DNA of 62,352 nt. It comes from Alphaproteobacteria bacterium (GTDB lineage: Bacteria > Pseudomonadota > Alphaproteobacteria > Puniceispirillales > Puniceispirillaceae). Position 1 is the first letter of the stretch, and the number at the start of each line of letters is the position of its first letter. Where the stretch lies: contig RFZL01000009.1 in assembly GCA_009920665.1 (NCBI GenBank), positions 1 through 62,352 of the forward strand, read 5' to 3'. Both the position numbers and the translations under genes were made by a program. Under the pieces are notes generated by a model. It had not been told where the DNA came from. It worked only from the letters and a program-made list of their open reading frames with translations, and searched no databases. Shown one piece after another: positions 1 to 62,352 of this stretch.

Positions 1-200
1 GTTGCCTGTTGCTCTTCCTTTGCCGTGCTCGGTTTGTCCCCCTCGATCAGGTTGGTCTCGGGCACGGTGCGCACCACCTCGAGACGTACCAGCGGCATTT
101 CCTCCGGCAGGTCACGGCCAAGCATCGGCATGCCGAACACCACCAGCAGCGTGAACACCACATGCACGCCAATGGAAATGATGAAGGGACGCGAGATCAT
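1..200 (-). CDS. tolA: TolA/TonB-like protein, N-terminal fragment
   Basis: Only the first 66 or so codons are present; the gene runs off the left edge of the window. The visible part begins M-I-S-R-P, has one hydrophobic segment at about residues 6-23 and then turns charged (VRLEVVRTVPET), as expected for a protein anchored in the inner membrane with a long periplasmic region. It starts 19 bases after the tolR stop, so it is the third gene of a tolQ-tolR-tolA run. TolA normally links the TolQR motor to Pal in the outer membrane. The assignment rests mainly on position and topology; the diagnostic C-terminal domain is outside the window, so a generic TonB-family protein is possible. Confidence 0.75.
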   Translation of the reverse strand, partial: MISRPFIISIGVHVVFTLLVVFGMPMLGRDLPEEMPLVRLEVVRTVPETNLIEGDKPSTAKEEQQA

Positions 201-219
201 GATCGGTGCGCAGCTCCGG

Positions 220-648
220 TCATTGTGGCTCCGGGAGCCTGGCGACAAGCGCGACGCGTTCGAACCCGGCGGCCTGGATACGCCCCATCACGCCAAGCAC
301 CTCGCCATAGGCCACCGCCTCATCCCCACGCACAAAAATCCGCACCTGCGGATTGGACTCGGAAATGGCGCGAAGGCGCGGCACCAGTTTGTCGCTTTCC
401 ACTTCGGTTTCCTGGAGATAGAGCGCGCCATCCGATTTGATCGAGACGACGAGCGGCGCGGCATCGGCGTTGATCTGGCCAGCCTTCGTCTTTGGCAAAT
501 CCACCTCGACACCGACCGTCAGCAGCGGTGCCGTAACCATGAACACGATCAGCAGGACAAGCATCACATCGACAAACGGGGTGACGTTGATCTCGCCCAT
601 CGGGCGATGACGGCGGCCGGCGCGCGACCTGTTGACCGACACCCCCAT
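220..648 (-). CDS. tolR: Tol-Pal system protein TolR (ExbD/TolR family)
   Basis: A 142-residue inner-membrane protein of the proton-driven Tol-Pal machine that constricts the envelope during division. It shows the family pattern: a short cytoplasmic start, the conserved INVTPFVDVMLVLLIVFMV segment with the membrane aspartate (Asp27) that carries protons, then a compact periplasmic domain ending in repeated short strands (VRIFVRGDEAVAYGEV). Length matches the family. Its ATG overlaps the last base of the tolQ stop, so the two are probably translationally coupled, and tolA follows 19 bases later. ExbD of a TonB system is the only close alternative; the ybgC-tolQ-tolR order favours TolR. Confidence 0.95.
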   Translation of the reverse strand: MGVSVNRSRAGRRHRPMGEINVTPFVDVMLVLLIVFMVTAPLLTVGVEVDLPKTKAGQINADAAPLVVSIKSDGALYLQETEVESDKLVPRLRAISESNPQVRIFVRGDEAVAYGEVLGVMGRIQAAGFERVALVARLPEPQ

Positions 649-1373
649 CAGCGGCCACCCTCGTCCAGCTGGCGCGCCAGCAGTGTGGAAAATTCCTGGG
701 CGAAGGTCTCCAGCCGCCCGCCAACCCGATCCAGATCACCGGCAAACTTGTTATAGGCCACAACCGCCGGGATCGCCGCGGCAAGCCCGAGCGCCGTGGC
801 GAACAGCGCCTCGGCGATGCCGGGGGCGACAACCGCAAGGCTGGTATTCTTTGACTCGGCGATCGACTGGAAGGAATTCATGATCCCCCAGACGGTGCCG
901 AACAGCCCGACAAAAGGCGAAACGGAGCCGATTGATGCGAGGAAATTCATCCCCTTCTCCAGCCGTTCCATCTCGCGGGTTATGGTGAAGGTCATCGACC
1001 GCTCGACGCGGCCAAGAAGCGAGGCCCGCAAATCGGAGCGCGCCGCCGTCGCCAGGCCGCTTGCCTTGGCACGGCGCCATTCGCGCATGCCGGCGACAAA
1101 AACCCGTGTCATCGCATCGCGCGGATCGCCGCCAATCTCGTCATACAGCGCGTCAGCCGAACCACCGGACCAGAAGGCATCCTCGAACTGGTCGGAATGC
1201 CGCCGTTCATTGCGTACCGACGTGATCTTCTCGAAGATGATCGCCCAGCACCAGACCGACGCCAGAACCAGGAGAAGCATCACCGCCTTGACCAGCGGGT
1301 CGGCGGCCAGGAACAGCCCCCAGATAGTAAGATCGGAACTCGAATGCGCTACAAAACTGTCAACAGATTCCAT
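648..1373 (-). CDS. tolQ: Tol-Pal system protein TolQ (MotA/TolQ/ExbB family)
   Basis: A 241-residue proton-channel subunit partnering TolR. Three membrane segments are visible: about residues 28-48, 140-160 (FLASIGSVSPFVGLFGTVWGI, the conserved MotA/ExbB loop and helix) and 175-200 (IAEALFATALGLAAAIPAVV). The large cytoplasmic loop between the first two is typical. It lies directly upstream of tolR, overlapping by one base, and 68 bases downstream of ybgC, the standard Tol operon order. The 68-base gap shows no clear terminator, so co-transcription with ybgC and ruvB is likely. Confidence 0.96.
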   Translation of the reverse strand: MESVDSFVAHSSSDLTIWGLFLAADPLVKAVMLLLVLASVWCWAIIFEKITSVRNERRHSDQFEDAFWSGGSADALYDEIGGDPRDAMTRVFVAGMREWRRAKASGLATAARSDLRASLLGRVERSMTFTITREMERLEKGMNFLASIGSVSPFVGLFGTVWGIMNSFQSIAESKNTSLAVVAPGIAEALFATALGLAAAIPAVVAYNKFAGDLDRVGGRLETFAQEFSTLLARQLDEGGR

Positions 1374-1441
1374 CTGTGAACCTCATGCCACCCAGCACCC
1401 GTTTGGCCAGCACACCCCGCGAGACCGGTACCGCCCCGGCG

Positions 1442-2008
1442 TTACGGCCCGGAAACGGTATCAGGTGGCGTGGCGTCCCGAAGCCTGTCAACCACGACGC
1501 TGGGAATCCGCCGGGGTCGTTTCCCGCCATCCTTGCTGGCGGCAACGCACACTATGTCGACGAGAAGTCGGGCAAGAATGTGGCCATCGTCAAAATTCAT
1601 GATGGTCTGATCGAGCTGCATCGAGGCCCCGCGCAGCGCCTTCATCCGGGTTTCGACCCGTAACGCCGCGCCAAGCCCGGCCGGCGTCAGATAATCGATA
1701 TTCAGCCGCCGCACGACAAGCATCACCCCGTTGAGCGGCGGCCCCGCATCGCCGGCCAGCGCGGTTTCCTGCCTGATGCCGATCAGGCGTAGATAGGATG
1801 AGCGCGCGCGTTCGGCAAAGGCCAGATAATTGGCGTGATAGACAATGCCGCCGGCATCGGTGTCCTCGAACTGCACGCGTAGCGGGTAGTGGTGGCACCC
1901 GTCGGCGACCCAACCATCAAGCGAAGCCGGGTTGTCGATTGCCGTAGTGTCGATTGCCGTATTGTCGATTGCCGGGCCGGCGGGGAGATCACGATCCGTC
2001 ATCATCAT
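1442..2008 (-). CDS. ybgC: YbgC-type acyl-CoA thioesterase of the Tol operon
   Basis: A hotdog-fold thioesterase, here about 188 residues. The active-site signature [21 protein letters not shown] is present at about residues 47-67, with the catalytic Asp in DTDAGG. YbgC sits at the head of tol operons and acts on acyl-CoA or acyl-ACP near the inner membrane. The start overlaps the end of ruvB by 20 bases; three ATGs lie in tandem (2008, 2005, 2002), and any could be used. The protein is longer than usual at the N terminus because residues about 13-27 are a threefold repeat ([15 protein letters not shown]) encoded by a 15-bp tandem repeat. This stretch is probably disordered and dispensable. 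Confidence 0.93.
1932..1976. repeat. 15-bp tandem repeat, three copies, inside ybgC
   Basis: The unit ttgtcgattgccgta, with small changes, occurs three times in a row. It is in frame with ybgC and encodes the I-D-N/T-T/P-A repeats near the N terminus. It is one of several short tandem duplications in this window with unrelated unit sequences. Confidence 0.9.
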
Positions 2009-3041
2009 CGATATCGGTCAGCATATCGAGTTGCCGCGTCGCGCCCGGCGGCGGCGTCAGGTCGAGATATCCCCAGCCGGCGCTGGACAGGCACCGCCCG
2101 CGCGGGGTGCGCATCAACAGCCCGGTCTGCAACAGATAGGGCTCGATCACCTCTTCCAGCATGTCACGCTGTTCGGCCAGCACAGCCGCCAGCGTTTCCA
2201 CCCCGACCGGCCCGCCGGCATAGTTTTCGGCAAGGCAGCCAAGATAGCGCCGGTCCATCGCATCGAGGCCCGCCGCATCGACCTCGAGACGTCGCAGCGC
2301 CGCATCCGCCACCACGGCCGTCACCTCACCATGGCCATCGACGGCGGCAATATCGCGGACCCGGCGCAGCAGCCTGCCGGCAATCCGCGGTGTGCCGCGC
2401 GCGCGGCCGGCGATTTCCAGCGCCCCGTCCGGGGCCAGCGCCATGTCAAGTCGCACTGCCTGATTGGCCAGGATCACCGCCAGCTCCTCACGGCCATAGA
2501 ATTGCAGCCGCATCTGGATGCCGAACCGGTCGCGAAGCGGTGTGGTCAGAAGACCGGCGCGCGTGGTGGCCCCGACAAGCGTGAAGGGCGGCAGATCAAT
2601 CCGGACCGAGCGCGCCGACGGTCCCTCGCCGATGATCAGATCAAGCTGGAAATCCTCCATCGCCGGATAGAGGACCTCCTCCACCGCCGGGTTGAGACGG
2701 TGGATCTCGTCGATGAACAGCACATCGCGCGGACGCAAATTCGTCAGCACCGCTGCCAGATCGCCAGCGCGCGCGATGACCGGGCCGGAGGTGGCGCGGA
2801 ACCCGACACCAAGTTCGGCCGCGATGATCTGCGCCAGCGTCGTCTTGCCAAGGCCCGGCGGGCCATGAAGAAGACTGTGATCCATCGCCTCGCTACGCTC
2901 GCGCGCGGCGGCGATGAAGGTCTCCAGATTGGCGCGGCCACCGCCCTGCCCGATGAACTCGGCCAGCCGTTCGGGGCGCAGGGCGTTGTCGGCGCGTTCC
3001 GGCGCCTCGCCACTCACCAGCCGCTCTTCATCCTGCGCCAT
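1989..3041 (-). CDS. ruvB: Holliday junction branch migration DNA helicase RuvB
   Basis: A 350-residue AAA+ motor that, with RuvA, drives branch migration of Holliday junctions. Walker A is GPPGLGKTT at about residues 60-68 and Walker B is LFIDEIHRL at about 108-116. The sensor region [18 protein letters not shown] and the C-terminal winged helix ([29 protein letters not shown]) are intact. It lies 15 bases after ruvA and overlaps ybgC at its 3' end. Full length, no anomalies. Confidence 0.98.
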
Positions 3042-3056
3042 CTATTGCCCCACCTG

Positions 3057-3668
3057 CTACTGACCCATTTCCTGAAGCGCCGCCGCGATCAGCGCCGACA
3101 GATCATCGTCGGCCACACCGGCGGCGCGGGCACTTTGCAGCGCCGCATGTGCCTCGGTGCGGCCATAGCCAAGATTGACCAGCGCCGACATCGCATCGGC
3201 ACCAACCGAGCCGGCCACCGCCCCGCCACCGACCGCGGCCGCCGGCGCGGCGCCGGACACCGGCAAGGCGCCGATCTTCTCGGCAAGTTCATTCACGACG
3301 CGCTGCGCCAGTTTCGGCCCGACCCCGTCAGCCCGCGCCACCATCGCCTTGTCGCCGGCCATGATGGCGGCCGCCAGATCATCCGGTGTCAGCACCGACA
3401 GGATGGCCATCGCCGCCTTCGCGCCTACGCCCTGGACGGTAACGAGCAGCCGGAAGGCCTCACGCTCCGCCGCATCGACAAACCCGAACAGCGTCATGCT
3501 GTCCTCGCGCACGACCATATCGGTCAGCAACGTCATTTCGCCGCCGCCAATCGACAGGCCGGCCTGCGTCTTGCCGGAGACCGTGGCGGCATAGCCGACA
3601 CCGCCAACATCGATGATCACCATATTGTCGTCGATCCGGACGATGCTGCCGCGAAGCTGTGCGATCAT
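3057..3668 (-). CDS. ruvA: Holliday junction branch migration protein RuvA
   Basis: A 203-residue protein that binds four-way junctions and recruits RuvB. The N-terminal OB-fold begins [15 protein letters not shown]; helix-hairpin-helix motifs follow (VQGVGAKAAMAILSVL at about residues 79-94 and ADGVGPKLAQRVVNEL at about 113-128). A Gly/Ala-rich linker leads to the C-terminal RuvB-binding three-helix domain (VNLGYGRTEAHAAL). Its start overlaps the ruvC stop by four bases (ATGA), indicating coupling in a ruvCAB operon. Confidence 0.97.
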   Translation of the reverse strand: MIAQLRGSIVRIDDNMVIIDVGGVGYAATVSGKTQAGLSIGGGEMTLLTDMVVREDSMTLFGFVDAAEREAFRLLVTVQGVGAKAAMAILSVLTPDDLAAAIMAGDKAMVARADGVGPKLAQRVVNELAEKIGALPVSGAAPAAAVGGGAVAGSVGADAMSALVNLGYGRTEAHAALQSARAAGVADDDLSALIAAALQEMGQ

Positions 3669-4231
3669 GAGCTGCCTCCCGTTCCGCCGCCGGCCTCACG
3701 CGCCAGCGCCGCGGCGACAGCGCGCTCAAGCCCCGACCCTGCATCACCGGATGTGGATTGTGCCGGGGCACCGCCATCATGCCCGGCCGCGATCGCGATG
3801 GCCAGCGCGTCGGCGGCATCGGCATTGACCGCCTGCACCGCCAGCAGGCGCGTTACCATCGCCGCCACCTGCGCCTTGTCGGCGGTGCCGGTGCCGACAA
3901 CCGATTTCTTGACCCGCCGCGCCGCCAGTTCGCGCAAAGGCAGCCCCGCCGCCGCGCATTGCATCATCGCCACGCCGCGCGCCATGCCCAGCTTCAGGGC
4001 CGAGGCTGCCGATCGCGCGACAAAGATTTCCTCGATCGCGGCGCAGTCTGGATGATGGCTGTCGATGACCGCCGCAAGCCCGGCCGCGATGGTCTGCAGC
4101 CGCACTGCGTCGGGGGATTTACTGTCGGGTTTGATGACGCCGTTGGCGACATGCGTCAGCCTGCCATCGAGCAGCGTGATCACACCCCACCCGGTGTTGC
4201 GGATGCCTGGATCAATGCCGAGGATCTGCAT
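3665..4231 (-). CDS. ruvC: Crossover junction endodeoxyribonuclease RuvC
   Basis: A 188-residue resolvase that cuts Holliday junctions. The RNase H-like fold is clear: [17 protein letters not shown] with the catalytic Asp7, the second acidic residue in [12 protein letters not shown] (about residues 64-75), and the third in [11 protein letters not shown] (about 137-147). The C terminus is slightly extended and Gly/Ala-rich. The order yebC-ruvC-ruvA-ruvB is conserved in many proteobacteria. The start lies 14 bases downstream of the original yebC stop codon. Confidence 0.97.
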
Positions 4232-4245
4232 CCGCCCCCGTCCCG

Positions 4246-4910
4246 TCAGGCCAGCTTGGCCAGAATCTCGTCGGAGATATCAAAATTCGACGATACGTTC
4301 TGCACATCATCATTGTCGTCAAGCGTATCAAGCAGCTTGAGCAAGGTCGATGCGTGGTCCTCGCTGACCTCGACGGTGTTCTGCGGCTTCCGCAGGTGAC
4401 CTCATGCCCCTCCTCGTCCGACTCGACATTGTCGGCACCGGCCTCGAGGGCCGCCTCGAACATGGTGTCGGCATCGGTCACATCGCCGCCATAGATGATC
4501 TGGCCAACGCGGTCGAACATGAAGCTGACCGAACCGGTTTCGCCAAGCGAGCCGCCGAACTTGTTGAAAGCGGCGCGCACCTCGGAGGCGGTGCGGTTCT
4601 TGTTGTCGGTCATCGCCTCGACGATCAGCGCGGTGCCGCCCGGGCCATAGCCCTCATAGCGGATTTCATCATAGATCTCGCCCTCGCCGCCTTCCGCCTT
4701 CTTCAGGACACGCTCGATATTGTCCTTCGGCATATTGGCGGCGCGCGCCGCGGCCAGCGCCGTTCGCAGGCGCGGGTTCGACGCGGCATCTGTGCCACCA
4801 CGCGCGGCGACGGTCAGTTCCTTGATCAGACGTCCGAAGATTTTGGCGCGCTTCTTGTCCTGGGCGCCCTTGCGATGCTGGATATTCTTGAATTTACTAT
4901 GGCCTGCCAT
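4246..4910 (-). pseudogene. yebC: YebC/PmpR-family protein (TACO1-like), internal deletion with frameshift
   Basis: The first ~170 residues are a normal YebC protein ([18 protein letters not shown] to EEGHEVTC), a family acting as a transcriptional regulator or as a translation factor at proline stretches. At about 4385-4394 the frame breaks. The expected ending is still present in another frame: [20 protein letters not shown] through [12 protein letters not shown], stopping at 4246-4248. Compared with the family, roughly 25-30 residues between the Cys and KPQ are missing, and the deletion is not a multiple of three. In the annotated frame the tail is nonsense and runs on to 4212. The break coincides with a perfect inverted repeat (ctgcgg-ctt-ccgcag, 4381-4395), so either a real deletion or an assembly or sequencing error at a hairpin is possible. 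Confidence 0.85.
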
Positions 4911-5082
4911 GGTCTTGCGATCTTTGTTCTACGGTCTGTTTTACGGTCAGCTTTCCGGGGTCTTTTCCCGGCAAGGGTGACAAAAGCCGACGACCAAAGT
5001 GCCGCCTGCCACGTTGCTATAGCAAATTCGGCACCGGTTGCGCCAGTGGCGATGCACCGCCGCAGGCCGGCGCGCAGACCTG

Positions 5083-5892
5083 TCAGGTCGTCGGTGTGAC
5101 CGGCGAGAGACGACCGCCGCGGCGCAGCGGCGCCACCGCCCTGGCAAGCCCCGTCTCGTCACTCTCGACAAGCAGGCCGCACAGCGTCACCTCGCCGAGG
5201 GCGACCGACAGGCGCGGCCCGTTGGTGCCGGTGAACCTGGCTGTCGCCGCCTGCTTGTCCATGCCGATGACGCTGTCATAATCGCCGCACATGCCACTGT
5301 CGGTCTGGAACGCCGTGCCGCCAGCCAGAATCTGGTGATCCGCCGTCGGCACATGGGTGTGGGTGCCAACCACCATGGTGGCGCGGGAATCGGCATGATG
5401 GCCAATGGCCATCTTCTCCGATGTTGCCTCGCCATGGACATCGATCATGATGAAATCGGCATCGCGGCCAAGCCGGTTGCGGACCAGCGCCCCGTTCACC
5501 GCCGGAAAGACCGGGTCGTAATCCGCCATGAACAGATTGGTGATGGCGTTGATCACAACAAGCCGCTGCCCGGCATCATTGGTCACGCAGACCGAGCCCT
5601 GGCCGGGCGTGCCCTCGGCCATGTTGATCGGCCGCAACAGGCGCGGTGTCTCCTCGATATAGGGGATGATCTCTGACTTGTCCCAGACATGGTTGCCGGT
5701 TGTCAGGACATCGATGCCGGCGGCGAACAATTCATCACAGATGGATGGTGTCACACCGAACCCGCCGGCGGCGTTCTCGCAATTCACCACCAGAAAATCC
5801 AGCGCCAGCTCGTCGCGGAGTGCTGGCACCTGCCCGATCACCGCCTTGCGCGCGGCGCGGCCGACAATATCCCCCAGAAACAATACCCGCAT
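5083..5892 (-). CDS. YmdB/TIGR00282-family metallophosphoesterase
   Basis: A dinuclear-metal phosphodiesterase of about 269 residues related to Bacillus YmdB, which hydrolyses 2',3'-cyclic nucleotides. Metal-binding motifs are all visible: FLGDIVGR (Asp8), VNCENAAGG (Glu and Asn), TTGNHVWD (Asn and His), MIDVHGEATSEK (His) and GTHTHVPTAD (two His). I chose the start at MRVLFLGDIVGR because it matches the family N terminus; an upstream in-frame ATG at 5934 would add 14 residues and overlap the preceding gene. It lies 10 bases after the cyclo-ligase gene and is probably co-transcribed with it. The 172 bases between it and yebC hold no recognisable gene. Confidence 0.93.
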   Translation of the reverse strand: MRVLFLGDIVGRAARKAVIGQVPALRDELALDFLVVNCENAAGGFGVTPSICDELFAAGIDVLTTGNHVWDKSEIIPYIEETPRLLRPINMAEGTPGQGSVCVTNDAGQRLVVINAITNLFMADYDPVFPAVNGALVRNRLGRDADFIMIDVHGEATSEKMAIGHHADSRATMVVGTHTHVPTADHQILAGGTAFQTDSGMCGDYDSVIGMDKQAATARFTGTNGPRLSVALGEVTLCGLLVESDETGLARAVAPLRRGGRLSPVTPTT

Positions 5893-5902
5893 CAGACAAA
5901 CC

Positions 5903-6523
5903 CTAGCTTGAGTGATCTTGTGTCGCGCCCGCACGCAATCCGGACGGTGTCAGCACCGCGTCGAGCGGCATGTCAAAAGGCCCGACCGGCACCTTATCGA
6001 CCAGCTGTCCGTCAAAGGCAATGCCGATGGCCGTGACCCGCTGCCCGGCATCACGAAGTCCGGCCAGTGTGCGGTCATAGAAACCGCCTCCATAGCCAAG
6101 CCGCCAGCAGGCCGAATCAAAGGCCAGCATTGGCGCCAGGATCACCCGCGGCACCATCACCGGCGCCGCCGGCGATGGCTGGCTGGTGCCGTAGGGGCCG
6201 TCGACGAGATCGTCACCGGGGGCCCAGCGCCGGAAGATGAGCGGGTGACCAGGTGACGGTGTTTCGGGCATCGCTGTCACAATCCCCTGCGCCACAAGCG
6301 CCGCGACAAGCCGCAGCGGCGACAATTCCGAGCGGATCGGCATGTAGGCCGCCACCACGCCGGCGGGCCTTTCATCTTGCACCATACGCATGATGATGTC
6401 GGACTGCGCGGCCAGCCGCGCCGGCGCCTCGGGGTCCGCATTGACAAGCGCCTTGCGGGCGATGGCGGCCTGTTGTCGCAATTCAGCCTTCGCGGCCGCG
6501 GGATCGCTGGGTGTGTCTTGCAT
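5903..6523 (-). CDS. 5-formyltetrahydrofolate cyclo-ligase (MTHFS family)
   Basis: A 206-residue enzyme converting 5-formyl-THF to 5,10-methenyl-THF with ATP. The family core is present: KAELRQQAAIARKAL at the N terminus, PIRSELSPLRL (substrate region), and the nucleotide-binding ILAPMLAFDSACWRLGYGGGFYDRTL at about residues 131-156. It lies next to the 6S RNA/zapA locus, the arrangement found in many proteobacteria (zapA-ssrS-ygfA), which supports the family call. YmdB follows after 10 bases. Confidence 0.93.
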   Translation of the reverse strand: MQDTPSDPAAAKAELRQQAAIARKALVNADPEAPARLAAQSDIIMRMVQDERPAGVVAAYMPIRSELSPLRLVAALVAQGIVTAMPETPSPGHPLIFRRWAPGDDLVDGPYGTSQPSPAAPVMVPRVILAPMLAFDSACWRLGYGGGFYDRTLAGLRDAGQRVTAIGIAFDGQLVDKVPVGPFDMPLDAVLTPSGLRAGATQDHSS

Positions 6524-6589
6524 GGGAAGGGTGGCGGCCAGTCAGTGACAGGGGCGGGGGCGGCGGCAACCAGCGCAACCGCCGGCAGC

Positions 6590-6731
6590 TTCATCCTCTG
6601 TGACCTGCAGTGCAGGTGGGCGCCGCGGATAACCGGACCACGATCCGGCCAGAGGCAGCTCCCAAGAGATGATTTATGGCCCCAGGGATCGAAAATCCAA
6701 GCGCAAAGCCCAGTTGCCGCACAATGTCTAT
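6590..6731 (-). ncRNA. ssrS: 6S RNA (ssrS), approximate bounds
   Basis: The gap between zapA and the cyclo-ligase gene is the usual home of 6S RNA, which imitates an open promoter and holds sigma70 RNA polymerase. On the minus strand the region contains a long, imperfectly paired rod: a segment beginning near 6715 (GGCAACTGGGCTTTGCGC), a purine-rich stretch (CCCTGGGGCCATAAATC) near 6680, a terminal hairpin GGCCGGATCGTGGTCCGG at about 6633-6650, and a returning strand with CGCGGCGCCCACCTGCA. No protein is encoded here. Exact ends are guesses; identity rests on synteny and the rod-like folding potential rather than on a model search. Confidence 0.7.
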
Positions 6732-7070
6732 CTAGTGGGAAGACAGCCGGGATGCAAGCGCAAGGATCCTGTCCGCGGCGCTTTCCAACGCCGCCGCCGC
6801 AGCTTCACCGCCATCATCCGCGCCGGTGGCAGACGCGCCGGTGGCAGACGCGCCGGTGGCCGGGCCACCCTCATGCGCGCGGTCAGCCAGGATCAGCGCC
6901 GCCATCGCCAGCAGCCGCGCCTCGCCGATCTGCCCGACCGCGCCTACAAGCGACTGCAATATGGTCTCGATCTCGCCGGCCAGCGATTCGATATGGGCTT
7001 CCTCGCCCTCGCCGCAGCCAATCTGATAGGGCGTGCCGTTGAGGCGGATGGTGACAATTGACTGGCTCAT
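6732..7070 (-). CDS. zapA: Cell division protein ZapA
   Basis: A 112-residue FtsZ-ring-associated protein. The N-terminal ZapA domain reads MSQSIVTIRLNGTPYQIGCG, then a helical region (HIESLAGEIETILQSLVGAVGQIGEARLLAMAALILADR) that forms the coiled-coil dimer. The C-terminal third contains G-A-S-A-T repeats encoded by a 15-bp tandem repeat, then a further helix. The ATG overlaps the stop of the upstream coiled-coil gene by three bases (shared ATGA). Adjacent 6S RNA and cyclo-ligase genes complete the conserved locus. Confidence 0.93.
   Translation of the reverse strand: MSQSIVTIRLNGTPYQIGCGEGEEAHIESLAGEIETILQSLVGAVGQIGEARLLAMAALILADRAHEGGPATGASATGASATGADDGGEAAAAALESAADRILALASRLSSH
6820..6860. 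repeat. 15-bp tandem repeat inside zapA
   Basis: The unit gcgccggtggcagac is present twice exactly with a third partial copy. It is in frame and encodes the Gly-Ala-Ser-Ala-Thr repeat between the ZapA domain and the last helix. Confidence 0.9.
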
Positions 7071-7300
7071 GCCGTGCCTCCCTCGCTGCCGGAGGCATGC
7101 CGCACTCGGTCGATGATCTGCATCGCCGAGGTAAGCTGTTCATCGATCCTGCCGATCTCCGCAATGATGACTGCGCGATCAAGGCTGCCCTCGGGACCGG
7201 TCATATCTGGCCGCGTGTCAGCCGACCGGCTTGCCAGTGCCGCCTCGAGCTGCTGCAGCGCGGCTTCAAGCCTGGCTTGGGCTTCGGCAATGCGCGACAT
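7067..7300 (-). CDS. Small coiled-coil protein upstream of ZapA (DUF4164-like)
   Basis: A 77-residue protein, mostly predicted helix with heptad-like spacing (IAEAQARLEAALQQLEAALASR, then VIIAEIGRIDEQLTSAMQIIDRV). Small coiled-coil proteins of this type lie immediately upstream of zapA in alphaproteobacteria, and its stop overlaps the zapA start (ATGA), so translational coupling and a role beside ZapA at the division ring are inferred. I chose the ATG at 7300 (MSRIAEAQ) because an upstream extension would be low-complexity Arg/Ala sequence; the sequence gagagtaccc just ahead gives a plausible ribosome site. Confidence 0.8.
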   Translation of the reverse strand: MSRIAEAQARLEAALQQLEAALASRSADTRPDMTGPEGSLDRAVIIAEIGRIDEQLTSAMQIIDRVRHASGSEGGTA

Positions 7301-7689
7301 GGGTACTCTCCATAGCAGAATAGTCTCTGAAGCAAACTGGTCACTGAAGCAAACTGGCCACTGACAGGCGCGACCGGTCTGAAACAGGACGGCGAATCGT
7401 GGAGCCGGGGCTGACTTCGCGAAGCGCAGATCGCCGGCGCGGGGTCTCTGCGCCTTCACCGCCAAAGACTGCCCCAAGCGGGGAGTCAAATAAAGTCCGA
7501 TTTTCTATCCCCGCCTTTTCCTTGACTTTCCAGGCCCTGAACGTCCCACATGCCGCAATCACGGCAAGGAATTTGTGCAGTCCGGGCCGACTCACCAATT
7601 GACGAAACGGCGTTGTAAGGGCAGATTGCGGCCTGTCGCCGCTGGCCTCACAGAGACCTTTTCGCCCGTGACATCCGTAGGAGATTTTC
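7301..7689. other. Divergent intergenic region between the zapA operon and tkt
   Basis: These 389 bases carry no convincing gene and should hold the promoters for both directions. Visible structure: a 17-bp tandem duplication (7327-7360, ctgaagcaaactggtca then ctgaagcaaactggcca) and an imperfect inverted repeat at 7467-7487 (gact-g-cccc-aagc-gggg-agtc). A TTGACT hexamer lies near 7522, but no well-spaced partner hexamer is obvious. Confidence 0.6.
7327..7360. repeat. 17-bp tandem duplication upstream of the zapA operon
   Basis: Two adjacent copies of ctgaagcaaactggYca, differing at one base (t/c). They lie just upstream of the coiled-coil/zapA operon, in non-coding sequence. Confidence 0.9.
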
Positions 7690-9678
7690 ATGGTCAATTC
7701 CCCCGAGCGTCAGGACATGGCAAATGCCATCCGGGCCCTTTCGATGGACGCCGTCGAAGCGGCGAAATCCGGTCATCCGGGCATGCCTATGGGCATGGCC
7801 GATGCCGCCACGGCGCTGTTTGCCGACCATCTGAAATTCGATGCCGCGGCGCCGAACTGGCCGGACCGTGACAGATTCATTCTGTCCGCCGGCCATGGCT
7901 CCATGCTGATCTATGCGCTGCTGCATCTGACCGGCTATGAAGACATGACGATGGCGCAGATCCGCAACTTTCGCCAGATTGGCGCCATCACGGCCGGCCA
8001 TCCGGAATTCGGTCATGCCGGCGGTATCGAGACCACGACTGGTCCGCTTGGCCAGGGATTTGCCAATGCCGTCGGCATGGCGATGGCGGAAACACATCTG
8101 GCGGCACGCCATGGGCGCGACCTTGTCGACCATTTCACCTATGTCATCGCCGGTGACGGCTGCCTGATGGAGGGTGTCAGCCATGAGGCCGCCTCAATGG
8201 CGGGACATATGGGGCTTGGCCGGCTGATCGTGCTGTTCGACGATAACGGCATTTCGATCGATGGCAGCACCGACCTCGCTGTGTCCGACGACACAACCGG
8301 GCGTTTCACCGCCTATGGCTGGCAGGTGCTGGCAGTCGACGGGCATGACATGAAGGCCGTATCCGAAGCCATCGCCGAGGCGCGCACCGAAGAGGACCGG
8401 CCGACATTGATCCGCTGCCGCACGGTGATCGGATATGGCGCACCGACGAAGGCCGGCACATCGGGCATTCATGGCGCACCGCTCGGCGGCGACGAGATCG
8501 CCGGCACGCGGTCGGCACTTGGCTGGAACCATGAGCCGTTCGACATTCCGCAATCGATCATCGACAGCTGGCGCGCTGTCGGCGCCCGCGGACAGGCCGC
8601 GCGCGAGGCCTGGCAGGCACGCCACGACGCCGCCGACAGCGCCGCGTTCGACGCCGCGATGGCCGGGGATTTCGACGCCGCCATCGATGATGCCGTCCGT
8701 GGCTGGAAATCCGCCCTTTCCGCAGACCCGCAGAAAATCGCCACCCGCGTCGCCAGCCAGAAGGCGCTGGACGCGATCGTTCCGGCCTGCCCGGCACTGA
8801 TCGGCGGCTCGGCGGACCTGACCGGCTCCAACAACACCCAAGCCGGCGGGCAGGACATCTTCAGCGGTGCCAATCCGGCCGGCACCTATGTTCATTACGG
8901 CGTTCGCGAACATGGTATGGCGGCGGCGATGAACGGCATCGCGCTTCATGGCGGGGCGATCCCCTATGGCGGCACCTTCCTGATGTTCGCCGATTACTGT
9001 CGTCCCTCGATCCGCCTGTCGGCGCTGATGAAACAGCGCGTCATCTATGTGATGACGCATGATTCGATCGGCCTTGGCGAGGACGGGCCAACCCACCAGC
9101 CAGTTGAACATCTGGCGGCGCTGCGGGCCATTCCGAACCTTCTGGTATTCCGGCCCGGCGACGCCGTCGAAACGGCAGAGGCCTGGCAATGCGCGCTGGC
9201 CGCGCATGACCGTCCGTCGGTGCTCGCGCTCAGCCGCCAGGGGCTGGAGCAGTTCCGCCTTGGCGATCTGACGGCGAACAGGACAGCCGAAGGTGCCTAT
9301 GTCGTCGCCGGCGGCGATCAGGACAGCCATCAGGACAGGCAGGTGACGATCCTGGCCACCGGATCGGAGGTCGGTGTCGCGCTTGCCGCCCGTAACCATC
9401 TGGCGGCCGACGGTATCGAGGCGAGTGTGGTGTCGGTTCCCTCGATGGAATTGTTCCGGCAGCGGGACGCCGCGGAGCGTGAGGCCGTTCTGGGCACCTG
9501 TCCACGCATCGTCGTCGAGGCGGCGATCCGCCAGCCATGGGACTGGGTGCTGCGCGACGGCGACGATTTCATCGGCATGGACGGCTTTGGGGCGTCCGGA
9601 CCGGCCGGCGCGCTGTTCGCGCATTTCGGCATCACCGCCGAAGCCGTCGCGGCCCGCGCCAGGGCGATGCTTGACTAG
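7690..9678 (+). CDS. tkt: Transketolase
   Basis: A 662-residue thiamine-diphosphate enzyme of the pentose phosphate and Calvin-type sugar exchanges. The N-terminal TPP half shows SGHPGMPMGMADAA (about residues 24-37), GPLGQGFANAVGMA and the GDGCLMEG metal/TPP motif (about 155-162). The pyrimidine-binding half has GVREHGMAAAMNGIALHG (about 405) and the C-terminal domain LATGSEVGVALAA. Length is typical. A ribosome site (taggagatttt) precedes the ATG. It is followed 44 bases later by gap, a common glycolytic arrangement. Confidence 0.97.
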   Translation: MVNSPERQDMANAIRALSMDAVEAAKSGHPGMPMGMADAATALFADHLKFDAAAPNWPDRDRFILSAGHGSMLIYALLHLTGYEDMTMAQIRNFRQIGAITAGHPEFGHAGGIETTTGPLGQGFANAVGMAMAETHLAARHGRDLVDHFTYVIAGDGCLMEGVSHEAASMAGHMGLGRLIVLFDDNGISIDGSTDLAVSDDTTGRFTAYGWQVLAVDGHDMKAVSEAIAEARTEEDRPTLIRCRTVIGYGAPTKAGTSGIHGAPLGGDEIAGTRSALGWNHEPFDIPQSIIDSWRAVGARGQAAREAWQARHDAADSAAFDAAMAGDFDAAIDDAVRGWKSALSADPQKIATRVASQKALDAIVPACPALIGGSADLTGSNNTQAGGQDIFSGANPAGTYVHYGVREHGMAAAMNGIALHGGAIPYGGTFLMFADYCRPSIRLSALMKQRVIYVMTHDSIGLGEDGPTHQPVEHLAALRAIPNLLVFRPGDAVETAEAWQCALAAHDRPSVLALSRQGLEQFRLGDLTANRTAEGAYVVAGGDQDSHQDRQVTILATGSEVGVALAARNHLAADGIEASVVSVPSMELFRQRDAAEREAVLGTCPRIVVEAAIRQPWDWVLRDGDDFIGMDGFGASGPAGALFAHFGITAEAVAARARAMLD

Positions 9679-9722
9679 CACCGGGACAACGGAAAAACGA
9701 CAGGCGACATGAGGACAGGGCT

Positions 9723-10730
9723 TTGACAATTCGACTTGCAATCAGCGGCTTTGGCCGTATCGGGCGCATGGTTCTTCGCGCCCTTGTGGAAACACAGCGC
9801 AAGGATGTCGAAATTGTTCTGATCAACACCCCGGGCCCGGTCGAGACTTCGGCCCATCTCTATGAGTTCGACTCCGTGCATGGCCGCGCCCGCGCGCCGG
9901 TCAGCCATGGTGACGGCTGGATGGATGTCGGCACCGGCCGCATCGCGATGACACATGAACGCGACCCGTCGATGATCCCGCATGCCGATCATGATGTCGA
10001 TATCGTCCTTGAATGTTCGGGCCGGTTCAACGATCGCGAGAAAAGCGCCGCGCATCTTGCCGGCGGCGCGAAGCGTGTCCTGGTCTCGGCGCCCTGCAAG
10101 GATGCCGACGCGACCATCGTCTATGGCGTCAATCACCATGAGATCACACCCGGGCAGCTTGTCATCTCGAACGCCTCCTGCACCACCAACTGTCTGGCGC
10201 CTGTCGCCAAGGTGATGGCCGACTCGGTCGGGATCGAGGCCGGTTACATGACGACGATCCATGCCTATACCGGTGACCAGCCAACACTTGATACAAGCCA
10301 CAAGGATCTGCGGCGGGCCCGCGCCGCCGCGATGTCGATGATCCCCACCTCGACCGGTGCCGCGCGGTCGGTCGGCGAAGTGTTGCCGCATCTTCGCGGC
10401 CGCATGAACGGGTCAGCCATCCGTGTGCCGACCGCCAATGTCTCGGTTGTCGATTTTGGTTTCACCTCGAACCAGGATACCAGCACGCAGGAAGTCAACG
10501 CGTTGCTCAGGACCGCCGCCGAAGGACCGCTGAAAGGTGTGCTCGGAATCAATGAGCGGCCGCTTGTCTCGATCGATTTCAACCATGATCCGCACAGTTC
10601 GATCGCCGATCTGACGCAGACGCATGTGATGAATGGCCGCCTTGTCCGGGTTCTTGCCTGGTATGACAATGAGTGGGGTTTTTCGTGCCGGATGCTGGAC
10701 AACGCGGCCGAAATCGGCAAAACACTCTAG
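9723..10730 (+). CDS. gap: Glyceraldehyde-3-phosphate dehydrogenase (type I)
   Basis: A 335-residue glycolytic enzyme. The Rossmann motif ISGFGRIGR is at residues 7-15 and the catalytic SNASCTTNCLAP places the nucleophile at Cys153. The start is TTG at 9723, behind an aggacaggg ribosome site; no upstream ATG fits. One residue stands out: after strand 2, family members usually have an Asp that holds the NAD ribose (IND-x-GPVET), but this protein reads IN-T-PGPVET with Thr36 in that place, which could loosen NAD preference and allow NADP. The gene lies between tkt and efp; no pgk follows, unlike many alphaproteobacterial gap operons. Confidence 0.96.
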   Translation: MTIRLAISGFGRIGRMVLRALVETQRKDVEIVLINTPGPVETSAHLYEFDSVHGRARAPVSHGDGWMDVGTGRIAMTHERDPSMIPHADHDVDIVLECSGRFNDREKSAAHLAGGAKRVLVSAPCKDADATIVYGVNHHEITPGQLVISNASCTTNCLAPVAKVMADSVGIEAGYMTTIHAYTGDQPTLDTSHKDLRRARAAAMSMIPTSTGAARSVGEVLPHLRGRMNGSAIRVPTANVSVVDFGFTSNQDTSTQEVNALLRTAAEGPLKGVLGINERPLVSIDFNHDPHSSIADLTQTHVMNGRLVRVLAWYDNEWGFSCRMLDNAAEIGKTL

Positions 10731-10814
10731 CAATTCACCAGCGGGCGGCATCGAGGCCCGGCCCGACGCCATCATGACGCCGCCTGACGCGGCATGCCTG
10801 CAACGAGGTTCAAG

Positions 10815-11381
10815 ATGAAACTGAACGGTAACGCCATCAAGCCCGGCAATGTCATCGAACATAATGGCCGGCTGTGGAGCGCGGTCAAGGTTGAGCATGT
10901 GAAGCCCGGCAAGGGCGGCGCCTTCGCCCAGATCGAGCTTCGTGACATTCGCGACGGCACCAAGCTGAATGAGCGCTTCCGCTCCTCGGAAACAGTCGAG
11001 CGGGTAATCCTCGAGGAACTGGAATGCACCTTCCTCTATGATGACGGTGACAATCTGGTCTTCATGCACAGCCAGACCTATGAACAGATGGCGATCAGCC
11101 GTGACATGGTCGGCGACAGCGCCGCCTTCCTGCAGGACGGCATGACGGTGACTGTCAACAGCCATGAGGGCGAGGCCATCTCGGTCCAGCTTCCCGACAA
11201 GGTGGTGATGGAAGTTGTCGAGGCCGACGCCGTGGTCAAGGGACAGACAGCATCCTCAAGCTACAAGCCGGCCATTCTCGAGAATGGCGTGCGGGTGCTT
11301 GTGCCGCCGCATATCGAGGCTGGCACACGCATCGTCGTCCGCCCCGAGGACGCAACCTATGTCGAGCGCGCGAAGGACTGA
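10815..11381 (+). CDS. efp: Translation elongation factor P
   Basis: EF-P (188 residues) relieves ribosome stalling at proline runs. The KOW-like N-terminal domain carries the modified-lysine loop [11 protein letters not shown] (Lys33, equivalent to E. coli Lys34), followed by two OB domains ending in [18 protein letters not shown] chose [12 protein letters not shown] at 10815 because it matches the usual N terminus and is preceded by gaggttcaag; an in-frame ATG at 10794 would add seven atypical residues. The loop tip being lysine agrees with EpmA-type lysylation rather than rhamnosylation. Confidence 0.96.
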
Positions 11382-11385
11382 CGAA

Positions 11386-11445
11386 CCGGGGACCAATATG
11401 CCGGGGACCAATATGCCGGCGACCAATGTGCCGGGGACCGACACG
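11386..11445. repeat. 15-bp tandem repeat, four copies, after efp
   Basis: Four adjacent units of ccggggaccaatatg (the third and fourth slightly diverged) begin four bases after the efp stop codon. A second small duplication (cctgacaacgcccg, twice) follows before suhB. The tract is non-coding but stays open in one frame. Confidence 0.95.
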
Positions 11446-11510
11446 TCTCGCGCCTGACAACGCCCGGTCCTGACAACGCCCGCTCCGGGCCCAGAAAAGA
11501 AAGTAACGCT

Positions 11511-12326
11511 ATGGCCAGCCAATCGGCGCTGATCAACGTCATGCAGAAAGCCTCGATCCATGCCAGCAAGGGGTTGCTTCGCGATTTCGGCGAGGTGGAA
11601 AATCTGCAGGTCAGCCGCAAGGGCCCGGGCGATTTTGTCAGCCGCGCCGACATCAATGCCGAAAAGACAATCCGGCGCGAACTGTCAAAGGCCCGGCCTG
11701 ACTGGGGTTTCCATCTCGAGGAAGGCGGCGTTGTCGAGGGGTCCGACCCCGACGCGCCGGTCTGGGTGGTTGACCCGCTGGATGGCACGACGAATTTCCT
11801 GCATGGCATCCCGCATTTCGGCATTTCGATCGCCGTCATGGAAACCGATCCGCAGGGCCGGCGCACCATCACCGCCGGCAGCATCTTCGACCCGGTGAAG
11901 AATGAATTCTTCTATGCCGAGCGGGGCAAGGGCGCGTTCCTGAATGAAAGGCGGCTTCGCGTGTCCGGACGCCGGGCGATGGCGGATTCGCTCTTTGCCA
12001 CCGGCATACCGTTCCTTGGCCGCGGCGAAGAGGCCGAACATACAGCCTTTCTGAAGGAGCTTGGCAATGTCATGGCGGTCAGTTCGGGCGTGCGCCGCAA
12101 CGGTGCTGCCGCGCTTGATCTGGCCTGGGTGGCGGCCGGCCGGTTCGACGGATTCTGGGAGCGCGGCCTCAGCCTGTGGGACATTGCCGCCGGCGTTATT
12201 CTGGTTCGCGAGGCCGGCGGGTTCATTTCCGACTTCGCCTCGCGCGACAAGGCGCTGGACAGCGGTGACGTGGTCGCCGCCAACCCTTCAATTCATGGTG
12301 ATCTCATCCGCCTGCTGCGCGGCTGA
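11511..12326 (+). CDS. suhB: Inositol monophosphatase family protein (SuhB-like)
   Basis: A 271-residue Mg-dependent phosphatase acting on inositol-1-phosphate or related sugar phosphates; SuhB homologues also take part in rRNA transcription. The metal site is visible: EEGG at about residues 69-72, VDPLDGTTNF at about 86-95, and LWDIAAGVILVREAGG at about 222-237. Full length. It sits in a plus-strand run between efp and the MotA/OmpA pair. Confidence 0.93.
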   Translation: MASQSALINVMQKASIHASKGLLRDFGEVENLQVSRKGPGDFVSRADINAEKTIRRELSKARPDWGFHLEEGGVVEGSDPDAPVWVVDPLDGTTNFLHGIPHFGISIAVMETDPQGRRTITAGSIFDPVKNEFFYAERGKGAFLNERRLRVSGRRAMADSLFATGIPFLGRGEEAEHTAFLKELGNVMAVSSGVRRNGAAALDLAWVAAGRFDGFWERGLSLWDIAAGVILVREAGGFISDFASRDKALDSGDVVAANPSIHGDLIRLLRG

Positions 12327-12416
12327 TTGCAGCCGGCCTCATTCCTGCCATTCTTTGACAGCAATTTGCAGATGTCCTTTCATCTGCCCTACCGCGCTGT
12401 TATGGGAGTCCAGGCC

Positions 12417-13481
12417 ATGATGACCGACCCGCGACGCTATCTTGTGCGCATGCTGATTTTCCTGTTGATAGTTGTCGCCATCGCGGCGCTGCTTCATGCA
12501 CCCCTGTGGCGCGCCTTCATGGGCAACCCGGCGCTGAACGGGGTGATTGTCGGCGCGCTTGGTCTTGGCATCATCTATACCTTCCGTCAGATCCTGCGGC
12601 TGGTGCCGGAGCGGCGGTGGCTGACCGGCATCCAGAAGACCGGCAAGCTTGACAACAGATTGGTCAAGCCGGTGCTGCTGGCGACCGTCAACGCCATGCT
12701 GGCCGACCAGCGGCAGGAGGCGCAGCTTTCCGCGCTGTCGCTGCGCTCGGTTCTCGACGGGGTCGCGGCACGGCTTGATGAAGGGCGTGAGATTTCACGC
12801 TACATGATCGGGTTGCTGGTATTTCTCGGCCTTCTCGGCACCTTCTGGGGGCTGTTGCAGACCATCGGCGCGGTCGGGCTTGTTGTCGGCTCGCTGGACA
12901 CCGCCGGCACCGATTTCGAAGCCATGATGGCGCAGCTCAAAGGCGGCCTCGACGCGCCCCTGTCGGGCATGGCGACGGCATTTTCATCATCCCTGTTCGG
13001 CCTTGCCGGATCGCTTATCCTCGGCTTTCTTGACCTGCAGCTTGGCCAGGCGATGGGGCGTTTCTTCAATGAGCTGGAAGACTGGCTGTCCGCCTTCGCC
13101 CGCTTCAATGATGGTGGGCCGACCGGCAATGAAAGCGTCACCCCTCTGGCCGGCGGGATGAGCGAGGAAGCCGCCCGCGCCCTGATCCATCTTGGCAATT
13201 CCATTGCCGCAGGCGAAGACAACAGGCAGCGTGTGCTGGAACAGCTGTCCAGCATGAACATGACAATGGCCGCGCTGAACGAGGCGATGACGGACGACCG
13301 GCGTCTTCGCGAGCAGCTGGCGCAGCTGAACGCCGGCATCGCCCATCTTGCGGCCGACCTGCGCGATGACCGGACACGCTCGGCCGACGCTGTCACTGCC
13401 GAGCTGAGGTCGCTATCGAACGCCATCAACAAGATGGCCGGCACGCCCCCCCGCGCCACCCGCCAGACGAAAGGGTCCTGA
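12417..13481 (+). CDS. MotA/TolQ/ExbB-related membrane protein
   Basis: A 354-residue membrane protein. Hydrophobic segments lie at about residues 12-30 and 42-60 (VIVGALGLGIIYTF); then comes the proton-channel-type core ISRYMIGLLVFLGLLGTFWGLLQTIGAVGLVVG (about residues 126-160) and SSLFGLAGSLILGFLDLQ. The C-terminal 120 residues are helical and coiled-coil-like. The GTFWGL core is that of MotA/TolQ proteins. It lies three bases upstream of an OmpA-domain protein that resembles MotB, so the pair probably forms a peptidoglycan-anchored, ion-driven stator-like complex. No flagellar gene is nearby. I chose ATG 12417 (MMTDPRRYLV) for its gggag ribosome site; the frame opens upstream to 12327. Confidence 0.85.
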   Translation: MMTDPRRYLVRMLIFLLIVVAIAALLHAPLWRAFMGNPALNGVIVGALGLGIIYTFRQILRLVPERRWLTGIQKTGKLDNRLVKPVLLATVNAMLADQRQEAQLSALSLRSVLDGVAARLDEGREISRYMIGLLVFLGLLGTFWGLLQTIGAVGLVVGSLDTAGTDFEAMMAQLKGGLDAPLSGMATAFSSSLFGLAGSLILGFLDLQLGQAMGRFFNELEDWLSAFARFNDGGPTGNESVTPLAGGMSEEAARALIHLGNSIAAGEDNRQRVLEQLSSMNMTMAALNEAMTDDRRLREQLAQLNAGIAHLAADLRDDRTRSADAVTAELRSLSNAINKMAGTPPRATRQTKGS

Positions 13482-13483
13482 CG

Positions 13484-14758
13484 ATGGCGCTGGCGCGGCT
13501 CGGCGGTGCCCGCCGCCCTGACAGCTATACCTGGCCCGGCTTTGTCGACGCGCTGGCGACCTTGCTGATGGTCATCATGTTCGTGCTGCTGGTGTTCGTG
13601 CTGATCCAGGTCAACCTTGCCTATCGGGTGGCTGGCCAGGACGCCACGATGAATGACATGCGCGCGCAGATCGCCAGCCTTGGCGAATTGCTGAACCTCG
13701 AGCGCAAGGCGAATGACGATCTGGCGGCGGAGCTTGCCCGTATTTCGCGCAATCTTGCCGATGCCACACGCGAGCGTGACGCGCTGGAGGCGCAGCTTGC
13801 CGATACCAGCACCACCCTTGAAGAGCGCGAATCCGAGGTTGCGCGCCTGACCGCGCTGCAGGTGGACAGTCAGGCGGCGCTGGCGGCGGCGGAAGCCTCT
13901 CTTGCCGACCGTGTTGCCGCGCTGGAAAGCGCCGAGGCAGCGCTGGTGGAATCGCAGGAACGTATCGCGGCGCTTGAGCTGACACTCGAGGAGCGGGTCG
14001 CCGCTCTCGAGGCAAGCGAGATACAGCGTCTGAAGGCCGAGAGCGAGCTTGCCGAGGCCGCTGACAGAAACACGCTGTCACTGGCGAGGATTGGCGAGCT
14101 TGAGGAAAAGAATGCCGCCTCGCAGGCGGAAATAATCCGGATGACCAATGCGCTCACCGCGCTGCGGCGGCGGATCGAGGAGTTGACCAGCCTGCTCGCC
14201 GAAAAGGAGGCGCAGGCCGCACGTGACAAGATCGCCATCGCCAGTCTTGGCAAGTCATTGAACAATGCGCTGGCCTCGCGCGTTCAGGAGTTGCAGCGCT
14301 TCCGCTCGGAATTCTTTGGCCGGCTGCGCGACATCCTTCGCGGCCGCGATGACGTCCGGATAGTCGGTGACAGGTTTGTCTTCCAGTCCGAGGTCCTGTT
14401 TGCCCAGGGTCAGGCCAGCATCGCCGCCGAGGGCAAGCAGCAGCTCGCCAAACTCGCTGTTGCGCTGAACCAGATCGCCGCCGAGATCCCCGAGGATATC
14501 GACTGGGTGCTGCAGGTTGAAGGACATACTGACGATATCCCGGTGCGGGCCGGGCGTTTCGCCGACAACTGGGACCTGTCGACCGAGCGGGCATTGTCGG
14601 TGGTGCGTTTCCTTGCGACGCAGGGCCTGCCGCCAAACCGGCTTGCCGCCGCCGGCTATGGCGAGTTCCAGCCGCTTGACAGCGCCGGCACCGATGAGGC
14701 GCGGCGCCGGAACAGGCGCATCGAAATGAAGCTGACCCAGCGCATTTCCGCCAATTGA
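13484..14758 (+). CDS. Peptidoglycan-binding OmpA-domain protein, MotB-like
   Basis: A 424-residue inner-membrane protein with a single N-terminal helix (FVDALATLLMVIMFVLLVFVLIQVNLAY, about residues 21-48). A long periplasmic coiled coil follows (about 55-275, rich in E/A/L with heptads such as LEERVAALEASEIQRLKAE), then a C-terminal OmpA domain (about 300-420) with the peptidoglycan-binding signature VEGHTDDIPV and NWDLSTERALSVVRFLATQG. The short cytoplasmic tail plus an acidic residue at the start of the helix (Asp23) resemble MotB, and the gene follows its MotA-like partner by two bases. Similar pairs occur in many non-flagellated alphaproteobacteria; their task is not known to me. Confidence 0.88.
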   Translation: MALARLGGARRPDSYTWPGFVDALATLLMVIMFVLLVFVLIQVNLAYRVAGQDATMNDMRAQIASLGELLNLERKANDDLAAELARISRNLADATRERDALEAQLADTSTTLEERESEVARLTALQVDSQAALAAAEASLADRVAALESAEAALVESQERIAALELTLEERVAALEASEIQRLKAESELAEAADRNTLSLARIGELEEKNAASQAEIIRMTNALTALRRRIEELTSLLAEKEAQAARDKIAIASLGKSLNNALASRVQELQRFRSEFFGRLRDILRGRDDVRIVGDRFVFQSEVLFAQGQASIAAEGKQQLAKLAVALNQIAAEIPEDIDWVLQVEGHTDDIPVRAGRFADNWDLSTERALSVVRFLATQGLPPNRLAAAGYGEFQPLDSAGTDEARRRNRRIEMKLTQRISAN

Positions 14759-14767
14759 GCCCGGCAT

Positions 14768-14786
14768 TCACCTCAATGTGAGGTGA
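14768..14786 (+). terminator. Stem-loop after the OmpA-domain gene
   Basis: A perfect 8-bp hairpin (tcacctca-atg-tgaggtga) begins nine bases after the stop codon, inside a wider GC-rich near-palindrome. There is no uridine tract, so it may be a Rho-assisted end or an mRNA-stabilising hairpin. Confidence 0.45.
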
Positions 14787-14827
14787 GGCCCGGCCTTCCT
14801 TAACCGCAACATGACTTACCTGAAAGG

Positions 14828-15778
14828 ATGATCTTTTCAGCCAGGTCATGCATTCGATCACGGAACTTGACAGTCATGGCGCTGGGCCTGCTATGCGTCA
14901 TGACAAAGGCTGTGCCGGCATTCTCATGCAGTTCCGACAGCCCGTGCGCGGCATCGGTCATTGACGGGTTCTTCCTGCCATTGATCACGACAAGCCTCGG
15001 CAATCCAAACAGGGTCCCGCCAACCCCGCAACCGCCGGCATCGGCGCGGCGCATTACCATCATACCGGAGATGTTGCCGGACGAGCCCCCACCGGGGCCG
15101 TCGGTGCCACCTGTGCCGCCTGTGACTGACCCGGTGCAGAGATTGTCGGTTACCCGGACACTTGTTGCCGGGACACTTCCCGATGGCGGGGAGGCGGATA
15201 TGTTTTTTGAGATATTGCCGATTGCCGACCCGGGGCGGGATGCCCCGCCGGCACAGGTCACACTGCCGGACCTTGAACTGATGACGGTCGAGGGCGACCC
15301 TGACATGCTTTTGATGACGCATCTGGTTGTCCTGCCAACCGGCAATAGCTGGCCCTTGCAATCACTATCACAACCGGTAGCCATGCAGATCACATGCGGC
15401 GCCTGTGGACCGGATGGTGCCTTTCTGCGATTTGATGGAACCGGCATGTTCGAGATGCAGATCGAGTCCCGCGGTGGCGGGTGGATCACCGACATCGATC
15501 TGCGTGGCACTGGCGGACAGGTGGCCCATGGCGAGATGCATTTCATGCTCCATGAGTCAGACGGAAACATTCTCACCGCCGAACTGGCGGAACTGAGGCT
15601 TGTGATTGATCAGGACAGGATGGATCTGGCGACGCGCCTTCTTTTATGGCGCGGTGCGCGGCAGGTGATGGAAGGCGTCTTTGTCGGGATGCCGACCGGG
15701 GACTCGCTCGACAAGGGGGCTTTCACCGGTCAGTTCAGCGGCGCCGGATGCATTCCTGTCTGCGGCGTCGAGAACTGA
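14828..15778 (+). CDS. Secreted protein of unknown function
   Basis: A 316-residue protein I do not recognise. The start has a signal-peptide-like segment (LTVMALGLLCVMTKAVPAFSC), with a possible lipobox-like Cys at the cleavage region. A proline-rich linker follows (about residues 78-102, with repeats of PP and PVPPV), then a predicted beta-rich domain. Paired cysteines (ITCGACG and CIPVCG) could form disulfides in the periplasm. The ATG at 14828 lacks a well-spaced ribosome site; an alternative in-frame start at 14876 would still keep the hydrophobic segment. The last 49 bases overlap the end of the convergent ABC transporter gene. No cysteine or glycine-rich repeat or binding motif points to a function. 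Confidence 0.7.
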   Translation: MIFSARSCIRSRNLTVMALGLLCVMTKAVPAFSCSSDSPCAASVIDGFFLPLITTSLGNPNRVPPTPQPPASARRITIIPEMLPDEPPPGPSVPPVPPVTDPVQRLSVTRTLVAGTLPDGGEADMFFEILPIADPGRDAPPAQVTLPDLELMTVEGDPDMLLMTHLVVLPTGNSWPLQSLSQPVAMQITCGACGPDGAFLRFDGTGMFEMQIESRGGGWITDIDLRGTGGQVAHGEMHFMLHESDGNILTAELAELRLVIDQDRMDLATRLLLWRGARQVMEGVFVGMPTGDSLDKGAFTGQFSGAGCIPVCGVEN

Positions 15779-17562
15779 AGATCCGCCAGATGGCGGTAGA
15801 GCGGTGATTCGGTGATCAGCTGTTCGTGCGTGCCGGTGGCGACAATCTGCCCGCCATCAAGAAGAAAGATACGGTCCGCACGGATCACCGTTGCCAGACG
15901 ATGTGCGATGACGATTGATGTGCGATCCTTCATCAGCGCCTCCAGCGCTGTCTGAACCGCCGCTTCCGAGCGCGCATCCAGTGCGCTTGTCGCCTCATCG
16001 AGAAGCAGCAGTCCCGGATCACGCAGGATGGCACGCGCGATGGCGATGCGCTGGCGCTGGCCACCAGACAGGCGCACGCCCTTTTCGCCAACAGGCGTGT
16101 CATAACCCTGAGCAAGCGCCATGATGAAGTCATGCGCCTCGGCCTGGCGCGCGGCGGTGACAATCTCGGCCTCGGACGCGTCCGGCCGCCCAAAGCCGAT
16201 ATTGTCGCGAATGCTGGTCGAGAACAGCGCCGGGTCCTGCGGCACCAGCCCGATGAAGTCGCGGATGGCGGCAAGGTCGAGATCACGAAGGTCCTGCCCG
16301 CCAAGCCGCACCCGCCCGGCGCCCGGATCGTAGAAGCGCAGCAAAAGATGGAACAGGGTGGATTTGCCGGCACCGCTTGGGCCGACAAGCGCCACCCGCT
16401 CACCGCGGCGCACGGCAAGATCAACAGCGCTCACCGCCGGGCGGGATGCACCGGCAGGATAGACGAAATCGACATTTTCGAATTCACAGGCAATCTCATG
16501 GTCGCGCGACAGCGCCGCCGGTTGCACAGGCAGTGGCAGGCTTGCCGATGCCTGCAACGCCTGCGCGATCCGCTCGGCGGCACCGGCGGCACGCTGCAAC
16601 TCGCCGGCCAGCTCCGACAGAAAGCCGGTCGAGGCGGCGACAAGGAACGCATAGAAAACAAAGGATGACAGGTCACCGGCGCTGATCCGCCCGGCCAGCA
16701 AATCCTGCCCGCCAATCCAGAGAATGGCCGAGATGCCGCTGAACACAAGGAAGATGATGATGCCACTCATCCAGCCCCGCAGCCTGACCCGCGCCAGCGC
16801 CGCATCGAGGCTGGACTCCACCGCCGCATCGAACCGTCCCCGCATCAGATCCTGCCTGCCGAAGGCCTGCACGGTGCGGATGGCGGTAACGGTTTCTTCG
16901 GCCTGAACAGCGACATCGGCAAGCCGGTCCTGGGCCAGCCGTGAGGCGCGGCGAAGCCGCCGCCCCAGGAAAATCAGCGGCACCACGACCATCGGCACCA
17001 CAACCAGCACGACCAGCGACATTTTCGGGCTGGACAGCACCACCATCACCAGCCCGCCAAACAGCAGGATGACATTGCGCGCCGCCATCGAGATGGTGGA
17101 GGTCATGACCGTCTGCACAATCGCGGTGTCGGTGGTGATCCGCGCCAGCACATCGCCGGTGCGCGCCGTTTCATACCATGCCGGCGAGAGCGTCAGCAGA
17201 TGGCCGAACAATGCCTGCCTGATATCGGCAAGAACGCTCTCGCCGATCTGGTTGACAAGGGTGGTGCGAAGATAGCTTCCGGCGGCAAGGAACAGCGCGA
17301 TCACGGCAGTGCCGATCACCGCCCGGTCAAGCAGCGCCGGGTCCTGACGGCCAAGCCCCTCATCAACAAGATAGGCAAGACCGCGCCCCATCGTCAGCAA
17401 GGCGCCGGCGACCATCAACAGCGAAATCACCGCGCCGACAATGCGATGCCGGTGCGGGCGCAGATAGGGCCAGAAGACCCGCCACAGCGCCGCCGTTGAG
17501 AAGGGTCTGTCGGCCGGCTGTGAAGAAGGGGAAGAGGTCACGCTGCGTTGCCTGTCTGTCAT
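15730..17562 (-). CDS. ABC exporter, MsbA-like (membrane domain fused to ATPase)
   Basis: A 610-residue half-transporter: an N-terminal six-helix membrane domain (about residues 25-330) and an ATPase domain with Walker A GPSGAGKST, signature RLSGGQRQRIAIAR, Walker B LLLLDEATSALDARSE and the H-loop IVIAHRLATV. This layout is shared by MsbA and related lipid or drug exporters; substrate is not determinable. I chose ATG 17562 (MTDRQRSVTSS); the frame extends upstream through a Pro-rich stretch that includes a 15-bp tandem repeat and is unlikely to be translated. It converges with the secreted protein gene, overlapping by 49 bases. Confidence 0.92.
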   Translation of the reverse strand: MTDRQRSVTSSPSSQPADRPFSTAALWRVFWPYLRPHRHRIVGAVISLLMVAGALLTMGRGLAYLVDEGLGRQDPALLDRAVIGTAVIALFLAAGSYLRTTLVNQIGESVLADIRQALFGHLLTLSPAWYETARTGDVLARITTDTAIVQTVMTSTISMAARNVILLFGGLVMVVLSSPKMSLVVLVVVPMVVVPLIFLGRRLRRASRLAQDRLADVAVQAEETVTAIRTVQAFGRQDLMRGRFDAAVESSLDAALARVRLRGWMSGIIIFLVFSGISAILWIGGQDLLAGRISAGDLSSFVFYAFLVAASTGFLSELAGELQRAAGAAERIAQALQASASLPLPVQPAALSRDHEIACEFENVDFVYPAGASRPAVSAVDLAVRRGERVALVGPSGAGKSTLFHLLLRFYDPGAGRVRLGGQDLRDLDLAAIRDFIGLVPQDPALFSTSIRDNIGFGRPDASEAEIVTAARQAEAHDFIMALAQGYDTPVGEKGVRLSGGQRQRIAIARAILRDPGLLLLDEATSALDARSEAAVQTALEALMKDRTSIVIAHRLATVIRADRIFLLDGGQIVATGTHEQLITESPLYRHLADLQFSTPQTGMHPAPLN

Positions 17563-17580
17563 ATGGTCGGATGTGACCGC

Positions 17581-17610
17581 ACCGGGTGGTACGGGACCGG
17601 GTGGTACGGG
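17581..17610. repeat. 15-bp tandem duplication upstream of the ABC exporter
   Basis: Two exact adjacent copies of accgggtggtacggg lie 19 bases upstream of the chosen start of the ABC exporter gene, in the spacer between it and rpmE. Confidence 0.95.
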
Positions 17611-17725
17611 CCAATTCGGGCTTGCCTTACGGGGTGGTTGACGATATACCACCGCATCCGAATATTGACCAGCGCCGCTGACCGGCGCGCGCGGCCCAGG
17701 ACAGCCCGACCGGCAGGAGCATGTT

Positions 17726-17947
17726 ATGAAGAAGGATATCCATCCCGACTATCACGAAATCACCATCGTGATGACCGATGGCAGCGAGCGCAAGACACGC
17801 TCGACATGGGGAAAGCCAGGCGACGTGCTGAAGCTTGATATCGACCCGAAGACACATCCCGCCTGGACAGGCCAGCACCGGATCGTCGACTCAGGCGGTC
17901 AGGTGGCACGCTTCAACAAGCGCTTCTCGAATCTCGGCATCGAGTAA
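17726..17947 (+). CDS. rpmE: 50S ribosomal protein L31
   Basis: A 73-residue ribosomal protein, [19 protein letters not shown] at the start and [24 protein letters not shown] near the end. It lacks the CxxC zinc motif and is the non-zinc alphaproteobacterial form. It is a single-gene unit: an upstream ggcaggagc ribosome site precedes the ATG and a strong intrinsic terminator lies 46 bases after the stop. Confidence 0.96.
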
Positions 17948-17993
17948 ACCGCCGCGATCTCATCTGCGACCGGGCGAACAGGCCGGGCGCATG

Positions 17994-18021
17994 AAAAAGG
18001 CCGGGATGTCCCGGCCTTTTT
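17994..18021 (+). terminator. Intrinsic terminator of rpmE
   Basis: A perfect hairpin with arms aaaaaggccggga/tcccggccttttt, followed by ttgttt. The A/T-flanked GC stem works in both directions, so it may also stop ppdK transcripts, which end at 18071 on the other strand. Confidence 0.92.
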
Positions 18022-18025
18022 GTTT

Positions 18026-18055
18026 GTCCGGCCTTTTCCTGTCCGGCCTTTTCCT
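18026..18055. repeat. 15-bp tandem duplication between rpmE terminator and ppdK
   Basis: Two exact copies of gtccggccttttcct follow the terminator. They repeat part of the terminator's right arm (ccggccttttt), so the duplication may have arisen from the hairpin itself. Confidence 0.9.
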
Positions 18056-18070
18056 ATCCGGAGAGATGCG

Positions 18071-20749
18071 TCAGCCGCGCTGGCGGATCGCCGCCTGGGC
18101 CGCCGCCAGCCGTGCCGCCGGCACCCGGTAGGGGGAACAGGACACATAATCCAGCCCGACCTCCTCGAAGAAGGCGATCGATGCCGGATCGCCGCCATGT
18201 TCGCCGCAGACGCCAAGCTTCAGCCCGTCGCGTGTCGCGCGCCCCTTCTCGGCCCCCATGCGCACCAGCGCGCCGACACCGTCACGGTCGATCGATACAA
18301 ACGGGTCGGTCGGATAGATTTCCGCATCGGTATAGGCATGCATGAAGGCACCGGCATCATCCCGGCTGATGCCAAGCGCGGTTTGCGTCAGATCGTTGGT
18401 GCCGAAAGAGAAGAACTCGGCCTGCCTTGCCAGATCATCCGCACAGACGGCGGCGCGCGGCAGTTCAACCATTGTGCCAACAAGATATTCGATCCTGACT
18501 CCGGTCTCGGCCATCACCGCCTCGGCCTCGGAATCAATCACCGCCTTGCACAGCTCCAGCTCCTTCGCCGTCGCGGCCAGCGGGATCATCACCTCGGGGA
18601 CCGGCGCCTCGGCGCCGCGGCCGGCTATGGCGGTGGCGGCCTCGAAGATGGCGCGGGCCTGCATCCGGCAGATTTCCGGATAGGTGACGGCAAGACGGCA
18701 GCCACGATGCCCCAGCATCGGGTTCGATTCGGACAGTTTCAGCGAACGTTGCCGCGCCGTTTCCGGCGAGATGCCGGCCGCCGCGGCGACATCGGCAAGC
18801 TCTTCGGCGGAATGCGGCAGGAATTCGTGAAGCGGCGGGTCGAGAAGACGGATCGTCACCGGCAGCCCGGCCATGATGGTGAACAGCTCCTCGAAATCCT
18901 GGCGCTGCATCGGCAGCAATTTGGCAAGCGCCGCCTCGCGACCCTCGCTGTCGACCGCCATGATCATCTCGCGCATCGAAATGATCCGGTCGACATCAAA
19001 GAACATATGCTCGGTCCGGCACAGGCCGATACCCTCGGCGCCAAAGCCGACCGCGGTGCGCGCGTCTGCCGGCGTTTCGGCGTTCGTGCGAACAGCCATG
19101 CGGCGGATATCATCGGCCCATTCCATGATTGTCGAGAAGGCGCCCGACATTTCCGGCTGGATGGTATCGACCCGGCCAAGAAACACCTCGCCGGTGCCGC
19201 CATCGATGGTGATCGTGTCGCCTTCGGACAGCTCCTGGTCGCGAACAAAGACCTTGTTGTTCACCTCGTCAAACCTGACCTCGCCGGCACCGGACACACA
19301 GGCCCGCCCCATGCCGCGGGCGACGACGGCGGCGTGACTTGTCATGCCGCCCCGCGCTGTCAGGATGCCGGCGGCAGCATGCATGCCATGAATATCCTCG
19401 GGGCTTGTCTCAAGCCTGACAAGGATCACCTGATGGCCATTCGCGGCCATTTCCTCGGCCTTGTCGGCGGTCAGCACGATCTCGCCTGCGGCAGCGCCGG
19501 GCGATGCCGGCAGGCCCTGTGTAATCACAGTTTTCGGCGCATCGGGATCAAGCGTCGGATGCAGAAGCTGGTCGAGGGCAATCGGGTCAATCCGCAGCAA
19601 CGCCTCATCGCGGCTGATCAGCCCCTCCTCGGCCATTTCCACCGCCATGCGCAGCGCCGCCGCGGCGGTCCGCTTGCCGCTGCGGGTCTGCAGCATGTAG
19701 AGCTTGCCCTTCTGGACGGTGAATTCGAGATCCTGCATGTCGGTGTAATGCGTCTCGAGCTGCGCGCGCACCTTGTCAAGCTGGCCGAACACATCCGGCA
19801 TCGCCTCTTCCATCGACAACTCATCACCGCCGCCATTCGCGCGGGCCGCCGCCGTCAATGGCAGCGGTGTGCGAATACCGGCCACGACATCCTCGCCCTG
19901 GGCGTTGATCAGATACTCACCGTAAAAACTGTTCTCGCCGGTCGACGGGTCGCGGGTGAAGGCAACGCCGGTGGCGCAGTCATCGCCCATATTGCCAAAC
20001 ACCATGGCCTGGACATTCACCGCCGTGCCCCAGCTTGCCGGAATGTTGTTGAGCCGGCGATAGGTGGTGGCGCGGGCATTCATCCAGCTGTTGAACACGG
20101 CGCCGATGGCACCCCACAGCTGGTCATGCGGGTCCTGCGGGAACGGGCGGCCGGCCTCCTCCTCGACAATCGTCTTGTAGGTGGCGACCAGCGTTTCGAG
20201 ATGATCACCGGTCAGCCCGGTGTCATCAAAGACGCCGTGGCGAAGCTTCAGTTCCTCGAGTTCATCCTCGAACAGCCCGTGATCGACCTCCATCACGACA
20301 TCGGCATACATCTGGATGAACCGGCGGTAGCTGTCATAGGCAAAGCGCTTGTCATCGGCGCGTCGCGCCAGCCCCTCGACAGTCTCGTCATTCAGCCCGA
20401 GATTCAGCACCGTATCCATCATCCCCGGCATCGAGGCGCGCGCGCCAGAGCGCACCGAGACCAGAAGCGGGTTCTGTGGATCGGCGAAGCGGGCACCCGT
20501 TTCGGCCTCGATCCGCGCCACCGCGTCAGCGACCTGGCCACCAAGTGTCTCGGGATAGGTGCGGCCATTGTCGTAATAACGCGTACACACCTCGGTCGAG
20601 ATGGTGAAGCCGGGCGGCACCGGCAGACCGATGCCGCTCATCTCCGCAAGATTGGCGCCCTTGCCACCAAGCAGATTGCGCATACTGCTGTCGCCGTCAC
20701 TGCCCTTGGCACCGAAACTGTAGACCCACTGAATCGAACTGTCGTTCAT
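18071..20749 (-). CDS. ppdK: Pyruvate, phosphate dikinase
   Basis: An 892-residue enzyme interconverting pyruvate, ATP and phosphate with PEP, AMP and PPi. The N-terminal ATP-grasp region starts with LLGGKGANLAEMSGIGLPVPPG; the swivelling phosphohistidine domain has GGMTSHAAVVARGMG (about residues 455-469) with the catalytic His; the C-terminal PEP-binding barrel has FGTNDLTQTALGISRDD and ends near LGVCGEHGGDP. Full length. glyS begins six bases upstream, so ppdK is the distal gene of a glyQ-glyS-ppdK run. Confidence 0.97.
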   Translation of the reverse strand: MNDSSIQWVYSFGAKGSDGDSSMRNLLGGKGANLAEMSGIGLPVPPGFTISTEVCTRYYDNGRTYPETLGGQVADAVARIEAETGARFADPQNPLLVSVRSGARASMPGMMDTVLNLGLNDETVEGLARRADDKRFAYDSYRRFIQMYADVVMEVDHGLFEDELEELKLRHGVFDDTGLTGDHLETLVATYKTIVEEEAGRPFPQDPHDQLWGAIGAVFNSWMNARATTYRRLNNIPASWGTAVNVQAMVFGNMGDDCATGVAFTRDPSTGENSFYGEYLINAQGEDVVAGIRTPLPLTAAARANGGGDELSMEEAMPDVFGQLDKVRAQLETHYTDMQDLEFTVQKGKLYMLQTRSGKRTAAAALRMAVEMAEEGLISRDEALLRIDPIALDQLLHPTLDPDAPKTVITQGLPASPGAAAGEIVLTADKAEEMAANGHQVILVRLETSPEDIHGMHAAAGILTARGGMTSHAAVVARGMGRACVSGAGEVRFDEVNNKVFVRDQELSEGDTITIDGGTGEVFLGRVDTIQPEMSGAFSTIMEWADDIRRMAVRTNAETPADARTAVGFGAEGIGLCRTEHMFFDVDRIISMREMIMAVDSEGREAALAKLLPMQRQDFEELFTIMAGLPVTIRLLDPPLHEFLPHSAEELADVAAAAGISPETARQRSLKLSESNPMLGHRGCRLAVTYPEICRMQARAIFEAATAIAGRGAEAPVPEVMIPLAATAKELELCKAVIDSEAEAVMAETGVRIEYLVGTMVELPRAAVCADDLARQAEFFSFGTNDLTQTALGISRDDAGAFMHAYTDAEIYPTDPFVSIDRDGVGALVRMGAEKGRATRDGLKLGVCGEHGGDPASIAFFEEVGLDYVSCSPYRVPAARLAAAQAAIRQRG

Positions 20750-20755
20750 CGACCG

Positions 20756-22840
20756 TTACCCCTCTAGTCTGGAGAAATCCGCGACCCGTTGCATGGCCTG
20801 CCTGACCATGGCCAGAAGACCGAGGCGGTTCAGCCTTGTCGCCGCGTCATCATGATTGACCACAACGCTGTCAAAGAAGCTGTCAATGGGCTGACGCAGC
20901 CCACCAAGCGACTGCATGACGGCAAGAAGCTCGTCACGGTCCTGTATCTTTGACCCGGGCTCCGGCAGCGCAGTGAGCGCCGCATGAAGCCCGGTTTCAG
21001 CGTCCTCGACAAACAGGTGAGGGTCGGAAGTGGGGGAGAACACCTGTTTGGCCTTGCTTTCCTCGGCCTCGAGAATACTTGCCGCGCGCCGCCAGCCGGC
21101 GACAAGGCCCGCCCCGTCATCACCGGCAAGGAAAGTGGACAGAGCCGCCGCCCGGTCGGCAAGCCCCAGAATATCGTCATGGCCCGGCCCGGTGCCATCA
21201 CCAAGCGCCGCCGCGACAATGTCATGCGCCAGACCGGCATCGCGGAGGCTGACGCGCAGCCTTTCCCTGATAAACGGCTCCAGATCGGGATCGGGGGCGG
21301 CAAACCCATGCGCGCTGGCGGCTTCGGTCAGGACAGGCAGAAGCGGCATTCTGATCCGTGTTTCCAGAATGATCCTGATGATGCCAAGCGCGGCACGGCG
21401 CAGCGCGAACGGATCCTTCGAGCCGGTCGGTTTCGCACCGACGCCAAAAAACCCGACAAGGCTGTCGATCTTGTCGGCAAGCGAGACGACGCAACCCTCG
21501 GCGCTGGCCGGCAGGTCATCGGACGGTCCCTGCGGGCGGTAATGCGCCGCGATGGCAGTGGCGACGGCATCCGACTCGCCATCATGGCGGGCGTAATAGC
21601 CGCCCATGATACCCTGCAGTTCGGGGAATTCGCCAACCATGCCGGTGACAAGATCAGCCTTGGCAAGACGTGCCGCCCGCACCGCCATCTCGGCATCGCA
21701 CCCGGCGACCGAGGGGGCCATCACGGCGGCAAGCCTTTCCAGCCGTGCTACCTTGTCGCCAACACTGCCAAGACCCTCATAGAAGGCGATATCGGCAAGC
21801 TTGGGCAGTTGCGCATCAAGCGTCGCCTGCCGGTCCTCGTTCCAGAAGAATTCGGCATCGGCGAGGCGGGCCCGCAACACCCGCTGATTGCCGGCAAGGA
21901 TCACCGCGTCGCGGTCCGCATCGGACAGCCTGTTGCTGATCACGACAAACCCGGGTTGCAGCGCGCCATCAGCGCTTCCGGTCGTCAGATATTTCTGATG
22001 CGTGCGGATCGACGCCTCCAGAACCTCGTCCGGCAGCGCCATGAAGCGGTCCTCGATGGTGCCGAACAGCGGCGTTGGCCATTCGACAAGGCCGCAGATC
22101 TCATCGATCAGACCCTCGTTGGGGCGCAGCGACGAGCCGGCATCGGCGGCCAGACCGGCGGCGCCATCGACAATGGCCTGCCGGCGTTCGGCGCGGTCGA
22201 CCATGACATGACCGGCGCGAAGACGCGCCACATATTCCGCGGCGCCAGCGACGCCGGCAAGGTCGATATCCTGCGGACTCTCGAAATAATGGCCGCGGCT
22301 TGCCGATGTGAAAGGCAGGCTGGCCCCACCAAGGTCGAGTTCGCCGGCAAGCGGCGCGCCGCCAAACAGCAGATTGACCCGGTGAAGTGGACGTACCCAG
22401 CGAAACCGCGTGCCACCCCAGCGCTGGCTCTTTGGCCAGGGGAACTCGGCCAGCACGCCACCGACCATGGCCGGCAGCAGGGTGGCGGCATCAACCCCCG
22501 CCTTCTCGATCCTGGCGAACAGAAAGGTGCCTTTCGGCGTGTCTTCCTCAACTAGCTGGTCGCGTGTCAGGCCGGTTGATTTCAGGAATCCCTCGATGGC
22601 CTTGTCGGGGGCGTCGGCACGCGGGCCGCGGCGTTCCTCGCTGATATCGGGCTGGCGCTCGGCCACATCATCGACATAGAGCGCCAGATGACGCGGCGCA
22701 ACAAAGCCATGCGCCCCGCCATGCGACAGGCCGGCATCAGCAAGCCGCGCCAGCATCATACGCTCCAGATCCACCATGGCGCGGGGCTGCATGCGGGCCG
22801 GAATTTCCTCGCAGATGATCTCGATCAGAAGGTCAGCCAT
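20756..22840 (-). CDS. glyS: Glycyl-tRNA synthetase beta subunit
   Basis: The 694-residue large subunit of the bacterial alpha2beta2 glycyl-tRNA synthetase. The N terminus is [21 protein letters not shown]; the HD-like domain and the C-terminal anticodon-binding DALR-type region ([22 protein letters not shown]) are intact. I chose ATG 22840, preceded by an ideal ggaggtaacg ribosome site, over longer frames. It overlaps the end of glyQ by eight bases. Confidence 0.96.
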
Positions 22841-23753
22841 CGTTACCTCCCGCCGTGTCAGCTTGCCCGATCCAGGCCTCGCAGCAACCGCGCGCCAGCG
22901 CCCGCACACGACCGATATAGGCGGCGCGCTCGGTCACCGAAATCACCCCGCGAGCATCCAGAAGATTGAACAGGTGGCTTGCCTTCATGCACTGGTCATA
23001 GGCCGGAAGCGCCAGCGGCGGTGTCGCCGCCAGCAACCTGTTGCATTCATCCTCGGCGTCGCGGAAATGCCGCAGCAGCATGTCGGTCTCGGCATGATTG
23101 AAGTTCCAGTCCGAGAATTCCACCTCGGCGCGGTGGAAGATATCGCCATAGCGTTTGCCGCCCTGTTCGGCCGGCACGCCGTCCCAGTCGAGGTCATAGA
23201 CATTCTCGACACCCTGGATGAACATCGCCAGCCTTTCCAGACCATAGGTCAGTTCCAGCGGCACCGGATCACATTCCAGACCGCCGACCTGCTGGAAATA
23301 GGTGAATTGCGAGACCTCCATGCCATCGCACCAGACTTCCCAGCCAAGTCCCCAGGCACCGAGCGTCGGTGATTCCCAGTCATCCTCGACAAAGCGGATG
23401 TCATGCGCTGCCGGATCGAGGCCGATGGCGGCAAGGCTGCCGATATAGAGCGCTTGCGAATCCGGCGGTGACGGCTTGAAGATTGTCTGGAACTGGTAAT
23501 AGTGCTGCAACCGGTTCGGGTTTTCACCGAAACGCCCGTCGGTGGGGCGCCGCGAGGGCTGCACATAGGCAGCGCGCCAATGGTAATCCGGGCCAAGCGA
23601 ACGCAGCGTCGTCGCCGGGTGAAAGGTGCCGGCGCCAACCTCCATGTCATAGGGTTGCAGGATCACTGCGCCCTTCTCGGCCCAGTATGCCTGAAGCTTG
23701 AGAATGATGGACTGGAAGTCCAACCCGGGCTGGGTCGTAAAGGTTTTGGCCAT
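22833..23753 (-). CDS. glyQ: Glycyl-tRNA synthetase alpha subunit
   Basis: A 306-residue catalytic subunit that activates glycine. Landmarks: [20 protein letters not shown] near the start, [19 protein letters not shown], the motif [20 protein letters not shown] (about residues 83-102) and [18 protein letters not shown]. The overlap with glyS indicates coupling and equal production of the two subunits. Confidence 0.97.
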
Positions 23754-23839
23754 CCGCCGATTTTCCGATGAACAGATGCCCGCAAACTAGCCGCAAACCG
23801 GGCCGCAATGCAACCCGTTGAATCGGTCAGGACCGCAAC

Positions 23840-24067
23840 TCACGACCGGTAGGGGCAACTCTCGCGCTCGCATGGCTCACCGGCCACCCAGGCCCGGCAG
23901 ACCGCGCATTCCTCAAGATCGAGCGCGCCGTTGCCGGTGCGGTCCCCGGAGGTGTCTGGCGGATTGCCTTTCGAGTTGCCGCCGCGACGCTCCAGCAGGC
24001 GGAACCCCATCCAGACAGCCCACAACACCGCGGCGAGGGCAAGAAGCTTGGGAAGTGAGGGTATCAT
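23840..24067 (-). CDS. Small membrane protein with four cysteines
   Basis: A 75-residue protein with one N-terminal membrane helix (KLLALAAVLWAVWMGFRLL, about residues 7-25), a short polar linker, and a C-terminal cluster ECAVCRAWVAGEPCERESCPYR. The C-x2-C...C-x4-C spacing looks like a small zinc ribbon or an Fe-S or disulfide site on the cytoplasmic or periplasmic face. I recognise a resemblance to small PP0621-like proteins but not a function. It lies 40 bases after the S49 peptidase gene on the same strand. Confidence 0.75.
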   Translation of the reverse strand: MIPSLPKLLALAAVLWAVWMGFRLLERRGGNSKGNPPDTSGDRTGNGALDLEECAVCRAWVAGEPCERESCPYRS

Positions 24068-24107
24068 CGTCAGCGATCTCCGGTTATCGGGCCATCAGGC
24101 CGGCAGG

Positions 24108-24992
24108 TCACAGACCGTATCGCGACAGGTGCGCGCGCTCAACCGCCAGTTCGACAGCGTCCTCGACGGCATGCGCCGCCGCCGCGCTGCCGATGGCATG
24201 GCCGAACGCGCCCGGACCAAACGCGGCCGGGCCGAACGCGCCTGGCAGGCCGCCGACACCGCCGAACAGGCGTTTCTTCGGCTGGATGGCAATCAGATCA
24301 ACCGTCTCGCCAAATCTGTCTGTCACCAACCGCCGGCATTCACCAATGCCATCGATCAGGCCAAGGTCCGCCGCCTGCTGGCCGGTCCAGAAAGCGCCGC
24401 TGAACAGATCATTATGGTCGCCGGTCAGCTTGCCGCCGCGCCGGTCGATGATGTGGTCGATGAATTGCCGATGAATTTCCTGCTGCAGGGATTTCAGCCG
24501 TTCGACATCACGTTCCGATTCCGGCTGGAAGGGGTCGAGAATCATCTTGTTGTCGCCGGCGGTATAGACCCGCCGGTCGACGCCGATGCGATCGATCGCA
24601 CGGTCAAATCCAAACCCTGCAGAGACGACACCGATCGAGCCGATAATCGAGGCCGGGTTGGCATAGATTTCGTCGGCGCTGGCGGCAAGCCAGTAACCGC
24701 CGCTGGCCGCCACATCCTCGCAAAAGGCGAGAACCGGCACATTGGCCTTGCGGGCGAGGTCGCGAATGCGTTGCCCGATCAGCGAGGACTGCACGGGCGA
24801 GCCGCCCGGGGAATTGATGATCAGCGCCACCGCCCTGGCGTTTCTGATCGAGAACGCCTTTTTCAGCTGTGGTTCCACCGCCTCGAGCGAAATGCCGCGC
24901 CGCAATCCACCGCCGCTGGAGATCACGCCCGACAGGCGCACCACCGGCACAACCGGGCGCCGACGACGCCAGAACAACAACCGCGACATCAC
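24108..24992 (-). CDS. sppA: Signal peptide peptidase SppA-like S49 serine protease
   Basis: A 294-residue single-domain S49 peptidase of the short form, using a Ser-Lys dyad. The nucleophile lies in EDVAASGGYWLAASA (Ser97); Lys149 in YTAGDNKMILDPF is the likely base; NSPGGSPVQSS forms the oxyanion region. No clear N-terminal membrane helix is visible, so it may be peripheral or cytoplasmic. The C terminus carries repeats of GAFGP/AAFGP encoded by a 15-bp tandem repeat (24199-24243), outside the catalytic core. It overlaps no gene and follows the tRNA methyltransferase by three bases. Confidence 0.9.
   Translation of the reverse strand: MMSRLLFWRRRRPVVPVVRLSGVISSGGGLRRGISLEAVEPQLKKAFSIRNARAVALIINSPGGSPVQSSLIGQRIRDLARKANVPVLAFCEDVAASGGYWLAASADEIYANPASIIGSIGVVSAGFGFDRAIDRIGVDRRVYTAGDNKMILDPFQPESERDVERLKSLQQEIHRQFIDHIIDRRGGKLTGDHNDLFSGAFWTGQQAADLGLIDGIGECRRLVTDRFGETVDLIAIQPKKRLFGGVGGLPGAFGPAAFGPGAFGHAIGSAAAAHAVEDAVELAVERAHLSRYGL
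24199..24243. repeat. 15-bp tandem repeat near the 3' end of sppA
   Basis: Three 15-bp units based on ggccgaacgcgcccg (the middle copy diverged) are in frame and encode alternating Ala/Pro-Phe-Gly motifs in the C-terminal tail of the S49 peptidase. Confidence 0.85.
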
Positions 24993-24995
24993 CCG

Positions 24996-25826
24996 TCAGA
25001 CCCCACTGTCGCCGCCGCGCCGACGCGTTCCGGACAGCGGGCGCGCCGGGTGGATGACCGACAGCGGGGTGCCGCCCATCACCTGTTCGGCGGCATCGGT
25101 GAATCCGCCATCGTCACGGTGCAGGACCAGCCCCGGAAGGACCGCCCCCGGGCCAGTGACATCGCGGCGGACCTGTACGATGACCCGGCCTGCCGGGCTG
25201 GAATGGCGTGGCCAGAGCGGAAACAGTACCGCCTCACCAGCGCCGTTGGCATCAAACAGGCTAATCAGTTCCGGCACCCGGTCGGCGCGGCAGATGAAGG
25301 TGATTTTGGCCCGCGGCTTGGCCGCCCAGACAGCGGCCCTAACCCAGTCGGCCATTTCGGTATTGTCACCCATATGCGCCATCGCGCGGGATTCGTTCTG
25401 TGGCTTCGTGCCATGCGAATTGTGATAGGGCGGGTTGCTGACAACATGGTCGAAACTGCCGGCCAGCACCGGCGGCAGTTCGCGAATATCGGTGGTCAGA
25501 ATGCGCACCCGGTTGGCAAATCCGTTGGTGGCGGCATTCTCCTCGGCGATCGCGGCGAGATCAGCCTGTTTTTCAACGGCCGTGACCTGAATCTCGCGAA
25601 GCCGGTGCGCCAGGCACAGGCAGACGCCGCCAACTCCGGCCCCCAGATCAAGGATTCGTCCGCTGTCGGTGGCCACCGAGGCCGCCAGCAGCACGGCATC
25701 GGTGCCGACACGATAGCCGTCGGCGGGCTGCGTGATCTTGACAGCCTCGTTCAGCAGATGATCATGCGTCACCTGCATCATCTGCATCTCGCCATCGGCG
25801 GTATCGCTTTTGACCTTCTTAGTCAT
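24996..25826 (-). CDS. tRNA1(Val) adenine-N6 methyltransferase-like protein (TrmN6/YfiC)
   Basis: A 276-residue class I SAM methyltransferase. Motif I is ILDLGAGVGGVCL (about residues 58-70), and the N6-adenine signature NPPY appears in HVVSNPPYHNSHGT (about 130-143). The leader VTHDHLLNEAVKITQPADGYRVGTDAVLLAA is characteristic of the YfiC/TrmN6 family, which methylates A37 of tRNA1(Val). A related activity on another RNA or protein cannot be excluded. Three bases separate it from sppA; the DUF2007 gene lies 25 bases upstream, and all three probably form one operon. Confidence 0.88.
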   Translation of the reverse strand: MTKKVKSDTADGEMQMMQVTHDHLLNEAVKITQPADGYRVGTDAVLLAASVATDSGRILDLGAGVGGVCLCLAHRLREIQVTAVEKQADLAAIAEENAATNGFANRVRILTTDIRELPPVLAGSFDHVVSNPPYHNSHGTKPQNESRAMAHMGDNTEMADWVRAAVWAAKPRAKITFICRADRVPELISLFDANGAGEAVLFPLWPRHSSPAGRVIVQVRRDVTGPGAVLPGLVLHRDDGGFTDAAEQVMGGTPLSVIHPARPLSGTRRRGGDSGV

Positions 25827-25850
25827 GATCGAACCCCGCCTTCGTAACCT

Positions 25851-26066
25851 TCAGTCATCATAGTATTCCTCTGCATCACGCAGAATTGTCTCCGCCGCCA
25901 GCCTTTGCGCCGGCGACACGGCAAGCCGCCGCGGAAAGGCCCCGATGCCGGCCTCCAGCGCCGAGATGTTGCCATCGAACACCTCGGTGCGGATGCCCGA
26001 ATCCGCCAGCAGCGCCCGCAAGAAGGACAGCCGCACGGGATTGGTTGTCCGGACCAGCGTCACCAT
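25851..26066 (-). CDS. DUF2007 family protein
   Basis: A 71-residue protein with the DUF2007 pattern: MVTLVRTTNPVRLSFLRALLADSGIRTEVFDGNISALEAGIGAFPRRLAVSPAQ. The family has a ferredoxin-like fold and is described only as putative signal-transducing. I chose the ATG at 26066, which gives the family N terminus; a TTG at 26084 would add six residues. It faces ispB across a 176-base divergent gap. Confidence 0.85.
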   Translation of the reverse strand: MVTLVRTTNPVRLSFLRALLADSGIRTEVFDGNISALEAGIGAFPRRLAVSPAQRLAAETILRDAEEYYDD

Positions 26067-26242
26067 GCCACAGATATGCGCCAAAAGCCGCCATTAGCCA
26101 AGACCTGTCGCAAAAAAACCGCCATTCGGGCATCCCTGCGGCGAATTGCCTGTAAGCCGGGGCGGGCAGCTGTTTTCGCTTGCCCCGGGCCATGCCGGGG
26201 AGATACTAGGGGACAGCACCGACACTTGGATTTCCGCCAGCC

Positions 26243-27277
26243 ATGAAGCTCTCCCCCGCCACGCCCATGCATGACGACACGCCGTCGCTCGCGCCGCTCG
26301 TCTCGATGCTGGCGGCCGACATGGACCGTGTCAATGCGACGATCCTGGCGCGGATGGACAGCAAGATTGCCCTGATTCCACAGCTTGCCGGGCATCTCAT
26401 CGCCGCCGGCGGCAAGCGCATGCGCCCGATGATGACGGTGGCCGGCGCGATGCTGGGAAGCCGTGATGCCGCCGCGCGCGAGCCGGCGGTGAAGCTGGCG
26501 ACGGCGGTGGAGTTCATCCATTCGGCGACCCTGCTTCATGATGATGTCATCGATGAATCGGCGCTGCGCCGCGGCCGCGATACCGCCAACGCGCTGTGGG
26601 GGAATGATGCCTCGGTTCTGGTCGGGGATTTCCTCTTCGCCCGCGCCTTCGAGTTGATGGTCGAGGCCGGCGATCTGACCGTCCTTGGCAGGCTGGCATC
26701 GGCGGCGGCGCGCATCACCGAGGGCGAAATCAGGCAGATGGCCATTACCGGCCAGCCGGACACCCCGCCAGAGGATTATTACGACGTGATCGAGGGCAAG
26801 ACGGCGGTGCTGTTTTCTGCCGCCGCGGCAGCCGGCATCGAGATCACCGGCGCCAGCACGGCGCGGATCGAGGCGATGCGGGTCTACGGGATGAAGCTTG
26901 GCATGGCGTTCCAGATCATGGATGACGCGCTGGACTACACCGCCTCGGCGGATGATATGGGCAAGAATGCCGGCGATGATTTCGCCGACCAGAAGATCAC
27001 GCTGCCGACGATCCTGGCCTGGCAGGATGGTGACGCGGATGAACGGTCCTTCTGGCAGCGCACGCTTGGCGACGCCGAATTCGCCGATGGCGATCTTGCC
27101 ATGGCGCAGGGCATCCTGGCCCGGCATGACGCGGTGGGTCGTGCCATCAGCATCGCCCGCGGTCTCGCCGACGAGGCCGCTGCCGCGCTGGACCCGTTCA
27201 TGGATGATGGTGCGACCGCGCCGCTCGCCGCCGCGCTGGCCGACGCGGCGCGTTTCGCCGCCGCCCGCAGCAGCTAG
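26243..27277 (+). CDS. ispB: Polyprenyl diphosphate synthase (octaprenyl/decaprenyl type)
   Basis: A 344-residue trans-prenyltransferase making the ubiquinone side chain. The first aspartate-rich motif is LLHDDVIDES (about residues 96-105) and the second is QIMDDALDYT (about 223-232). Residues before the first motif (GGKRMRPMMTVAGAM) bind the diphosphate. The residues upstream of the first DDxxD, which set chain length, are small (Ala/Thr), consistent with a long-chain product. No strong ribosome site precedes the ATG. It converges with the phage-derived gene, with eight bases between the ends. Confidence 0.94.
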   Translation: MKLSPATPMHDDTPSLAPLVSMLAADMDRVNATILARMDSKIALIPQLAGHLIAAGGKRMRPMMTVAGAMLGSRDAAAREPAVKLATAVEFIHSATLLHDDVIDESALRRGRDTANALWGNDASVLVGDFLFARAFELMVEAGDLTVLGRLASAAARITEGEIRQMAITGQPDTPPEDYYDVIEGKTAVLFSAAAAAGIEITGASTARIEAMRVYGMKLGMAFQIMDDALDYTASADDMGKNAGDDFADQKITLPTILAWQDGDADERSFWQRTLGDAEFADGDLAMAQGILARHDAVGRAISIARGLADEAAAALDPFMDDGATAPLAAALADAARFAAARSS

Positions 27278-27284
27278 ATCAGAC

Positions 27285-27875
27285 TTACCCGGAAGTGCCG
27301 CGCAGCATCGCCGCGATATCGGTGGCGCGCCGGCCTGTCTGGGCGGCCCAGCGGCTGTCCAGCGCCTCGGCGGCGGCTTTGTTCCAGTCACCGCACCGCA
27401 CCGCAACGCGAAGACGGGTGAACCCGGCAAGGCGCGGCCCGCCGAGATTGAACGCCATCGAGACCAGCGCATGCCGACGCGCCTTTGATGCGCCGGCAAA
27501 GGCAGCACCGAACTGATCACCGCAGATCGATCTTGCCAGCGCGATGTCAGTCGCCAGCAGATAGTCGATCTCGTCACCGGCAAGCCCGCGATCGGTCAGG
27601 TTGCGGCCAACCCCGATGGTCAGCCTGCCGGCGGTATCGAGATAGGGGAAGGCGCGCCGGAACGCCTCCATCTCCAGCCGGTCTGCCACCTCCTCCAGCG
27701 CATCGGCCCAGGCGTCGGCAAAGGCCCGATCACGCCGGCGCCATTCATAGCAACGCGACCGGCAGGTGCCGGCAGCGCGGGCAGCGGCACTGACATTGCC
27801 GGTTTCCCGCAATTGCACCAGAAACGCTTCCTGCCAGCCGGGCGGGGCGCCATCAGGCTGGCGGTGGCTCGTCAT
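27285..27875 (-). CDS. Fusion of a phage terminase small subunit-like HTH domain with a T4-type lysozyme domain
   Basis: This 196-residue protein joins two phage modules. Residues about 14-72 resemble the start of a phage terminase small subunit (helix-turn-helix GNVSAAARAAGTCRSRCYEW, then FADAWADALEEVADRLEMEAF). Residues about 75-196 match GH24 lysozymes: PYLDTAGRLTIGVGRNL, ALVSMAFNLGGPRLAGF and SRWAAQTGRRA. Aligned with T4 lysozyme, Asp20 and Thr26 correspond to Asp80 and Thr86, but the catalytic Glu11 position is Ala71, with Glu70 one residue away, so activity is doubtful. No secretion signal is present. It lies just downstream of a DUF6362 gene, where a terminase gene would be in a phage. 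Most likely a deletion fused the front of terS to the back of an endolysin; domestication as a regulator is the alternative. Confidence 0.8.
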   Translation of the reverse strand: MTSHRQPDGAPPGWQEAFLVQLRETGNVSAAARAAGTCRSRCYEWRRRDRAFADAWADALEEVADRLEMEAFRRAFPYLDTAGRLTIGVGRNLTDRGLAGDEIDYLLATDIALARSICGDQFGAAFAGASKARRHALVSMAFNLGGPRLAGFTRLRVAVRCGDWNKAAAEALDSRWAAQTGRRATDIAAMLRGTSG

Positions 27876-27913
27876 GGGTGTCGGATATGTGAATGGTCTG
27901 ATTGGCAGTGTAT

Positions 27914-27947
27914 AATAGGAAATATCCTATTTTGTGTCATTTGTCAA
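27914..27947 (-). promoter_or_regulatory. Promoter with overlapping operator-like palindrome ahead of the HTH-lysozyme gene
   Basis: A palindrome with 7-bp arms, aatagga-aata-tcctatt (27914-27931), lies 39 bases upstream of the gene. On the minus strand a TTGACA hexamer (27942-27947, overlapping the DUF6362 stop) is followed 16-17 bases later by gatatt/tatttc, which falls inside the palindrome. A protein bound here would cover the -10 region. A near-identical palindrome lies at 28454-28469. The S24 repressor encoded nearby is the obvious candidate binder. Confidence 0.65.
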
Positions 27948-28426
27948 GCTGATTTCTGATCAGGCCCGGTCAATTCCACCGTGACAAGCGCCGCAAGCGC
28001 CCGTCTATGGTCACGATTCAGCGTTGTCCGGCTGCGCCGATGGCGATGGCACAGCTCGGCCCATCTGACGCCGCAGGCGCGTGCCCATAACAGCTCCCGA
28101 TGGCGCGGCGGCAGGTTCCATAATAGCATCGCCAGCCTGTCCAGATCATCGATTGCCGCAGGTGACGGCCGTGCCCCTGATACGCTGCGCGTGGCCGCAA
28201 TCGCAACGCGGCTCTCACGAATCATCTCCGGCCAGGCGCTGCGCGTGCCGGCAGGACGTGTGTCGGCGGTTCGTGGCAGCCGACCCAACGTGTCAACGGC
28301 CCGTACAAGACGCACCGCCATCGCCCGCATCTTTGCCGTGTCACCGCCAACAGCACTGTCGCGGTCTGGCGTGCCGTTACAATTTGCCTTACCGTTCTGA
28401 TTTGAAGATATCCGCGATGAATTCAT
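27944..28426 (-). CDS. DUF6362 family phage-associated protein
   Basis: A 160-residue protein whose C-terminal ~110 residues fit DUF6362: RSAWPEMIRES, PSPAAIDDLDRLAMLLWNLPPRHRELLWARACGVRWAELCHRHRRSRTTLNRDHRRALAAL. The end forms a helix-turn-helix-like segment (WAELCHRHRRSRTTLNRDHRRAL). In prophages and gene-transfer regions of alphaproteobacteria, DUF6362 proteins sit ahead of terminase genes; here the next gene downstream begins with a terminase small-subunit-like domain, which supports the phage origin. The N-terminal 45 residues are polar and poorly conserved. It is transcribed away from the S24 repressor gene. Confidence 0.8.
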   Translation of the reverse strand: MNSSRISSNQNGKANCNGTPDRDSAVGGDTAKMRAMAVRLVRAVDTLGRLPRTADTRPAGTRSAWPEMIRESRVAIAATRSVSGARPSPAAIDDLDRLAMLLWNLPPRHRELLWARACGVRWAELCHRHRRSRTTLNRDHRRALAALVTVELTGPDQKSA

Positions 28427-28443
28427 TGAGTCCGCCTCTGCCC

Positions 28444-28472
28444 TTGCCAGATGAAAGGAATTTTCCTATCAT
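28444..28472 (+). promoter_or_regulatory. Promoter with overlapping operator-like palindrome ahead of the S24 repressor gene
   Basis: TTGCCA (28444-28449), a 17-base spacer and TATCAT (28467-28472) form a well-spaced sigma70-type promoter on the plus strand. The spacer holds aaagga-attt-tcctat (28454-28469), which shares both half-sites and spacing with the palindrome at 27915-27930 (one mismatch in the outer left half-site). This suggests the repressor controls its own gene and also the divergent DUF6362 gene, whose start is 28 bases away. Confidence 0.65.
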
Positions 28473-28559
28473 GCATCATGGGTTGAGCACCATGACCCGA
28501 AAGGATCAGTTGGCCTCACCTCTCCGGATCGTGAAGACAACAACGCGGACAGATCGCCA

Positions 28560-29282
28560 ATGACAATGTTCGAGACCTCATCGCACGGCCCCTCATCGCA
28601 CCGGCCATCGGCGGCTGGCGGCGACGGGCTGGATCCGGCACGGCGGGCGGTGCGGCGCGCCGTCGACGCCACCGGGCTGACATTGAAGGAGGCATCGCGC
28701 GCATTGGGGCGCAATGACGCCTATCTGCAGCAATTCCTCTATCGCGGGTCACCGCGCCGCCTTCCCGAACAGGTGCGGCTGCGGCTTGCCGCGCTCACCG
28801 GCACCGACCAGTCGCACTTCCTCGATCCGGACCTGCAGGCATTGCAGCCGGCACGCCATGAGCGGCTGATCTGCGTACCGTTGCATGCGGTTCATGCCGC
28901 CGCCGGCGGTGGCAGCTTTGAAAGCGAAGACGATGAGGCGCAGGCTGGCCTGTCCTTTCCGCCCGATCTTCTGCGCCGCATTACGGCGGCGCCGGCCGGT
29001 GGGCTGAAATTGCTGTCTGTCAGCGGTGATTCGATGTCACCGACGCTCGAGGATGGTGATCTGGTAATGGTCGATACCGGTCGCCGCATGCCCTCGCCGC
29101 CCGGTATTTTCATCCTTGATGACGGCGTGGGGCTTGTCGCCAAGCGGGTGGATGCGATACCCAATACAACGCCGCCACAACTCCGGCTGTCCTCGGACAA
29201 TCCGGCCTACAGCAACTACCAGCGCCGGATCGACGAGGTTCACATCGTTGGACGTGTCGTCTGGTTCGCCCGCAACATCTGA
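28560..29282 (+). CDS. S24 (LexA/CI-like) phage-type repressor
   Basis: A 240-residue regulator. The N-terminal DNA-binding part (about residues 36-82) reads GLTLKEASRALGRNDAYLQQFLYRGSPRRLP, a helix-turn-helix typical of phage-like repressors. The C-terminal S24 peptidase domain has SVSGDSMSPTLEDGDLVMVD (nucleophile Ser158) and GLVAKRVD (Lys195). The hinge contains Ala115-Gly116, the usual self-cleavage bond, in a glycine-rich loop. All elements for RecA-stimulated autocleavage are therefore present, which would couple the module to DNA damage. The promoter and operator-like site lie about 90 bases upstream. It is divergent from DUF6362, as in a phage immunity region. The rRNA methyltransferase gene starts nine bases after its stop. 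Confidence 0.88.
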   Translation: MTMFETSSHGPSSHRPSAAGGDGLDPARRAVRRAVDATGLTLKEASRALGRNDAYLQQFLYRGSPRRLPEQVRLRLAALTGTDQSHFLDPDLQALQPARHERLICVPLHAVHAAAGGGSFESEDDEAQAGLSFPPDLLRRITAAPAGGLKLLSVSGDSMSPTLEDGDLVMVDTGRRMPSPPGIFILDDGVGLVAKRVDAIPNTTPPQLRLSSDNPAYSNYQRRIDEVHIVGRVVWFARNI

Positions 29283-29291
29283 GAGGGTTTC

Positions 29292-30659
29292 ATGAAGCGC
29301 CGCCATTCCGACAGAAAGCGTGAGCGTGCCGGCCGCCTGCCGCGTAACGCGGCGCCGGTGGAACTCGACATCACGCATGTCGGCGGGCGGGGTGACGGTG
29401 TCGGCACGGCGTCCTGGCGACACAATCATGTGACCGCCGACCATACGGTTTTCGTACCGGCATCGCTTCCGGGTGAGCGCGTCGTCGCGCAGCCTGTCAG
29501 CGTCAGCGGCCAGGGATTGAAGACCGTACTGAGCGAAATCCTGACCCCGTCACCACAGCGCCGCGAGCCTGACTGCGCGGTGTTTCCGGCCTGTGGTGGC
29601 TGCAGCCTTCAACATTGGCAGGATGATGCCGTCACCACATGGAAGCAGGATCTGGTCGCCGGTTTCCTGGCGCGGGCCGGTGTGGAGATTGACGGTTTCG
29701 CCCCACCCCATATCTCGCCGCGCGGCAGCAGGCGTCGTGCCGGCTTCCATCTGAAACGGCTGACCGACGGCGTTGCCGCCGGATTTCTCGAACGGGGATC
29801 AAACCGTATCATCGCCCCCGAGGATTGCAGCGTCCTGCGCCCCGAGCTGATCAACTTGCTGGACCGGCTTGCCGACCTCGCGGCGCGGCATTTCCCTCCC
29901 GGTGTGGCCATCGACGCGCAGGCCAACGGCCTCGATAACGGCATCTGCCTTCTGCTTCGCGGGCCATCAGGCTGGCATGACGGGTTGCGCGAACAGCTTG
30001 CCAGCTGGGCGGTTGATGCCGGGATCGCCCGCCTATCGGTCAGTGACAGCACTGCCGCACCGCTGACATTGCTGGCCCCGGCACCGCCGGTCCTGCGGCT
30101 TGGTGACTTCGCCGTCACGCCGCCGCCGGGCGCCTTTCTGCAGGCAACGCAGGATGCCGAAACAGCGCTTCAGCAGGCCGTTGCCGCCATTATCGATGAT
30201 GCGGCACGGGTCCTCGATCTCTTTGCCGGATGCGGGACACTTGGCCTGCCGCTATTGCCGGCCTTGTCACAGCTGACAGCCGCGGAATCGGACACCGCCG
30301 CACTCGCCGCGCTGAGACAGGCGGTCGATGCGGCCGGCCGCGGCGCCCAGTTGACCTGCATCGAGGCGGATCTGATGGACGCGCCCCTGATGGACAGCGA
30401 TCTTGACGGTTTCGATGCGGTGATCATCGACCCGCCGCGCGCCGGTGCGGCGGCGCAATGTACCAGGCTGGCCGCAAGCCAGGTGCCGGTCATCGCGATG
30501 GTGTCCTGCAATCCCGCCACCTTCGCGCGTGATGCGGCGACACTGATTGGCGGTGGATATACCATCGGCCGTCCCCGGATTATTGACCAGTTCCGCTTCT
30601 CCAGTCATGTCGAGATCGTCGCCGGATTTTCTCGTGACAACAGCACGGTGCCGGCGTGA
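29292..30659 (+). CDS. Class I SAM-dependent RNA methyltransferase, RlmD/RumA-type (23S rRNA m5U)
   Basis: A 455-residue RNA-uridine C5 methyltransferase. A TRAM-like domain (about residues 20-85) precedes an Fe-S site with Cys95, Cys101 and Cys104 (CAVFPACGGC). The SAM motif is LDLFAGCGTLGLPL, followed by VIIDPPRAGA and the catalytic cysteine in AMVSCNPATFARD near the C terminus. Members methylate U747 or U1939 of 23S rRNA; which site cannot be told here. The last four bases overlap the start of the RHH gene (GTGA). Confidence 0.92.
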   Translation: MKRRHSDRKRERAGRLPRNAAPVELDITHVGGRGDGVGTASWRHNHVTADHTVFVPASLPGERVVAQPVSVSGQGLKTVLSEILTPSPQRREPDCAVFPACGGCSLQHWQDDAVTTWKQDLVAGFLARAGVEIDGFAPPHISPRGSRRRAGFHLKRLTDGVAAGFLERGSNRIIAPEDCSVLRPELINLLDRLADLAARHFPPGVAIDAQANGLDNGICLLLRGPSGWHDGLREQLASWAVDAGIARLSVSDSTAAPLTLLAPAPPVLRLGDFAVTPPPGAFLQATQDAETALQQAVAAIIDDAARVLDLFAGCGTLGLPLLPALSQLTAAESDTAALAALRQAVDAAGRGAQLTCIEADLMDAPLMDSDLDGFDAVIIDPPRAGAAAQCTRLAASQVPVIAMVSCNPATFARDAATLIGGGYTIGRPRIIDQFRFSSHVEIVAGFSRDNSTVPA

Positions 30660-30892
30660 GGAAACGGTCCGTCAGTATCCGCGGACATCGCACCAGCCTG
30701 TCGCTTGAAGATGCGTTCTGGGACGAATTGTCGGATATCGCGCGCGCCCGTGGCATATCTGTCGCGGCCCTGATCACCGAGATCGACCGGACCCGGACAG
30801 GCGGCCTGTCCTCGGCCGTGCGGCTGTTCATTCTGGAAGATCTGAAACAAAAGGCCGCCGCTTGCAGGACAGAGGCGACCAAACTAGATTGA
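30656..30892 (+). CDS. Ribbon-helix-helix domain protein
   Basis: A 78-residue small DNA-binding protein with the pattern KRSVSIRGHRTSLSLEDAFWDELSDIARARGISVAALITEID, the ribbon-helix-helix form widespread in alphaproteobacteria (the DUF4411-like RHH_4 group). It starts with GTG at 30656, overlapping the methyltransferase stop, so translation is likely coupled. The C terminus (LSSAVRLFILEDLKQKA) is helical. Target genes are unknown. Confidence 0.85.
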   Translation: MRKRSVSIRGHRTSLSLEDAFWDELSDIARARGISVAALITEIDRTRTGGLSSAVRLFILEDLKQKAAACRTEATKLD

Positions 30893-30939
30893 TAGCGTCG
30901 CGGTGAAGTTTGAACCGTGCCATTGTCGGAGAGCGCCCC

Positions 30940-31668
30940 ATGCAAATCGCCATTCTGGAGACCGGCCGTATCAATGCCGAGATCGCCGACCGCTTTCCGC
31001 GCTATCCCGACATGTTCAGGCAGCTTTTCGCGCAGACCGCGGCAAACGACCTGACCTTTGCCGAAGTGGCTGTGATCGATGGCGACATGCCAGCCTCGGT
31101 TGATGAGTATGACGGTTATCTTGTCACCGGCTCGGCGGCCGGTGTCTATGATTCCCTGCCATGGATTGCGCCGCTGATGGATTTCATCCGCGCCGCGCAT
31201 GCCGCCGACAAGCCGCTTGTCGGCATTTGTTTCGGCCACCAGATAATTGCCCATGCGCTTGGCGGCCATGCCGAGAAATGGCATGGCGGCTGGGGGCTCG
31301 GTGTCCATGATGTCACGCTTCACGACACGCCGGCCTGGATGCCGTCGCGTGACAGTGTGAAACTGATTCATCTGCACCAGGACCAGGTGGTGCGTCTGCC
31401 CGAGAATGCCACGCATCTCGGATCGACTGACTTCTGCGCCAACGCCGCCTTCCATATCGGCGACAATGTGTTCTGTATGCAGGGCCACCCTGAATTCGAA
31501 CGCGACTATACGGCGGCCCTGATGGCGGCACGAACCGAATCGATGGGCGCCGACCATGTCGCCGCCGCGACACAGAGCCTTGACTCGGGCCATGAGGGCG
31601 TGGCCATCGCCGGCTGGATCGTCAACTTCTTCACCCGGCATGCCGCCTCGCGTGCGGCGGCGGCCTGA
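30940..31668 (+). CDS. Class I glutamine amidotransferase-like protein
   Basis: A 242-residue protein of the GMP-synthase-like amidotransferase group. The nucleophile elbow is VGICFGHQIIAHALGG (about residues 92-107, Cys95) and the catalytic His-Glu pair is in MQGHPEFERDY (about 175-185). No synthase domain is fused, so it is of the free-standing type that acts on glutamine or on gamma-glutamyl compounds. I chose ATG 30940, with ggagag six bases ahead; the frame is open to 30910. Confidence 0.87.
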   Translation: MQIAILETGRINAEIADRFPRYPDMFRQLFAQTAANDLTFAEVAVIDGDMPASVDEYDGYLVTGSAAGVYDSLPWIAPLMDFIRAAHAADKPLVGICFGHQIIAHALGGHAEKWHGGWGLGVHDVTLHDTPAWMPSRDSVKLIHLHQDQVVRLPENATHLGSTDFCANAAFHIGDNVFCMQGHPEFERDYTAALMAARTESMGADHVAAATQSLDSGHEGVAIAGWIVNFFTRHAASRAAAA

Positions 31669-31742
31669 CGACGGGACCGACCGGTGAGGCCGGCACGGTA
31701 CGGTGCCGGCGAGACCCACCCTTGCAAGTCAGGAATGACCCC

Positions 31743-33746
31743 ATGACATTGGTAATCGGCCTTGATACCGGCGGCACATTTACCGATGCCGCACTTCTCG
31801 ACACCGCGACGGGTGTCGTCATCGGCACTGGCAAATCCTTGACCACGCGTGAGGATCTGTCGGTCGGCGTAGGCGGTGCCATTGACCGGGTGCTTGACGC
31901 GTTTGACGGCGATGCCGGCGATATCGGCCTTGTCTCGCTGTCAACCACGCTGGCGACAAACGCCGTCGTCGAGGGGGTTGGCGGGCGGGTCTGCCTGATC
32001 ATGATCGGGTTTGATGAATCGGCGCTCGGACGGGCGGATCTGGCGCGCGCCCTTGGCCAGGACCGGGTTTTTTTCATTGCCGGCGGCCATAATGCCGACG
32101 GCTCGCCGCAGGCCCGCCTTGACGAAGCCGCCATCAGGGCGGCCGTCAGCGACTCCGCCGGCGATATTTCGGCCTTTGCCGTGGCCGGCCATTTTGCCAC
32201 CCGCAATCCGGACCATGAAACAAGGGCGCGCGACCTCCTGCGTGACCTTGGCGACACGCCGGTCACCTGCAGCCATGAGCTGTCCTCATCGCTTGGCGGC
32301 CCGCGCCGGGCGCTGACAGCGATATTGAACGCCAGGCTGATCAATCTTCTCGACAGGCTTGTCGCCGCCACCGAGTCGATCATGGCCGCGCGCGGCCTGG
32401 CATGCCCGTTGATGGTGGTCAAGGGTGACGGCTCGCTGCTGCAGGCCGACTATGCGCGTTCGCGGCCGGTGGAAACGGTGCTGTCCGGACCGGCCGCCAG
32501 CCTTGCCGGCGCGGCCTTTCTTGCCGGCACGAAAACGGCGCTTGTCGCCGATATCGGTGGCACCACCACGGATATCGCACTGTTGCAGAACGGCGCACCG
32601 CGCCTGAAGGCCGACGGGGCGCTTGTCGGCGGCTGGCAGACAATGGTCGAGGCAGCCGACATTCGCACCTGCGGACTTGGCGGTGACAGTGAGGTCAGGC
32701 CGGTCAGTCGCGGCACCGCCGGCGGCCTGACGCTGGGGCCCCGGCGCGCCGTACCGTTGTCACTTCTTGCCAGCCAGTGGCCGGAAGTGAAGGGCCGGCT
32801 CTCCGCGCAGCTTGACGTCGCCGTGCCGATGGCCACAGACGGACGCTTTGTCATGCCACTGATGCCGCATGGCGTTCCCGCCTGGCTGACCCGGTCCGAG
32901 GCGCGCCTTGCGGAAAAGGTGCTGGAAACCGGGCCAGTCAGCATTGCCGACATCGCCGGTACGCAGCTGGCGCTTGGCGCGGTTGACAGGTTGATCGCAC
33001 GCGGCCTGCTGACACTTGCCGCCTTCACACCGACTGATGCGCTCCATGTCACCGGCGATTTCACCGCATTCGATCATGAGGCCGCGATGCTTGGCGCACA
33101 GCTGATGGCCCGCCAGAAAAACGGCATCGGTCAACCGCTTGCCGACACCGAGGATGAGCTGGCGCGCCAGACCCTTGCCGAACTCTACCACCGCTCCGGA
33201 CTTGCGCTCATGGATGCGGCGCTGGCCCATGACGGCGCCGGCGAGGCACAGGCCAGCACGAACCCGCTTCTGTCCGGTATTTACCGGCCTGATGCGAATG
33301 CCGCGGGCGGTCTTGTCGCGCTTTCACTTGGCCTGAGGACCGGGCTTGTTGCCCTTGGCGCGTCGGCAGGGGCCCATTATCCGCATGTCGCCGGCCTGAT
33401 GGGGGTCGATCTGACCGTACCGGACCATGCCGATGTCGCCGGCGCTGTCGGCGCGGCGGCGGGCACGGTTCGCCAGCGTGTGGTCATTTCGGTGACGCAG
33501 CCCGCCGAGGGCCGGTTCCGCATTCATCTTCCCGATGGCCCGAAGGATCTTGGCGAGATGGAGGCGGCGCTGGCACATGCCCGCGATGCCGCCGCAGGAC
33601 TGGCGAGGATGCGGGCAAAAAATGCCGGCGCCAAAGACGTTGAGGTGACGCTTGACGAGGATGTCAAGCTGGTCCCGATCAGCAGCGAGCGCGACATGTT
33701 CCTCGAGGCATTGATCTACGCCACCGCCGACGGACACGCCGGCTGA
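31743..33746 (+). CDS. Hydantoinase/oxoprolinase family protein (HyuA-like)
   Basis: A 667-residue ATP-dependent hydrolase family member. The N-terminal ribonuclease-H-like fold shows IGLDTGGTFTDAALLD (residues 4-19) and LSTTLATNAVVEG; the central domain has a second phosphate loop ADIGGTTTDIALLQNG (about 271-286). Members hydrolyse N-methylhydantoin or 5-oxoproline, or carboxylate acetone. The partner HyuB-type subunit is not adjacent: an FMN reductase gene follows. I chose ATG 31743 (MTLVIGLDTGG) to match the family start. Confidence 0.88.
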   Translation: MTLVIGLDTGGTFTDAALLDTATGVVIGTGKSLTTREDLSVGVGGAIDRVLDAFDGDAGDIGLVSLSTTLATNAVVEGVGGRVCLIMIGFDESALGRADLARALGQDRVFFIAGGHNADGSPQARLDEAAIRAAVSDSAGDISAFAVAGHFATRNPDHETRARDLLRDLGDTPVTCSHELSSSLGGPRRALTAILNARLINLLDRLVAATESIMAARGLACPLMVVKGDGSLLQADYARSRPVETVLSGPAASLAGAAFLAGTKTALVADIGGTTTDIALLQNGAPRLKADGALVGGWQTMVEAADIRTCGLGGDSEVRPVSRGTAGGLTLGPRRAVPLSLLASQWPEVKGRLSAQLDVAVPMATDGRFVMPLMPHGVPAWLTRSEARLAEKVLETGPVSIADIAGTQLALGAVDRLIARGLLTLAAFTPTDALHVTGDFTAFDHEAAMLGAQLMARQKNGIGQPLADTEDELARQTLAELYHRSGLALMDAALAHDGAGEAQASTNPLLSGIYRPDANAAGGLVALSLGLRTGLVALGASAGAHYPHVAGLMGVDLTVPDHADVAGAVGAAAGTVRQRVVISVTQPAEGRFRIHLPDGPKDLGEMEAALAHARDAAAGLARMRAKNAGAKDVEVTLDEDVKLVPISSERDMFLEALIYATADGHAG

Positions 33747-33767
33747 CAGAAGGATTTCCCGCTGCTG

Positions 33768-33783
33768 TTAACGCTGCCTTAAC
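33768..33783 (+). promoter_or_regulatory. CtrA-like binding site upstream of the FMN reductase gene
   Basis: TTAA-cgctgcc-TTAAC matches the alphaproteobacterial CtrA consensus (TTAA, seven bases, TTAAC) exactly. It lies 47 bases upstream of the reductase ATG, a usual place for a CtrA-controlled promoter. Confidence 0.6.
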
Positions 33784-33830
33784 CCGCCTGCCCTATTCTG
33801 GTATGCCGTCCCCTCGCCAGGATCGCACTC

Positions 33831-34397
33831 ATGACCAGCATTCTGATCTTTGCCGGCTCGGCGCGCCAGGGAGCGTTTTCCAAGCAGCTTGCCGCCGCCG
33901 CCACAACCCTTGTCGCGGGCGAAGGGGGAGCGCCAACATTGATCGACCTCGCCGATTTCGAGGTGCCGCTCTACAATGCCGACATCGAGACCACAACAGG
34001 CATTCCGCAACCGGTCATTGATTTCCGGCGTCTTGTCGCCTCGCATGACGGGCTGATGATCGCCACGCCTGAATATAACGGGTTCGTCACGCCATTGCTT
34101 CTGAACATGTTTTGCTGGGCGTCACGCCCGTCACCAAGCGACGATTTCGGCGCGGTCTTTCAGGGGCGGCCGGTTGGCCTGATGGCGTCAAGCCCGGGCC
34201 GCCTTGGCGGCGTGCGCGTGGTGCCGCGGCTTCGCGATGTTGTCGCCGAGTTGGGAATGGTGGCTGTGCCGGGCTTTGTTACGGTGCCGGCGGCGGCCTC
34301 TGCCTTTACCGAACAGGGGCGTCTCGTCGACCGCCAGACAGAGGATGAACTCGTGATGCTTGTCAGACGGCTGATAGCCGCCGGCCAGCGAAACTGA
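33831..34397 (+). CDS. NADPH-dependent FMN reductase family protein
   Basis: A 188-residue flavodoxin-like enzyme. The FMN phosphate loop is FAGSARQGAFSKQLA (residues 7-21) and the flavin-binding loop is ATPEYNGFVTPLLLNMF (about 78-94). Such enzymes reduce free flavins, quinones, azo dyes or chromate. The gene has a plausible ribosome site (ccaggatcgcactc) and a CtrA-like site upstream. Confidence 0.9.
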   Translation: MTSILIFAGSARQGAFSKQLAAAATTLVAGEGGAPTLIDLADFEVPLYNADIETTTGIPQPVIDFRRLVASHDGLMIATPEYNGFVTPLLLNMFCWASRPSPSDDFGAVFQGRPVGLMASSPGRLGGVRVVPRLRDVVAELGMVAVPGFVTVPAAASAFTEQGRLVDRQTEDELVMLVRRLIAAGQRN

Positions 34398-34423
34398 CCC
34401 CCGAACATCGGAAGCAGCAAGGC

Positions 34424-35101
34424 TCAGAAGGCACGCTGGCGTACCGGCAGGCAGACAGCGCGATATGATTTCTCGTCACGAAGCAGCACCTTGCTTGCCC
34501 TGATCGCGCCGGGGCGCCGATGGTCGCGGACACTGTCCTCGCCCCAGACAAGGTTCATATCACCGCTCGACCGGTCAAGGCGCATCTCGATGGTTTCGAT
34601 CTTCTCGCGCGTCGGGACCAGTGGCCTGCCTTTTACCCGCGCCTTGATGATCGGTCCGCTCTCGACCACATGCCGCAACACGACCTCGCGGTCGCTGGTG
34701 TCGATTGTCAATACCCCCGGCGTCGCCACGATTTCCGGCAGAACAGGCGCGTCATCACCCGCGGCCGGTGCGTCAATGAACAGCTCCGGGAACAGCAGCG
34801 CCATGTCGCCGGTTTCCGGCCGCTCTGCCATCGGCGGCAAGACAAAGGACTGAACCGGGGTGCGCTTGCCATCCTCGAAGGTCTGCAGGCGAATTTCGAC
34901 CACACTGTCCGCCTGGGCCACAAGCGCCACATGCATGGTGCCGGCAGCATTCATCTCGGTCGTCCCCTCGATGCTGGCGCGCTGCATCCGGAACTCGCCG
35001 TCACAGACAAGCGCCACCGAGGCCGCACCGGCATCAGCCACCGCCAGGGCGCATGAGATCACCGCCGCGCCAAGCGCGGCTCTGGATGAAAAACCAAACA
35101 T
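34424..35101 (-). CDS. Exported protein of unknown function
   Basis: A 225-residue protein with an N-terminal signal peptide (AALGAAVISCALAVADAGA, cleavage probably after Ala-Gly-Ala near residue 27). The mature part is rich in beta-type sequence, with few aromatic residues and two cysteines (VALVCDGEF and AVCLPVRQ), one near each end, that could form a disulfide. I do not recognise a family. It converges with the FMN reductase gene, 26 bases apart. Upstream, 35102-35144 is AT-rich and contains ttaaccat, a CtrA half-site. Confidence 0.7.
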   Translation of the reverse strand: MFGFSSRAALGAAVISCALAVADAGAASVALVCDGEFRMQRASIEGTTEMNAAGTMHVALVAQADSVVEIRLQTFEDGKRTPVQSFVLPPMAERPETGDMALLFPELFIDAPAAGDDAPVLPEIVATPGVLTIDTSDREVVLRHVVESGPIIKARVKGRPLVPTREKIETIEMRLDRSSGDMNLVWGEDSVRDHRRPGAIRASKVLLRDEKSYRAVCLPVRQRAF

Positions 35102-35144
35102 GCGTGAAAATTAATTTAATTAACCATTTGCCGAAAGCACGGGA

Positions 35145-36143
35145 TCAGGCCTCAGGTGGCGCTGGCAGGCGTGCCGTCTCGGTATAGGCGGCATAGCGTT
35201 CCATCGAGATGTTGGACCCGCAGGCCAGCACGCCGACACGCCGGTCGGCCATGCGGTCACGAAGCGGCCCCAGTGTCGCCGCCAGCGAGGCCGTGCAGGC
35301 CGGCTCGGCCACCAGATTGAGCGTATGGCGCATCAGCAGCATGGTATCGGCCATCAGACTGTCGGGAATGGTGATCAGCTCGTCGACATTCCGGCGTGCC
35401 AGCGCCAGTGATTCCGGCATCGCCATCGGCGCGCCCAGGCTGTCGGCGATTGTCGCGACACGGTCAAGTGATTCCGCGCGGCCGGACCGGAAACTGCGGC
35501 CAAGACTGTCGGCGCCTTCCGGCTCGACGCCGATCACCTTTGTTGTCGGGCTCAAATGCCTGATCGCCGCCGCCATGCCTGAAATCAGGCCGCCCCCACC
35601 AACCGGCAGCACGACATAGTCAAGCGGCGGGCAATCCTCGACCATCTCGCTGCCGCAACTCGCCGCGCCATAGGCCATATTCACATCGTTGAACGGGTGC
35701 AGGATCTGCCGCCCCTCCTCTTCGGACAGCGCATTGAGCATCGGCATGGCGGCCATCATGTCGGGAACCAGCACGATTTCGGCGCCAAGGTCACGGCACC
35801 CCTCGATCCGGAAGGGATCGGCTGTCTCGGTCATCACCACCTTGGCCGAAACGCCCTCATTTCGCGCCGCCCAGGCGATCGCCAGCGCGTGATTGCCACC
35901 ACTGAAAGTGGTCACACCGCGGCGGCGCTGCTCCTCATTCAGCCAGCTGACACCAAGGCTGGCGCCGCGGGCCTTGAAGGACCCGGTATGCTGAAACAGC
36001 TCCAGCTTCAGGAACAGTTCGCTGCCAGCCGGGATATAGGGGGCGATCTTGCTACTGCGCAGCGGCAGGATCGGGGTCCGGATCACAACCCCGTCCAGTT
36101 CGGCACGGGCGGCGGCAATCCTGTCGGTCGTAAATGCACTCAT
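35145..36143 (-). CDS. PLP-dependent threonine/serine dehydratase-like enzyme
   Basis: A 332-residue fold-type II PLP enzyme. Lys57 in HTGSFKARGASLG is the Schiff-base lysine; SGGNHALAIAWAA binds the substrate carboxylate and PVGGGGLISGMAAAI the PLP phosphate. There is no C-terminal ACT regulatory domain, so it is of the catabolic TdcB or serine-racemase-like form. Its neighbour on the same strand, upstream, is the formylglycine-generating enzyme gene, 44 bases away. Confidence 0.9.
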   Translation of the reverse strand: MSAFTTDRIAAARAELDGVVIRTPILPLRSSKIAPYIPAGSELFLKLELFQHTGSFKARGASLGVSWLNEEQRRRGVTTFSGGNHALAIAWAARNEGVSAKVVMTETADPFRIEGCRDLGAEIVLVPDMMAAMPMLNALSEEEGRQILHPFNDVNMAYGAASCGSEMVEDCPPLDYVVLPVGGGGLISGMAAAIRHLSPTTKVIGVEPEGADSLGRSFRSGRAESLDRVATIADSLGAPMAMPESLALARRNVDELITIPDSLMADTMLLMRHTLNLVAEPACTASLAATLGPLRDRMADRRVGVLACGSNISMERYAAYTETARLPAPPEA

Positions 36144-36187
36144 GGCGTGACGCTAGCAATGTCCGGCGCGGCGCGTCAATCGACTGC

Positions 36188-37138
36188 TCACACATCCCAG
36201 GCGACGCGGAATCCCTGATGCGCGGCGGTTGAATCAGGCGATATCCCCGACCGCGCGGCGATGCGGTAGCGATAACAATAGCTGCGGTGGCACAGGAAGG
36301 ACCCGCCCTTGGCAAGCTTGAATCCCTGCATGCTCTTCAGCCGTTCCTTCACCTGTTTCTTGAGGGACCGGATGCGAAAATCATCTGCTGTCCATTCCCA
36401 GACATTGCCGGCCATATTGTACAGCCCATATCCGTTCGGCGCGAAGGACGCCGCCGGCGCCGTGCCGGCATAACCGTCACTGGCCGTATTGTGCTGTGGA
36501 AACCGGCCCTGCCAGATATTGCAGGGAAGAAAGGTCTCGTCATCCGGTTCATCATCCCCCCAGGGAAACCTGACATCGCCCAGTGCGCCGCGCGCCGCAT
36601 GTTCCCATTCCACTTCGGTAGGCAGCCGCCCGCCTGCCCATGCCGCATAGGCGGTGGCGTCATGCCACGACATATGCACCGCCGGATGATCGGGATGGAC
36701 GGCATCCGCCGTGCCGGGGCCGTGGATCTGGCGCCAGTTAGCCCCATCAACGCGGCGCCACCACTCACTGCCGATAACGCCCTCGGTCGGCCCGACACTG
36801 TCCGGAACATCCGCCCAGAAGACAAAGGACCATCCCCAGCGTTCAGCCTCGCTCACATGGCCGGTGGCATCGACAAAGGCGGCAAACTCGGCATTGGTGA
36901 CGGTGGTGGCGCCAATCAGGAACGGATTTATCCGCACCCGGCGCACCGGCCCCTCGCCATCATCGGCAAGTTCGCGCCGGTCGGTGCCGACAAAGGCCCG
37001 CCCGCCGGGGATCCGCACGGCATGCTCCGGCACCGGGCGCCGGCTGCCATCCATCAGTGCAGTGCGTGTTGCCCCGTCCGCCTTGTCGACGGGCGGAGGA
37101 CAACAGCTGTCGGGCAAATCTGTCATGACGGCAATCAT
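36188..37138 (-). CDS. Formylglycine-generating enzyme (SUMF1/FGE family), catalytic form
   Basis: A 316-residue FGE-sulfatase domain protein. Many bacterial family members lack the active cysteines, but this one has GGSFLCHRSYCYRYR with Cys283 and Cys288, matching the copper-binding pair of true FGEs that oxidise the sulfatase CxPxR cysteine to formylglycine. Other family marks: WGWSFVFWADVP, LPTEVEWEHAARG, NMAGNVWEWTADD and HQGFRVAWDV. No sulfatase lies within the window, so its client must be elsewhere. The start could be ATG 37138 or the in-frame ATG at 37126; neither has a strong ribosome site. There is no signal peptide, so it acts in the cytoplasm. Confidence 0.93.
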   Translation of the reverse strand: MIAVMTDLPDSCCPPPVDKADGATRTALMDGSRRPVPEHAVRIPGGRAFVGTDRRELADDGEGPVRRVRINPFLIGATTVTNAEFAAFVDATGHVSEAERWGWSFVFWADVPDSVGPTEGVIGSEWWRRVDGANWRQIHGPGTADAVHPDHPAVHMSWHDATAYAAWAGGRLPTEVEWEHAARGALGDVRFPWGDDEPDDETFLPCNIWQGRFPQHNTASDGYAGTAPAASFAPNGYGLYNMAGNVWEWTADDFRIRSLKKQVKERLKSMQGFKLAKGGSFLCHRSYCYRYRIAARSGISPDSTAAHQGFRVAWDV

Positions 37139-37271
37139 CCTGTCTCAAACCGTGCTTCGCAAGGTCCACGGCCGCACCACTGGGCGAATATCATCCCGCA
37201 TCAGGAGGGGCATTGCAATCTGCCGCGACGTCGGGGCTTGTTCTATTGCCGTATCATGTCACAGTGGCCCG

Positions 37272-38108
37272 ATGACACCGGATATTTTCCTCATCGTCCT
37301 TTTTGCCGCTATCATGCACGCCCTGTGGAACGCCGTGATCAAGGGCGCGACGGACCGCACCATCACGTTTGGCCTTGTATCGGCGGGACATACCATTCCG
37401 GCGGTTCTCATGCTGCCCTTCGTGCCGTTACCCGACCCGGTGCTTCTTCCCTATATCGCTGCCTCGACGGTCATTCATTGGGGATATTACTATTTCCTGA
37501 ACACGAGCTACCGGTTCGGCGATCTGTCCTTTGTCTATCCGGTGGCGCGCGGCATGGCGCCATTGCTGGTGGCGCTGCCAGCCTTTATCTGGCTTGGCGA
37601 GGCGCTGCCCGCGGGGGCCTGGGCCGGGATGATCTGCATTTCGGCCGGGATCCTCATCCTTGGTGTCCGTCGTGGCGGTACGGGCGCATCACTGCCGGCA
37701 TTGATCATGGCGCTGCTGACCGGCGGGACAATCGCGCTCTATTCGCTTGTTGACGGTGTCGGCGTCCGCCTTGCCGAACAGGCGCTGACCTACATTATCT
37801 GGCTGTTCATCGCCGAGGGGTTTGTCATCCTCTATATCTTCCTGCCACGCATGGAGCGTCTGCGCGCCCAGACCCGGCGGCAGGTGGTGATCGGGCTTGC
37901 CGGCGGCGTTCTCTCGGCACTTGCATATGCGCTTGCGCTGTATGCCAAGAGCAAGGCACCGCTTGGCATGGTGTCGGCGCTGCGTGAGACGTCGGTGATC
38001 TTCGCCGCGATGATCGGCCTGATCTGGTTTGGCGAGGGGCCGGCGCGCCCGCGCATGATCGCCGCCGCCATGGTCGCCGCCGGAATCGTGATGCTGGCGC
38101 TGGCGTGA
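37272..38108 (+). CDS. EamA/DMT-family membrane transporter
   Basis: A 278-residue protein with about ten membrane helices in two EamA-like repeats (MHALWNAVIKGA near the start of the first; ALIMALLTGGTIALYSLVDG begins the second). Helix four of each repeat keeps the conserved proline/glycine region (FVYPVARGMAPLLVALPAF and APLGMVSALRETSVIFAAMIG). Substrates of DMT proteins range from amino acids to nucleotide sugars and cannot be assigned. I chose ATG 37272; the frame is open much further upstream but there it overlaps the FGE gene. Confidence 0.85.
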   Translation: MTPDIFLIVLFAAIMHALWNAVIKGATDRTITFGLVSAGHTIPAVLMLPFVPLPDPVLLPYIAASTVIHWGYYYFLNTSYRFGDLSFVYPVARGMAPLLVALPAFIWLGEALPAGAWAGMICISAGILILGVRRGGTGASLPALIMALLTGGTIALYSLVDGVGVRLAEQALTYIIWLFIAEGFVILYIFLPRMERLRAQTRRQVVIGLAGGVLSALAYALALYAKSKAPLGMVSALRETSVIFAAMIGLIWFGEGPARPRMIAAAMVAAGIVMLALA

Positions 38109-38337
38109 ATGGGTGGCACCGGCCTGTACAAAGCACGGGAGAGTATTCGGGGGCATTTGGGGGATATGATGTGCAGGCGGTGAAAGGTGGCGGCACTTAA
38201 AACTTTGGTCATAAGGACCCATCTGTTTACAACGCTTTCAAATACGCACTCACTTTCAGGGGGCCATTTAAATTTCGGGCTCATCCAAATCCGCCAATTT
38301 TTCCGAATGGAGTGAAGGGCAAGCTGCCTGGCGCACA

Positions 38338-40089
38338 GTGAAACGTGTATCGCCTTTCATGTGGCCAGTCGGTAACTTTGATCTCCGCGCACGTGTTGTG
38401 ATCGCACTTCTGGCGCTGGTCGGAACCAAATTTGTTGCCATACTGGCGCCCATTCTGCAGGCGTGGGCTGTCGACGATCTGGCGGGTGAAGGCGTACCGG
38501 AATTCGCGCTTGGCGCGATAGGGCTGACGGTTGCCTACGGCGTTGCCCGTATTTTGACAAACGGCTTCCAGCAGATACGCGATGCCCTTTTTGCAAAAGT
38601 CGCACAGCGGGCGCTGCGCAGCCTCGCGCTGGAAACGTTTGAACATATCCACAGGCTGTCCTTGCGTTATCACATCACCCGTAAAACGGGTGGCCTAAGC
38701 CGGGTCATCGAACGTGGCGTGAAAGGCGTTGAGTTCCTATTACGCTATCTTGTCTTCTCAACCGGTCCACTTGTGCTCGAGTTGATCTTCATCGGCGCGG
38801 CGATCTTCTGGAAGCTGCAGGACTGGCGCTATGTGGGCATCATCCTTGCCACGATTGCAGTCTATGTCTGGTTCACCCTCGCGATAACAGAGTGGCGCGT
38901 CAAACTGCGGCGGGTGATGAATGAGCAGGACACGGATGCAAACCAGAAGGCGATCGACAGTCTTCTGAATTTTGAAACCGTAAAATATTTCGGGGCGGCG
39001 AAAAGAGAGGCCGCACGCTATGATCAGGCAATGGCCGGCTACGAGGCGGCGGCGCTTAAAACAAGCTACTCATTAGCCTTTCTGAATTTTGGTCAGGCGG
39101 TTCTGATTACGTCCGGCCTGGTGGCGGTTATGCTCCTCGCCGCGTCAGGTGTGCAGGCTGGCGAGCTGACCGTTGGCGATTTCGTTCTTGTAAACGCCTA
39201 TATGATACAGATCACCATGCCTCTGAACTTCCTTGGCACGGTTTACCGCGAAATCAGGCAAGCCCTTGTCGATATGCGCCAGATGTTTGATCTGCTCGAC
39301 GAGCCACCCGAGGTGCGCGACAAAACAAATGCATCGGCGCTCAAAGTCACAAATGGCCATGTGACTTTTGAATCGGTCAGCTTCTCATATGAACCGCAGC
39401 GGCAGATCCTGCGGGGTATCAATGTCGATATACCTGCCGGACAAAGCATCGCTATCGTGGGTCCCTCAGGATCCGGCAAATCGACAATTGGTCGGCTCCT
39501 GTTCCGTTTCTATGACGTGACCGGTGGTGCAGTTCTGATAGACGGTCGGGATGTGCGGGATGTCACTCAGGACAGCCTGCACCGGGCCATCGGCGTCGTT
39601 CCCCAGGACACTGTGCTGTTCAATGACACAATCTATTACAACATTGCCTATGGCCGTGAGTTTGCAACGCATGACGAGATCATCAATGCGGCCAGGGATG
39701 CACAGATCCATGAATTCATCATGTCATTGCCTGACGGGTATGATACGCGCGTGGGTGAGCGTGGACTGAAGCTGTCTGGTGGAGAAAAGCAACGTGTCGG
39801 GATCGCGCGCACATTGTTGAAGGACCCGCCAATCCTGCTTCTGGATGAAGCCACCAGCGCCCTCGACAGCGAAACAGAACATGAAATCCAGGAGGCCCTT
39901 GAGCGCGCGGGGCAAGGCAGAACCGTCATCACGATTGCCCACCGTCTGTCCACCGTCTCGAATGCCGACGCCATTCTGGTGTTGGAGAAAGGCGTTGTAG
40001 TGGAAACCGGCACGCACCAGGAATTGTTGGATCGGAATGGGCGTTACCTTGATCTTTGGACGTTGCAGCGCTCGGAACAGACAGGCTGA
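38338..40089 (+). CDS. Atm1-like ABC transporter (ABCB7/HMT type), N terminus uncertain
   Basis: A half-transporter of at least 583 residues. Membrane domain marks RVMNEQDTDANQKAIDSLLNFETVKYFGA are typical of the Atm1 group, which exports glutathione-linked or heavy-metal species. The ATPase has VGPSGSGKST, LSGGEKQRVGIAR and DEATSALDSETE. The only standard start is GTG 38338 (KRVSPFMWPVGN), which cuts off part of the leader found in relatives, and it has no ribosome site. The frame stays open back to 38272 and reads plausibly (SEWSEGQAAWRT), but the only other candidate there is an ATT codon at 38272, preceded by a cagggggc sequence. Base composition is lower in GC than the flanks. Confidence 0.88.
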   Translation: MKRVSPFMWPVGNFDLRARVVIALLALVGTKFVAILAPILQAWAVDDLAGEGVPEFALGAIGLTVAYGVARILTNGFQQIRDALFAKVAQRALRSLALETFEHIHRLSLRYHITRKTGGLSRVIERGVKGVEFLLRYLVFSTGPLVLELIFIGAAIFWKLQDWRYVGIILATIAVYVWFTLAITEWRVKLRRVMNEQDTDANQKAIDSLLNFETVKYFGAAKREAARYDQAMAGYEAAALKTSYSLAFLNFGQAVLITSGLVAVMLLAASGVQAGELTVGDFVLVNAYMIQITMPLNFLGTVYREIRQALVDMRQMFDLLDEPPEVRDKTNASALKVTNGHVTFESVSFSYEPQRQILRGINVDIPAGQSIAIVGPSGSGKSTIGRLLFRFYDVTGGAVLIDGRDVRDVTQDSLHRAIGVVPQDTVLFNDTIYYNIAYGREFATHDEIINAARDAQIHEFIMSLPDGYDTRVGERGLKLSGGEKQRVGIARTLLKDPPILLLDEATSALDSETEHEIQEALERAGQGRTVITIAHRLSTVSNADAILVLEKGVVVETGTHQELLDRNGRYLDLWTLQRSEQTG

Positions 40090-40213
40090 CCCATTCTGCA
40101 GGCAAAGTGACTTTGGCGATCACCGCTACCGCCTTGCAAAATCCGGTATCCTCTGGATGTTGGGGCGTCGCTGTACTACCTATGGTGAAGATCGCGGATG
40201 TAGGGAGAGTTTT

Positions 40214-40978
40214 ATGTTGGTTGTTATTTCACCCGCCAAAAAGCTGGATATGAGCGTTGATGACCGCTCTCCGGTCACGGCGCCCGCCTTTGCCGCCGAT
40301 GCCAAAGCACTGGCTGGTGTGGCTCGCGGTCTCAGCCATGATGACCTGCGGTCACTGATGTCGATCAGTCCGGCACTTGCAGAACTCAATGCGGAAAGGT
40401 TTGCCGCCTTTGGCACACAGCCGGTCAAGGCTGCTGCACTTGCTTTTGCAGGTGACACCTATCAGGGCCTGGAGGCTCATACGCTTGATGACGATGAAAT
40501 GGCATGGGCACAGAATCATTTGCGGATTCTTTCCGGCCTGTATGGCGTGTTGCGGCCAATGGATGCCATCGAACCCTACCGGCTCGAGATGGGCAGCAGG
40601 CTGAAGACCGGAAGAGGGGCATCGCTTTATGAATATTGGGGGGACCGGCTTGCCGAGGCGCTGAACACCCAGGCAGAAGCCGTCGGATCACAGGCGTTGG
40701 TGAACTGCGCAAGCCAGGAATATTTCGGAGCGGTCGACCGTGATGCGCTGGCGATCCCGGTGATTACGCCTGTCTTCAAGGAAATCAAGGACGGCAAATC
40801 CCGGATTGTCAGTTTCTTTGCAAAGAAGGCTCGCGGTGCCATGGCCCGGCATATTGTTCAGAACCGGTTGACAGACCCGGCCGACCTGCAAGGCTTCTCT
40901 GCCGGTGGCTATCGCTATTCGGCCGGGGCTTCTGACGGTGAGACGATGGTATTTGAGCGAGACTATCCCGAAAGCTGA
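40214..40978 (+). CDS. yaaA: Peroxide stress protein YaaA
   Basis: A 254-residue YaaA/DUF328 protein. It shows MLVVISPAKKLDM at the start, GDTYQGLEA in the centre, RILSGLYGVLRPMD, ASQEYFGAV and VFKEIKDGKSRIVSFFAKKARGAMARHI. In E. coli YaaA lowers free iron during H2O2 stress and binds DNA through an HhH motif. It sits 124 bases after the Atm1-like gene in a lower-GC stretch; both genes touch on iron or metal homeostasis. The start ATG 40214 has an agggagag ribosome site. The 213 bases after it, up to the tRNA, hold no gene I can support. Confidence 0.93.
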   Translation: MLVVISPAKKLDMSVDDRSPVTAPAFAADAKALAGVARGLSHDDLRSLMSISPALAELNAERFAAFGTQPVKAAALAFAGDTYQGLEAHTLDDDEMAWAQNHLRILSGLYGVLRPMDAIEPYRLEMGSRLKTGRGASLYEYWGDRLAEALNTQAEAVGSQALVNCASQEYFGAVDRDALAIPVITPVFKEIKDGKSRIVSFFAKKARGAMARHIVQNRLTDPADLQGFSAGGYRYSAGASDGETMVFERDYPES

Positions 40979-41191
40979 CCAAAGCTGACCTTTCACGCGC
41001 TTAACGACCCGAGTTTCGCGGCTCGCGGACCTCGGAACTTTGTCAGGTCATGTTTATTGCGTCTGCTTTATTACATGTGTTCGCAGACAGGCCTGGGTAC
41101 GTTTGGTCACGCGGGTGTGGATCTGCCCTTTCCTTGACATCTCCGCCGGTTTTCGTGACCCTCAAGGTGAACGTAAATCAAGGCTGGGGCA

Positions 41192-41281
41192 TGGCGGAGG
41201 GACGGGGATTCGAACCCCGGAGGGGCTTTCACCCCAACACGCTTTCCAGGCGTGCGCCTTAAACCGCTCGGCCACCCCTCC
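41192..41281 (-). tRNA. tRNA-Ser (anticodon GGA)
   Basis: A 90-nt type II tRNA on the minus strand. Acceptor arms GGAGGGG and TCCCTCC pair; the D-arm has GCCGAGCGGTTTAAGGC; the anticodon loop CTGGAAA carries GGA (complement of 41245-41247); a long variable arm follows; the T-arm contains GGGGTTCGAATCCCC. The discriminator is G and the CCA end is encoded (41192-41194). It reads UCC and UCU codons. Confidence 0.97.
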
Positions 41282-41550
41282 CGCGATAATGATCGCCAAC
41301 AGGCGCGCATATCGACAACGTCGCGGAACCTAGCAGGTGGTCTGTCATTGATCAACTACCCGATTGCCCCCTTGCCGGGATGATGGCCATGGCCGCCATT
41401 CCTGAAACACCATCCGTCGCAGCGCAGGGCCAGCGCCGGTTGAGAAGCGGCGCGCCCAATGCTAGATTTCTGGGCTGAATTGCTGGGCTGGATTGCTGGG
41501 CTGGATTGCCGGGCTGGATTGCTGGCGAATTTCTGAAATGATATGCGCAC
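41282..41550. other. Intergenic region between tRNA-Ser and the prepilin gene
   Basis: This 269-base gap holds no supported gene. It contains a 13-bp tandem repeat (41471-41522) and should hold the tRNA-Ser promoter on the minus strand (upstream of 41281). Confidence 0.5.
41471..41522. repeat. 13-bp tandem repeat, four copies, upstream of the prepilin gene
   Basis: Four adjacent copies of tgggctggattgc (first with a g-to-a change, last with t-to-c) lie 29-80 bases upstream of the prepilin ATG, so they fall within or near its promoter or leader. Confidence 0.93.
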
Positions 41551-42195
41551 ATGTTCTGGAAGACAGATTTTACATGCCGCCAAGCCGTCCGCCGCCACCC
41601 ATGGCGCCATCGCCGGGGATTTTCCATCATTGAACTACTGATCGTGATCGCGATCCTGATCAGCCTTGGGGCCATCGCCGCGCTTGCCTACAAGACCTAT
41701 ATGACAAGCGTCAAAATCGACCTCAGCGTCAACCAGATGTTGAGGATTGAAGACCGGATCAAGACGGATTTCGAACTGACGCTGAATGGAGTCGACACCG
41801 GTCTTCGTGTCCCCGGGGCAGACCAGCCAATTACCAGCGAGTCCACATGCCGTGATTTCGTCACCGCCATCAAGGAACGGCTGAAACCCTACAAGAACCC
41901 GTTCGACAGATCACCTGCCGTCACCTATTCCAGCTACAGCAACCTTCACCACAAGGAAGGCAAGGTGCGGGTCACCTGCTACAAGCTGTTCCACCATGGC
42001 ACCGTGAACGGCGCCGATTGCCCCCTTCGCGAGGCGGCCATCCGGATCACCAAGTTCAAGGTTCCCTGCGGATCCAAATGTGTGCACCCGAATTGCATCT
42101 ATAGCGGTGCCAGTTGCCGTGGACATGACCCGAAAGTCTGGTATGCCGGCATGCAGGAGGAAATCTTCGTCGGAAAGCTGTTGAAGGCTACCTAA
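41551..42195 (+). CDS. Type IV prepilin-like protein
   Basis: A 214-residue protein with a class III (prepilin) signal: a basic leader followed by RRGFSIIELLIVIAILISLGAIAALAY. Cleavage is expected after Gly23, leaving methylatable Phe and the Glu at +5. The exported domain is unusual in having eight cysteines in the second half (for example PCGSKCVHPNC), suggesting several disulfides. No pilus assembly, peptidase or pilT/pilB gene lies nearby, so it must use machinery from elsewhere (type IV pilus or a type II-like system). The ATG has no convincing ribosome site but is the only candidate near the leader. Confidence 0.85.
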   Translation: MFWKTDFTCRQAVRRHPWRHRRGFSIIELLIVIAILISLGAIAALAYKTYMTSVKIDLSVNQMLRIEDRIKTDFELTLNGVDTGLRVPGADQPITSESTCRDFVTAIKERLKPYKNPFDRSPAVTYSSYSNLHHKEGKVRVTCYKLFHHGTVNGADCPLREAAIRITKFKVPCGSKCVHPNCIYSGASCRGHDPKVWYAGMQEEIFVGKLLKAT

Positions 42196-42395
42196 GATGA
42201 CAATGGCACCACGAGGCTGGACACCACCGCCGCCGCGGCTGCCTGCGGCACGATTTTTCACTCAGAGAGCGTGCCACTTGAATCTGATTACTAGGCCCTG
42301 AGGTTACTGCCAGCATGCATCCGGCATAAATGTCAGGGCGGCACATCGTCAAATAAGTCTTGAATGGCGCGGACTGGCCGGTCACTATTCCTGTC

Positions 42396-42767
42396 ATGGT
42401 CAGCATGGGTCTTCGCATCATCGGTTACGGCTTCGGCCTTGTCGCGCTTTATGCGATGTGGCTCGATCTGTCCTCGACCGGCGCACCGAGCATCGTTCTT
42501 GGCCAGTTCTGGTCGGACCGGCATCTGACCTCGCTGATGATTGGCGAGGCGGTGGTCAGCCGCTATATCGATCCCTGCGGATTGATCGTGTCACTTGGCT
42601 GCGCGCCCTTCCTCTGGCATCCGGTGATTGCCACACTGCTTGGCTGGCCTGCCGCACTTGTATTCCTGCTTCTGATGATGTTTTTTGCCGGCCTGGCGCG
42701 CTTGATCCGAGGGCGCGCCGAAAGGCGGATCAGCGGCCGCGACCTGAAACGCCGCGGCGAGAAATGA
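42396..42767 (+). CDS. Small membrane protein of unknown function
   Basis: A 123-residue protein with two or three hydrophobic segments (about residues 5-25, GLRIIGYGFGLVALYAMWLDL; about 50-65; and about 72-100, PVIATLLGWPAALVFLLLMMFFAGLARLI) and a basic cytoplasmic tail (RRISGRDLKRRGEK). I do not recognise it. I chose ATG 42396; a TTG at 42360 would add 12 residues. The basic tail fits the positive-inside rule with the C terminus in the cytoplasm. Confidence 0.6.
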   Translation: MVSMGLRIIGYGFGLVALYAMWLDLSSTGAPSIVLGQFWSDRHLTSLMIGEAVVSRYIDPCGLIVSLGCAPFLWHPVIATLLGWPAALVFLLLMMFFAGLARLIRGRAERRISGRDLKRRGEK

Positions 42768-43203
42768 CCGGGGCGCCGGGCGCGCTCAGCCGCCTGTCAA
42801 TCACAGGACATCAGCCAACAGAACGTCGTCTGTCTGGAATGACGGTTCCGGCAACCCGTCGAAATTCACCACCTCGCTCGACTGTTTGGCGGACGGATTT
42901 CTACCGGGCGGATTCGCACTGCAACGGTGGTTCCGGCTCCAGTGGAAACAACCCATATGGCCGGACAGGCGACAGGCAAAGTGATCGGGATCACCCTGCC
43001 CGCCACCGCATGTCTGGTCGCGGCGGGCATGTAAACGGGCATATCCCTGTCCTCCAAGGAACAAGGATATACTCACACTCGTTAATGAATGACGAATATC
43101 TGCGCACGATTTCCTGATTAATCGCGCAAATTCAGATTGTTAGAGAGAAAAAAGTCCCGGGTTGGTTGCGGGGAAATGCAATCCTCCCGGGAGGATTGAC
43201 GCC
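42768..43203. other. 436-base intergenic region between a small membrane protein and lepA
   Basis: No gene can be supported. Two short minus-strand frames are open (up to 91 codons), but they lack ribosome sites, hydrophobic segments or recognisable motifs. The right end holds a perfect 20-bp inverted repeat (43179-43198) just after the lepA stop, and a run of seven T on the minus strand (43147-43153) that could belong to a terminator. Confidence 0.5.
43179..43198 (-). terminator. Perfect inverted repeat after lepA, possible terminator
   Basis: The 10-bp arms caatcctccc/gggaggattg abut with no loop, starting five bases after the lepA stop codon. No uridine run follows immediately on the minus strand; the nearest is ~26 bases further, at 43153-43147. 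It may be a terminator element or a protein-binding palindrome. Confidence 0.45.
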
Positions 43204-45021
<1,818 letters not shown>

Positions 45022-45307
45022 CGCAGATCCTGAAGGTTGCTCGCAAAGGGTGGCGACACGCCTTTACATATAGCGCGTTTCCGCCCGCCGCTTGAAGCAG
45101 TGTTTTGCCGGTCTTTTGTCGCAGCGGCAAGGATTTTTCGCTTTCACCGCGGCATCCATACGCCGCCCCTGTCAATGCAACATAATGCTGTTTTCAGCCG
45201 GATTGTTGCAGTATAGTCAGCCACCTTCGGAAAAGGCCCGAAGCGGCCATATCCGGAGCCGAAAAGATACTCGAAACAGACATCAAATCGAAGAGGACTC
45301 GAAACCG

Positions 45308-47029
45308 ATGACAAGCCCGGATCATGCCACCTCGACGACCGCTGGCAGCGGCGTTGGCGGGCATGAAAAATACCGTCCCTTTGTCGGCCCCGATCTGCCC
45401 GATCGGACCTGGCCCGGCAACCGTATCGAAACAGCACCCGTCTGGTGCTCTGTTGACCTGCGCGACGGTAACCAGGCGCTGATCGAGCCGATGGACGGCG
45501 CCCGCAAGATGCGCATGTTCAAGCTTCTGGTCGAGATGGGGTTCAAGGAGATCGAGGTCGGATTCCCCTCGGCCTCGGAGACCGACTATAACTTCCTGCG
45601 CGAGCTGATCGAGGGCGGCCATGTGCCGGATGATGTCACCATCCAGGTGCTGACGCAGGCGCGCGAGCATCTGATCGAGCGCACGATCGAGAGTCTGGAC
45701 GGCGCGCCGAACGCCATCCTGCATCTCTACAATTCGACCAGCACGCTGCAACGCCGCGTCGTCTTCAAGTCGGACCGGGACGGGGTGAAGCAGATTGCCG
45801 TCGATGGCGCGAGGATGGTGGCCGACCGCATCTCGAAATGCGGGGCCGACAATCTGCGCCTTCAATACAGCCCGGAAAGCTTTACCGGCACCGAGCTGGA
45901 TTACGCGCTTGAGGTGTGCGAGGCGGTGATGGATGTCTGGCAGCCGACGGCGGAAAACCCGACCATCATCAACCTGCCGGCGACGGTCGAGATGTCGACC
46001 CCGAACATCCATGCCGACCAGATCGAATGGATGCACCGCCATTTCAGCAAGCGCGAGACGGTGATCCTGTCGCTGCATCCGCATAATGACCGGGGCTGCG
46101 CCGTCGCCGCCACCGAACTGGCGCTGATGGCCGGCGCCGACCGGGTGGAGGGCACGCTGTTCGGCAATGGCGAGCGGACCGGCAATGTCGATATCGTCAC
46201 GCTGGGGCTGAACCTGTTCACCCAGGGGGTCGACCCGAGGCTGAGCTTCTCCGACATCAACAACCTTGTCGAGACGGCCGAATATTGCAACCAGCTGCCA
46301 ATCCATGAACGCCACCCCTATGCCGGCAAGCTGGTCCATACCGCCTTTTCCGGCAGCCACCAGGACGCCATCCGCAAGGGCATGGACGCCATCGCCGCGG
46401 CCAATTCCGATGTGTGGGAGGTGCCGTATCTTCCCATCGACCCGGGCGATATCGGCCGCACCTTCGAGGCCATCATCCGCGTCAATTCGCAATCCGGAAA
46501 GGCCGGCTCGGCCTATCTTCTGGAGGCGGACCACCATGTTCGCCTGCCGCGCGGCGCCGAGATCGAGTTTTCCGGCATCGTCCAGGACGAGGCCGACCGC
46601 ACCGGCAAGGAAATCACCAGCAAGCGCATCTGGGAGCTGGCCGAGGCGCATTTCATCCGCCCGACCGGCACGTTCGAGCTGGTGAGTTTCGATGTCAGCA
46701 AGGCCACCGCCGATGGCAGTTCGGAGCGCGTTGTCGCCACCGTCCTTCATCAGGGTCAGGAGGTCAGCGTCAGCGCCACCGGCAACGGCCCGATCTCGGC
46801 CTTTGTCGATGCCATGCGCAATGAATTCGGGCTGGACTTCCGGCTTGCCGATTTCGGCCAGAACACGCGTTCCGCCACCTCCAGGGCCGAGGCCGCCGCC
46901 TATGTCGAGCTTGTTAAGGATGTCGATGGCAAGGCTGTCTCGGTCTATGGCGTGGGGATCGACACCTCAATCACCATGGCGCCGATCCGGGCCGTCGTAT
47001 CGGCCCTGAACAAGCTTCAAGACACGTAA
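45308..47029 (+). CDS. leuA: 2-isopropylmalate synthase
   Basis: A 573-residue enzyme performing the first committed step of leucine synthesis. It is of the longer (class II) type. Marks: WCSVDLRDGNQALIEPM near the start, HPHNDRGCAVAATELALMAGADRVEGTLFGNGERTGN, and the C-terminal LeuA allosteric domain that binds leucine. I chose ATG 45308 (MTSPDHATST), with agagga ten bases upstream; the open frame continues to 45092. I looked for a leucine-rich leader peptide upstream and found none. Confidence 0.94.
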   Translation: MTSPDHATSTTAGSGVGGHEKYRPFVGPDLPDRTWPGNRIETAPVWCSVDLRDGNQALIEPMDGARKMRMFKLLVEMGFKEIEVGFPSASETDYNFLRELIEGGHVPDDVTIQVLTQAREHLIERTIESLDGAPNAILHLYNSTSTLQRRVVFKSDRDGVKQIAVDGARMVADRISKCGADNLRLQYSPESFTGTELDYALEVCEAVMDVWQPTAENPTIINLPATVEMSTPNIHADQIEWMHRHFSKRETVILSLHPHNDRGCAVAATELALMAGADRVEGTLFGNGERTGNVDIVTLGLNLFTQGVDPRLSFSDINNLVETAEYCNQLPIHERHPYAGKLVHTAFSGSHQDAIRKGMDAIAAANSDVWEVPYLPIDPGDIGRTFEAIIRVNSQSGKAGSAYLLEADHHVRLPRGAEIEFSGIVQDEADRTGKEITSKRIWELAEAHFIRPTGTFELVSFDVSKATADGSSERVVATVLHQGQEVSVSATGNGPISAFVDAMRNEFGLDFRLADFGQNTRSATSRAEAAAYVELVKDVDGKAVSVYGVGIDTSITMAPIRAVVSALNKLQDT

Positions 47030-47040
47030 GCTCCAGAGCG

Positions 47041-48285
47041 ATGACACCGACACGCACAATCAGGGCCGCGCTTGTCGCCGCGGCCCTTGTTGTCTGCGCG
47101 CCCCTCGCCACGCCGGCCGATGCCCAGCAGACGGCGCCGCAGATGACACTTGAGAGGGTCGGGCCGGCGCTGGCGCATCCCTGGGGCATGGAATTCCTCA
47201 CCTCCGACACCGTTCTTGTCACCACGCGCGGCGGGACCTTGTGGAAGATCGCCCTGTCGGACGGCACCGCGACGCACATCACCGGCACGCCCGATGTCCA
47301 TGCCCGCCGCCAGGGCGGGTTGCTGGATGTCGCGGCCATCGACGGGCATGTCTATCTGTGTTACAGCGCGGTGCTGCCTGGCGGGTCGGCCACCGCCATC
47401 GACCGCGCGGTGATCAGGGGCGACAGGCTGGTCCGCCGCCGCACCATCTTCACCGGCAATGAGGCCACCCGCAGCGGGCATCATTTCGGCTGCCGGCTTC
47501 ATGTCACGGGCACCGCGCTGTGGGCGACGCTTGGCGATCGCGGCGATCGTGACAACGGGCAGGACCCGACGACCCATGCCGCCAGCATCATCCGCCTGAC
47601 GCCGGACGGCACGCCGCATCCCGGCAACCCGCATTTCACCGACGACGGCAAGGCCGGCTGGGCACCGGAGATTTTTTCCATCGGCCACCGCAACCCGCAG
47701 GGGATGGCGATGCACCCCTTGACGGGCGAGATCTGGACGCATGAACATGGGCCACGCGGCGGCGACGAGATCAACATCCTGCGCCCCGGCCCCGACACGC
47801 CCAACGCCGACGCGTCCGGCCCCGACACACCCGGCACCGATGCCGGCGCGAATTACGGCTGGCCGGCGGTCAGCCATGGCCGCGAATACGCCACCGGCCG
47901 CCGTGTCAGCCCGCATGACAGCCGGCCCGGTTTCGTCGATCCGGTCTGGGTCTGGATCCCGTCCATCGCGCCGTCGGGCATGGCCTTCTACCCTGATGAC
48001 GCGCCGGGCAATAACGGGGGTGGCGAGATGTTCCCCGATTTCCACGGGCATCTGCTGGTCGGGTCGCTGAAATTCCGGCGGCTCTATCTGGTCGAGATCG
48101 GCGATGACGGCCTGCCGGCATCGGAACGCGTCATTCTTGATGGTGGAATCGGGGATGGCGGGATCGGGCGCATCCGCGATGTGGCGGTGGGGCCGGACGG
48201 CCCGTTCGCCGGCGCGGTGTTCCTGCTGAGCGACGAGGCGCAGGGCGGGCTGTGGCGCCTCGCATCCGATCAGGCGGCGAGGTAG
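47041..48285 (+). CDS. PQQ-dependent sugar dehydrogenase (soluble aldose sugar dehydrogenase type)
   Basis: A 414-residue periplasmic beta-propeller with signal peptide (AALVAAALVVCAPLATPADA, residues about 9-28). Family motifs: AHPWGMEFL, GGLLDVA, GDRGDRDNGQDPTTHAASIIRL, SIGHRNPQGMA, WTHEHGPRGGDEIN and YGWPAVSHGREY. It matches YliI-type enzymes that oxidise aldoses. An insertion of about 20 residues (GPDTPNADASGPDTPGTDAG, encoded by a 30-bp near-duplicate) splits the conserved NILRPG and NYGWP. It starts 11 bases after leuA, so the two may share a transcript even though their functions differ. Confidence 0.9.
   Translation: MTPTRTIRAALVAAALVVCAPLATPADAQQTAPQMTLERVGPALAHPWGMEFLTSDTVLVTTRGGTLWKIALSDGTATHITGTPDVHARRQGGLLDVAAIDGHVYLCYSAVLPGGSATAIDRAVIRGDRLVRRRTIFTGNEATRSGHHFGCRLHVTGTALWATLGDRGDRDNGQDPTTHAASIIRLTPDGTPHPGNPHFTDDGKAGWAPEIFSIGHRNPQGMAMHPLTGEIWTHEHGPRGGDEINILRPGPDTPNADASGPDTPGTDAGANYGWPAVSHGREYATGRRVSPHDSRPGFVDPVWVWIPSIAPSGMAFYPDDAPGNNGGGEMFPDFHGHLLVGSLKFRRLYLVEIGDDGLPASERVILDGGIGDGGIGRIRDVAVGPDGPFAGAVFLLSDEAQGGLWRLASDQAAR
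47788..47847. repeat. 30-bp near-duplicate inside the sugar dehydrogenase gene
   Basis: Two adjacent 30-bp units beginning ggccccgacac encode GPDTPNADAS and GPDTPGTDAG. They interrupt a conserved loop but keep the frame. Confidence 0.8.
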
Positions 48286-48304
48286 GGAGACAGGCCCGGG
48301 CCAG

Positions 48305-48350
48305 ACTTCATACTCCCGGACTTCATACTCCCGGACTTCATACTCGCCGG
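48305..48350. repeat. 15-bp tandem repeat, three copies, after the sugar dehydrogenase gene
   Basis: Three adjacent copies of acttcatactcccgg (the last with one extra base) lie between two convergent genes. Confidence 0.95.
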
Positions 48351-48352
48351 CA

Positions 48353-48853
48353 TCATTCACCCCGAAACCCGCCCCGCGAAACCTGCCCCGCGAAACCTGC
48401 CGGGACGAAAATCACCGGACGAAAATCACCGGGATGGCCCGCCGGGATTGCCATGCCGCCGGCGCGGTTCTGTGCTGTCTTGCGGGCCGTCTTGCGGCGA
48501 CCCGATGCCTTTGCCGATACCTTTGCCGCCGCCGTGCCAGAGGTCGCCGTGCCTGAGGTCGCCGTGTCGACCGCTGTGTCGCCGTTCGGTGTGTCGCTGG
48601 TTGTATCCTTCGCCGCCGCGGGACGGGCAGTTACCTGTCCGGCCCCCTTCGTCCTGCCGGTCACTTTCTTACCTGTCACCTTCTTGTCGGTCGCCTTCTT
48701 GCCGGCTGCCGTCCTGTCGGCAGGCCCGGCATCAGCAGGCCCGGCATCGGCAAGGCGTCCTGACGTCCCGGCACCGTTTTCAGCGCTGTTTTCAACCCGG
48801 GCGTCTTCGCCCCGGTCGAACTCATCTTCAGGGGTATGGCGATCGATTGGCAT
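48353..48853 (-). CDS. Low-complexity Lys/Ala/Thr-rich protein
   Basis: A 166-residue protein with no recognised fold. After an acidic start (MPIDRHTPEDEFDRGEDARVE) comes a basic, repeat-rich middle (ATDKKVTGKKVTGRTKG), an Ala/Thr/Ser section, and a tail. Composition resembles bacterial histone H1-like or other nucleic-acid-binding disordered proteins. The last ~30 residues are encoded by 14-15-bp tandem repeats (48372-48432) and may be frame noise. A ribosome site (agaaatggagcc) ahead of ATG 48853 supports real translation. Confidence is moderate because repetitive GC-rich sequence easily stays open. Confidence 0.55.
   Translation of the reverse strand: MPIDRHTPEDEFDRGEDARVENSAENGAGTSGRLADAGPADAGPADRTAAGKKATDKKVTGKKVTGRTKGAGQVTARPAAAKDTTSDTPNGDTAVDTATSGTATSGTAAAKVSAKASGRRKTARKTAQNRAGGMAIPAGHPGDFRPVIFVPAGFAGQVSRGGFRGE
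48372..48432. repeat. Cluster of 14-15-bp tandem duplications
   Basis: Two different short duplications abut: ccccgcgaaacctg twice, then cgggacgaaaatcac and cggacgaaaatcac. They overlap the 3' end of the low-complexity gene. Confidence 0.9.
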
Positions 48854-49260
48854 AATGGCTCCATTTCTGTCTGCGGGGACGGCGCCGAATGATTCAAGTC
48901 CTCAATCTACCGACACCGAATGGCCGGACAAAGCCAGCCATGGGCGTCACCGAAACATCAGCGCCGGACGGAACTCACGAAAACAAGAAAGGGGATGTGG
49001 CAGGACAGATACAGAACTTGGAAAACCGAGCCGAACATCCATAACAAGCCGACACAACGGTTTCGTCTCCCGGGGGAACAGTACGGGGTGAAAGCTTAAA
49101 AAGTCTTTAAGGTATTGGCGGAAAATGCCATTTTTTGATTATTTTTTGCCGGGCGCGCAAATTATGAGCGTCTCGCGCATGAACGGACTCACGCCACCAC
49201 ACATAGACGGGTGATGGCGGATGTTCTCGGCATTCACGATATGAGCATTTGGCTAGGCGG
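48854..49260. other. 407-base intergenic region ahead of the low-complexity gene and after pheT
   Basis: No gene found. The middle is more AT-rich than the rest of the contig and includes runs of T (attttttgattattttttg near 49132). It contains a CtrA-like box at 49096-49110. It is upstream of the low-complexity gene (48353-48853) and downstream of pheT. Confidence 0.55.
49096..49110. promoter_or_regulatory. CtrA-like box, TTAA-N7-TTAA
   Basis: TTAA-aaagtct-TTAA, followed by g rather than the preferred c on both strands, so it fits the spacing but not the full CtrA consensus. It lies 243 bases upstream of the low-complexity gene. Confidence 0.4.
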
Positions 49261-51678
49261 CTATTGCCGCAGCTCGGCACCGCAATTCTTGCCGGCGATC
49301 TTCACGATCTCGGCGGAAATGGCCTCGATCTCGGACTCGGTCAGCGTCGCCTTCGTCGGCGTGAGCGTGACCGTGACGGCAATCGACTTTTTGCCAGCAC
49401 CGATATTCGCGTCCGCATACAGATCGAAGACCCGCAGATCGGACATCAGTGGCCCAGCCCCCGATTTCACCGCCTTCAGAAGATCGCCCGCGGTAACATC
49501 CGAATCGACGATGAAGGCGAAATCACGGGTCACCGGCTGATAGACCGACAGCGCCAGCAACGGGCGCGCCGGGCCCTTCGATTTCGGCATCGGCACGTCA
49601 TCGACATGAATTTCGAACCCGACCGCCCGGCCGCGCAGCCCGTATGAACCGGTCACCGACGGGTGGATCTCGCCAAAGCTTGCCAGCACGGTGCGGCCCT
49701 GGACCAGCCTGCCAACCCGGCCAGGATGATACCAGTCGGGAATGGCGTCGATTTGTTTTGGCCCCTGCACCTGCACGCCGGCAAGCTTGACCCCCAGCGC
49801 GGCCAGCGCCGCCTCGGCGTCGGCGCGGGCGTCGAACACATCGACCTCGCGCATCGCGCCATGCCATTCCCGCGGCGCGGTGCCCCCATGGCGCAGCCCG
49901 GTGGCTGCGGTCCGCTGGTCCTCCGGCGCGTCGCCAAGGAAGACCGGCCCAACCTCGAACATCGCGGCATCACCCTCGCCGCGATCCTGGTTACGCGCCG
50001 CGGCGGAAAGCAGGTTCGGCAGGATCGACGGGCGCATCACCGACAGATCGGCGCTGATCGGGTTCACCAATGTCAACGAATCATCGCCGCCACCGAACCG
50101 GACGGCATCATCCCGGCCAAGAAAGGAAAAGGTCACCGCTTCCATCAGCCCGCGGCCGGCCAGCGCCCGGCGCAGCCGGAACAGACGCGCCTGCGCCGGG
50201 CTCAGCGACGGCTTCGCCACCACCTCGTCGCGCGGCAAATGATCCATGGGCAGATGGTCGAAACCGCGAATGCGGGCGATTTCCTCAACCAGATCGGCAG
50301 CGCCGTCAATATCGCCGCGCCAGGGCGGCGGGGTGACGTCAAACCCGCCCTCGGCGGTGCTGACGGCAAAGCCAAGCGCCTCGAGGATGCGTTGCTGATC
50401 GGCTGGCTCGACAACCATGCCGGACAGCGCCTCGACCTTGCCCGATGCCAGGAAGATGCCGCGCTGCCAGTCTACGCCGGGGCCGGCCGTGACCGGTACC
50501 GACGCCTCGCCGCCGCATATCGACGTGACCATGCGCGCCAGATGACCAGCCGCCCAGTTCGGGCTTTCGGAATCAAGGCCTCGCTCGAACCGATAGCGGG
50601 CGTCGGAATGCAGGTTCAGCTTGCGCCCCGTCGTCGCCACCGAGATCGGATCGAATATCGCGATCTCGAGGAACATGTCGGTCGTTGCCTCGCTGACGCC
50701 GGTGCGCTCGCCGCCCATCACGCCGGCAAGGTCATCAACACCCGCAGCATCGCCGATGGTGATCATGCCCGGCTGCATCTCGTAGGTTTTCTCGTTCAGC
50801 GCGGCAAAGGGCTCACCACCCTTCGCCTGCCGCACGACCAGCTCATTGCCGTAGATCTTCGCCGTGTCATAGGCATGCAGCGGACGGCCAAGATCGAACA
50901 TCACATAGTTGGTGATATCGACAAGCGCGCTGATCGGGCGCTGGCCAATCGCTGTCAGGCGGCGCGCCATCCAGTCCGGGCCCGGCCCGTTGCTGACCCC
51001 GCGAAAGGCGATGCCGGTGATCAGCGGACACAGATGTTCGGCACCCTCAAGGTCGAGCCTCCAGGTGACCGGGCTGTTGAAGCTGCCCTCATGCGCGCTG
51101 GTATCAAGTGGTTTCAATGTGCCATAGCCGGCCGCCGCCAGATCACGCGCGACGCCGCGCACGCCAAGACAGTCGGCGCGGTTCGGCGTGATCGCGATCT
51201 CGATGACCGGATCGTCAAGCCCGGCGAAGGCGGCGAAACTCTCGCCAAGCGGCGCGTCGGCGGCAAGCTCGATGATGCCGTCATGCTCGTCCGAGATCAT
51301 CATCTCGCGCTCCGAGCACAGCATGCCGTTGGAATCCTGCCCTCGAATGCTGCCGGCCTTCAACTCCAGCTCGATCCCCGGCACAAAGGCGCCGACCGGC
51401 GCGAACACGCCCTTCATGCCGGCACGGGCGTTCGGTGCGCCGCAGACAACCTGTACCGGATCGCCGTTGCCGGTATCGACCATGCAGACCCGCAGACGGT
51501 CGGCATCGGGATGCTGCTCGGCCGAGATCACCTCGGCGATGGTGAAGGGCGCGAGGCGCTGTGCCGGATCATCGAAACTCTCGACCTCGAGGCCAAGCAT
51601 CGGCAGTGCCTCGAGGATTTCATCCAGCGGACGGTCGGTGTCGAGATGGTCGAACAGCCAGTCACGGGTGAATTTCAT
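49261..51678 (-). CDS. pheT: Phenylalanyl-tRNA synthetase beta subunit
   Basis: An 805-residue subunit. The tRNA-binding EMAP-like domain is at about residues 40-150 (ADRLRVCMVDTGNGDPVQVVCGAPNARAGM), followed by B3/B4 editing, B5 and the catalytic-like core, and the C-terminal ferredoxin-fold anticodon-binding domain (about 710-805). It starts within the pheS stop (ATGA), giving coupled translation. Confidence 0.97.
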   Translation of the reverse strand: MKFTRDWLFDHLDTDRPLDEILEALPMLGLEVESFDDPAQRLAPFTIAEVISAEQHPDADRLRVCMVDTGNGDPVQVVCGAPNARAGMKGVFAPVGAFVPGIELELKAGSIRGQDSNGMLCSEREMMISDEHDGIIELAADAPLGESFAAFAGLDDPVIEIAITPNRADCLGVRGVARDLAAAGYGTLKPLDTSAHEGSFNSPVTWRLDLEGAEHLCPLITGIAFRGVSNGPGPDWMARRLTAIGQRPISALVDITNYVMFDLGRPLHAYDTAKIYGNELVVRQAKGGEPFAALNEKTYEMQPGMITIGDAAGVDDLAGVMGGERTGVSEATTDMFLEIAIFDPISVATTGRKLNLHSDARYRFERGLDSESPNWAAGHLARMVTSICGGEASVPVTAGPGVDWQRGIFLASGKVEALSGMVVEPADQQRILEALGFAVSTAEGGFDVTPPPWRGDIDGAADLVEEIARIRGFDHLPMDHLPRDEVVAKPSLSPAQARLFRLRRALAGRGLMEAVTFSFLGRDDAVRFGGGDDSLTLVNPISADLSVMRPSILPNLLSAAARNQDRGEGDAAMFEVGPVFLGDAPEDQRTAATGLRHGGTAPREWHGAMREVDVFDARADAEAALAALGVKLAGVQVQGPKQIDAIPDWYHPGRVGRLVQGRTVLASFGEIHPSVTGSYGLRGRAVGFEIHVDDVPMPKSKGPARPLLALSVYQPVTRDFAFIVDSDVTAGDLLKAVKSGAGPLMSDLRVFDLYADANIGAGKKSIAVTVTLTPTKATLTESEIEAISAEIVKIAGKNCGAELRQ

Positions 51679-52763
51679 CAGACACTCCCCCCGGCGAGGC
51701 CGGCATGGACCGACGGCGCATCAAACGGCAGAAAGCCGTAATGCCGCATCCAGCGAAGATCGCTGTCATAGAAGGTCCGAAGATCGGGAATGCCGTATTT
51801 CAGCATCGCGATCCGCTCGATCCCCATGCCGAAGGCAAAGCCCTGATATTTCTCCGGATCATAGCCGCAATTCGCCAGCACCCGTGGATTGACCATGCCG
51901 GAGCCAAGAATTTCCAGCCAGTCATCACCGGCCCCGATCTTCAGCCCACCGCCATCACGCGTGCAGCCAATATCGACCTCGGCCGACGGCTCGGTGAACG
52001 GGAAATAGCTTGGCCGGAATCGCACCGGCAGATCATCGACGCCGAAGAAGGCACGGCAGAAATCGATCAGGCAGCCCTTCAGATGCCCCATATGGATACC
52101 GTCGCCAATGACCAGCCCCTCGCACTGATGGAACATCGGCGAATGGGTGGCGTCATGGTCCGACCGGTAGGTGCGCCCCGGCACGATGATCCGGATTGGC
52201 GGCTCGGTGGCCTCCATCGTGCGCACCTGCACCGGCGAGGTATGGGTACGAAGCACCTTGCGCCTGCCCTCGGCGTTGGGCGGCAGATAGAAGGTGTCAT
52301 GTTCCTGGCGCGCCGGATGCTCTTCGGGGATGTTCAGCGCGGTGAAATTGTAATAGTCGGATTCGATGTCCGGTCCCTCGGCGACGGTGAACCCCATCTC
52401 GGCAAAGATCGCGACCACCTCTTCGATGGTGCGCGACAGCGGATGCAGCCGCGCTTCGGTCTCGGGGCGCGCCGGCAGGCTGACATCGATCGCCTCGGCA
52501 GCGAGACGTTCATCCAGCGCCGCCCGCGACAGCGCCTCCTGGCGCGTCTCGATGGCGGCGGCGATGCGGTCCTTGACCGCGTTCAGCGCCTGGCCGGCAG
52601 CCTTGCGTTCCTCGGGATCCATGCCGCCAAGCTCGCGCATCATCAACGACACGCGACCCTTCTTGCCAAGCGCGTCGATCCGCACCACCTCGAGCGCGTC
52701 GAGTGAGGTGGCGGCGTTGACGCCAGCCATGATTTCCGAAGTCAAATCGTCGAGAGTCTGCAT
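51678..52763 (-). CDS. pheS: Phenylalanyl-tRNA synthetase alpha subunit
   Basis: A 361-residue catalytic subunit. The coiled-coil arm is N-terminal ([20 protein letters not shown]); class II motifs follow: [40 protein letters not shown] and [19 protein letters not shown] chose ATG 52763 ([10 protein letters not shown]) because agga lies eight bases ahead; an in-frame ATG at 52772 and a longer frame to 52808 exist. It lies 156 bases downstream of rplT in the standard infC-rpmI-rplT-pheS-pheT order. Confidence 0.97.
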
Positions 52764-52919
52764 GCTAACCATCCTGCCATCGACCCGAATGAAGGGCCAG
52801 AAGAACACCCGATAGAAAGTCCAAAGTAAAAGGGCCGCCGCTCCGGACCACCGGATCGCAGGATATGCAGATCAGTGGTCAAGGCGACAGCCCCGGTTGG
52901 TGTCAGTTGATGTCCTGGA

Positions 52920-53273
52920 CTATGCCGCCGCGCGCGATTTTTCGACCAGCGCGGCAAAGGCTGCCGGCTCGTTGACCGCCAGGTCGGCAAGCATCTTGCG
53001 GTCAACCTCGATGCCGGCCTTGATCAGGCCGCCCATCATCTGCGAATAGGTCACACCATGCAGGCGGGCCGCGGCGTTGATCCGCTGGATCCACAGGGCG
53101 CGGAACTCGCGCTTGCGGGTGCGGCGGTCGCGATAGGCATATTGACGTGCCTTGTCGACGGCCTGGGTAGCGGTACGGAATGTATTCTTGCGGCGCCCGT
53201 AATAGCCCTTCGCCGCCTTCATCACCTTGGCGTGACGGGCGTGGGTTGTGGTGCCTCTTTTTACTCGTGCCAT
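52920..53273 (-). CDS. rplT: 50S ribosomal protein L20
   Basis: A 117-residue early-assembly rRNA-binding protein: [37 protein letters not shown] at the start, [36 protein letters not shown] in the middle. In E. coli L20 represses the operon by binding the rpmI leader. It follows rpmI after 12 bases. Confidence 0.98.
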
Positions 53274-53285
53274 GTCCCGTCTCCC

Positions 53286-53483
53286 CTACGCGTATGGAAG
53301 GAATTTTTTGACGATGCGCGCATCGGCGTCACACAGGATCATCGTCCCGCGGGCCTGGCGCTTCATCTTCTGGGAACGGCGGCGCAGGTTGTGGCTCAGG
53401 AAAGCCGCCGACCCACGGACCTTGCCGCTGGCTGTCAGGCGGAAGCGCTTCTTCGCTCCGCTCTTTGTCTTCATCTTGGGCAT
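53286..53483 (-). CDS. rpmI: 50S ribosomal protein L35
   Basis: A 65-residue ribosomal protein: [24 protein letters not shown], then [19 protein letters not shown]. The ribosome site aagagg precedes the ATG. It is the first gene after the promoter in the 233-base gap that separates it from infC. Confidence 0.98.
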
Positions 53484-53647
53484 TTTGACCTCTTTTACTC
53501 AATAAGGTGGCCACCGGACCGCTCGCGCGCGGATGCCGCCTTGCGGCGGCTGGTGGCGATATGCCGGCCGGGCATGCCCTGTTTTGACGAGTGTATTACT
53601 CAAACGTCTTCAGGCCCGGACGCGACGGTGCTCTGCGCGAAACCGTG

Positions 53648-53676
53648 TTTATAGGGCGCGGTGCATGGATTGGCAA
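53648..53676 (-). promoter_or_regulatory. Promoter for the rpmI-rplT-pheST operon
   Basis: On the minus strand TTGCCA (53676-53671) and TATAAA (53653-53648) are separated by 17 bases, a near-consensus sigma70-type promoter about 165 bases ahead of rpmI. A 13-bp tandem duplication (53667-53692) duplicates the -35 hexamer, with a second TTGCCA at 53689-53684. Confidence 0.75.
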
Positions 53677-53692
53677 GGGGGATTGGCAAGGG
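53667..53692. repeat. 13-bp tandem duplication spanning the -35 region of the rpmI promoter
   Basis: Two copies of ggattggcaaggg. Each carries a TTGCCA hexamer on the minus strand; only the copy nearer to the gene has the 17-base spacing to TATAAA. Confidence 0.93.
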
Positions 53693-53716
53693 GGATTTGA
53701 TGTAGGGTCGGGACGC

Positions 53717-54253
53717 CTAGCGCGGGGCCAGCACCATCACCATCTGGCGGCCTTCCATCTTCGGCATCGCCTCGACCTTGGCAATCTCCTCGGTCTCCTC
53801 ACGTACCCGCGCCAGCACATTCGCGCCAAGCTCCTGATGGGCCATTTCACGGCCACGGAACCGCAGGGTGACCTTCACCTTGTCGCCGCCGCCCAGAAAC
53901 TTCGTCATGTTGCGCATCTTCACCTGGTAATCATGCTCGTCGATGTTCGGACGGAACTTGATTTCCTTGACGTCGATGGTCTTTTGCTTCTTGCGGGCTT
54001 CATTGGCGCGTTTCTGCGCCTCATATTTATATTTGCCGTAATCGAGAATCTTGCAGACAGGCGGTTCGGCGTTCGGTTGCACCTCGACAAGGTCAAGGCC
54101 GAAATCCTCGGCCTTGGTCAAAGCATCCCTGGTATCGAGAATACCCAGCTGGTTGCCATCCGGGTCGATGCAGCGCACCTGCGGCACTCTGATCGAACCG
54201 TTGATACGTGGGCCGTCCTGCACGGGCGGCACATTGGAATAGGGACGGGCTAT
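53717..54253 (-). CDS. infC: Translation initiation factor IF-3, AUA start
   Basis: IF-3 discriminates start codons and keeps the subunits apart. Domains: N-terminal ([23 protein letters not shown]), linker, and C-terminal ([31 protein letters not shown] at the end). Standard rules would pick GTG 54232, but this lacks a ribosome site. Seven codons upstream, ATA at 54253 begins [17 protein letters not shown], the usual alphaproteobacterial N terminus, and lies seven bases after AGGAG (54265-54261) within an aggagaagg tract. A stop precedes it in frame. Non-AUG starts on infC are known from E. coli (AUU), where they support autoregulation. It lies between thrS and rpmI on the same strand. A 5-bp stem hairpin (54278-54291) is upstream. 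Confidence 0.93.
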
Positions 54254-54408
54254 TTACCTTCTCCTGTCATTCACAACGCCTCTGTCGAGGCATAAAAATT
54301 CGCAGCAATCAGGGCGTCCAACGCCGCATTGCCCCGTCTAAATATCAAAAACCGACTGTTTTGCCTAGTCACTAAGCTGTTACCGGGTGATTCGTCATTA
54401 TCGGACCG

Positions 54409-56352
54409 TCACGCCGTACCGCCACCGGCGCGGCGCGCCAGATCGGGCGGCAGGCTTTCGCCGCGCAGCATCACCAGCGCCTCGTCACGGTCGATCACCT
54501 GCTGCTCGTTGGAGCCGAGCCGGCGCAGCGCGACGGTGCCGGCCTCCGCCTCGCGTCCACCGACCGCAAGGATATAGGGCACCTTCATCACGCTGTGCTC
54601 GCGCACCTTGTAGCTGATCTTCTCGTTGCGAAGATCGCTCTCGGCCCGCAGGCCCATCTCGCGGGCGGCATCGACGACCTGCTGCGCATAGTCATTCGCG
54701 CTGTCGGTGATCGAGGCCACCACCAGCTGCACCGGCGCCAGCCAGGGCGGCATACGGCCTGAATATTGCTCGATGATGATGCCGATCCAGCGCTCCAGCG
54801 ACCCGAGGATGGCGCGGTGCAGCATCACCGGACGGTGGCGCGCCCCGTCCTCGGCCACATATTCCGCATCCAGCCGGTCAGGCAGCACGAAATCGACCTG
54901 CAGCGTGCCGCACTGCCAGTCCCGGCCAATGGCATCACGAAGCACGAATTCCAGCTTCGGCCCATAGAACGCGCCCTCGCCCGGATTCAGCGTCGTCTCC
55001 AGCTTCGCCGCCTCGCAGGCATCGGTCAGCGCGGATTCGGCGCGATCCCACACATCGTCCTCACCGGCCCGCACCTCGGGCCGGTCGGAGAATTTCACCC
55101 GCACATCCTCAAAGCCGAAATCGGCATAGATCGATTGCAGCAATTCGCAGAAACGAACCGACTCGGCGGTGATCTGGTCCTCGGTACAGAAGATATGCGC
55201 ATCATCCTGCGTAAAGGCGCGCACCCGCATGATGCCGTGCAGCGCGCCGGACGGCTCATTCCGGTGGCAGGACCCGAACTCGGCCATGCGCAGCGGCAGG
55301 TCGCGATAGGATTTGATGCCCTGCCGGAAGATCTGCACATGGCACGGGCAGTTCATCGGCTTCAGCGCCAGCGTCCGGTCATCCTCGGCCTCGGCGGTGA
55401 ACATGTTCTCGCGGAACTTGTCCCAATGCCCCGACGCCTCCCACAACGCGCGGTCGACAAGCTGCGGTGTCTTCACCTCCTCATAGCCACCGGCATCAAG
55501 GCGACGGCGCATATAGGTCTCGATCTCGCGATAGATGGTCCAGCCATTCGGGTGCCAGAACACCGACCCTGCCGCCTCTTCCTGCAGATGAAAGAAATTC
55601 AGCTGCCTGCCAAGCTTGCGGTGGTCACGCTTCTCGGCCTCCTCGAGCATATGCAGATAGGCGTTGAGTTCCTTTTCGGTGCGCCAGGCGGTGCCATAAA
55701 TCCGCTGCAGCATCGGGCGGTTGGAATCGCCACGCCAATAGGCGCCGGCAACACTCATCAGCTTGAAGGCATGGCCAAGCTTGCCGGTTGATACCAGATG
55801 CGGCCCGCGGCACAGGTCGATGAAGTCGCCCTGCTGGTAGAAGGTGACTGTCTCGCCCGGCGGGATCGCCTCGACAAGCTCGACCTTGAACGGCTCGTCA
55901 TTCTTCCGGTAGAAGGCCACCGCCTCGTCACGTGTCCAGACATTGCGGATGATCGCCTCGTCGCGGTCGACGATCTCATGCATGCGCGCCTCGATGGCCG
56001 CCAGATCATCCTCAGTAAAAGCTGCCTCACGGTGGAAATCGTAATAGAAGCCGTTCTCGATCGACGGGCCGATGGTGACCTGTGTTTCGGGATAGAGTTC
56101 GCGGACCGCCTCGGCCATCACATGCGCCGCGTCATGCCGGATCGTCGCCAGAATGGCGTCGTCCCTGGCGGTCAGCAACGCCAGCGAGGCATCACTCCCG
56201 ATCTCGCGTGTGAGGTCCCATTCCTGACCATCGACAACGGCCAGCATGGCCGCCTTGGCGAGGCCGGGACCAATATCTGCCGCAATGGCTGCCGGCGTTA
56301 CAGGCGCGTCATAGCTGCGGGATGATCCGTCGGGAAGCGTTACGGTTGGCAT
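54409..56352 (-). CDS. thrS: Threonyl-tRNA synthetase
   Basis: A 647-residue class II synthetase with an N-terminal TGS domain ([14 protein letters not shown]), the editing domain with the HxxxH zinc-like motif ([17 protein letters not shown]), catalytic motifs ([10 protein letters not shown] with the zinc cysteine; [62 protein letters not shown]) and an anticodon-binding domain ([14 protein letters not shown]). It is the first gene of the thrS-infC-rpmI-rplT-pheST cluster; 155 bases separate it from infC. Confidence 0.98.
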
Positions 56353-56446
56353 GGCTGGCTGTGGTCCTGGCTGTCACAACTGTCAAAACAAGCATGGCGC
56401 CGATGATGGCATCCGACGCGCAACCTAGCTTCTGGCTGGCGGAAAC

Positions 56447-57682
56447 TCAAGCGTTCTGGTGATCGCCGCCTTCCTTGATCTGAACGGCCTTCGCGTAACG
56501 CTTCTTCAGAAGGCGGGCATAGATGGCGATGGTGCTTTTGCACATCCTGTCAGTCGAAAACCGGTCCACGATATGCTGGCGGGTCTCGCCCGCCATGGTC
56601 CGGCGCTGGCTGGCACTGACCTCCAGCGCTCTGGCAAGGCATTCGGCAAGACTGTCGATATCGACCGGAGTGGCCAGCCATCCTGTCTGGCCATGGATGA
56701 TCGATTCAGCCGCTCCGCCATGATCAAAGGCGACAACCAGCCGCCCCATCGCCTGCGCCTCGAGGGCGACGCGGCCGAACGGCTCCGGCGTCACCGACGG
56801 CATGACGACAATATCTGCCGCCATCAAAGCGGCCGGCATGTCGTCAACACCATGGGTCAGGCGAAAGCGTCCCGCGAGCCCGAGCTTCATGCCGAGTGCG
56901 GTCAATCTGTCGACAAACCCCCTCTTGCCATCGGCCGCGCCGACAAGAACGCAGTGGAATTTCCGGTCTGGAATGCGGGCCAGCGCCTTCAACAGCACCT
57001 CATGCCCCTTCCAGCCGGTCGGCCGCGCCGGCAGCATGATCACCGGCTCATCCTCGGGAAGCGCCACCGAATCGACAAAGCGGATGATCCGCGATTGCGA
57101 TACCGAGGCCGGGTCGAACATGTCGATATCAACCCCGCGTGGCACCACCGACAGCTTTGTTCCCTGATCACCGAACTGCCGTTCAATCTGGTGCCGGACA
57201 TATTCTGAAATGGCGATGACATGGTCGGTGGCCAGCATCTTGGCATTGACCATCCGCTTCAGGAGATTGCTGTTCTGGAAGCGGCCATGCACCGTGCTGA
57301 CGGTGGTCAGGCCAAGCGACCTCGCGACCGGCACAGCGATCCAGGCCGGCACACGGGAGCGCACATGGACAAGATCGGCCCCTTCAGCCTCGAGCAGGCG
57401 CCGCAGCTTGCGCCGTGTCGCGCCCCAGGCCAGCGGGTTCTTGCGCGCCACAGCCAGCTTGTGGTGCGTCGCGCCCATCCGGTCGAGATGGCGGACCAGC
57501 GGCCCGCCTTCGGAAATCACCACGGCGCGTCCGCCAGCATCGATGATGGCTTTCGCCATCTCGATCGTGCCACGTTCCACCCCGCCGCGGACAAGCGCCG
57601 GCAGCACCTGGACAACAACGGGACCGTTGCCATCGCGGCTGTGTTTCTTGACGAAGCGGGCGTTCCGCGCATTAGTGGTCAT
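56447..57682 (-). CDS. Glycosyltransferase family 4 protein
   Basis: A 411-residue GT-B glycosyltransferase. N-terminal acceptor domain: VVQVLPALVRGGVERGTIEMAKAI, with VHGRFQNSN; C-terminal donor domain (GT4) with PARPTGWKGHEVLLKAL and the E-x7-E signature EPFGRVALEAQAMGRLVVAFDHGG. It likely adds a sugar to lipopolysaccharide or another cell-surface glycan in the cytoplasm or at the membrane. I chose ATG 57682, preceded by ggagac; the frame opens to 57718. It is not next to other surface-glycan genes. Confidence 0.9.
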   Translation of the reverse strand: MTTNARNARFVKKHSRDGNGPVVVQVLPALVRGGVERGTIEMAKAIIDAGGRAVVISEGGPLVRHLDRMGATHHKLAVARKNPLAWGATRRKLRRLLEAEGADLVHVRSRVPAWIAVPVARSLGLTTVSTVHGRFQNSNLLKRMVNAKMLATDHVIAISEYVRHQIERQFGDQGTKLSVVPRGVDIDMFDPASVSQSRIIRFVDSVALPEDEPVIMLPARPTGWKGHEVLLKALARIPDRKFHCVLVGAADGKRGFVDRLTALGMKLGLAGRFRLTHGVDDMPAALMAADIVVMPSVTPEPFGRVALEAQAMGRLVVAFDHGGAAESIIHGQTGWLATPVDIDSLAECLARALEVSASQRRTMAGETRQHIVDRFSTDRMCKSTIAIYARLLKKRYAKAVQIKEGGDHQNA

Positions 57683-57751
57683 TGGCGTCTCCGTGCTGCG
57701 GTCATAGCATTGCGCCACCGGAAATTCGAGAGGACTTTTCAGGAGTGAAGG

Positions 57752-58522
57752 ATGCCTGATATTTCACCGCCCGACTATCTGCAACTTGGAGCCGGGGGCC
57801 AGCTTGCCTACCGCCGGACGCAGGGCTTGGCGCCGGGTGTCACCTTCCTGTGCGGGCATGGCTCGGACATGGAAGGAACAAAGGCCCTTGAGGTCGAGGC
57901 ATGGGCCCGGCAGCGCGGGCTTGCCTGTCTGCGCTTCGACTATCGCGGACATGGCCTGTCGAGCGGTGACTTTCTGGATGGCAATATCTCCAGTTGGACA
58001 GCTGACTGCCTCGCCGCGCTGGATGAGCTGACCGAGGGGCCGCAGATTCTTGTCGGCTCGTCCCTTGGCGGATGGCTGATGCTGAATGTCGCGCTGGCGC
58101 GTCCGGACCGGGTCGCCGGTCTGATCGGGATTGCCGCCGCGCCGGACTTCACCGAGGACCTGCTGTGGGCGGAATTCGATGATGACCAGCGCCGGAAGAT
58201 CGAGGCGGACGGTGTGATCTCCCTGCCGAACCCCTATTCCGACGAGCCGGTGAAATATCCCTGGCATCTGATCACTGACGGGCGGCAGAATCTGCGGCTT
58301 CGTGGAGATCTGGACATCAATGCGCCGGTGCATCTGCTGCATGGCATGCAGGATGAGGAAGTACCCTGGCAGACCGCCACCCATATTGCCGCGGCGATCA
58401 GTGGCAGCGATGCCGAGGTGACGCTGGTCAAGGCTGCCGGCCACCGGTTTTCGGAACCGGATCAGCTGGCGCTGCTTCGCGGCGCGCTGGACCGGATGGT
58501 GGACCTTCTGCCGACTACCTAG
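57752..58522 (+). CDS. Alpha/beta hydrolase
   Basis: A 256-residue hydrolase. The triad is visible: Ser104 in LVGSSLGGWLM, an Asp in HGMQDEEVPW (about residue 207) and His in AAGHRFSEPDQ (about 232). LRFDYRGHGLSSGDF is the loop before the nucleophile. The pattern resembles ABHD10-like short-chain esterases or thioesterases. Ends overlap the GST gene by four bases. A ribosome site (aggagtgaagg) precedes the ATG. Confidence 0.9.
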   Translation: MPDISPPDYLQLGAGGQLAYRRTQGLAPGVTFLCGHGSDMEGTKALEVEAWARQRGLACLRFDYRGHGLSSGDFLDGNISSWTADCLAALDELTEGPQILVGSSLGGWLMLNVALARPDRVAGLIGIAAAPDFTEDLLWAEFDDDQRRKIEADGVISLPNPYSDEPVKYPWHLITDGRQNLRLRGDLDINAPVHLLHGMQDEEVPWQTATHIAAAISGSDAEVTLVKAAGHRFSEPDQLALLRGALDRMVDLLPTT

Positions 58523-59190
58523 AAATCGAGATTGGTGTAATGCTGTGATGGCGCCAGACCGGCGACGACATCCTCAAGCAGATCACGAAAGGACGGCCGT
58601 GATTTGATTTTCGCGTACCAGAGCCGTGCCTCCGGATGCCGGTCCCAGTCAATATCGCCAAAATAGTCGGTCACCGACAGATGCGCCGCCGCGCTGAGAT
58701 CGGCAAGCGACATCGCCTTGCCGGCAAGCCAGTTGCCCTGCTCGGCAAGCCAGTCGATATAGTCCAGATGGATATGAAGATTGGTCATCGCGGCCCGCAT
58801 CACCTCCGATGAGGGGTTGCCACGCGCCGTGACGCGTTTCAGATAGCGTTCATTCAGCAGCGGCGCACCGACCTCGACCACGAATTTGCGCTCGAACCAG
58901 TCGGTCAGGCGCCTGATCTCGGCGCGTTCGGCAGCCGTTCCCCAGATCAAGCGACCCTCACCAGGCTCGGTTTCTTCCAGATATTCGGCGATCACCATCG
59001 TGCCGCACAGCACATCACCATCCTCGGTCACCAGAACGGGCACGTCTCCGGACGGATTCAATGTCAGGAAATCCTCATGCCGGTCCCAGGGAGATTCAAG
59101 CTTGGGCAGATGGACAAGGCGTCTCTCGGCGAGGAGGAGCCTGACGGTGCGCGAGGCGCCATAGAGGGGATGATGATGCAGAACGCGCAT
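58519..59190 (-). CDS. Glutathione S-transferase family protein
   Basis: A 223-residue GST: an N-terminal thioredoxin-like domain (YGASRTVRLLLAER, NPSGDVPVLVTEDG with the cis-proline, CGTMVIAEYLEE) and a C-terminal helical domain (MSLADLSAAAHLSVTDYFGD). Ser13 in GASRTVR may be the thiol-activating residue. Substrate unknown. Confidence 0.9.
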   Translation of the reverse strand: MRVLHHHPLYGASRTVRLLLAERRLVHLPKLESPWDRHEDFLTLNPSGDVPVLVTEDGDVLCGTMVIAEYLEETEPGEGRLIWGTAAERAEIRRLTDWFERKFVVEVGAPLLNERYLKRVTARGNPSSEVMRAAMTNLHIHLDYIDWLAEQGNWLAGKAMSLADLSAAAHLSVTDYFGDIDWDRHPEARLWYAKIKSRPSFRDLLEDVVAGLAPSQHYTNLDF

Positions 59191-59227
59191 ACCGGATCAC
59201 TGTTAAAATTTTGAAAACACGGGAAGG

Positions 59228-59725
59228 CTAGCCGGGAAGCGCCCGTACGGCAAGAGGGCCGGCCGGCAACGCCGCCAGCGCCCCGGCCTTGAGTTCGTAT
59301 AGCTGAAGCCGTTCCGGCTCGACAAAACCCGGCCAGTCAATGCCATAGGGGGCGGCCGGCACGAATCCGAACCTGGGATAGTAATCCACCTCGCCGGACA
59401 CCAGAACCAGCGGCCAGTCACCCTCGCCGGCACGCCGCAGTGCCTCGCTGATCAACGCCCGACCATACCCGCGCCCGCGCAATTCAGGGCGCACCGCCAG
59501 CGGGCCCAGCAGCAGGATCACCTGCGCGCCAAGCATGACCTCCCAGAACCGGAGCGAACCGACCGTTGTGCCAGCATCGCGGATGACAAGACATAGCGGG
59601 CCTACCGGCGGACCGGGCCGCAACGCCCAGACCGAGCGTTCATGACGCGCCGGGCCGAACGCCTCGGCCATCAGCGCCTCGATCGCCGAAATATCCTGTT
59701 CAGTTTGCACGGAAATATCAGACAT
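59228..59725 (-). CDS. GNAT family N-acetyltransferase
   Basis: A 165-residue acetyltransferase. The acetyl-CoA motif A is LGPLAVRPELRGRGYGRALISEALRRA (about residues 72-98), followed by VLVSGEVDYYPRFGFVPA. The sequence resembles YhbS-like GNAT proteins. Substrate unknown. It lies 37 bases downstream of the GST start codon region on the same strand. Confidence 0.88.
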   Translation of the reverse strand: MSDISVQTEQDISAIEALMAEAFGPARHERSVWALRPGPPVGPLCLVIRDAGTTVGSLRFWEVMLGAQVILLLGPLAVRPELRGRGYGRALISEALRRAGEGDWPLVLVSGEVDYYPRFGFVPAAPYGIDWPGFVEPERLQLYELKAGALAALPAGPLAVRALPG

Positions 59726-59810
59726 GACATCCGATTACCGGAATTCACGGAATCCGGCAACCATCTGGCGTTGTTACCACGCATATAACAGCCTGAAGGC
59801 GAAAAGGGCG

Positions 59811-59849
59811 GCCGGGTCGGGGATGCCGGGTCGGGGATGCCGGGTCAGG
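59811..59849. repeat. 14-bp tandem duplication at the end of gltB
   Basis: Two copies of gccgggtcggggat and a third partial copy. The last bases touch the gltB stop codon. Confidence 0.93.
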
Positions 59850-61965
59850 CCGGCGTCGCCCCGCTGGCGGCCGCGGCATCATCGTCAAGCGGCATCTCCA
59901 GCCTCGTGACGATCTCGGTCGGCACCACCTGCCAGAATTTGCCAATCTCGACATCCCACTCATTGAGAAGCCGTGCCGCGAGTGCCGAGTCCGTCGCATT
60001 GGCATGCGCCTCTACAAGGCTTTTCAGCTCGGCCTCCCAATGCGCCGTGCCAATCCGTACAACCTGCAGGCTGGCCGGATTGACCCGCGACAGGAAATTT
60101 TCATCCGGGTCATGGACAAACGCCATACCGCCGGTCATACCGGCACCGAAATTGTCGCCAACCTCGCCCAGAATGACCACCCGGCCGCCAGTCATATATT
60201 CACAGGCGTTGGTTCCGGCGCCCTCGACAACCGCCGTCGCACCCGAATTCCGGACACACAGCCGTTCACCCGCCTGGCCGGCGGCGAACAGCCGCCCCGA
60301 GGTCGCGCCATACAGCACGGTATTGCCGATGATGGTGTTTTCATGCGCAACAAAGCTTGCCGCGGCCGACGGGCGGACGATGATGGTGCCGCCGGACAGC
60401 CCCTTGCCGACATAGTCGTTCGCATCACCGATCACCTCGAGTCGCAGCCCCTGGGTGGCAAAGGCGCCAAGCGACTGGCCGGCAGTGCCGCGAAGCCGAA
60501 CCGAGATATGGTCCTCGCGCAGACCGGTCATGCCGAACTTGCGGACGATATGCGAGGACAGGCGCGTGCCGATGGCGCGCTGCGTGTTCTCGACATTATA
60601 GGACAGCTGCATCTTCGAGCCGAACTGCAACGCCGTGCTGGCATCGCTGACCATCAGCGCATCAAGCGTGTCCGGAACGGGTGTGCGGTCCCGGTCGCGC
60701 GGGCTGCCTTCATGGCTGGCCCGTTCGGCCTGCACCAGGATCGGGTTCAAATCGAGATCATCAAGCGCGGCATCACCGCGGCTGACCTGGGTCAGAAGGT
60801 CGGTCCGGCCAATCACCTCTTCCAGCGAGCTGAAGCCAAGTGAGGCGAGGATTTCACGAACCTCCTCGGCAAGATGCGTGAAGAGCTGCACCACCTTTTC
60901 CGGCGTGCCCTCGAACTTGGCCCGCAGATCGTCACGCTGTGTGCAGACGCCGACCGGGCAGGTGTTGGAATGGCACTGCCGCACCATGATGCATCCCATC
61001 GCGATCAGCGCCGAGGTGCCGATACCATATTCATCGGCACCCAGCATCGCCGCCATGACGATGTCGCGGCCGGTCTTCAGGCCGCCATCGGTGCGCAGGA
61101 CAACCTTGTCGCGAAGGTCATTCATGCACAGCACCTGATGCACCTCCGAGAGCCCCATCTCCCAGGGAAGGCCGGCATGCTTGATCGAGGATTGCGGGCT
61201 GGCGCCGGTGCCGCCGCCATGGCCCGAAACAAGGATGGCGTCGGCTTTCGCTTTCGCCACGCCGGCGGCAATGGTGCCGATACCGGTCGAGGCGACAAGC
61301 TTGACGCACACTTTGGCGTCGGGGTTGATCTGCTTCAGATCATAGATCAGCTGCGCCAGATCCTCGATCGAATAGATGTCGTGATGCGGCGGCGGCGAAA
61401 TCAGCGTCACACCCGGGGTCGAATGGCGAAGCCGCGCAATCAGGCTGTCGACCTTGATACCGGGAAGCTGCCCCCCCTCGCCGGGCTTGGCGCCCTGCGC
61501 CACCTTGATCTCGATTTCCTTGCAGCTGTTCAGATATTCCGCGGTGACACCGAACCTGCCGGAGGCGATCTGCTTGATCGCGCTTGACGGGTTGTCGCCA
61601 TTCTCGCGCAGCTTGAAACGCGCCGGGTCTTCGCCGCCCTCGCCGGAATCGGATTTCGCGCCGATCCTGTTCATCGCGATCGACAGCGTTTCATGCGCCT
61701 CCGGGCTGAGCGCGCCAAGCGAGATTCCGGGCGATACCAGCCGCTTGCGGATGCGGGTGATCGATTCCACATCCTCGAGCTTCACCGCCTCACGGCCGGT
61801 CTTGAAATCCATCAGGTCGCGAAGATTGACCGGCCCCTGGCCGTTCACCAGCGCGGAATATTTCTTCCAGCTCTCATAGGAACCATTATCGCAGGCATGC
61901 TGCATGGCGTGGATCAGCTGGCCGTCAAAAGCGTGCCGCTCACCCGACCGGCGATAGCGGAAAAA
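59845..61965 (-). CDS. gltB: Glutamate synthase large subunit, C-terminal part
   Basis: About 706 residues of the ~1500-residue NADPH-dependent enzyme that makes glutamate from 2-oxoglutarate and glutamine. Present are the FMN-binding synthase domain (GISLGALSPEAHETLSIAMNRIGAKSDSGEGGED; KVVLRTDGGLKTGRDIVMAAMLGADEYG), the Fe-S cluster cysteines in IMVRQCHSNTCPVGVCTQRDDL, and the C-terminal GXGXG domain (LSGGTIIVRPS; NSGATAVVEGAGTNACEYMTGG). The N-terminal amidotransferase half is missing because the sequence changes abruptly at about 61950-61965. The reading frame is still gltB-like as far upstream as FFRYRRSGERHAFDGQ. The ATG at 61905 is internal, not a start. The small subunit gltD is not in the window. 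Confidence 0.96.
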   Translation of the reverse strand, partial: FFRYRRSGERHAFDGQLIHAMQHACDNGSYESWKKYSALVNGQGPVNLRDLMDFKTGREAVKLEDVESITRIRKRLVSPGISLGALSPEAHETLSIAMNRIGAKSDSGEGGEDPARFKLRENGDNPSSAIKQIASGRFGVTAEYLNSCKEIEIKVAQGAKPGEGGQLPGIKVDSLIARLRHSTPGVTLISPPPHHDIYSIEDLAQLIYDLKQINPDAKVCVKLVASTGIGTIAAGVAKAKADAILVSGHGGGTGASPQSSIKHAGLPWEMGLSEVHQVLCMNDLRDKVVLRTDGGLKTGRDIVMAAMLGADEYGIGTSALIAMGCIMVRQCHSNTCPVGVCTQRDDLRAKFEGTPEKVVQLFTHLAEEVREILASLGFSSLEEVIGRTDLLTQVSRGDAALDDLDLNPILVQAERASHEGSPRDRDRTPVPDTLDALMVSDASTALQFGSKMQLSYNVENTQRAIGTRLSSHIVRKFGMTGLREDHISVRLRGTAGQSLGAFATQGLRLEVIGDANDYVGKGLSGGTIIVRPSAAASFVAHENTIIGNTVLYGATSGRLFAAGQAGERLCVRNSGATAVVEGAGTNACEYMTGGRVVILGEVGDNFGAGMTGGMAFVHDPDENFLSRVNPASLQVVRIGTAHWEAELKSLVEAHANATDSALAARLLNEWDVEIGKFWQVVPTEIVTRLEMPLDDDAAAASGATPA
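61950..61965. other. Chimeric junction between gltB and an elongation factor G fragment
   Basis: Both sides read as coding across this stretch: in the gltB frame it encodes FFRYR(R), in the EF-G frame PFSAIA. The shared bases are ggcgatagcggaaaaa (16 nt). To its left the sequence is GC-rich; to the right it is strongly AT-rich. This is the signature of two unrelated sequences joined at a short overlap during assembly. Confidence 0.9.
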
Positions 61966-62352
61966 GGATCTTCATCACTGTGAGCTCTGGTTAATTCATT
62001 TTCTTCATCACCAGGTTTGAATCCAGTTACCTCATCAATGTCTAATGGAGAAGGTAAATAGTCAACAACTGCATCAAGTAAAAGCTGAACTCCCTTATTT
62101 TTAAATGCACTTCCAGCAAGTACAGGAACAAACATACCTTCAAGAGTTCCTTTTCTAATAGCTTTTTTAATGTCTTCGACAGTTAGCTCTTCATCAGCAA
62201 AATACTTTTCTAACACATCATCATCTGCTTCTGCCACTATATCTAAAAGCTCTTGTCTTTTTGTATTTGCTTCCTCAAGCATGTCTTCTGGAATATCAGC
62301 AATGTCCCATTCAGAACCATCATCTTTAGACCATGTATGAGATTTCATTTCA
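61950..62352 (-). CDS. fusA: Elongation factor G, internal fragment from a different, AT-rich organism
   Basis: About 134 residues of EF-G, cut at both ends. The text MKSHTWSKDDGSEWDIADIPEDM, LAGSAFKNKGVQLLLDAVVDYLPSPLDI and AHSDEDPFSAIA matches the region joining the GTPase domain to domain II (roughly residues 190-325). The normal continuation FKIxTDPFVG is missing and gltB sequence follows instead. GC is far lower than in the rest of the window, with AT-rich codons throughout (for example tta, aaa, gaa). It should not be annotated as part of the host genome; a SAR11-like or other AT-rich marine bacterium is plausible. Confidence 0.92.

Follow-up and report, generated by a model that had tools for sequence, protein, structure and literature searches.

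The window, that is, the whole stretch of 62,352 nucleotides analysed here, carries three adjacent genes of phage origin at an ispB-rlmD site, with neither a portal nor a capsid gene beside them. This arrangement raises the question of where the block came from and whether it is kept for a purpose. The initial annotation had derived the block from a phage packaging and late operon by one large in-frame deletion and had suggested that the remnant was retained for a function. We confirmed that all three reading frames are open and lie at the stated positions; they encode an S24 repressor, a protein of family DUF6362 and a TerS/lysozyme fusion joined in frame, and the family matches supported their phage origin (Table 1). 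In our assessment, the block is very probably what a deletion has left of a phage cluster that is inherited vertically and resides at the ispB-rlmD site of this order of marine, SAR116-type bacteria. The cluster is similar to a gene transfer agent (GTA), a phage-like particle with which bacteria hand on DNA; an ordinary integrated prophage was not upheld as its source.

Table 1. Positions of the remnant block, its parts and its flanking genes in the window.
Feature	Position	Strand	Basis
Polyprenyl synthetase (IspB-like), left flanking gene	26243..27277	+	PF00348 4.9e-67; adjoins the cluster in relatives of f1 and f2
TerS-lysozyme fusion ORF, 196 aa	27285..27875	-	PHROG 4044 and PF00959; predicted-structure model
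Lysozyme-derived half lacking the catalytic Glu (Ala71 instead)	27285..27650	-	lysozyme alignment
TerS-derived half, codons 1-75	27651..27875	-	alignment to intact TerS of L083, G001 and G009
Deletion junction, 6-bp microhomology CGGCGC common to TerS and lysozyme	27654..27659	-	alignments
Putative operator 1, AATAGGATATTTCCTATT, overlapping the TerS/fusion promoter	27914..27931	-	conserved in f1 and f2; promoter scan
DUF6362 protein, 160 aa	27944..28426	-	PF19889 8.5e-18
Putative operator 2, TAGGAAAATTCCTT, between S24 and DUF6362	28455..28468	-	overlaps a promoter-like site of S24 (28444-28472)
S24 (LexA/CI-like) repressor, 240 aa	28560..29282	+	PF00717 2.9e-13; PHROG 4 repressor 2.4e-29
RlmD-like 23S rRNA methyltransferase, right flanking gene	29292..30659	+	family match and gene order in relatives

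The 16-kb cluster in relatives and known gene transfer agents

Homologues of the block were found in relatives as parts of a complete 16-kb head-tail-lysis cluster between ispB and rlmD, in G016 and G021 of family f1 and in G037 and G043 of family f2. In these clusters, the S24 repressor and two operators come first and are followed by a TerS-to-endolysin operon, which encodes TerS, the terminase large subunit (TerL), portal, coat, adaptors, tail tube, tail tip J, holin and endolysin. The particle proteins are of caudoviricete origin, with a P22-type coat (PF11651), a DUF4055 portal and a lambda-type tail tip, and the holin is a member of PF11351, a family of GTA holins. In a close relative of the window's genome (S24 93%, TerS 92%), three contigs (L083, L082 and L094) together span the cluster from S24 to J. 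The map comparison covered seven of 19 portal-positive genomes (G016, G236, the f43 members G293, G382 and G455, as well as G361 and G492), and 22 of 80 IMG/VR loci were compared. A tyrosine integrase (PF00589) was absent from the clusters of G016, G037 and G043 in the profile search, the nearest lying more than 150 kb away, so that these clusters lack a tyrosine integrase such as accompanies a temperate prophage; the cluster is endogenised at the same ispB-rlmD site in both families. PHROG matches in G016 and the listed ORFs of G037 and G021 included no recognisable replication gene. A related cluster occurs in another alphaproteobacterial order (f105), where rlmD adjoins S24 in five of eight cluster-bearing genomes with a readable flank; near the clusters of G492, G541 and G542 no rlmD was found. 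Four further genomes (G293, G382, G455 and G361) share the portal, the coat and one adaptor with the cluster, and no rlmD was found in the stretches examined in them.

RcGTA and RcGTA-like elements (type I, Rhodogtaviriformidae) resemble the intact cluster in being endogenised head-tail clusters. The RcGTA cluster is about 15 kb in size and, like the cluster here, has a short tape-measure protein; the holin family of the cluster here is named after GTAs. The control of RcGTA differs from control by S24 and operators, and, unlike RcGTA, the cluster here includes its own S24 repressor, the operators and an endolysin. The type I tail-tip marker PF13547 (GTA_TIM) was detected in none of 16 cluster-bearing f1, f2 and f105 genomes, only in G361 among all 20 genomes searched, and in one of 101 relatives (G052); the control, Caulobacter vibrioides, was positive in both searches. 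According to PMC9662315, RcGTA-like clusters have host-congruent trees, as does the cluster here, and the RcGTA coat is HK97-like, in contrast to the P22-type coat, DUF4055 portal and lambda-type tail tip found here. The same paper describes BaGTA (type II, Bartogtaviriformidae), with 11-13 genes in about 14 kb, and by this description it would resemble the cluster as a phage-derived element of similar size in Alphaproteobacteria. It counts three independent origins of GTAs with a known genetic basis and lists, as GTA features, particle proteins derived from caudoviricetes, endogenisation, mostly vertical inheritance, packaging of mostly random host DNA, incomplete packaging of the element's own genome and delivery of DNA to other cells (PMC9662315).

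Among the best matches listed, the phage relatives of the portal, coat and TerL shared 36-37%, 34-37% and 40-46% identity, respectively. The phages Mallos (Xanthomonas), MAR10 (Vibrio) and Polewnik (Brevundimonas) have a DUF4055-type portal or a P22-type coat; these phages are genomes of 59-79 kb, whereas here just a 16-kb late module lies at a fixed chromosomal site. The window's block is comparable to a defective prophage remnant in its deletion, its fused late genes and the repressor left behind, and it differs in that the parent cluster itself lacks an integrase and resides at one site across families. Among the matches listed from open-access articles (preprints excluded), we found no published description of the cluster in the GTA literature, and the term DUF6362 appeared in none of the papers in this search.

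Judged by their sequences, the intact clusters appear to represent a new GTA lineage, and they would accordingly serve gene transfer. It is also conceivable, although we regard it as unlikely, that the intact cluster makes particles for an end other than gene transfer and that the window's block is a relic of that: frequent loss points to a trait that the cell can do without, but terminase, portal and coat are under strong constraint, although a weapon made of a tail alone could dispense with them, and the holin falls into a GTA holin family.

Deletion junction and fusion gene

The fusion matches TerS PHROG 4044 over residues 15-76 (1.3e-15) and lysozyme PF00959 over residues 70-183 (4.3e-8, over the cut-off). 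Alignment with relatives showed that about 16 kb were deleted at the 6-bp microhomology, so that TerS codon 75 now runs directly into the lysozyme, and the last 30 bases of the TerS half before the junction are identical to the intact TerS of the close relative. These results, together with the complete clusters, bear out the proposed single in-frame deletion between the start and the end of the late operon. The absence of portal and capsid genes noted for the block extends to its genome, G000, which is 99% complete and in which neither a portal (E<=1e-10) nor a coat protein (E<=1e-5) was detected; the missing particle genes thus seem not merely to have moved elsewhere, and the block itself holds no such genes. 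In the window's lineage, this deletion took out the active site of the lysozyme along with TerL, capsid, tail and holin, and left the repressor, the operators and DUF6362 intact. The remnant could then at most autoregulate and, upon derepression, make a non-catalytic fusion protein, and it would be heading for loss.

The catalytic Glu of lysozymes has the role known from T4 lysozyme. At its position, which we take to be the Glu of the HEG motif, the fusion has Ala71, while the six other aligned lysozymes all keep Glu; the fusion therefore lacks this residue of an active GH24 lysozyme. The structure prediction gave a helix-turn-helix domain and a T4-lysozyme-like fold. A search of the fusion and its halves, which had been suggested as a check, yielded 611 partial matches in a phage collection of 50,697 records and none covering 80% of the fusion. 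As one frame the fusion occurred in one of 61 genomes searched, the window's own, and five loci of the named genome collection matched its lysozyme half only. The initial annotation had held that a fusion confined to a single assembly would speak against its reading, and among these 61 genomes this was the case. A collapsed assembly, its other misgiving, was judged unlikely: the junction sits within the 62-kb contig, and G001 (276-kb contig) and G023 (complete chromosome) show different junctions on independent contigs. The IMG/VR contigs contained no match to the junction, which speaks against a retained fusion, although a relic need not occur in a viral collection; they offered no closer lysozyme parent than distant full-length relatives (best 41%). 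The in-frame state was rejected as a sign of selection, because, of five junctions examined, those of G000 and G001 keep the frame and those of G002, G009 and G028 break it, a split compatible with chance.

The dN/dS check named in the same annotation gave low values on the window's branch, namely 0.11 (interval 0.02-1.36) for the TerS half and, for the lysozyme half, 0.06 (-0.05 to 0.23) with G002 and G009 or 0.28 (0.10-1.05) with G009 and G001. Such values fit both a retained and a relic block: low values would likewise be expected if the remnant were under selection, and the deletion is younger than the divergence from relatives that share 84-92% DNA identity, so that part of the branch predates it. 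We regard it as improbable that the remnant is kept as a damage-sensing S24 system, in which RecA-driven self-cleavage would release the fusion as a DNA-binding, lysozyme-like effector or as an interference factor against related phages or particles. The open frames, the two retained palindromes, a promoter 1 that hardly differs from its L083 counterpart, the low dN/dS and the fold predicted in both halves are in its favour, as is the repressor, which keeps Ser158 and Lys195, presumably the Ser-Lys dyad, and Ala115-Gly116, presumably the cleavage site, as expected of a self-cleaving S24 repressor. It is opposed by the lost Glu, by the restriction of the fusion to one genome, by the younger age of the deletion and by the state of the relatives: the nearest genome, G002, bears a different, out-of-frame deletion that cost it TerS and the lysozyme frame (lysozyme dN/dS near 1), several others retain just parts of S24 or nothing, and exact operator matches (nine sites in 11 genomes) all lie at the cluster. 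The block is most likely a transient relic with residual autoregulation, and we infer that it has no function.

Inheritance and decay at the ispB-rlmD site

Mantel tests of RlmD distances against those of S24, DUF6362, TerL, portal and coat gave r=0.93-0.97, and housekeeping pairs gave 0.94-0.96. FastTree cluster and host trees had 7/8, 11/14 and 8/9 splits in common, with three well-supported host splits (0.977, 0.985 and 0.892) absent from the cluster trees; congruence was weaker on the other flank (IspB versus S24, r=0.84, 14 taxa; IspB versus portal, r=0.45, p=0.10, 5 taxa). With these exceptions, the intact cluster has been inherited mostly vertically and has co-diversified with its host. 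In three rlmD-linked pairs, dN/dS was 0.01-0.15 for cluster genes and 0.09-0.19 for rlmD, indicating selection on the intact clusters. It is very improbable that rlmD is a hot spot for repeated insertions of an ordinary temperate phage, each followed by decay, with no long-term resident: the phage relatives at 34-46% identity, the three f105 clusters for which no nearby rlmD was found and the lack of a portal match in 129 of the order's 136 genomes, many of which are incomplete, would suit it, but gene trees largely match host trees, integrase and replication genes were not found as detailed above, cluster GC resembles the flanks, cluster dS is like that of rlmD or lower, and all seven portal matches in the order lie at this site.

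We lean somewhat towards a wider reading of the vertically inherited cluster, in which the intact clusters would be working GTAs of a separate lineage, derived from a phage with a P22-type coat and a lambda-type tail before the two orders split, with control by S24 at 18-bp operators in most members and parallel loss through different deletions in the SAR116 order, the window being a recent loss. If this is true, the conversion of phages into host genes could be compared in a further GTA lineage, found at one chromosomal site in marine bacteria and also in a second order. The 25 loci inspected form a deletion series from complete (4) to empty (2); contigs ending in the site (G006, G007, G010, G011, G018 and G028) and relatives with partial matches, such as G030, G033 and G035, are outside this count. 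The series makes the question of why such systems are lost directly testable: cheating combined with deletion bias is discussed in PMC10883770, and cost is the alternative. The window's block matters here as a readable junction in the decay series and not as a new function.

Repressor, operators and DUF6362

The view that the control sites look functional was strengthened, as two operator-like palindromes with at most two mismatches were found in the window against 0.10 expected from shuffled sequence, and both are conserved. The promoter scan placed TTGACA at 27942-27947 as part of the promoter overlapped by operator 1, and a convincing third operator was not found in the search. The repressor probably binds the two palindromes. 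The S24 Ser-Met motif was absent from six of 31 S24 stretches compared, including all four of f2, and damage control therefore cannot be general. The DUF6362 protein is possibly a sigma-region-4-like DNA-binding protein; in the fold search, its model resembled sigma domains that bind the -35 element, at a non-significant best E of 0.086.

In 11 genomes, the one-mismatch operator pattern gave 22 sites, exact ones included, versus 15 for a reversed control, which is background level, and exact matches alone were used. The sole further one-mismatch site in G000, C171:35148, was rejected as a repressor target; it falls within an open coding gene, in the 3' part, and G009 has the same gene at its own extra site, so that this is no regulatory site. 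In G003, S24 is open, yet the operator is absent. An extra one-mismatch operator-like site of G011 was located in an unrelated place.

The parent cluster and the window junction

The three phage-type genes with open frames that the initial annotation had described were confirmed in the window ORFs. The window is contig C193 of a 2.69-Mb genome in 214 contigs (G000), and a 196-aa TerS-lysozyme fusion, a DUF6362 protein and an S24 repressor lie between its flanking genes. In a relative, G016, the site lies on a single contig, and a full cluster was observed between flanking genes homologous to those of the window. This cluster starts with S24, DUF6362, TerS and TerL, and further comprises a portal (PHROG 145, PF13264), a P22-type coat protein (PF11651, PHROG 283), head-tail adaptors, a tail tube protein (PF18906), a 199-aa tape-measure-like protein, lambda-type tail tip proteins through J, and then a porin, a holin of the GTA family (PF11351) and the lysozyme; another two small proteins matched no family. 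The recognisable genes have the same order in G021, from the same family (f1), and in G037 and G043 of family f2. In G037, an M15-type peptidase gene closes the cluster next to the polyprenyl synthetase gene, in place of the GH24 lysozyme. In two families, with G037 and G043 among the members concerned, the tail-tip end carries a gene for a Gram-negative porin (PF13609). No tyrosine integrase was found in the cluster, the nearest being >150 kb off in G016, G037 and G043. The portal profile (E ≤ 1e-10) matched 7 of 136 genomes of the window's order (6 of 43 high-quality ones), every one at this site.

Coordinates of features at the site and of marker genes
Feature	Location	Positions
Polyprenyl synthetase gene, left flank	window	26243-27277
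rlmD-like gene, right flank	window	29292-30659
Gene of 78-aa protein after rlmD	window	30656-30892
Coat-holin fusion of G001	L036	7699-9255
M15-type peptidase of G037	L162	7018-7512
Porin (PF13609)	L039	5937-6986
PF13547, an f2 genome	G052:C85	8842-9618
PF13547, class-level genome	G361:C42	40871-41785

A close relative of the window was found in IMG/VR (L083), with S24 and TerS 93% and 92% identical and DNA 83.6% identical over 1.9 kb. It carries rlmD, S24, DUF6362, TerS, TerL and portal, and is extended as far as J by L082 and L094, which are 98-99% identical to it in the overlaps; the TerS DNA of L082 is 91.7% identical to that of the window. This three-contig composite covers rlmD to J, with the lysozyme end outside it. 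Over the last 30 bases up to the end of codon 75, the fusion is identical to the L083 TerS; beyond codon 75, it tracks the lysozymes of G001 and G009, and CGGCGC at the junction is common to both parents. Compared with G016, the deleted stretch is ~16 kb. The proposed single large in-frame deletion from TerS to lysozyme was borne out by the complete same-site clusters and the CGGCGC junction.

Stages of loss at the site

The decay series comprised 25 inspected genomes with the site in one piece; six more were excluded because their contigs end inside it. The series includes members of two further families, f3 (G038) and f4 (G039 and G045).

Content of the site in the decay series
Stage	Genomes
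Complete	G016, G021, G037, G043
Part of the packaging or structural genes retained	G000, G001, G009, G022, G040, G056
S24 plus DUF6362 (broken in G019); lysozyme present or absent	G002, G012, G019
S24 whole or partial, with or without lysozyme tail	G003, G004, G014, G015, G020, G023, G032, G039, G045
Only a lysozyme tail	G013
Empty; ~60 bases between the ends of the matches to the flanking genes	G017, G038

An in-frame deletion fusion was also found in G001, where the coat protein (through residue 304) is joined to the holin in 518 aa, and out-of-frame junctions were observed in G002, G009 and G028. The window block is an ordinary, unusually clear decay product of the parent cluster. The gene of the 78-aa protein after rlmD is kept by the site in both orders and is a useful locus marker.

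Inheritance, distribution and GTA candidacy

RlmD protein distances were correlated with those of S24, DUF6362, TerL, portal and coat at 0.93-0.97, housekeeping pairs giving 0.94 and 0.96, and GAT against S24 0.93. IspB, the other flank, showed a weaker fit (0.84 with S24; 0.45 with portal, p = 0.10, five taxa). Cluster and host trees (FastTree) had 7/8, 11/14 and 8/9 splits in common; cluster-tree splits in conflict with the host had support ≤0.88, and host splits with support 0.977, 0.985 and 0.892 were missing from cluster trees. In three pairs (G236-G533, G532-G534 and L086-L088), dN/dS was 0.01-0.15 for cluster genes versus 0.09-0.19 for rlmD, and dS was 0.22-0.76 versus 0.37-0.66; in other pairs, dN/dS of two small head-tail proteins reached 0.25-0.26. 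The GC content of the G016 cluster was 0.53 versus 0.50-0.52 in its flanks, and was similarly close in G037 and G236. The trees, dN/dS, dS and GC show the pattern expected of a resident, selected cluster.

In the class sample, the portal matched 19 of 386 genomes. A family of another order, f105, had matches at 1e-40 in 11 of 36 genomes. Among the eight with a readable S24 flank, rlmD adjoins S24 in five (G236, G532, G533, G534 and G528) and was not found within the fetched stretch in G492, G541 and G542; G526, G530 and G540 were left out of this count, as their contigs end too early. Of 80 IMG/VR contigs returned, 22 were compared, and five (L083, L084, L086, L088 and L091) carry rlmD beside S24; these are therefore chromosomal pieces, though held in a viral collection. 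The top TerL match among the phage-collection matches listed (46%) was a sewage "bacteriophage" record, MW091529.1 (18,183 bp), which could likewise be a GTA-like piece of a chromosome.

The cluster shows three of the six published GTA features (PMC9662315), the remaining three being matters of experiment, and the parent cluster is a candidate GTA lineage. None of 16 cluster-bearing f1, f2 and f105 genomes had a match to the type I GTA marker PF13547, and no earlier report of this cluster appeared among the matches listed from open PubMed Central text. PF13547, an RcGTA-type tail protein, does occur in the f2 genome G052 and in G361, which also has a distant portal.

Fate and control of the remnant

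In the fusion, Ala71 occupies the catalytic Glu column, with Glu70 one place off, and Asp80 and Thr86 are kept; the active-site roles of these positions are taken from T4 lysozyme. With a mean pLDDT of 81.5, the AlphaFold2 model was confident in the HTH domain and the helical lobe and weak in the active-site lobe, and Foldseek matched it to T4 lysozyme (E about 1e-4, TM 0.5-0.6). On the window branch after the G002 split, dN/dS of the lysozyme half was 0.06 (interval -0.05 to 0.23), and that of the frame-shifted G002 lysozyme was 0.98 (0.42 to 4.04). The lysozyme half gave 0.28 (0.10 to 1.05) when compared with G009 and G001; for the TerS half on the window branch, the estimate was 0.11 and its interval broad (0.02 to 1.36). 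All these values span time before the deletion and are thus no proof that the fusion is constrained.

In f1 and f2, an 18-bp palindrome lies over the TerS promoter. A second, between S24 and DUF6362, overlaps a promoter-like site. The operator pattern had two matches in the window versus 0.10 by chance. The impression that the control sites look functional was supported in that these putative operators are conserved. In eleven genomes, all nine exact matches were at the cluster; with one mismatch allowed, 22 sites were found versus 15 for a reversed control pattern, so the weaker matches mean little. An extra one-mismatch site in G000 was rejected as a repressor target, as it lies inside a coding gene that G009 also has. 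Judged from these patterns, the repressor would have no visible further targets.

The fusion was present in 1 of 61 genomes searched and absent from five loci of a named genome collection, and its junction matched no IMG/VR contig. The suggestion that the remnant was kept for a purpose was not borne out, given this single occurrence, the lost active site and the decaying neighbours, although the remnant could conceivably have a use. The most economical reading is a transient relic, since the active site is gone, exact operators are confined to the locus and all stages of loss occur among the neighbours.

A Ser-Met motif, expected in S24 if it cleaves itself, was found in 25 of 31 S24 stretches; G019, G528 and each of the four f2 members lack it, so that control by self-cleavage, if real, is not general. 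We suggest only that DUF6362 may be sigma-region-4-like.
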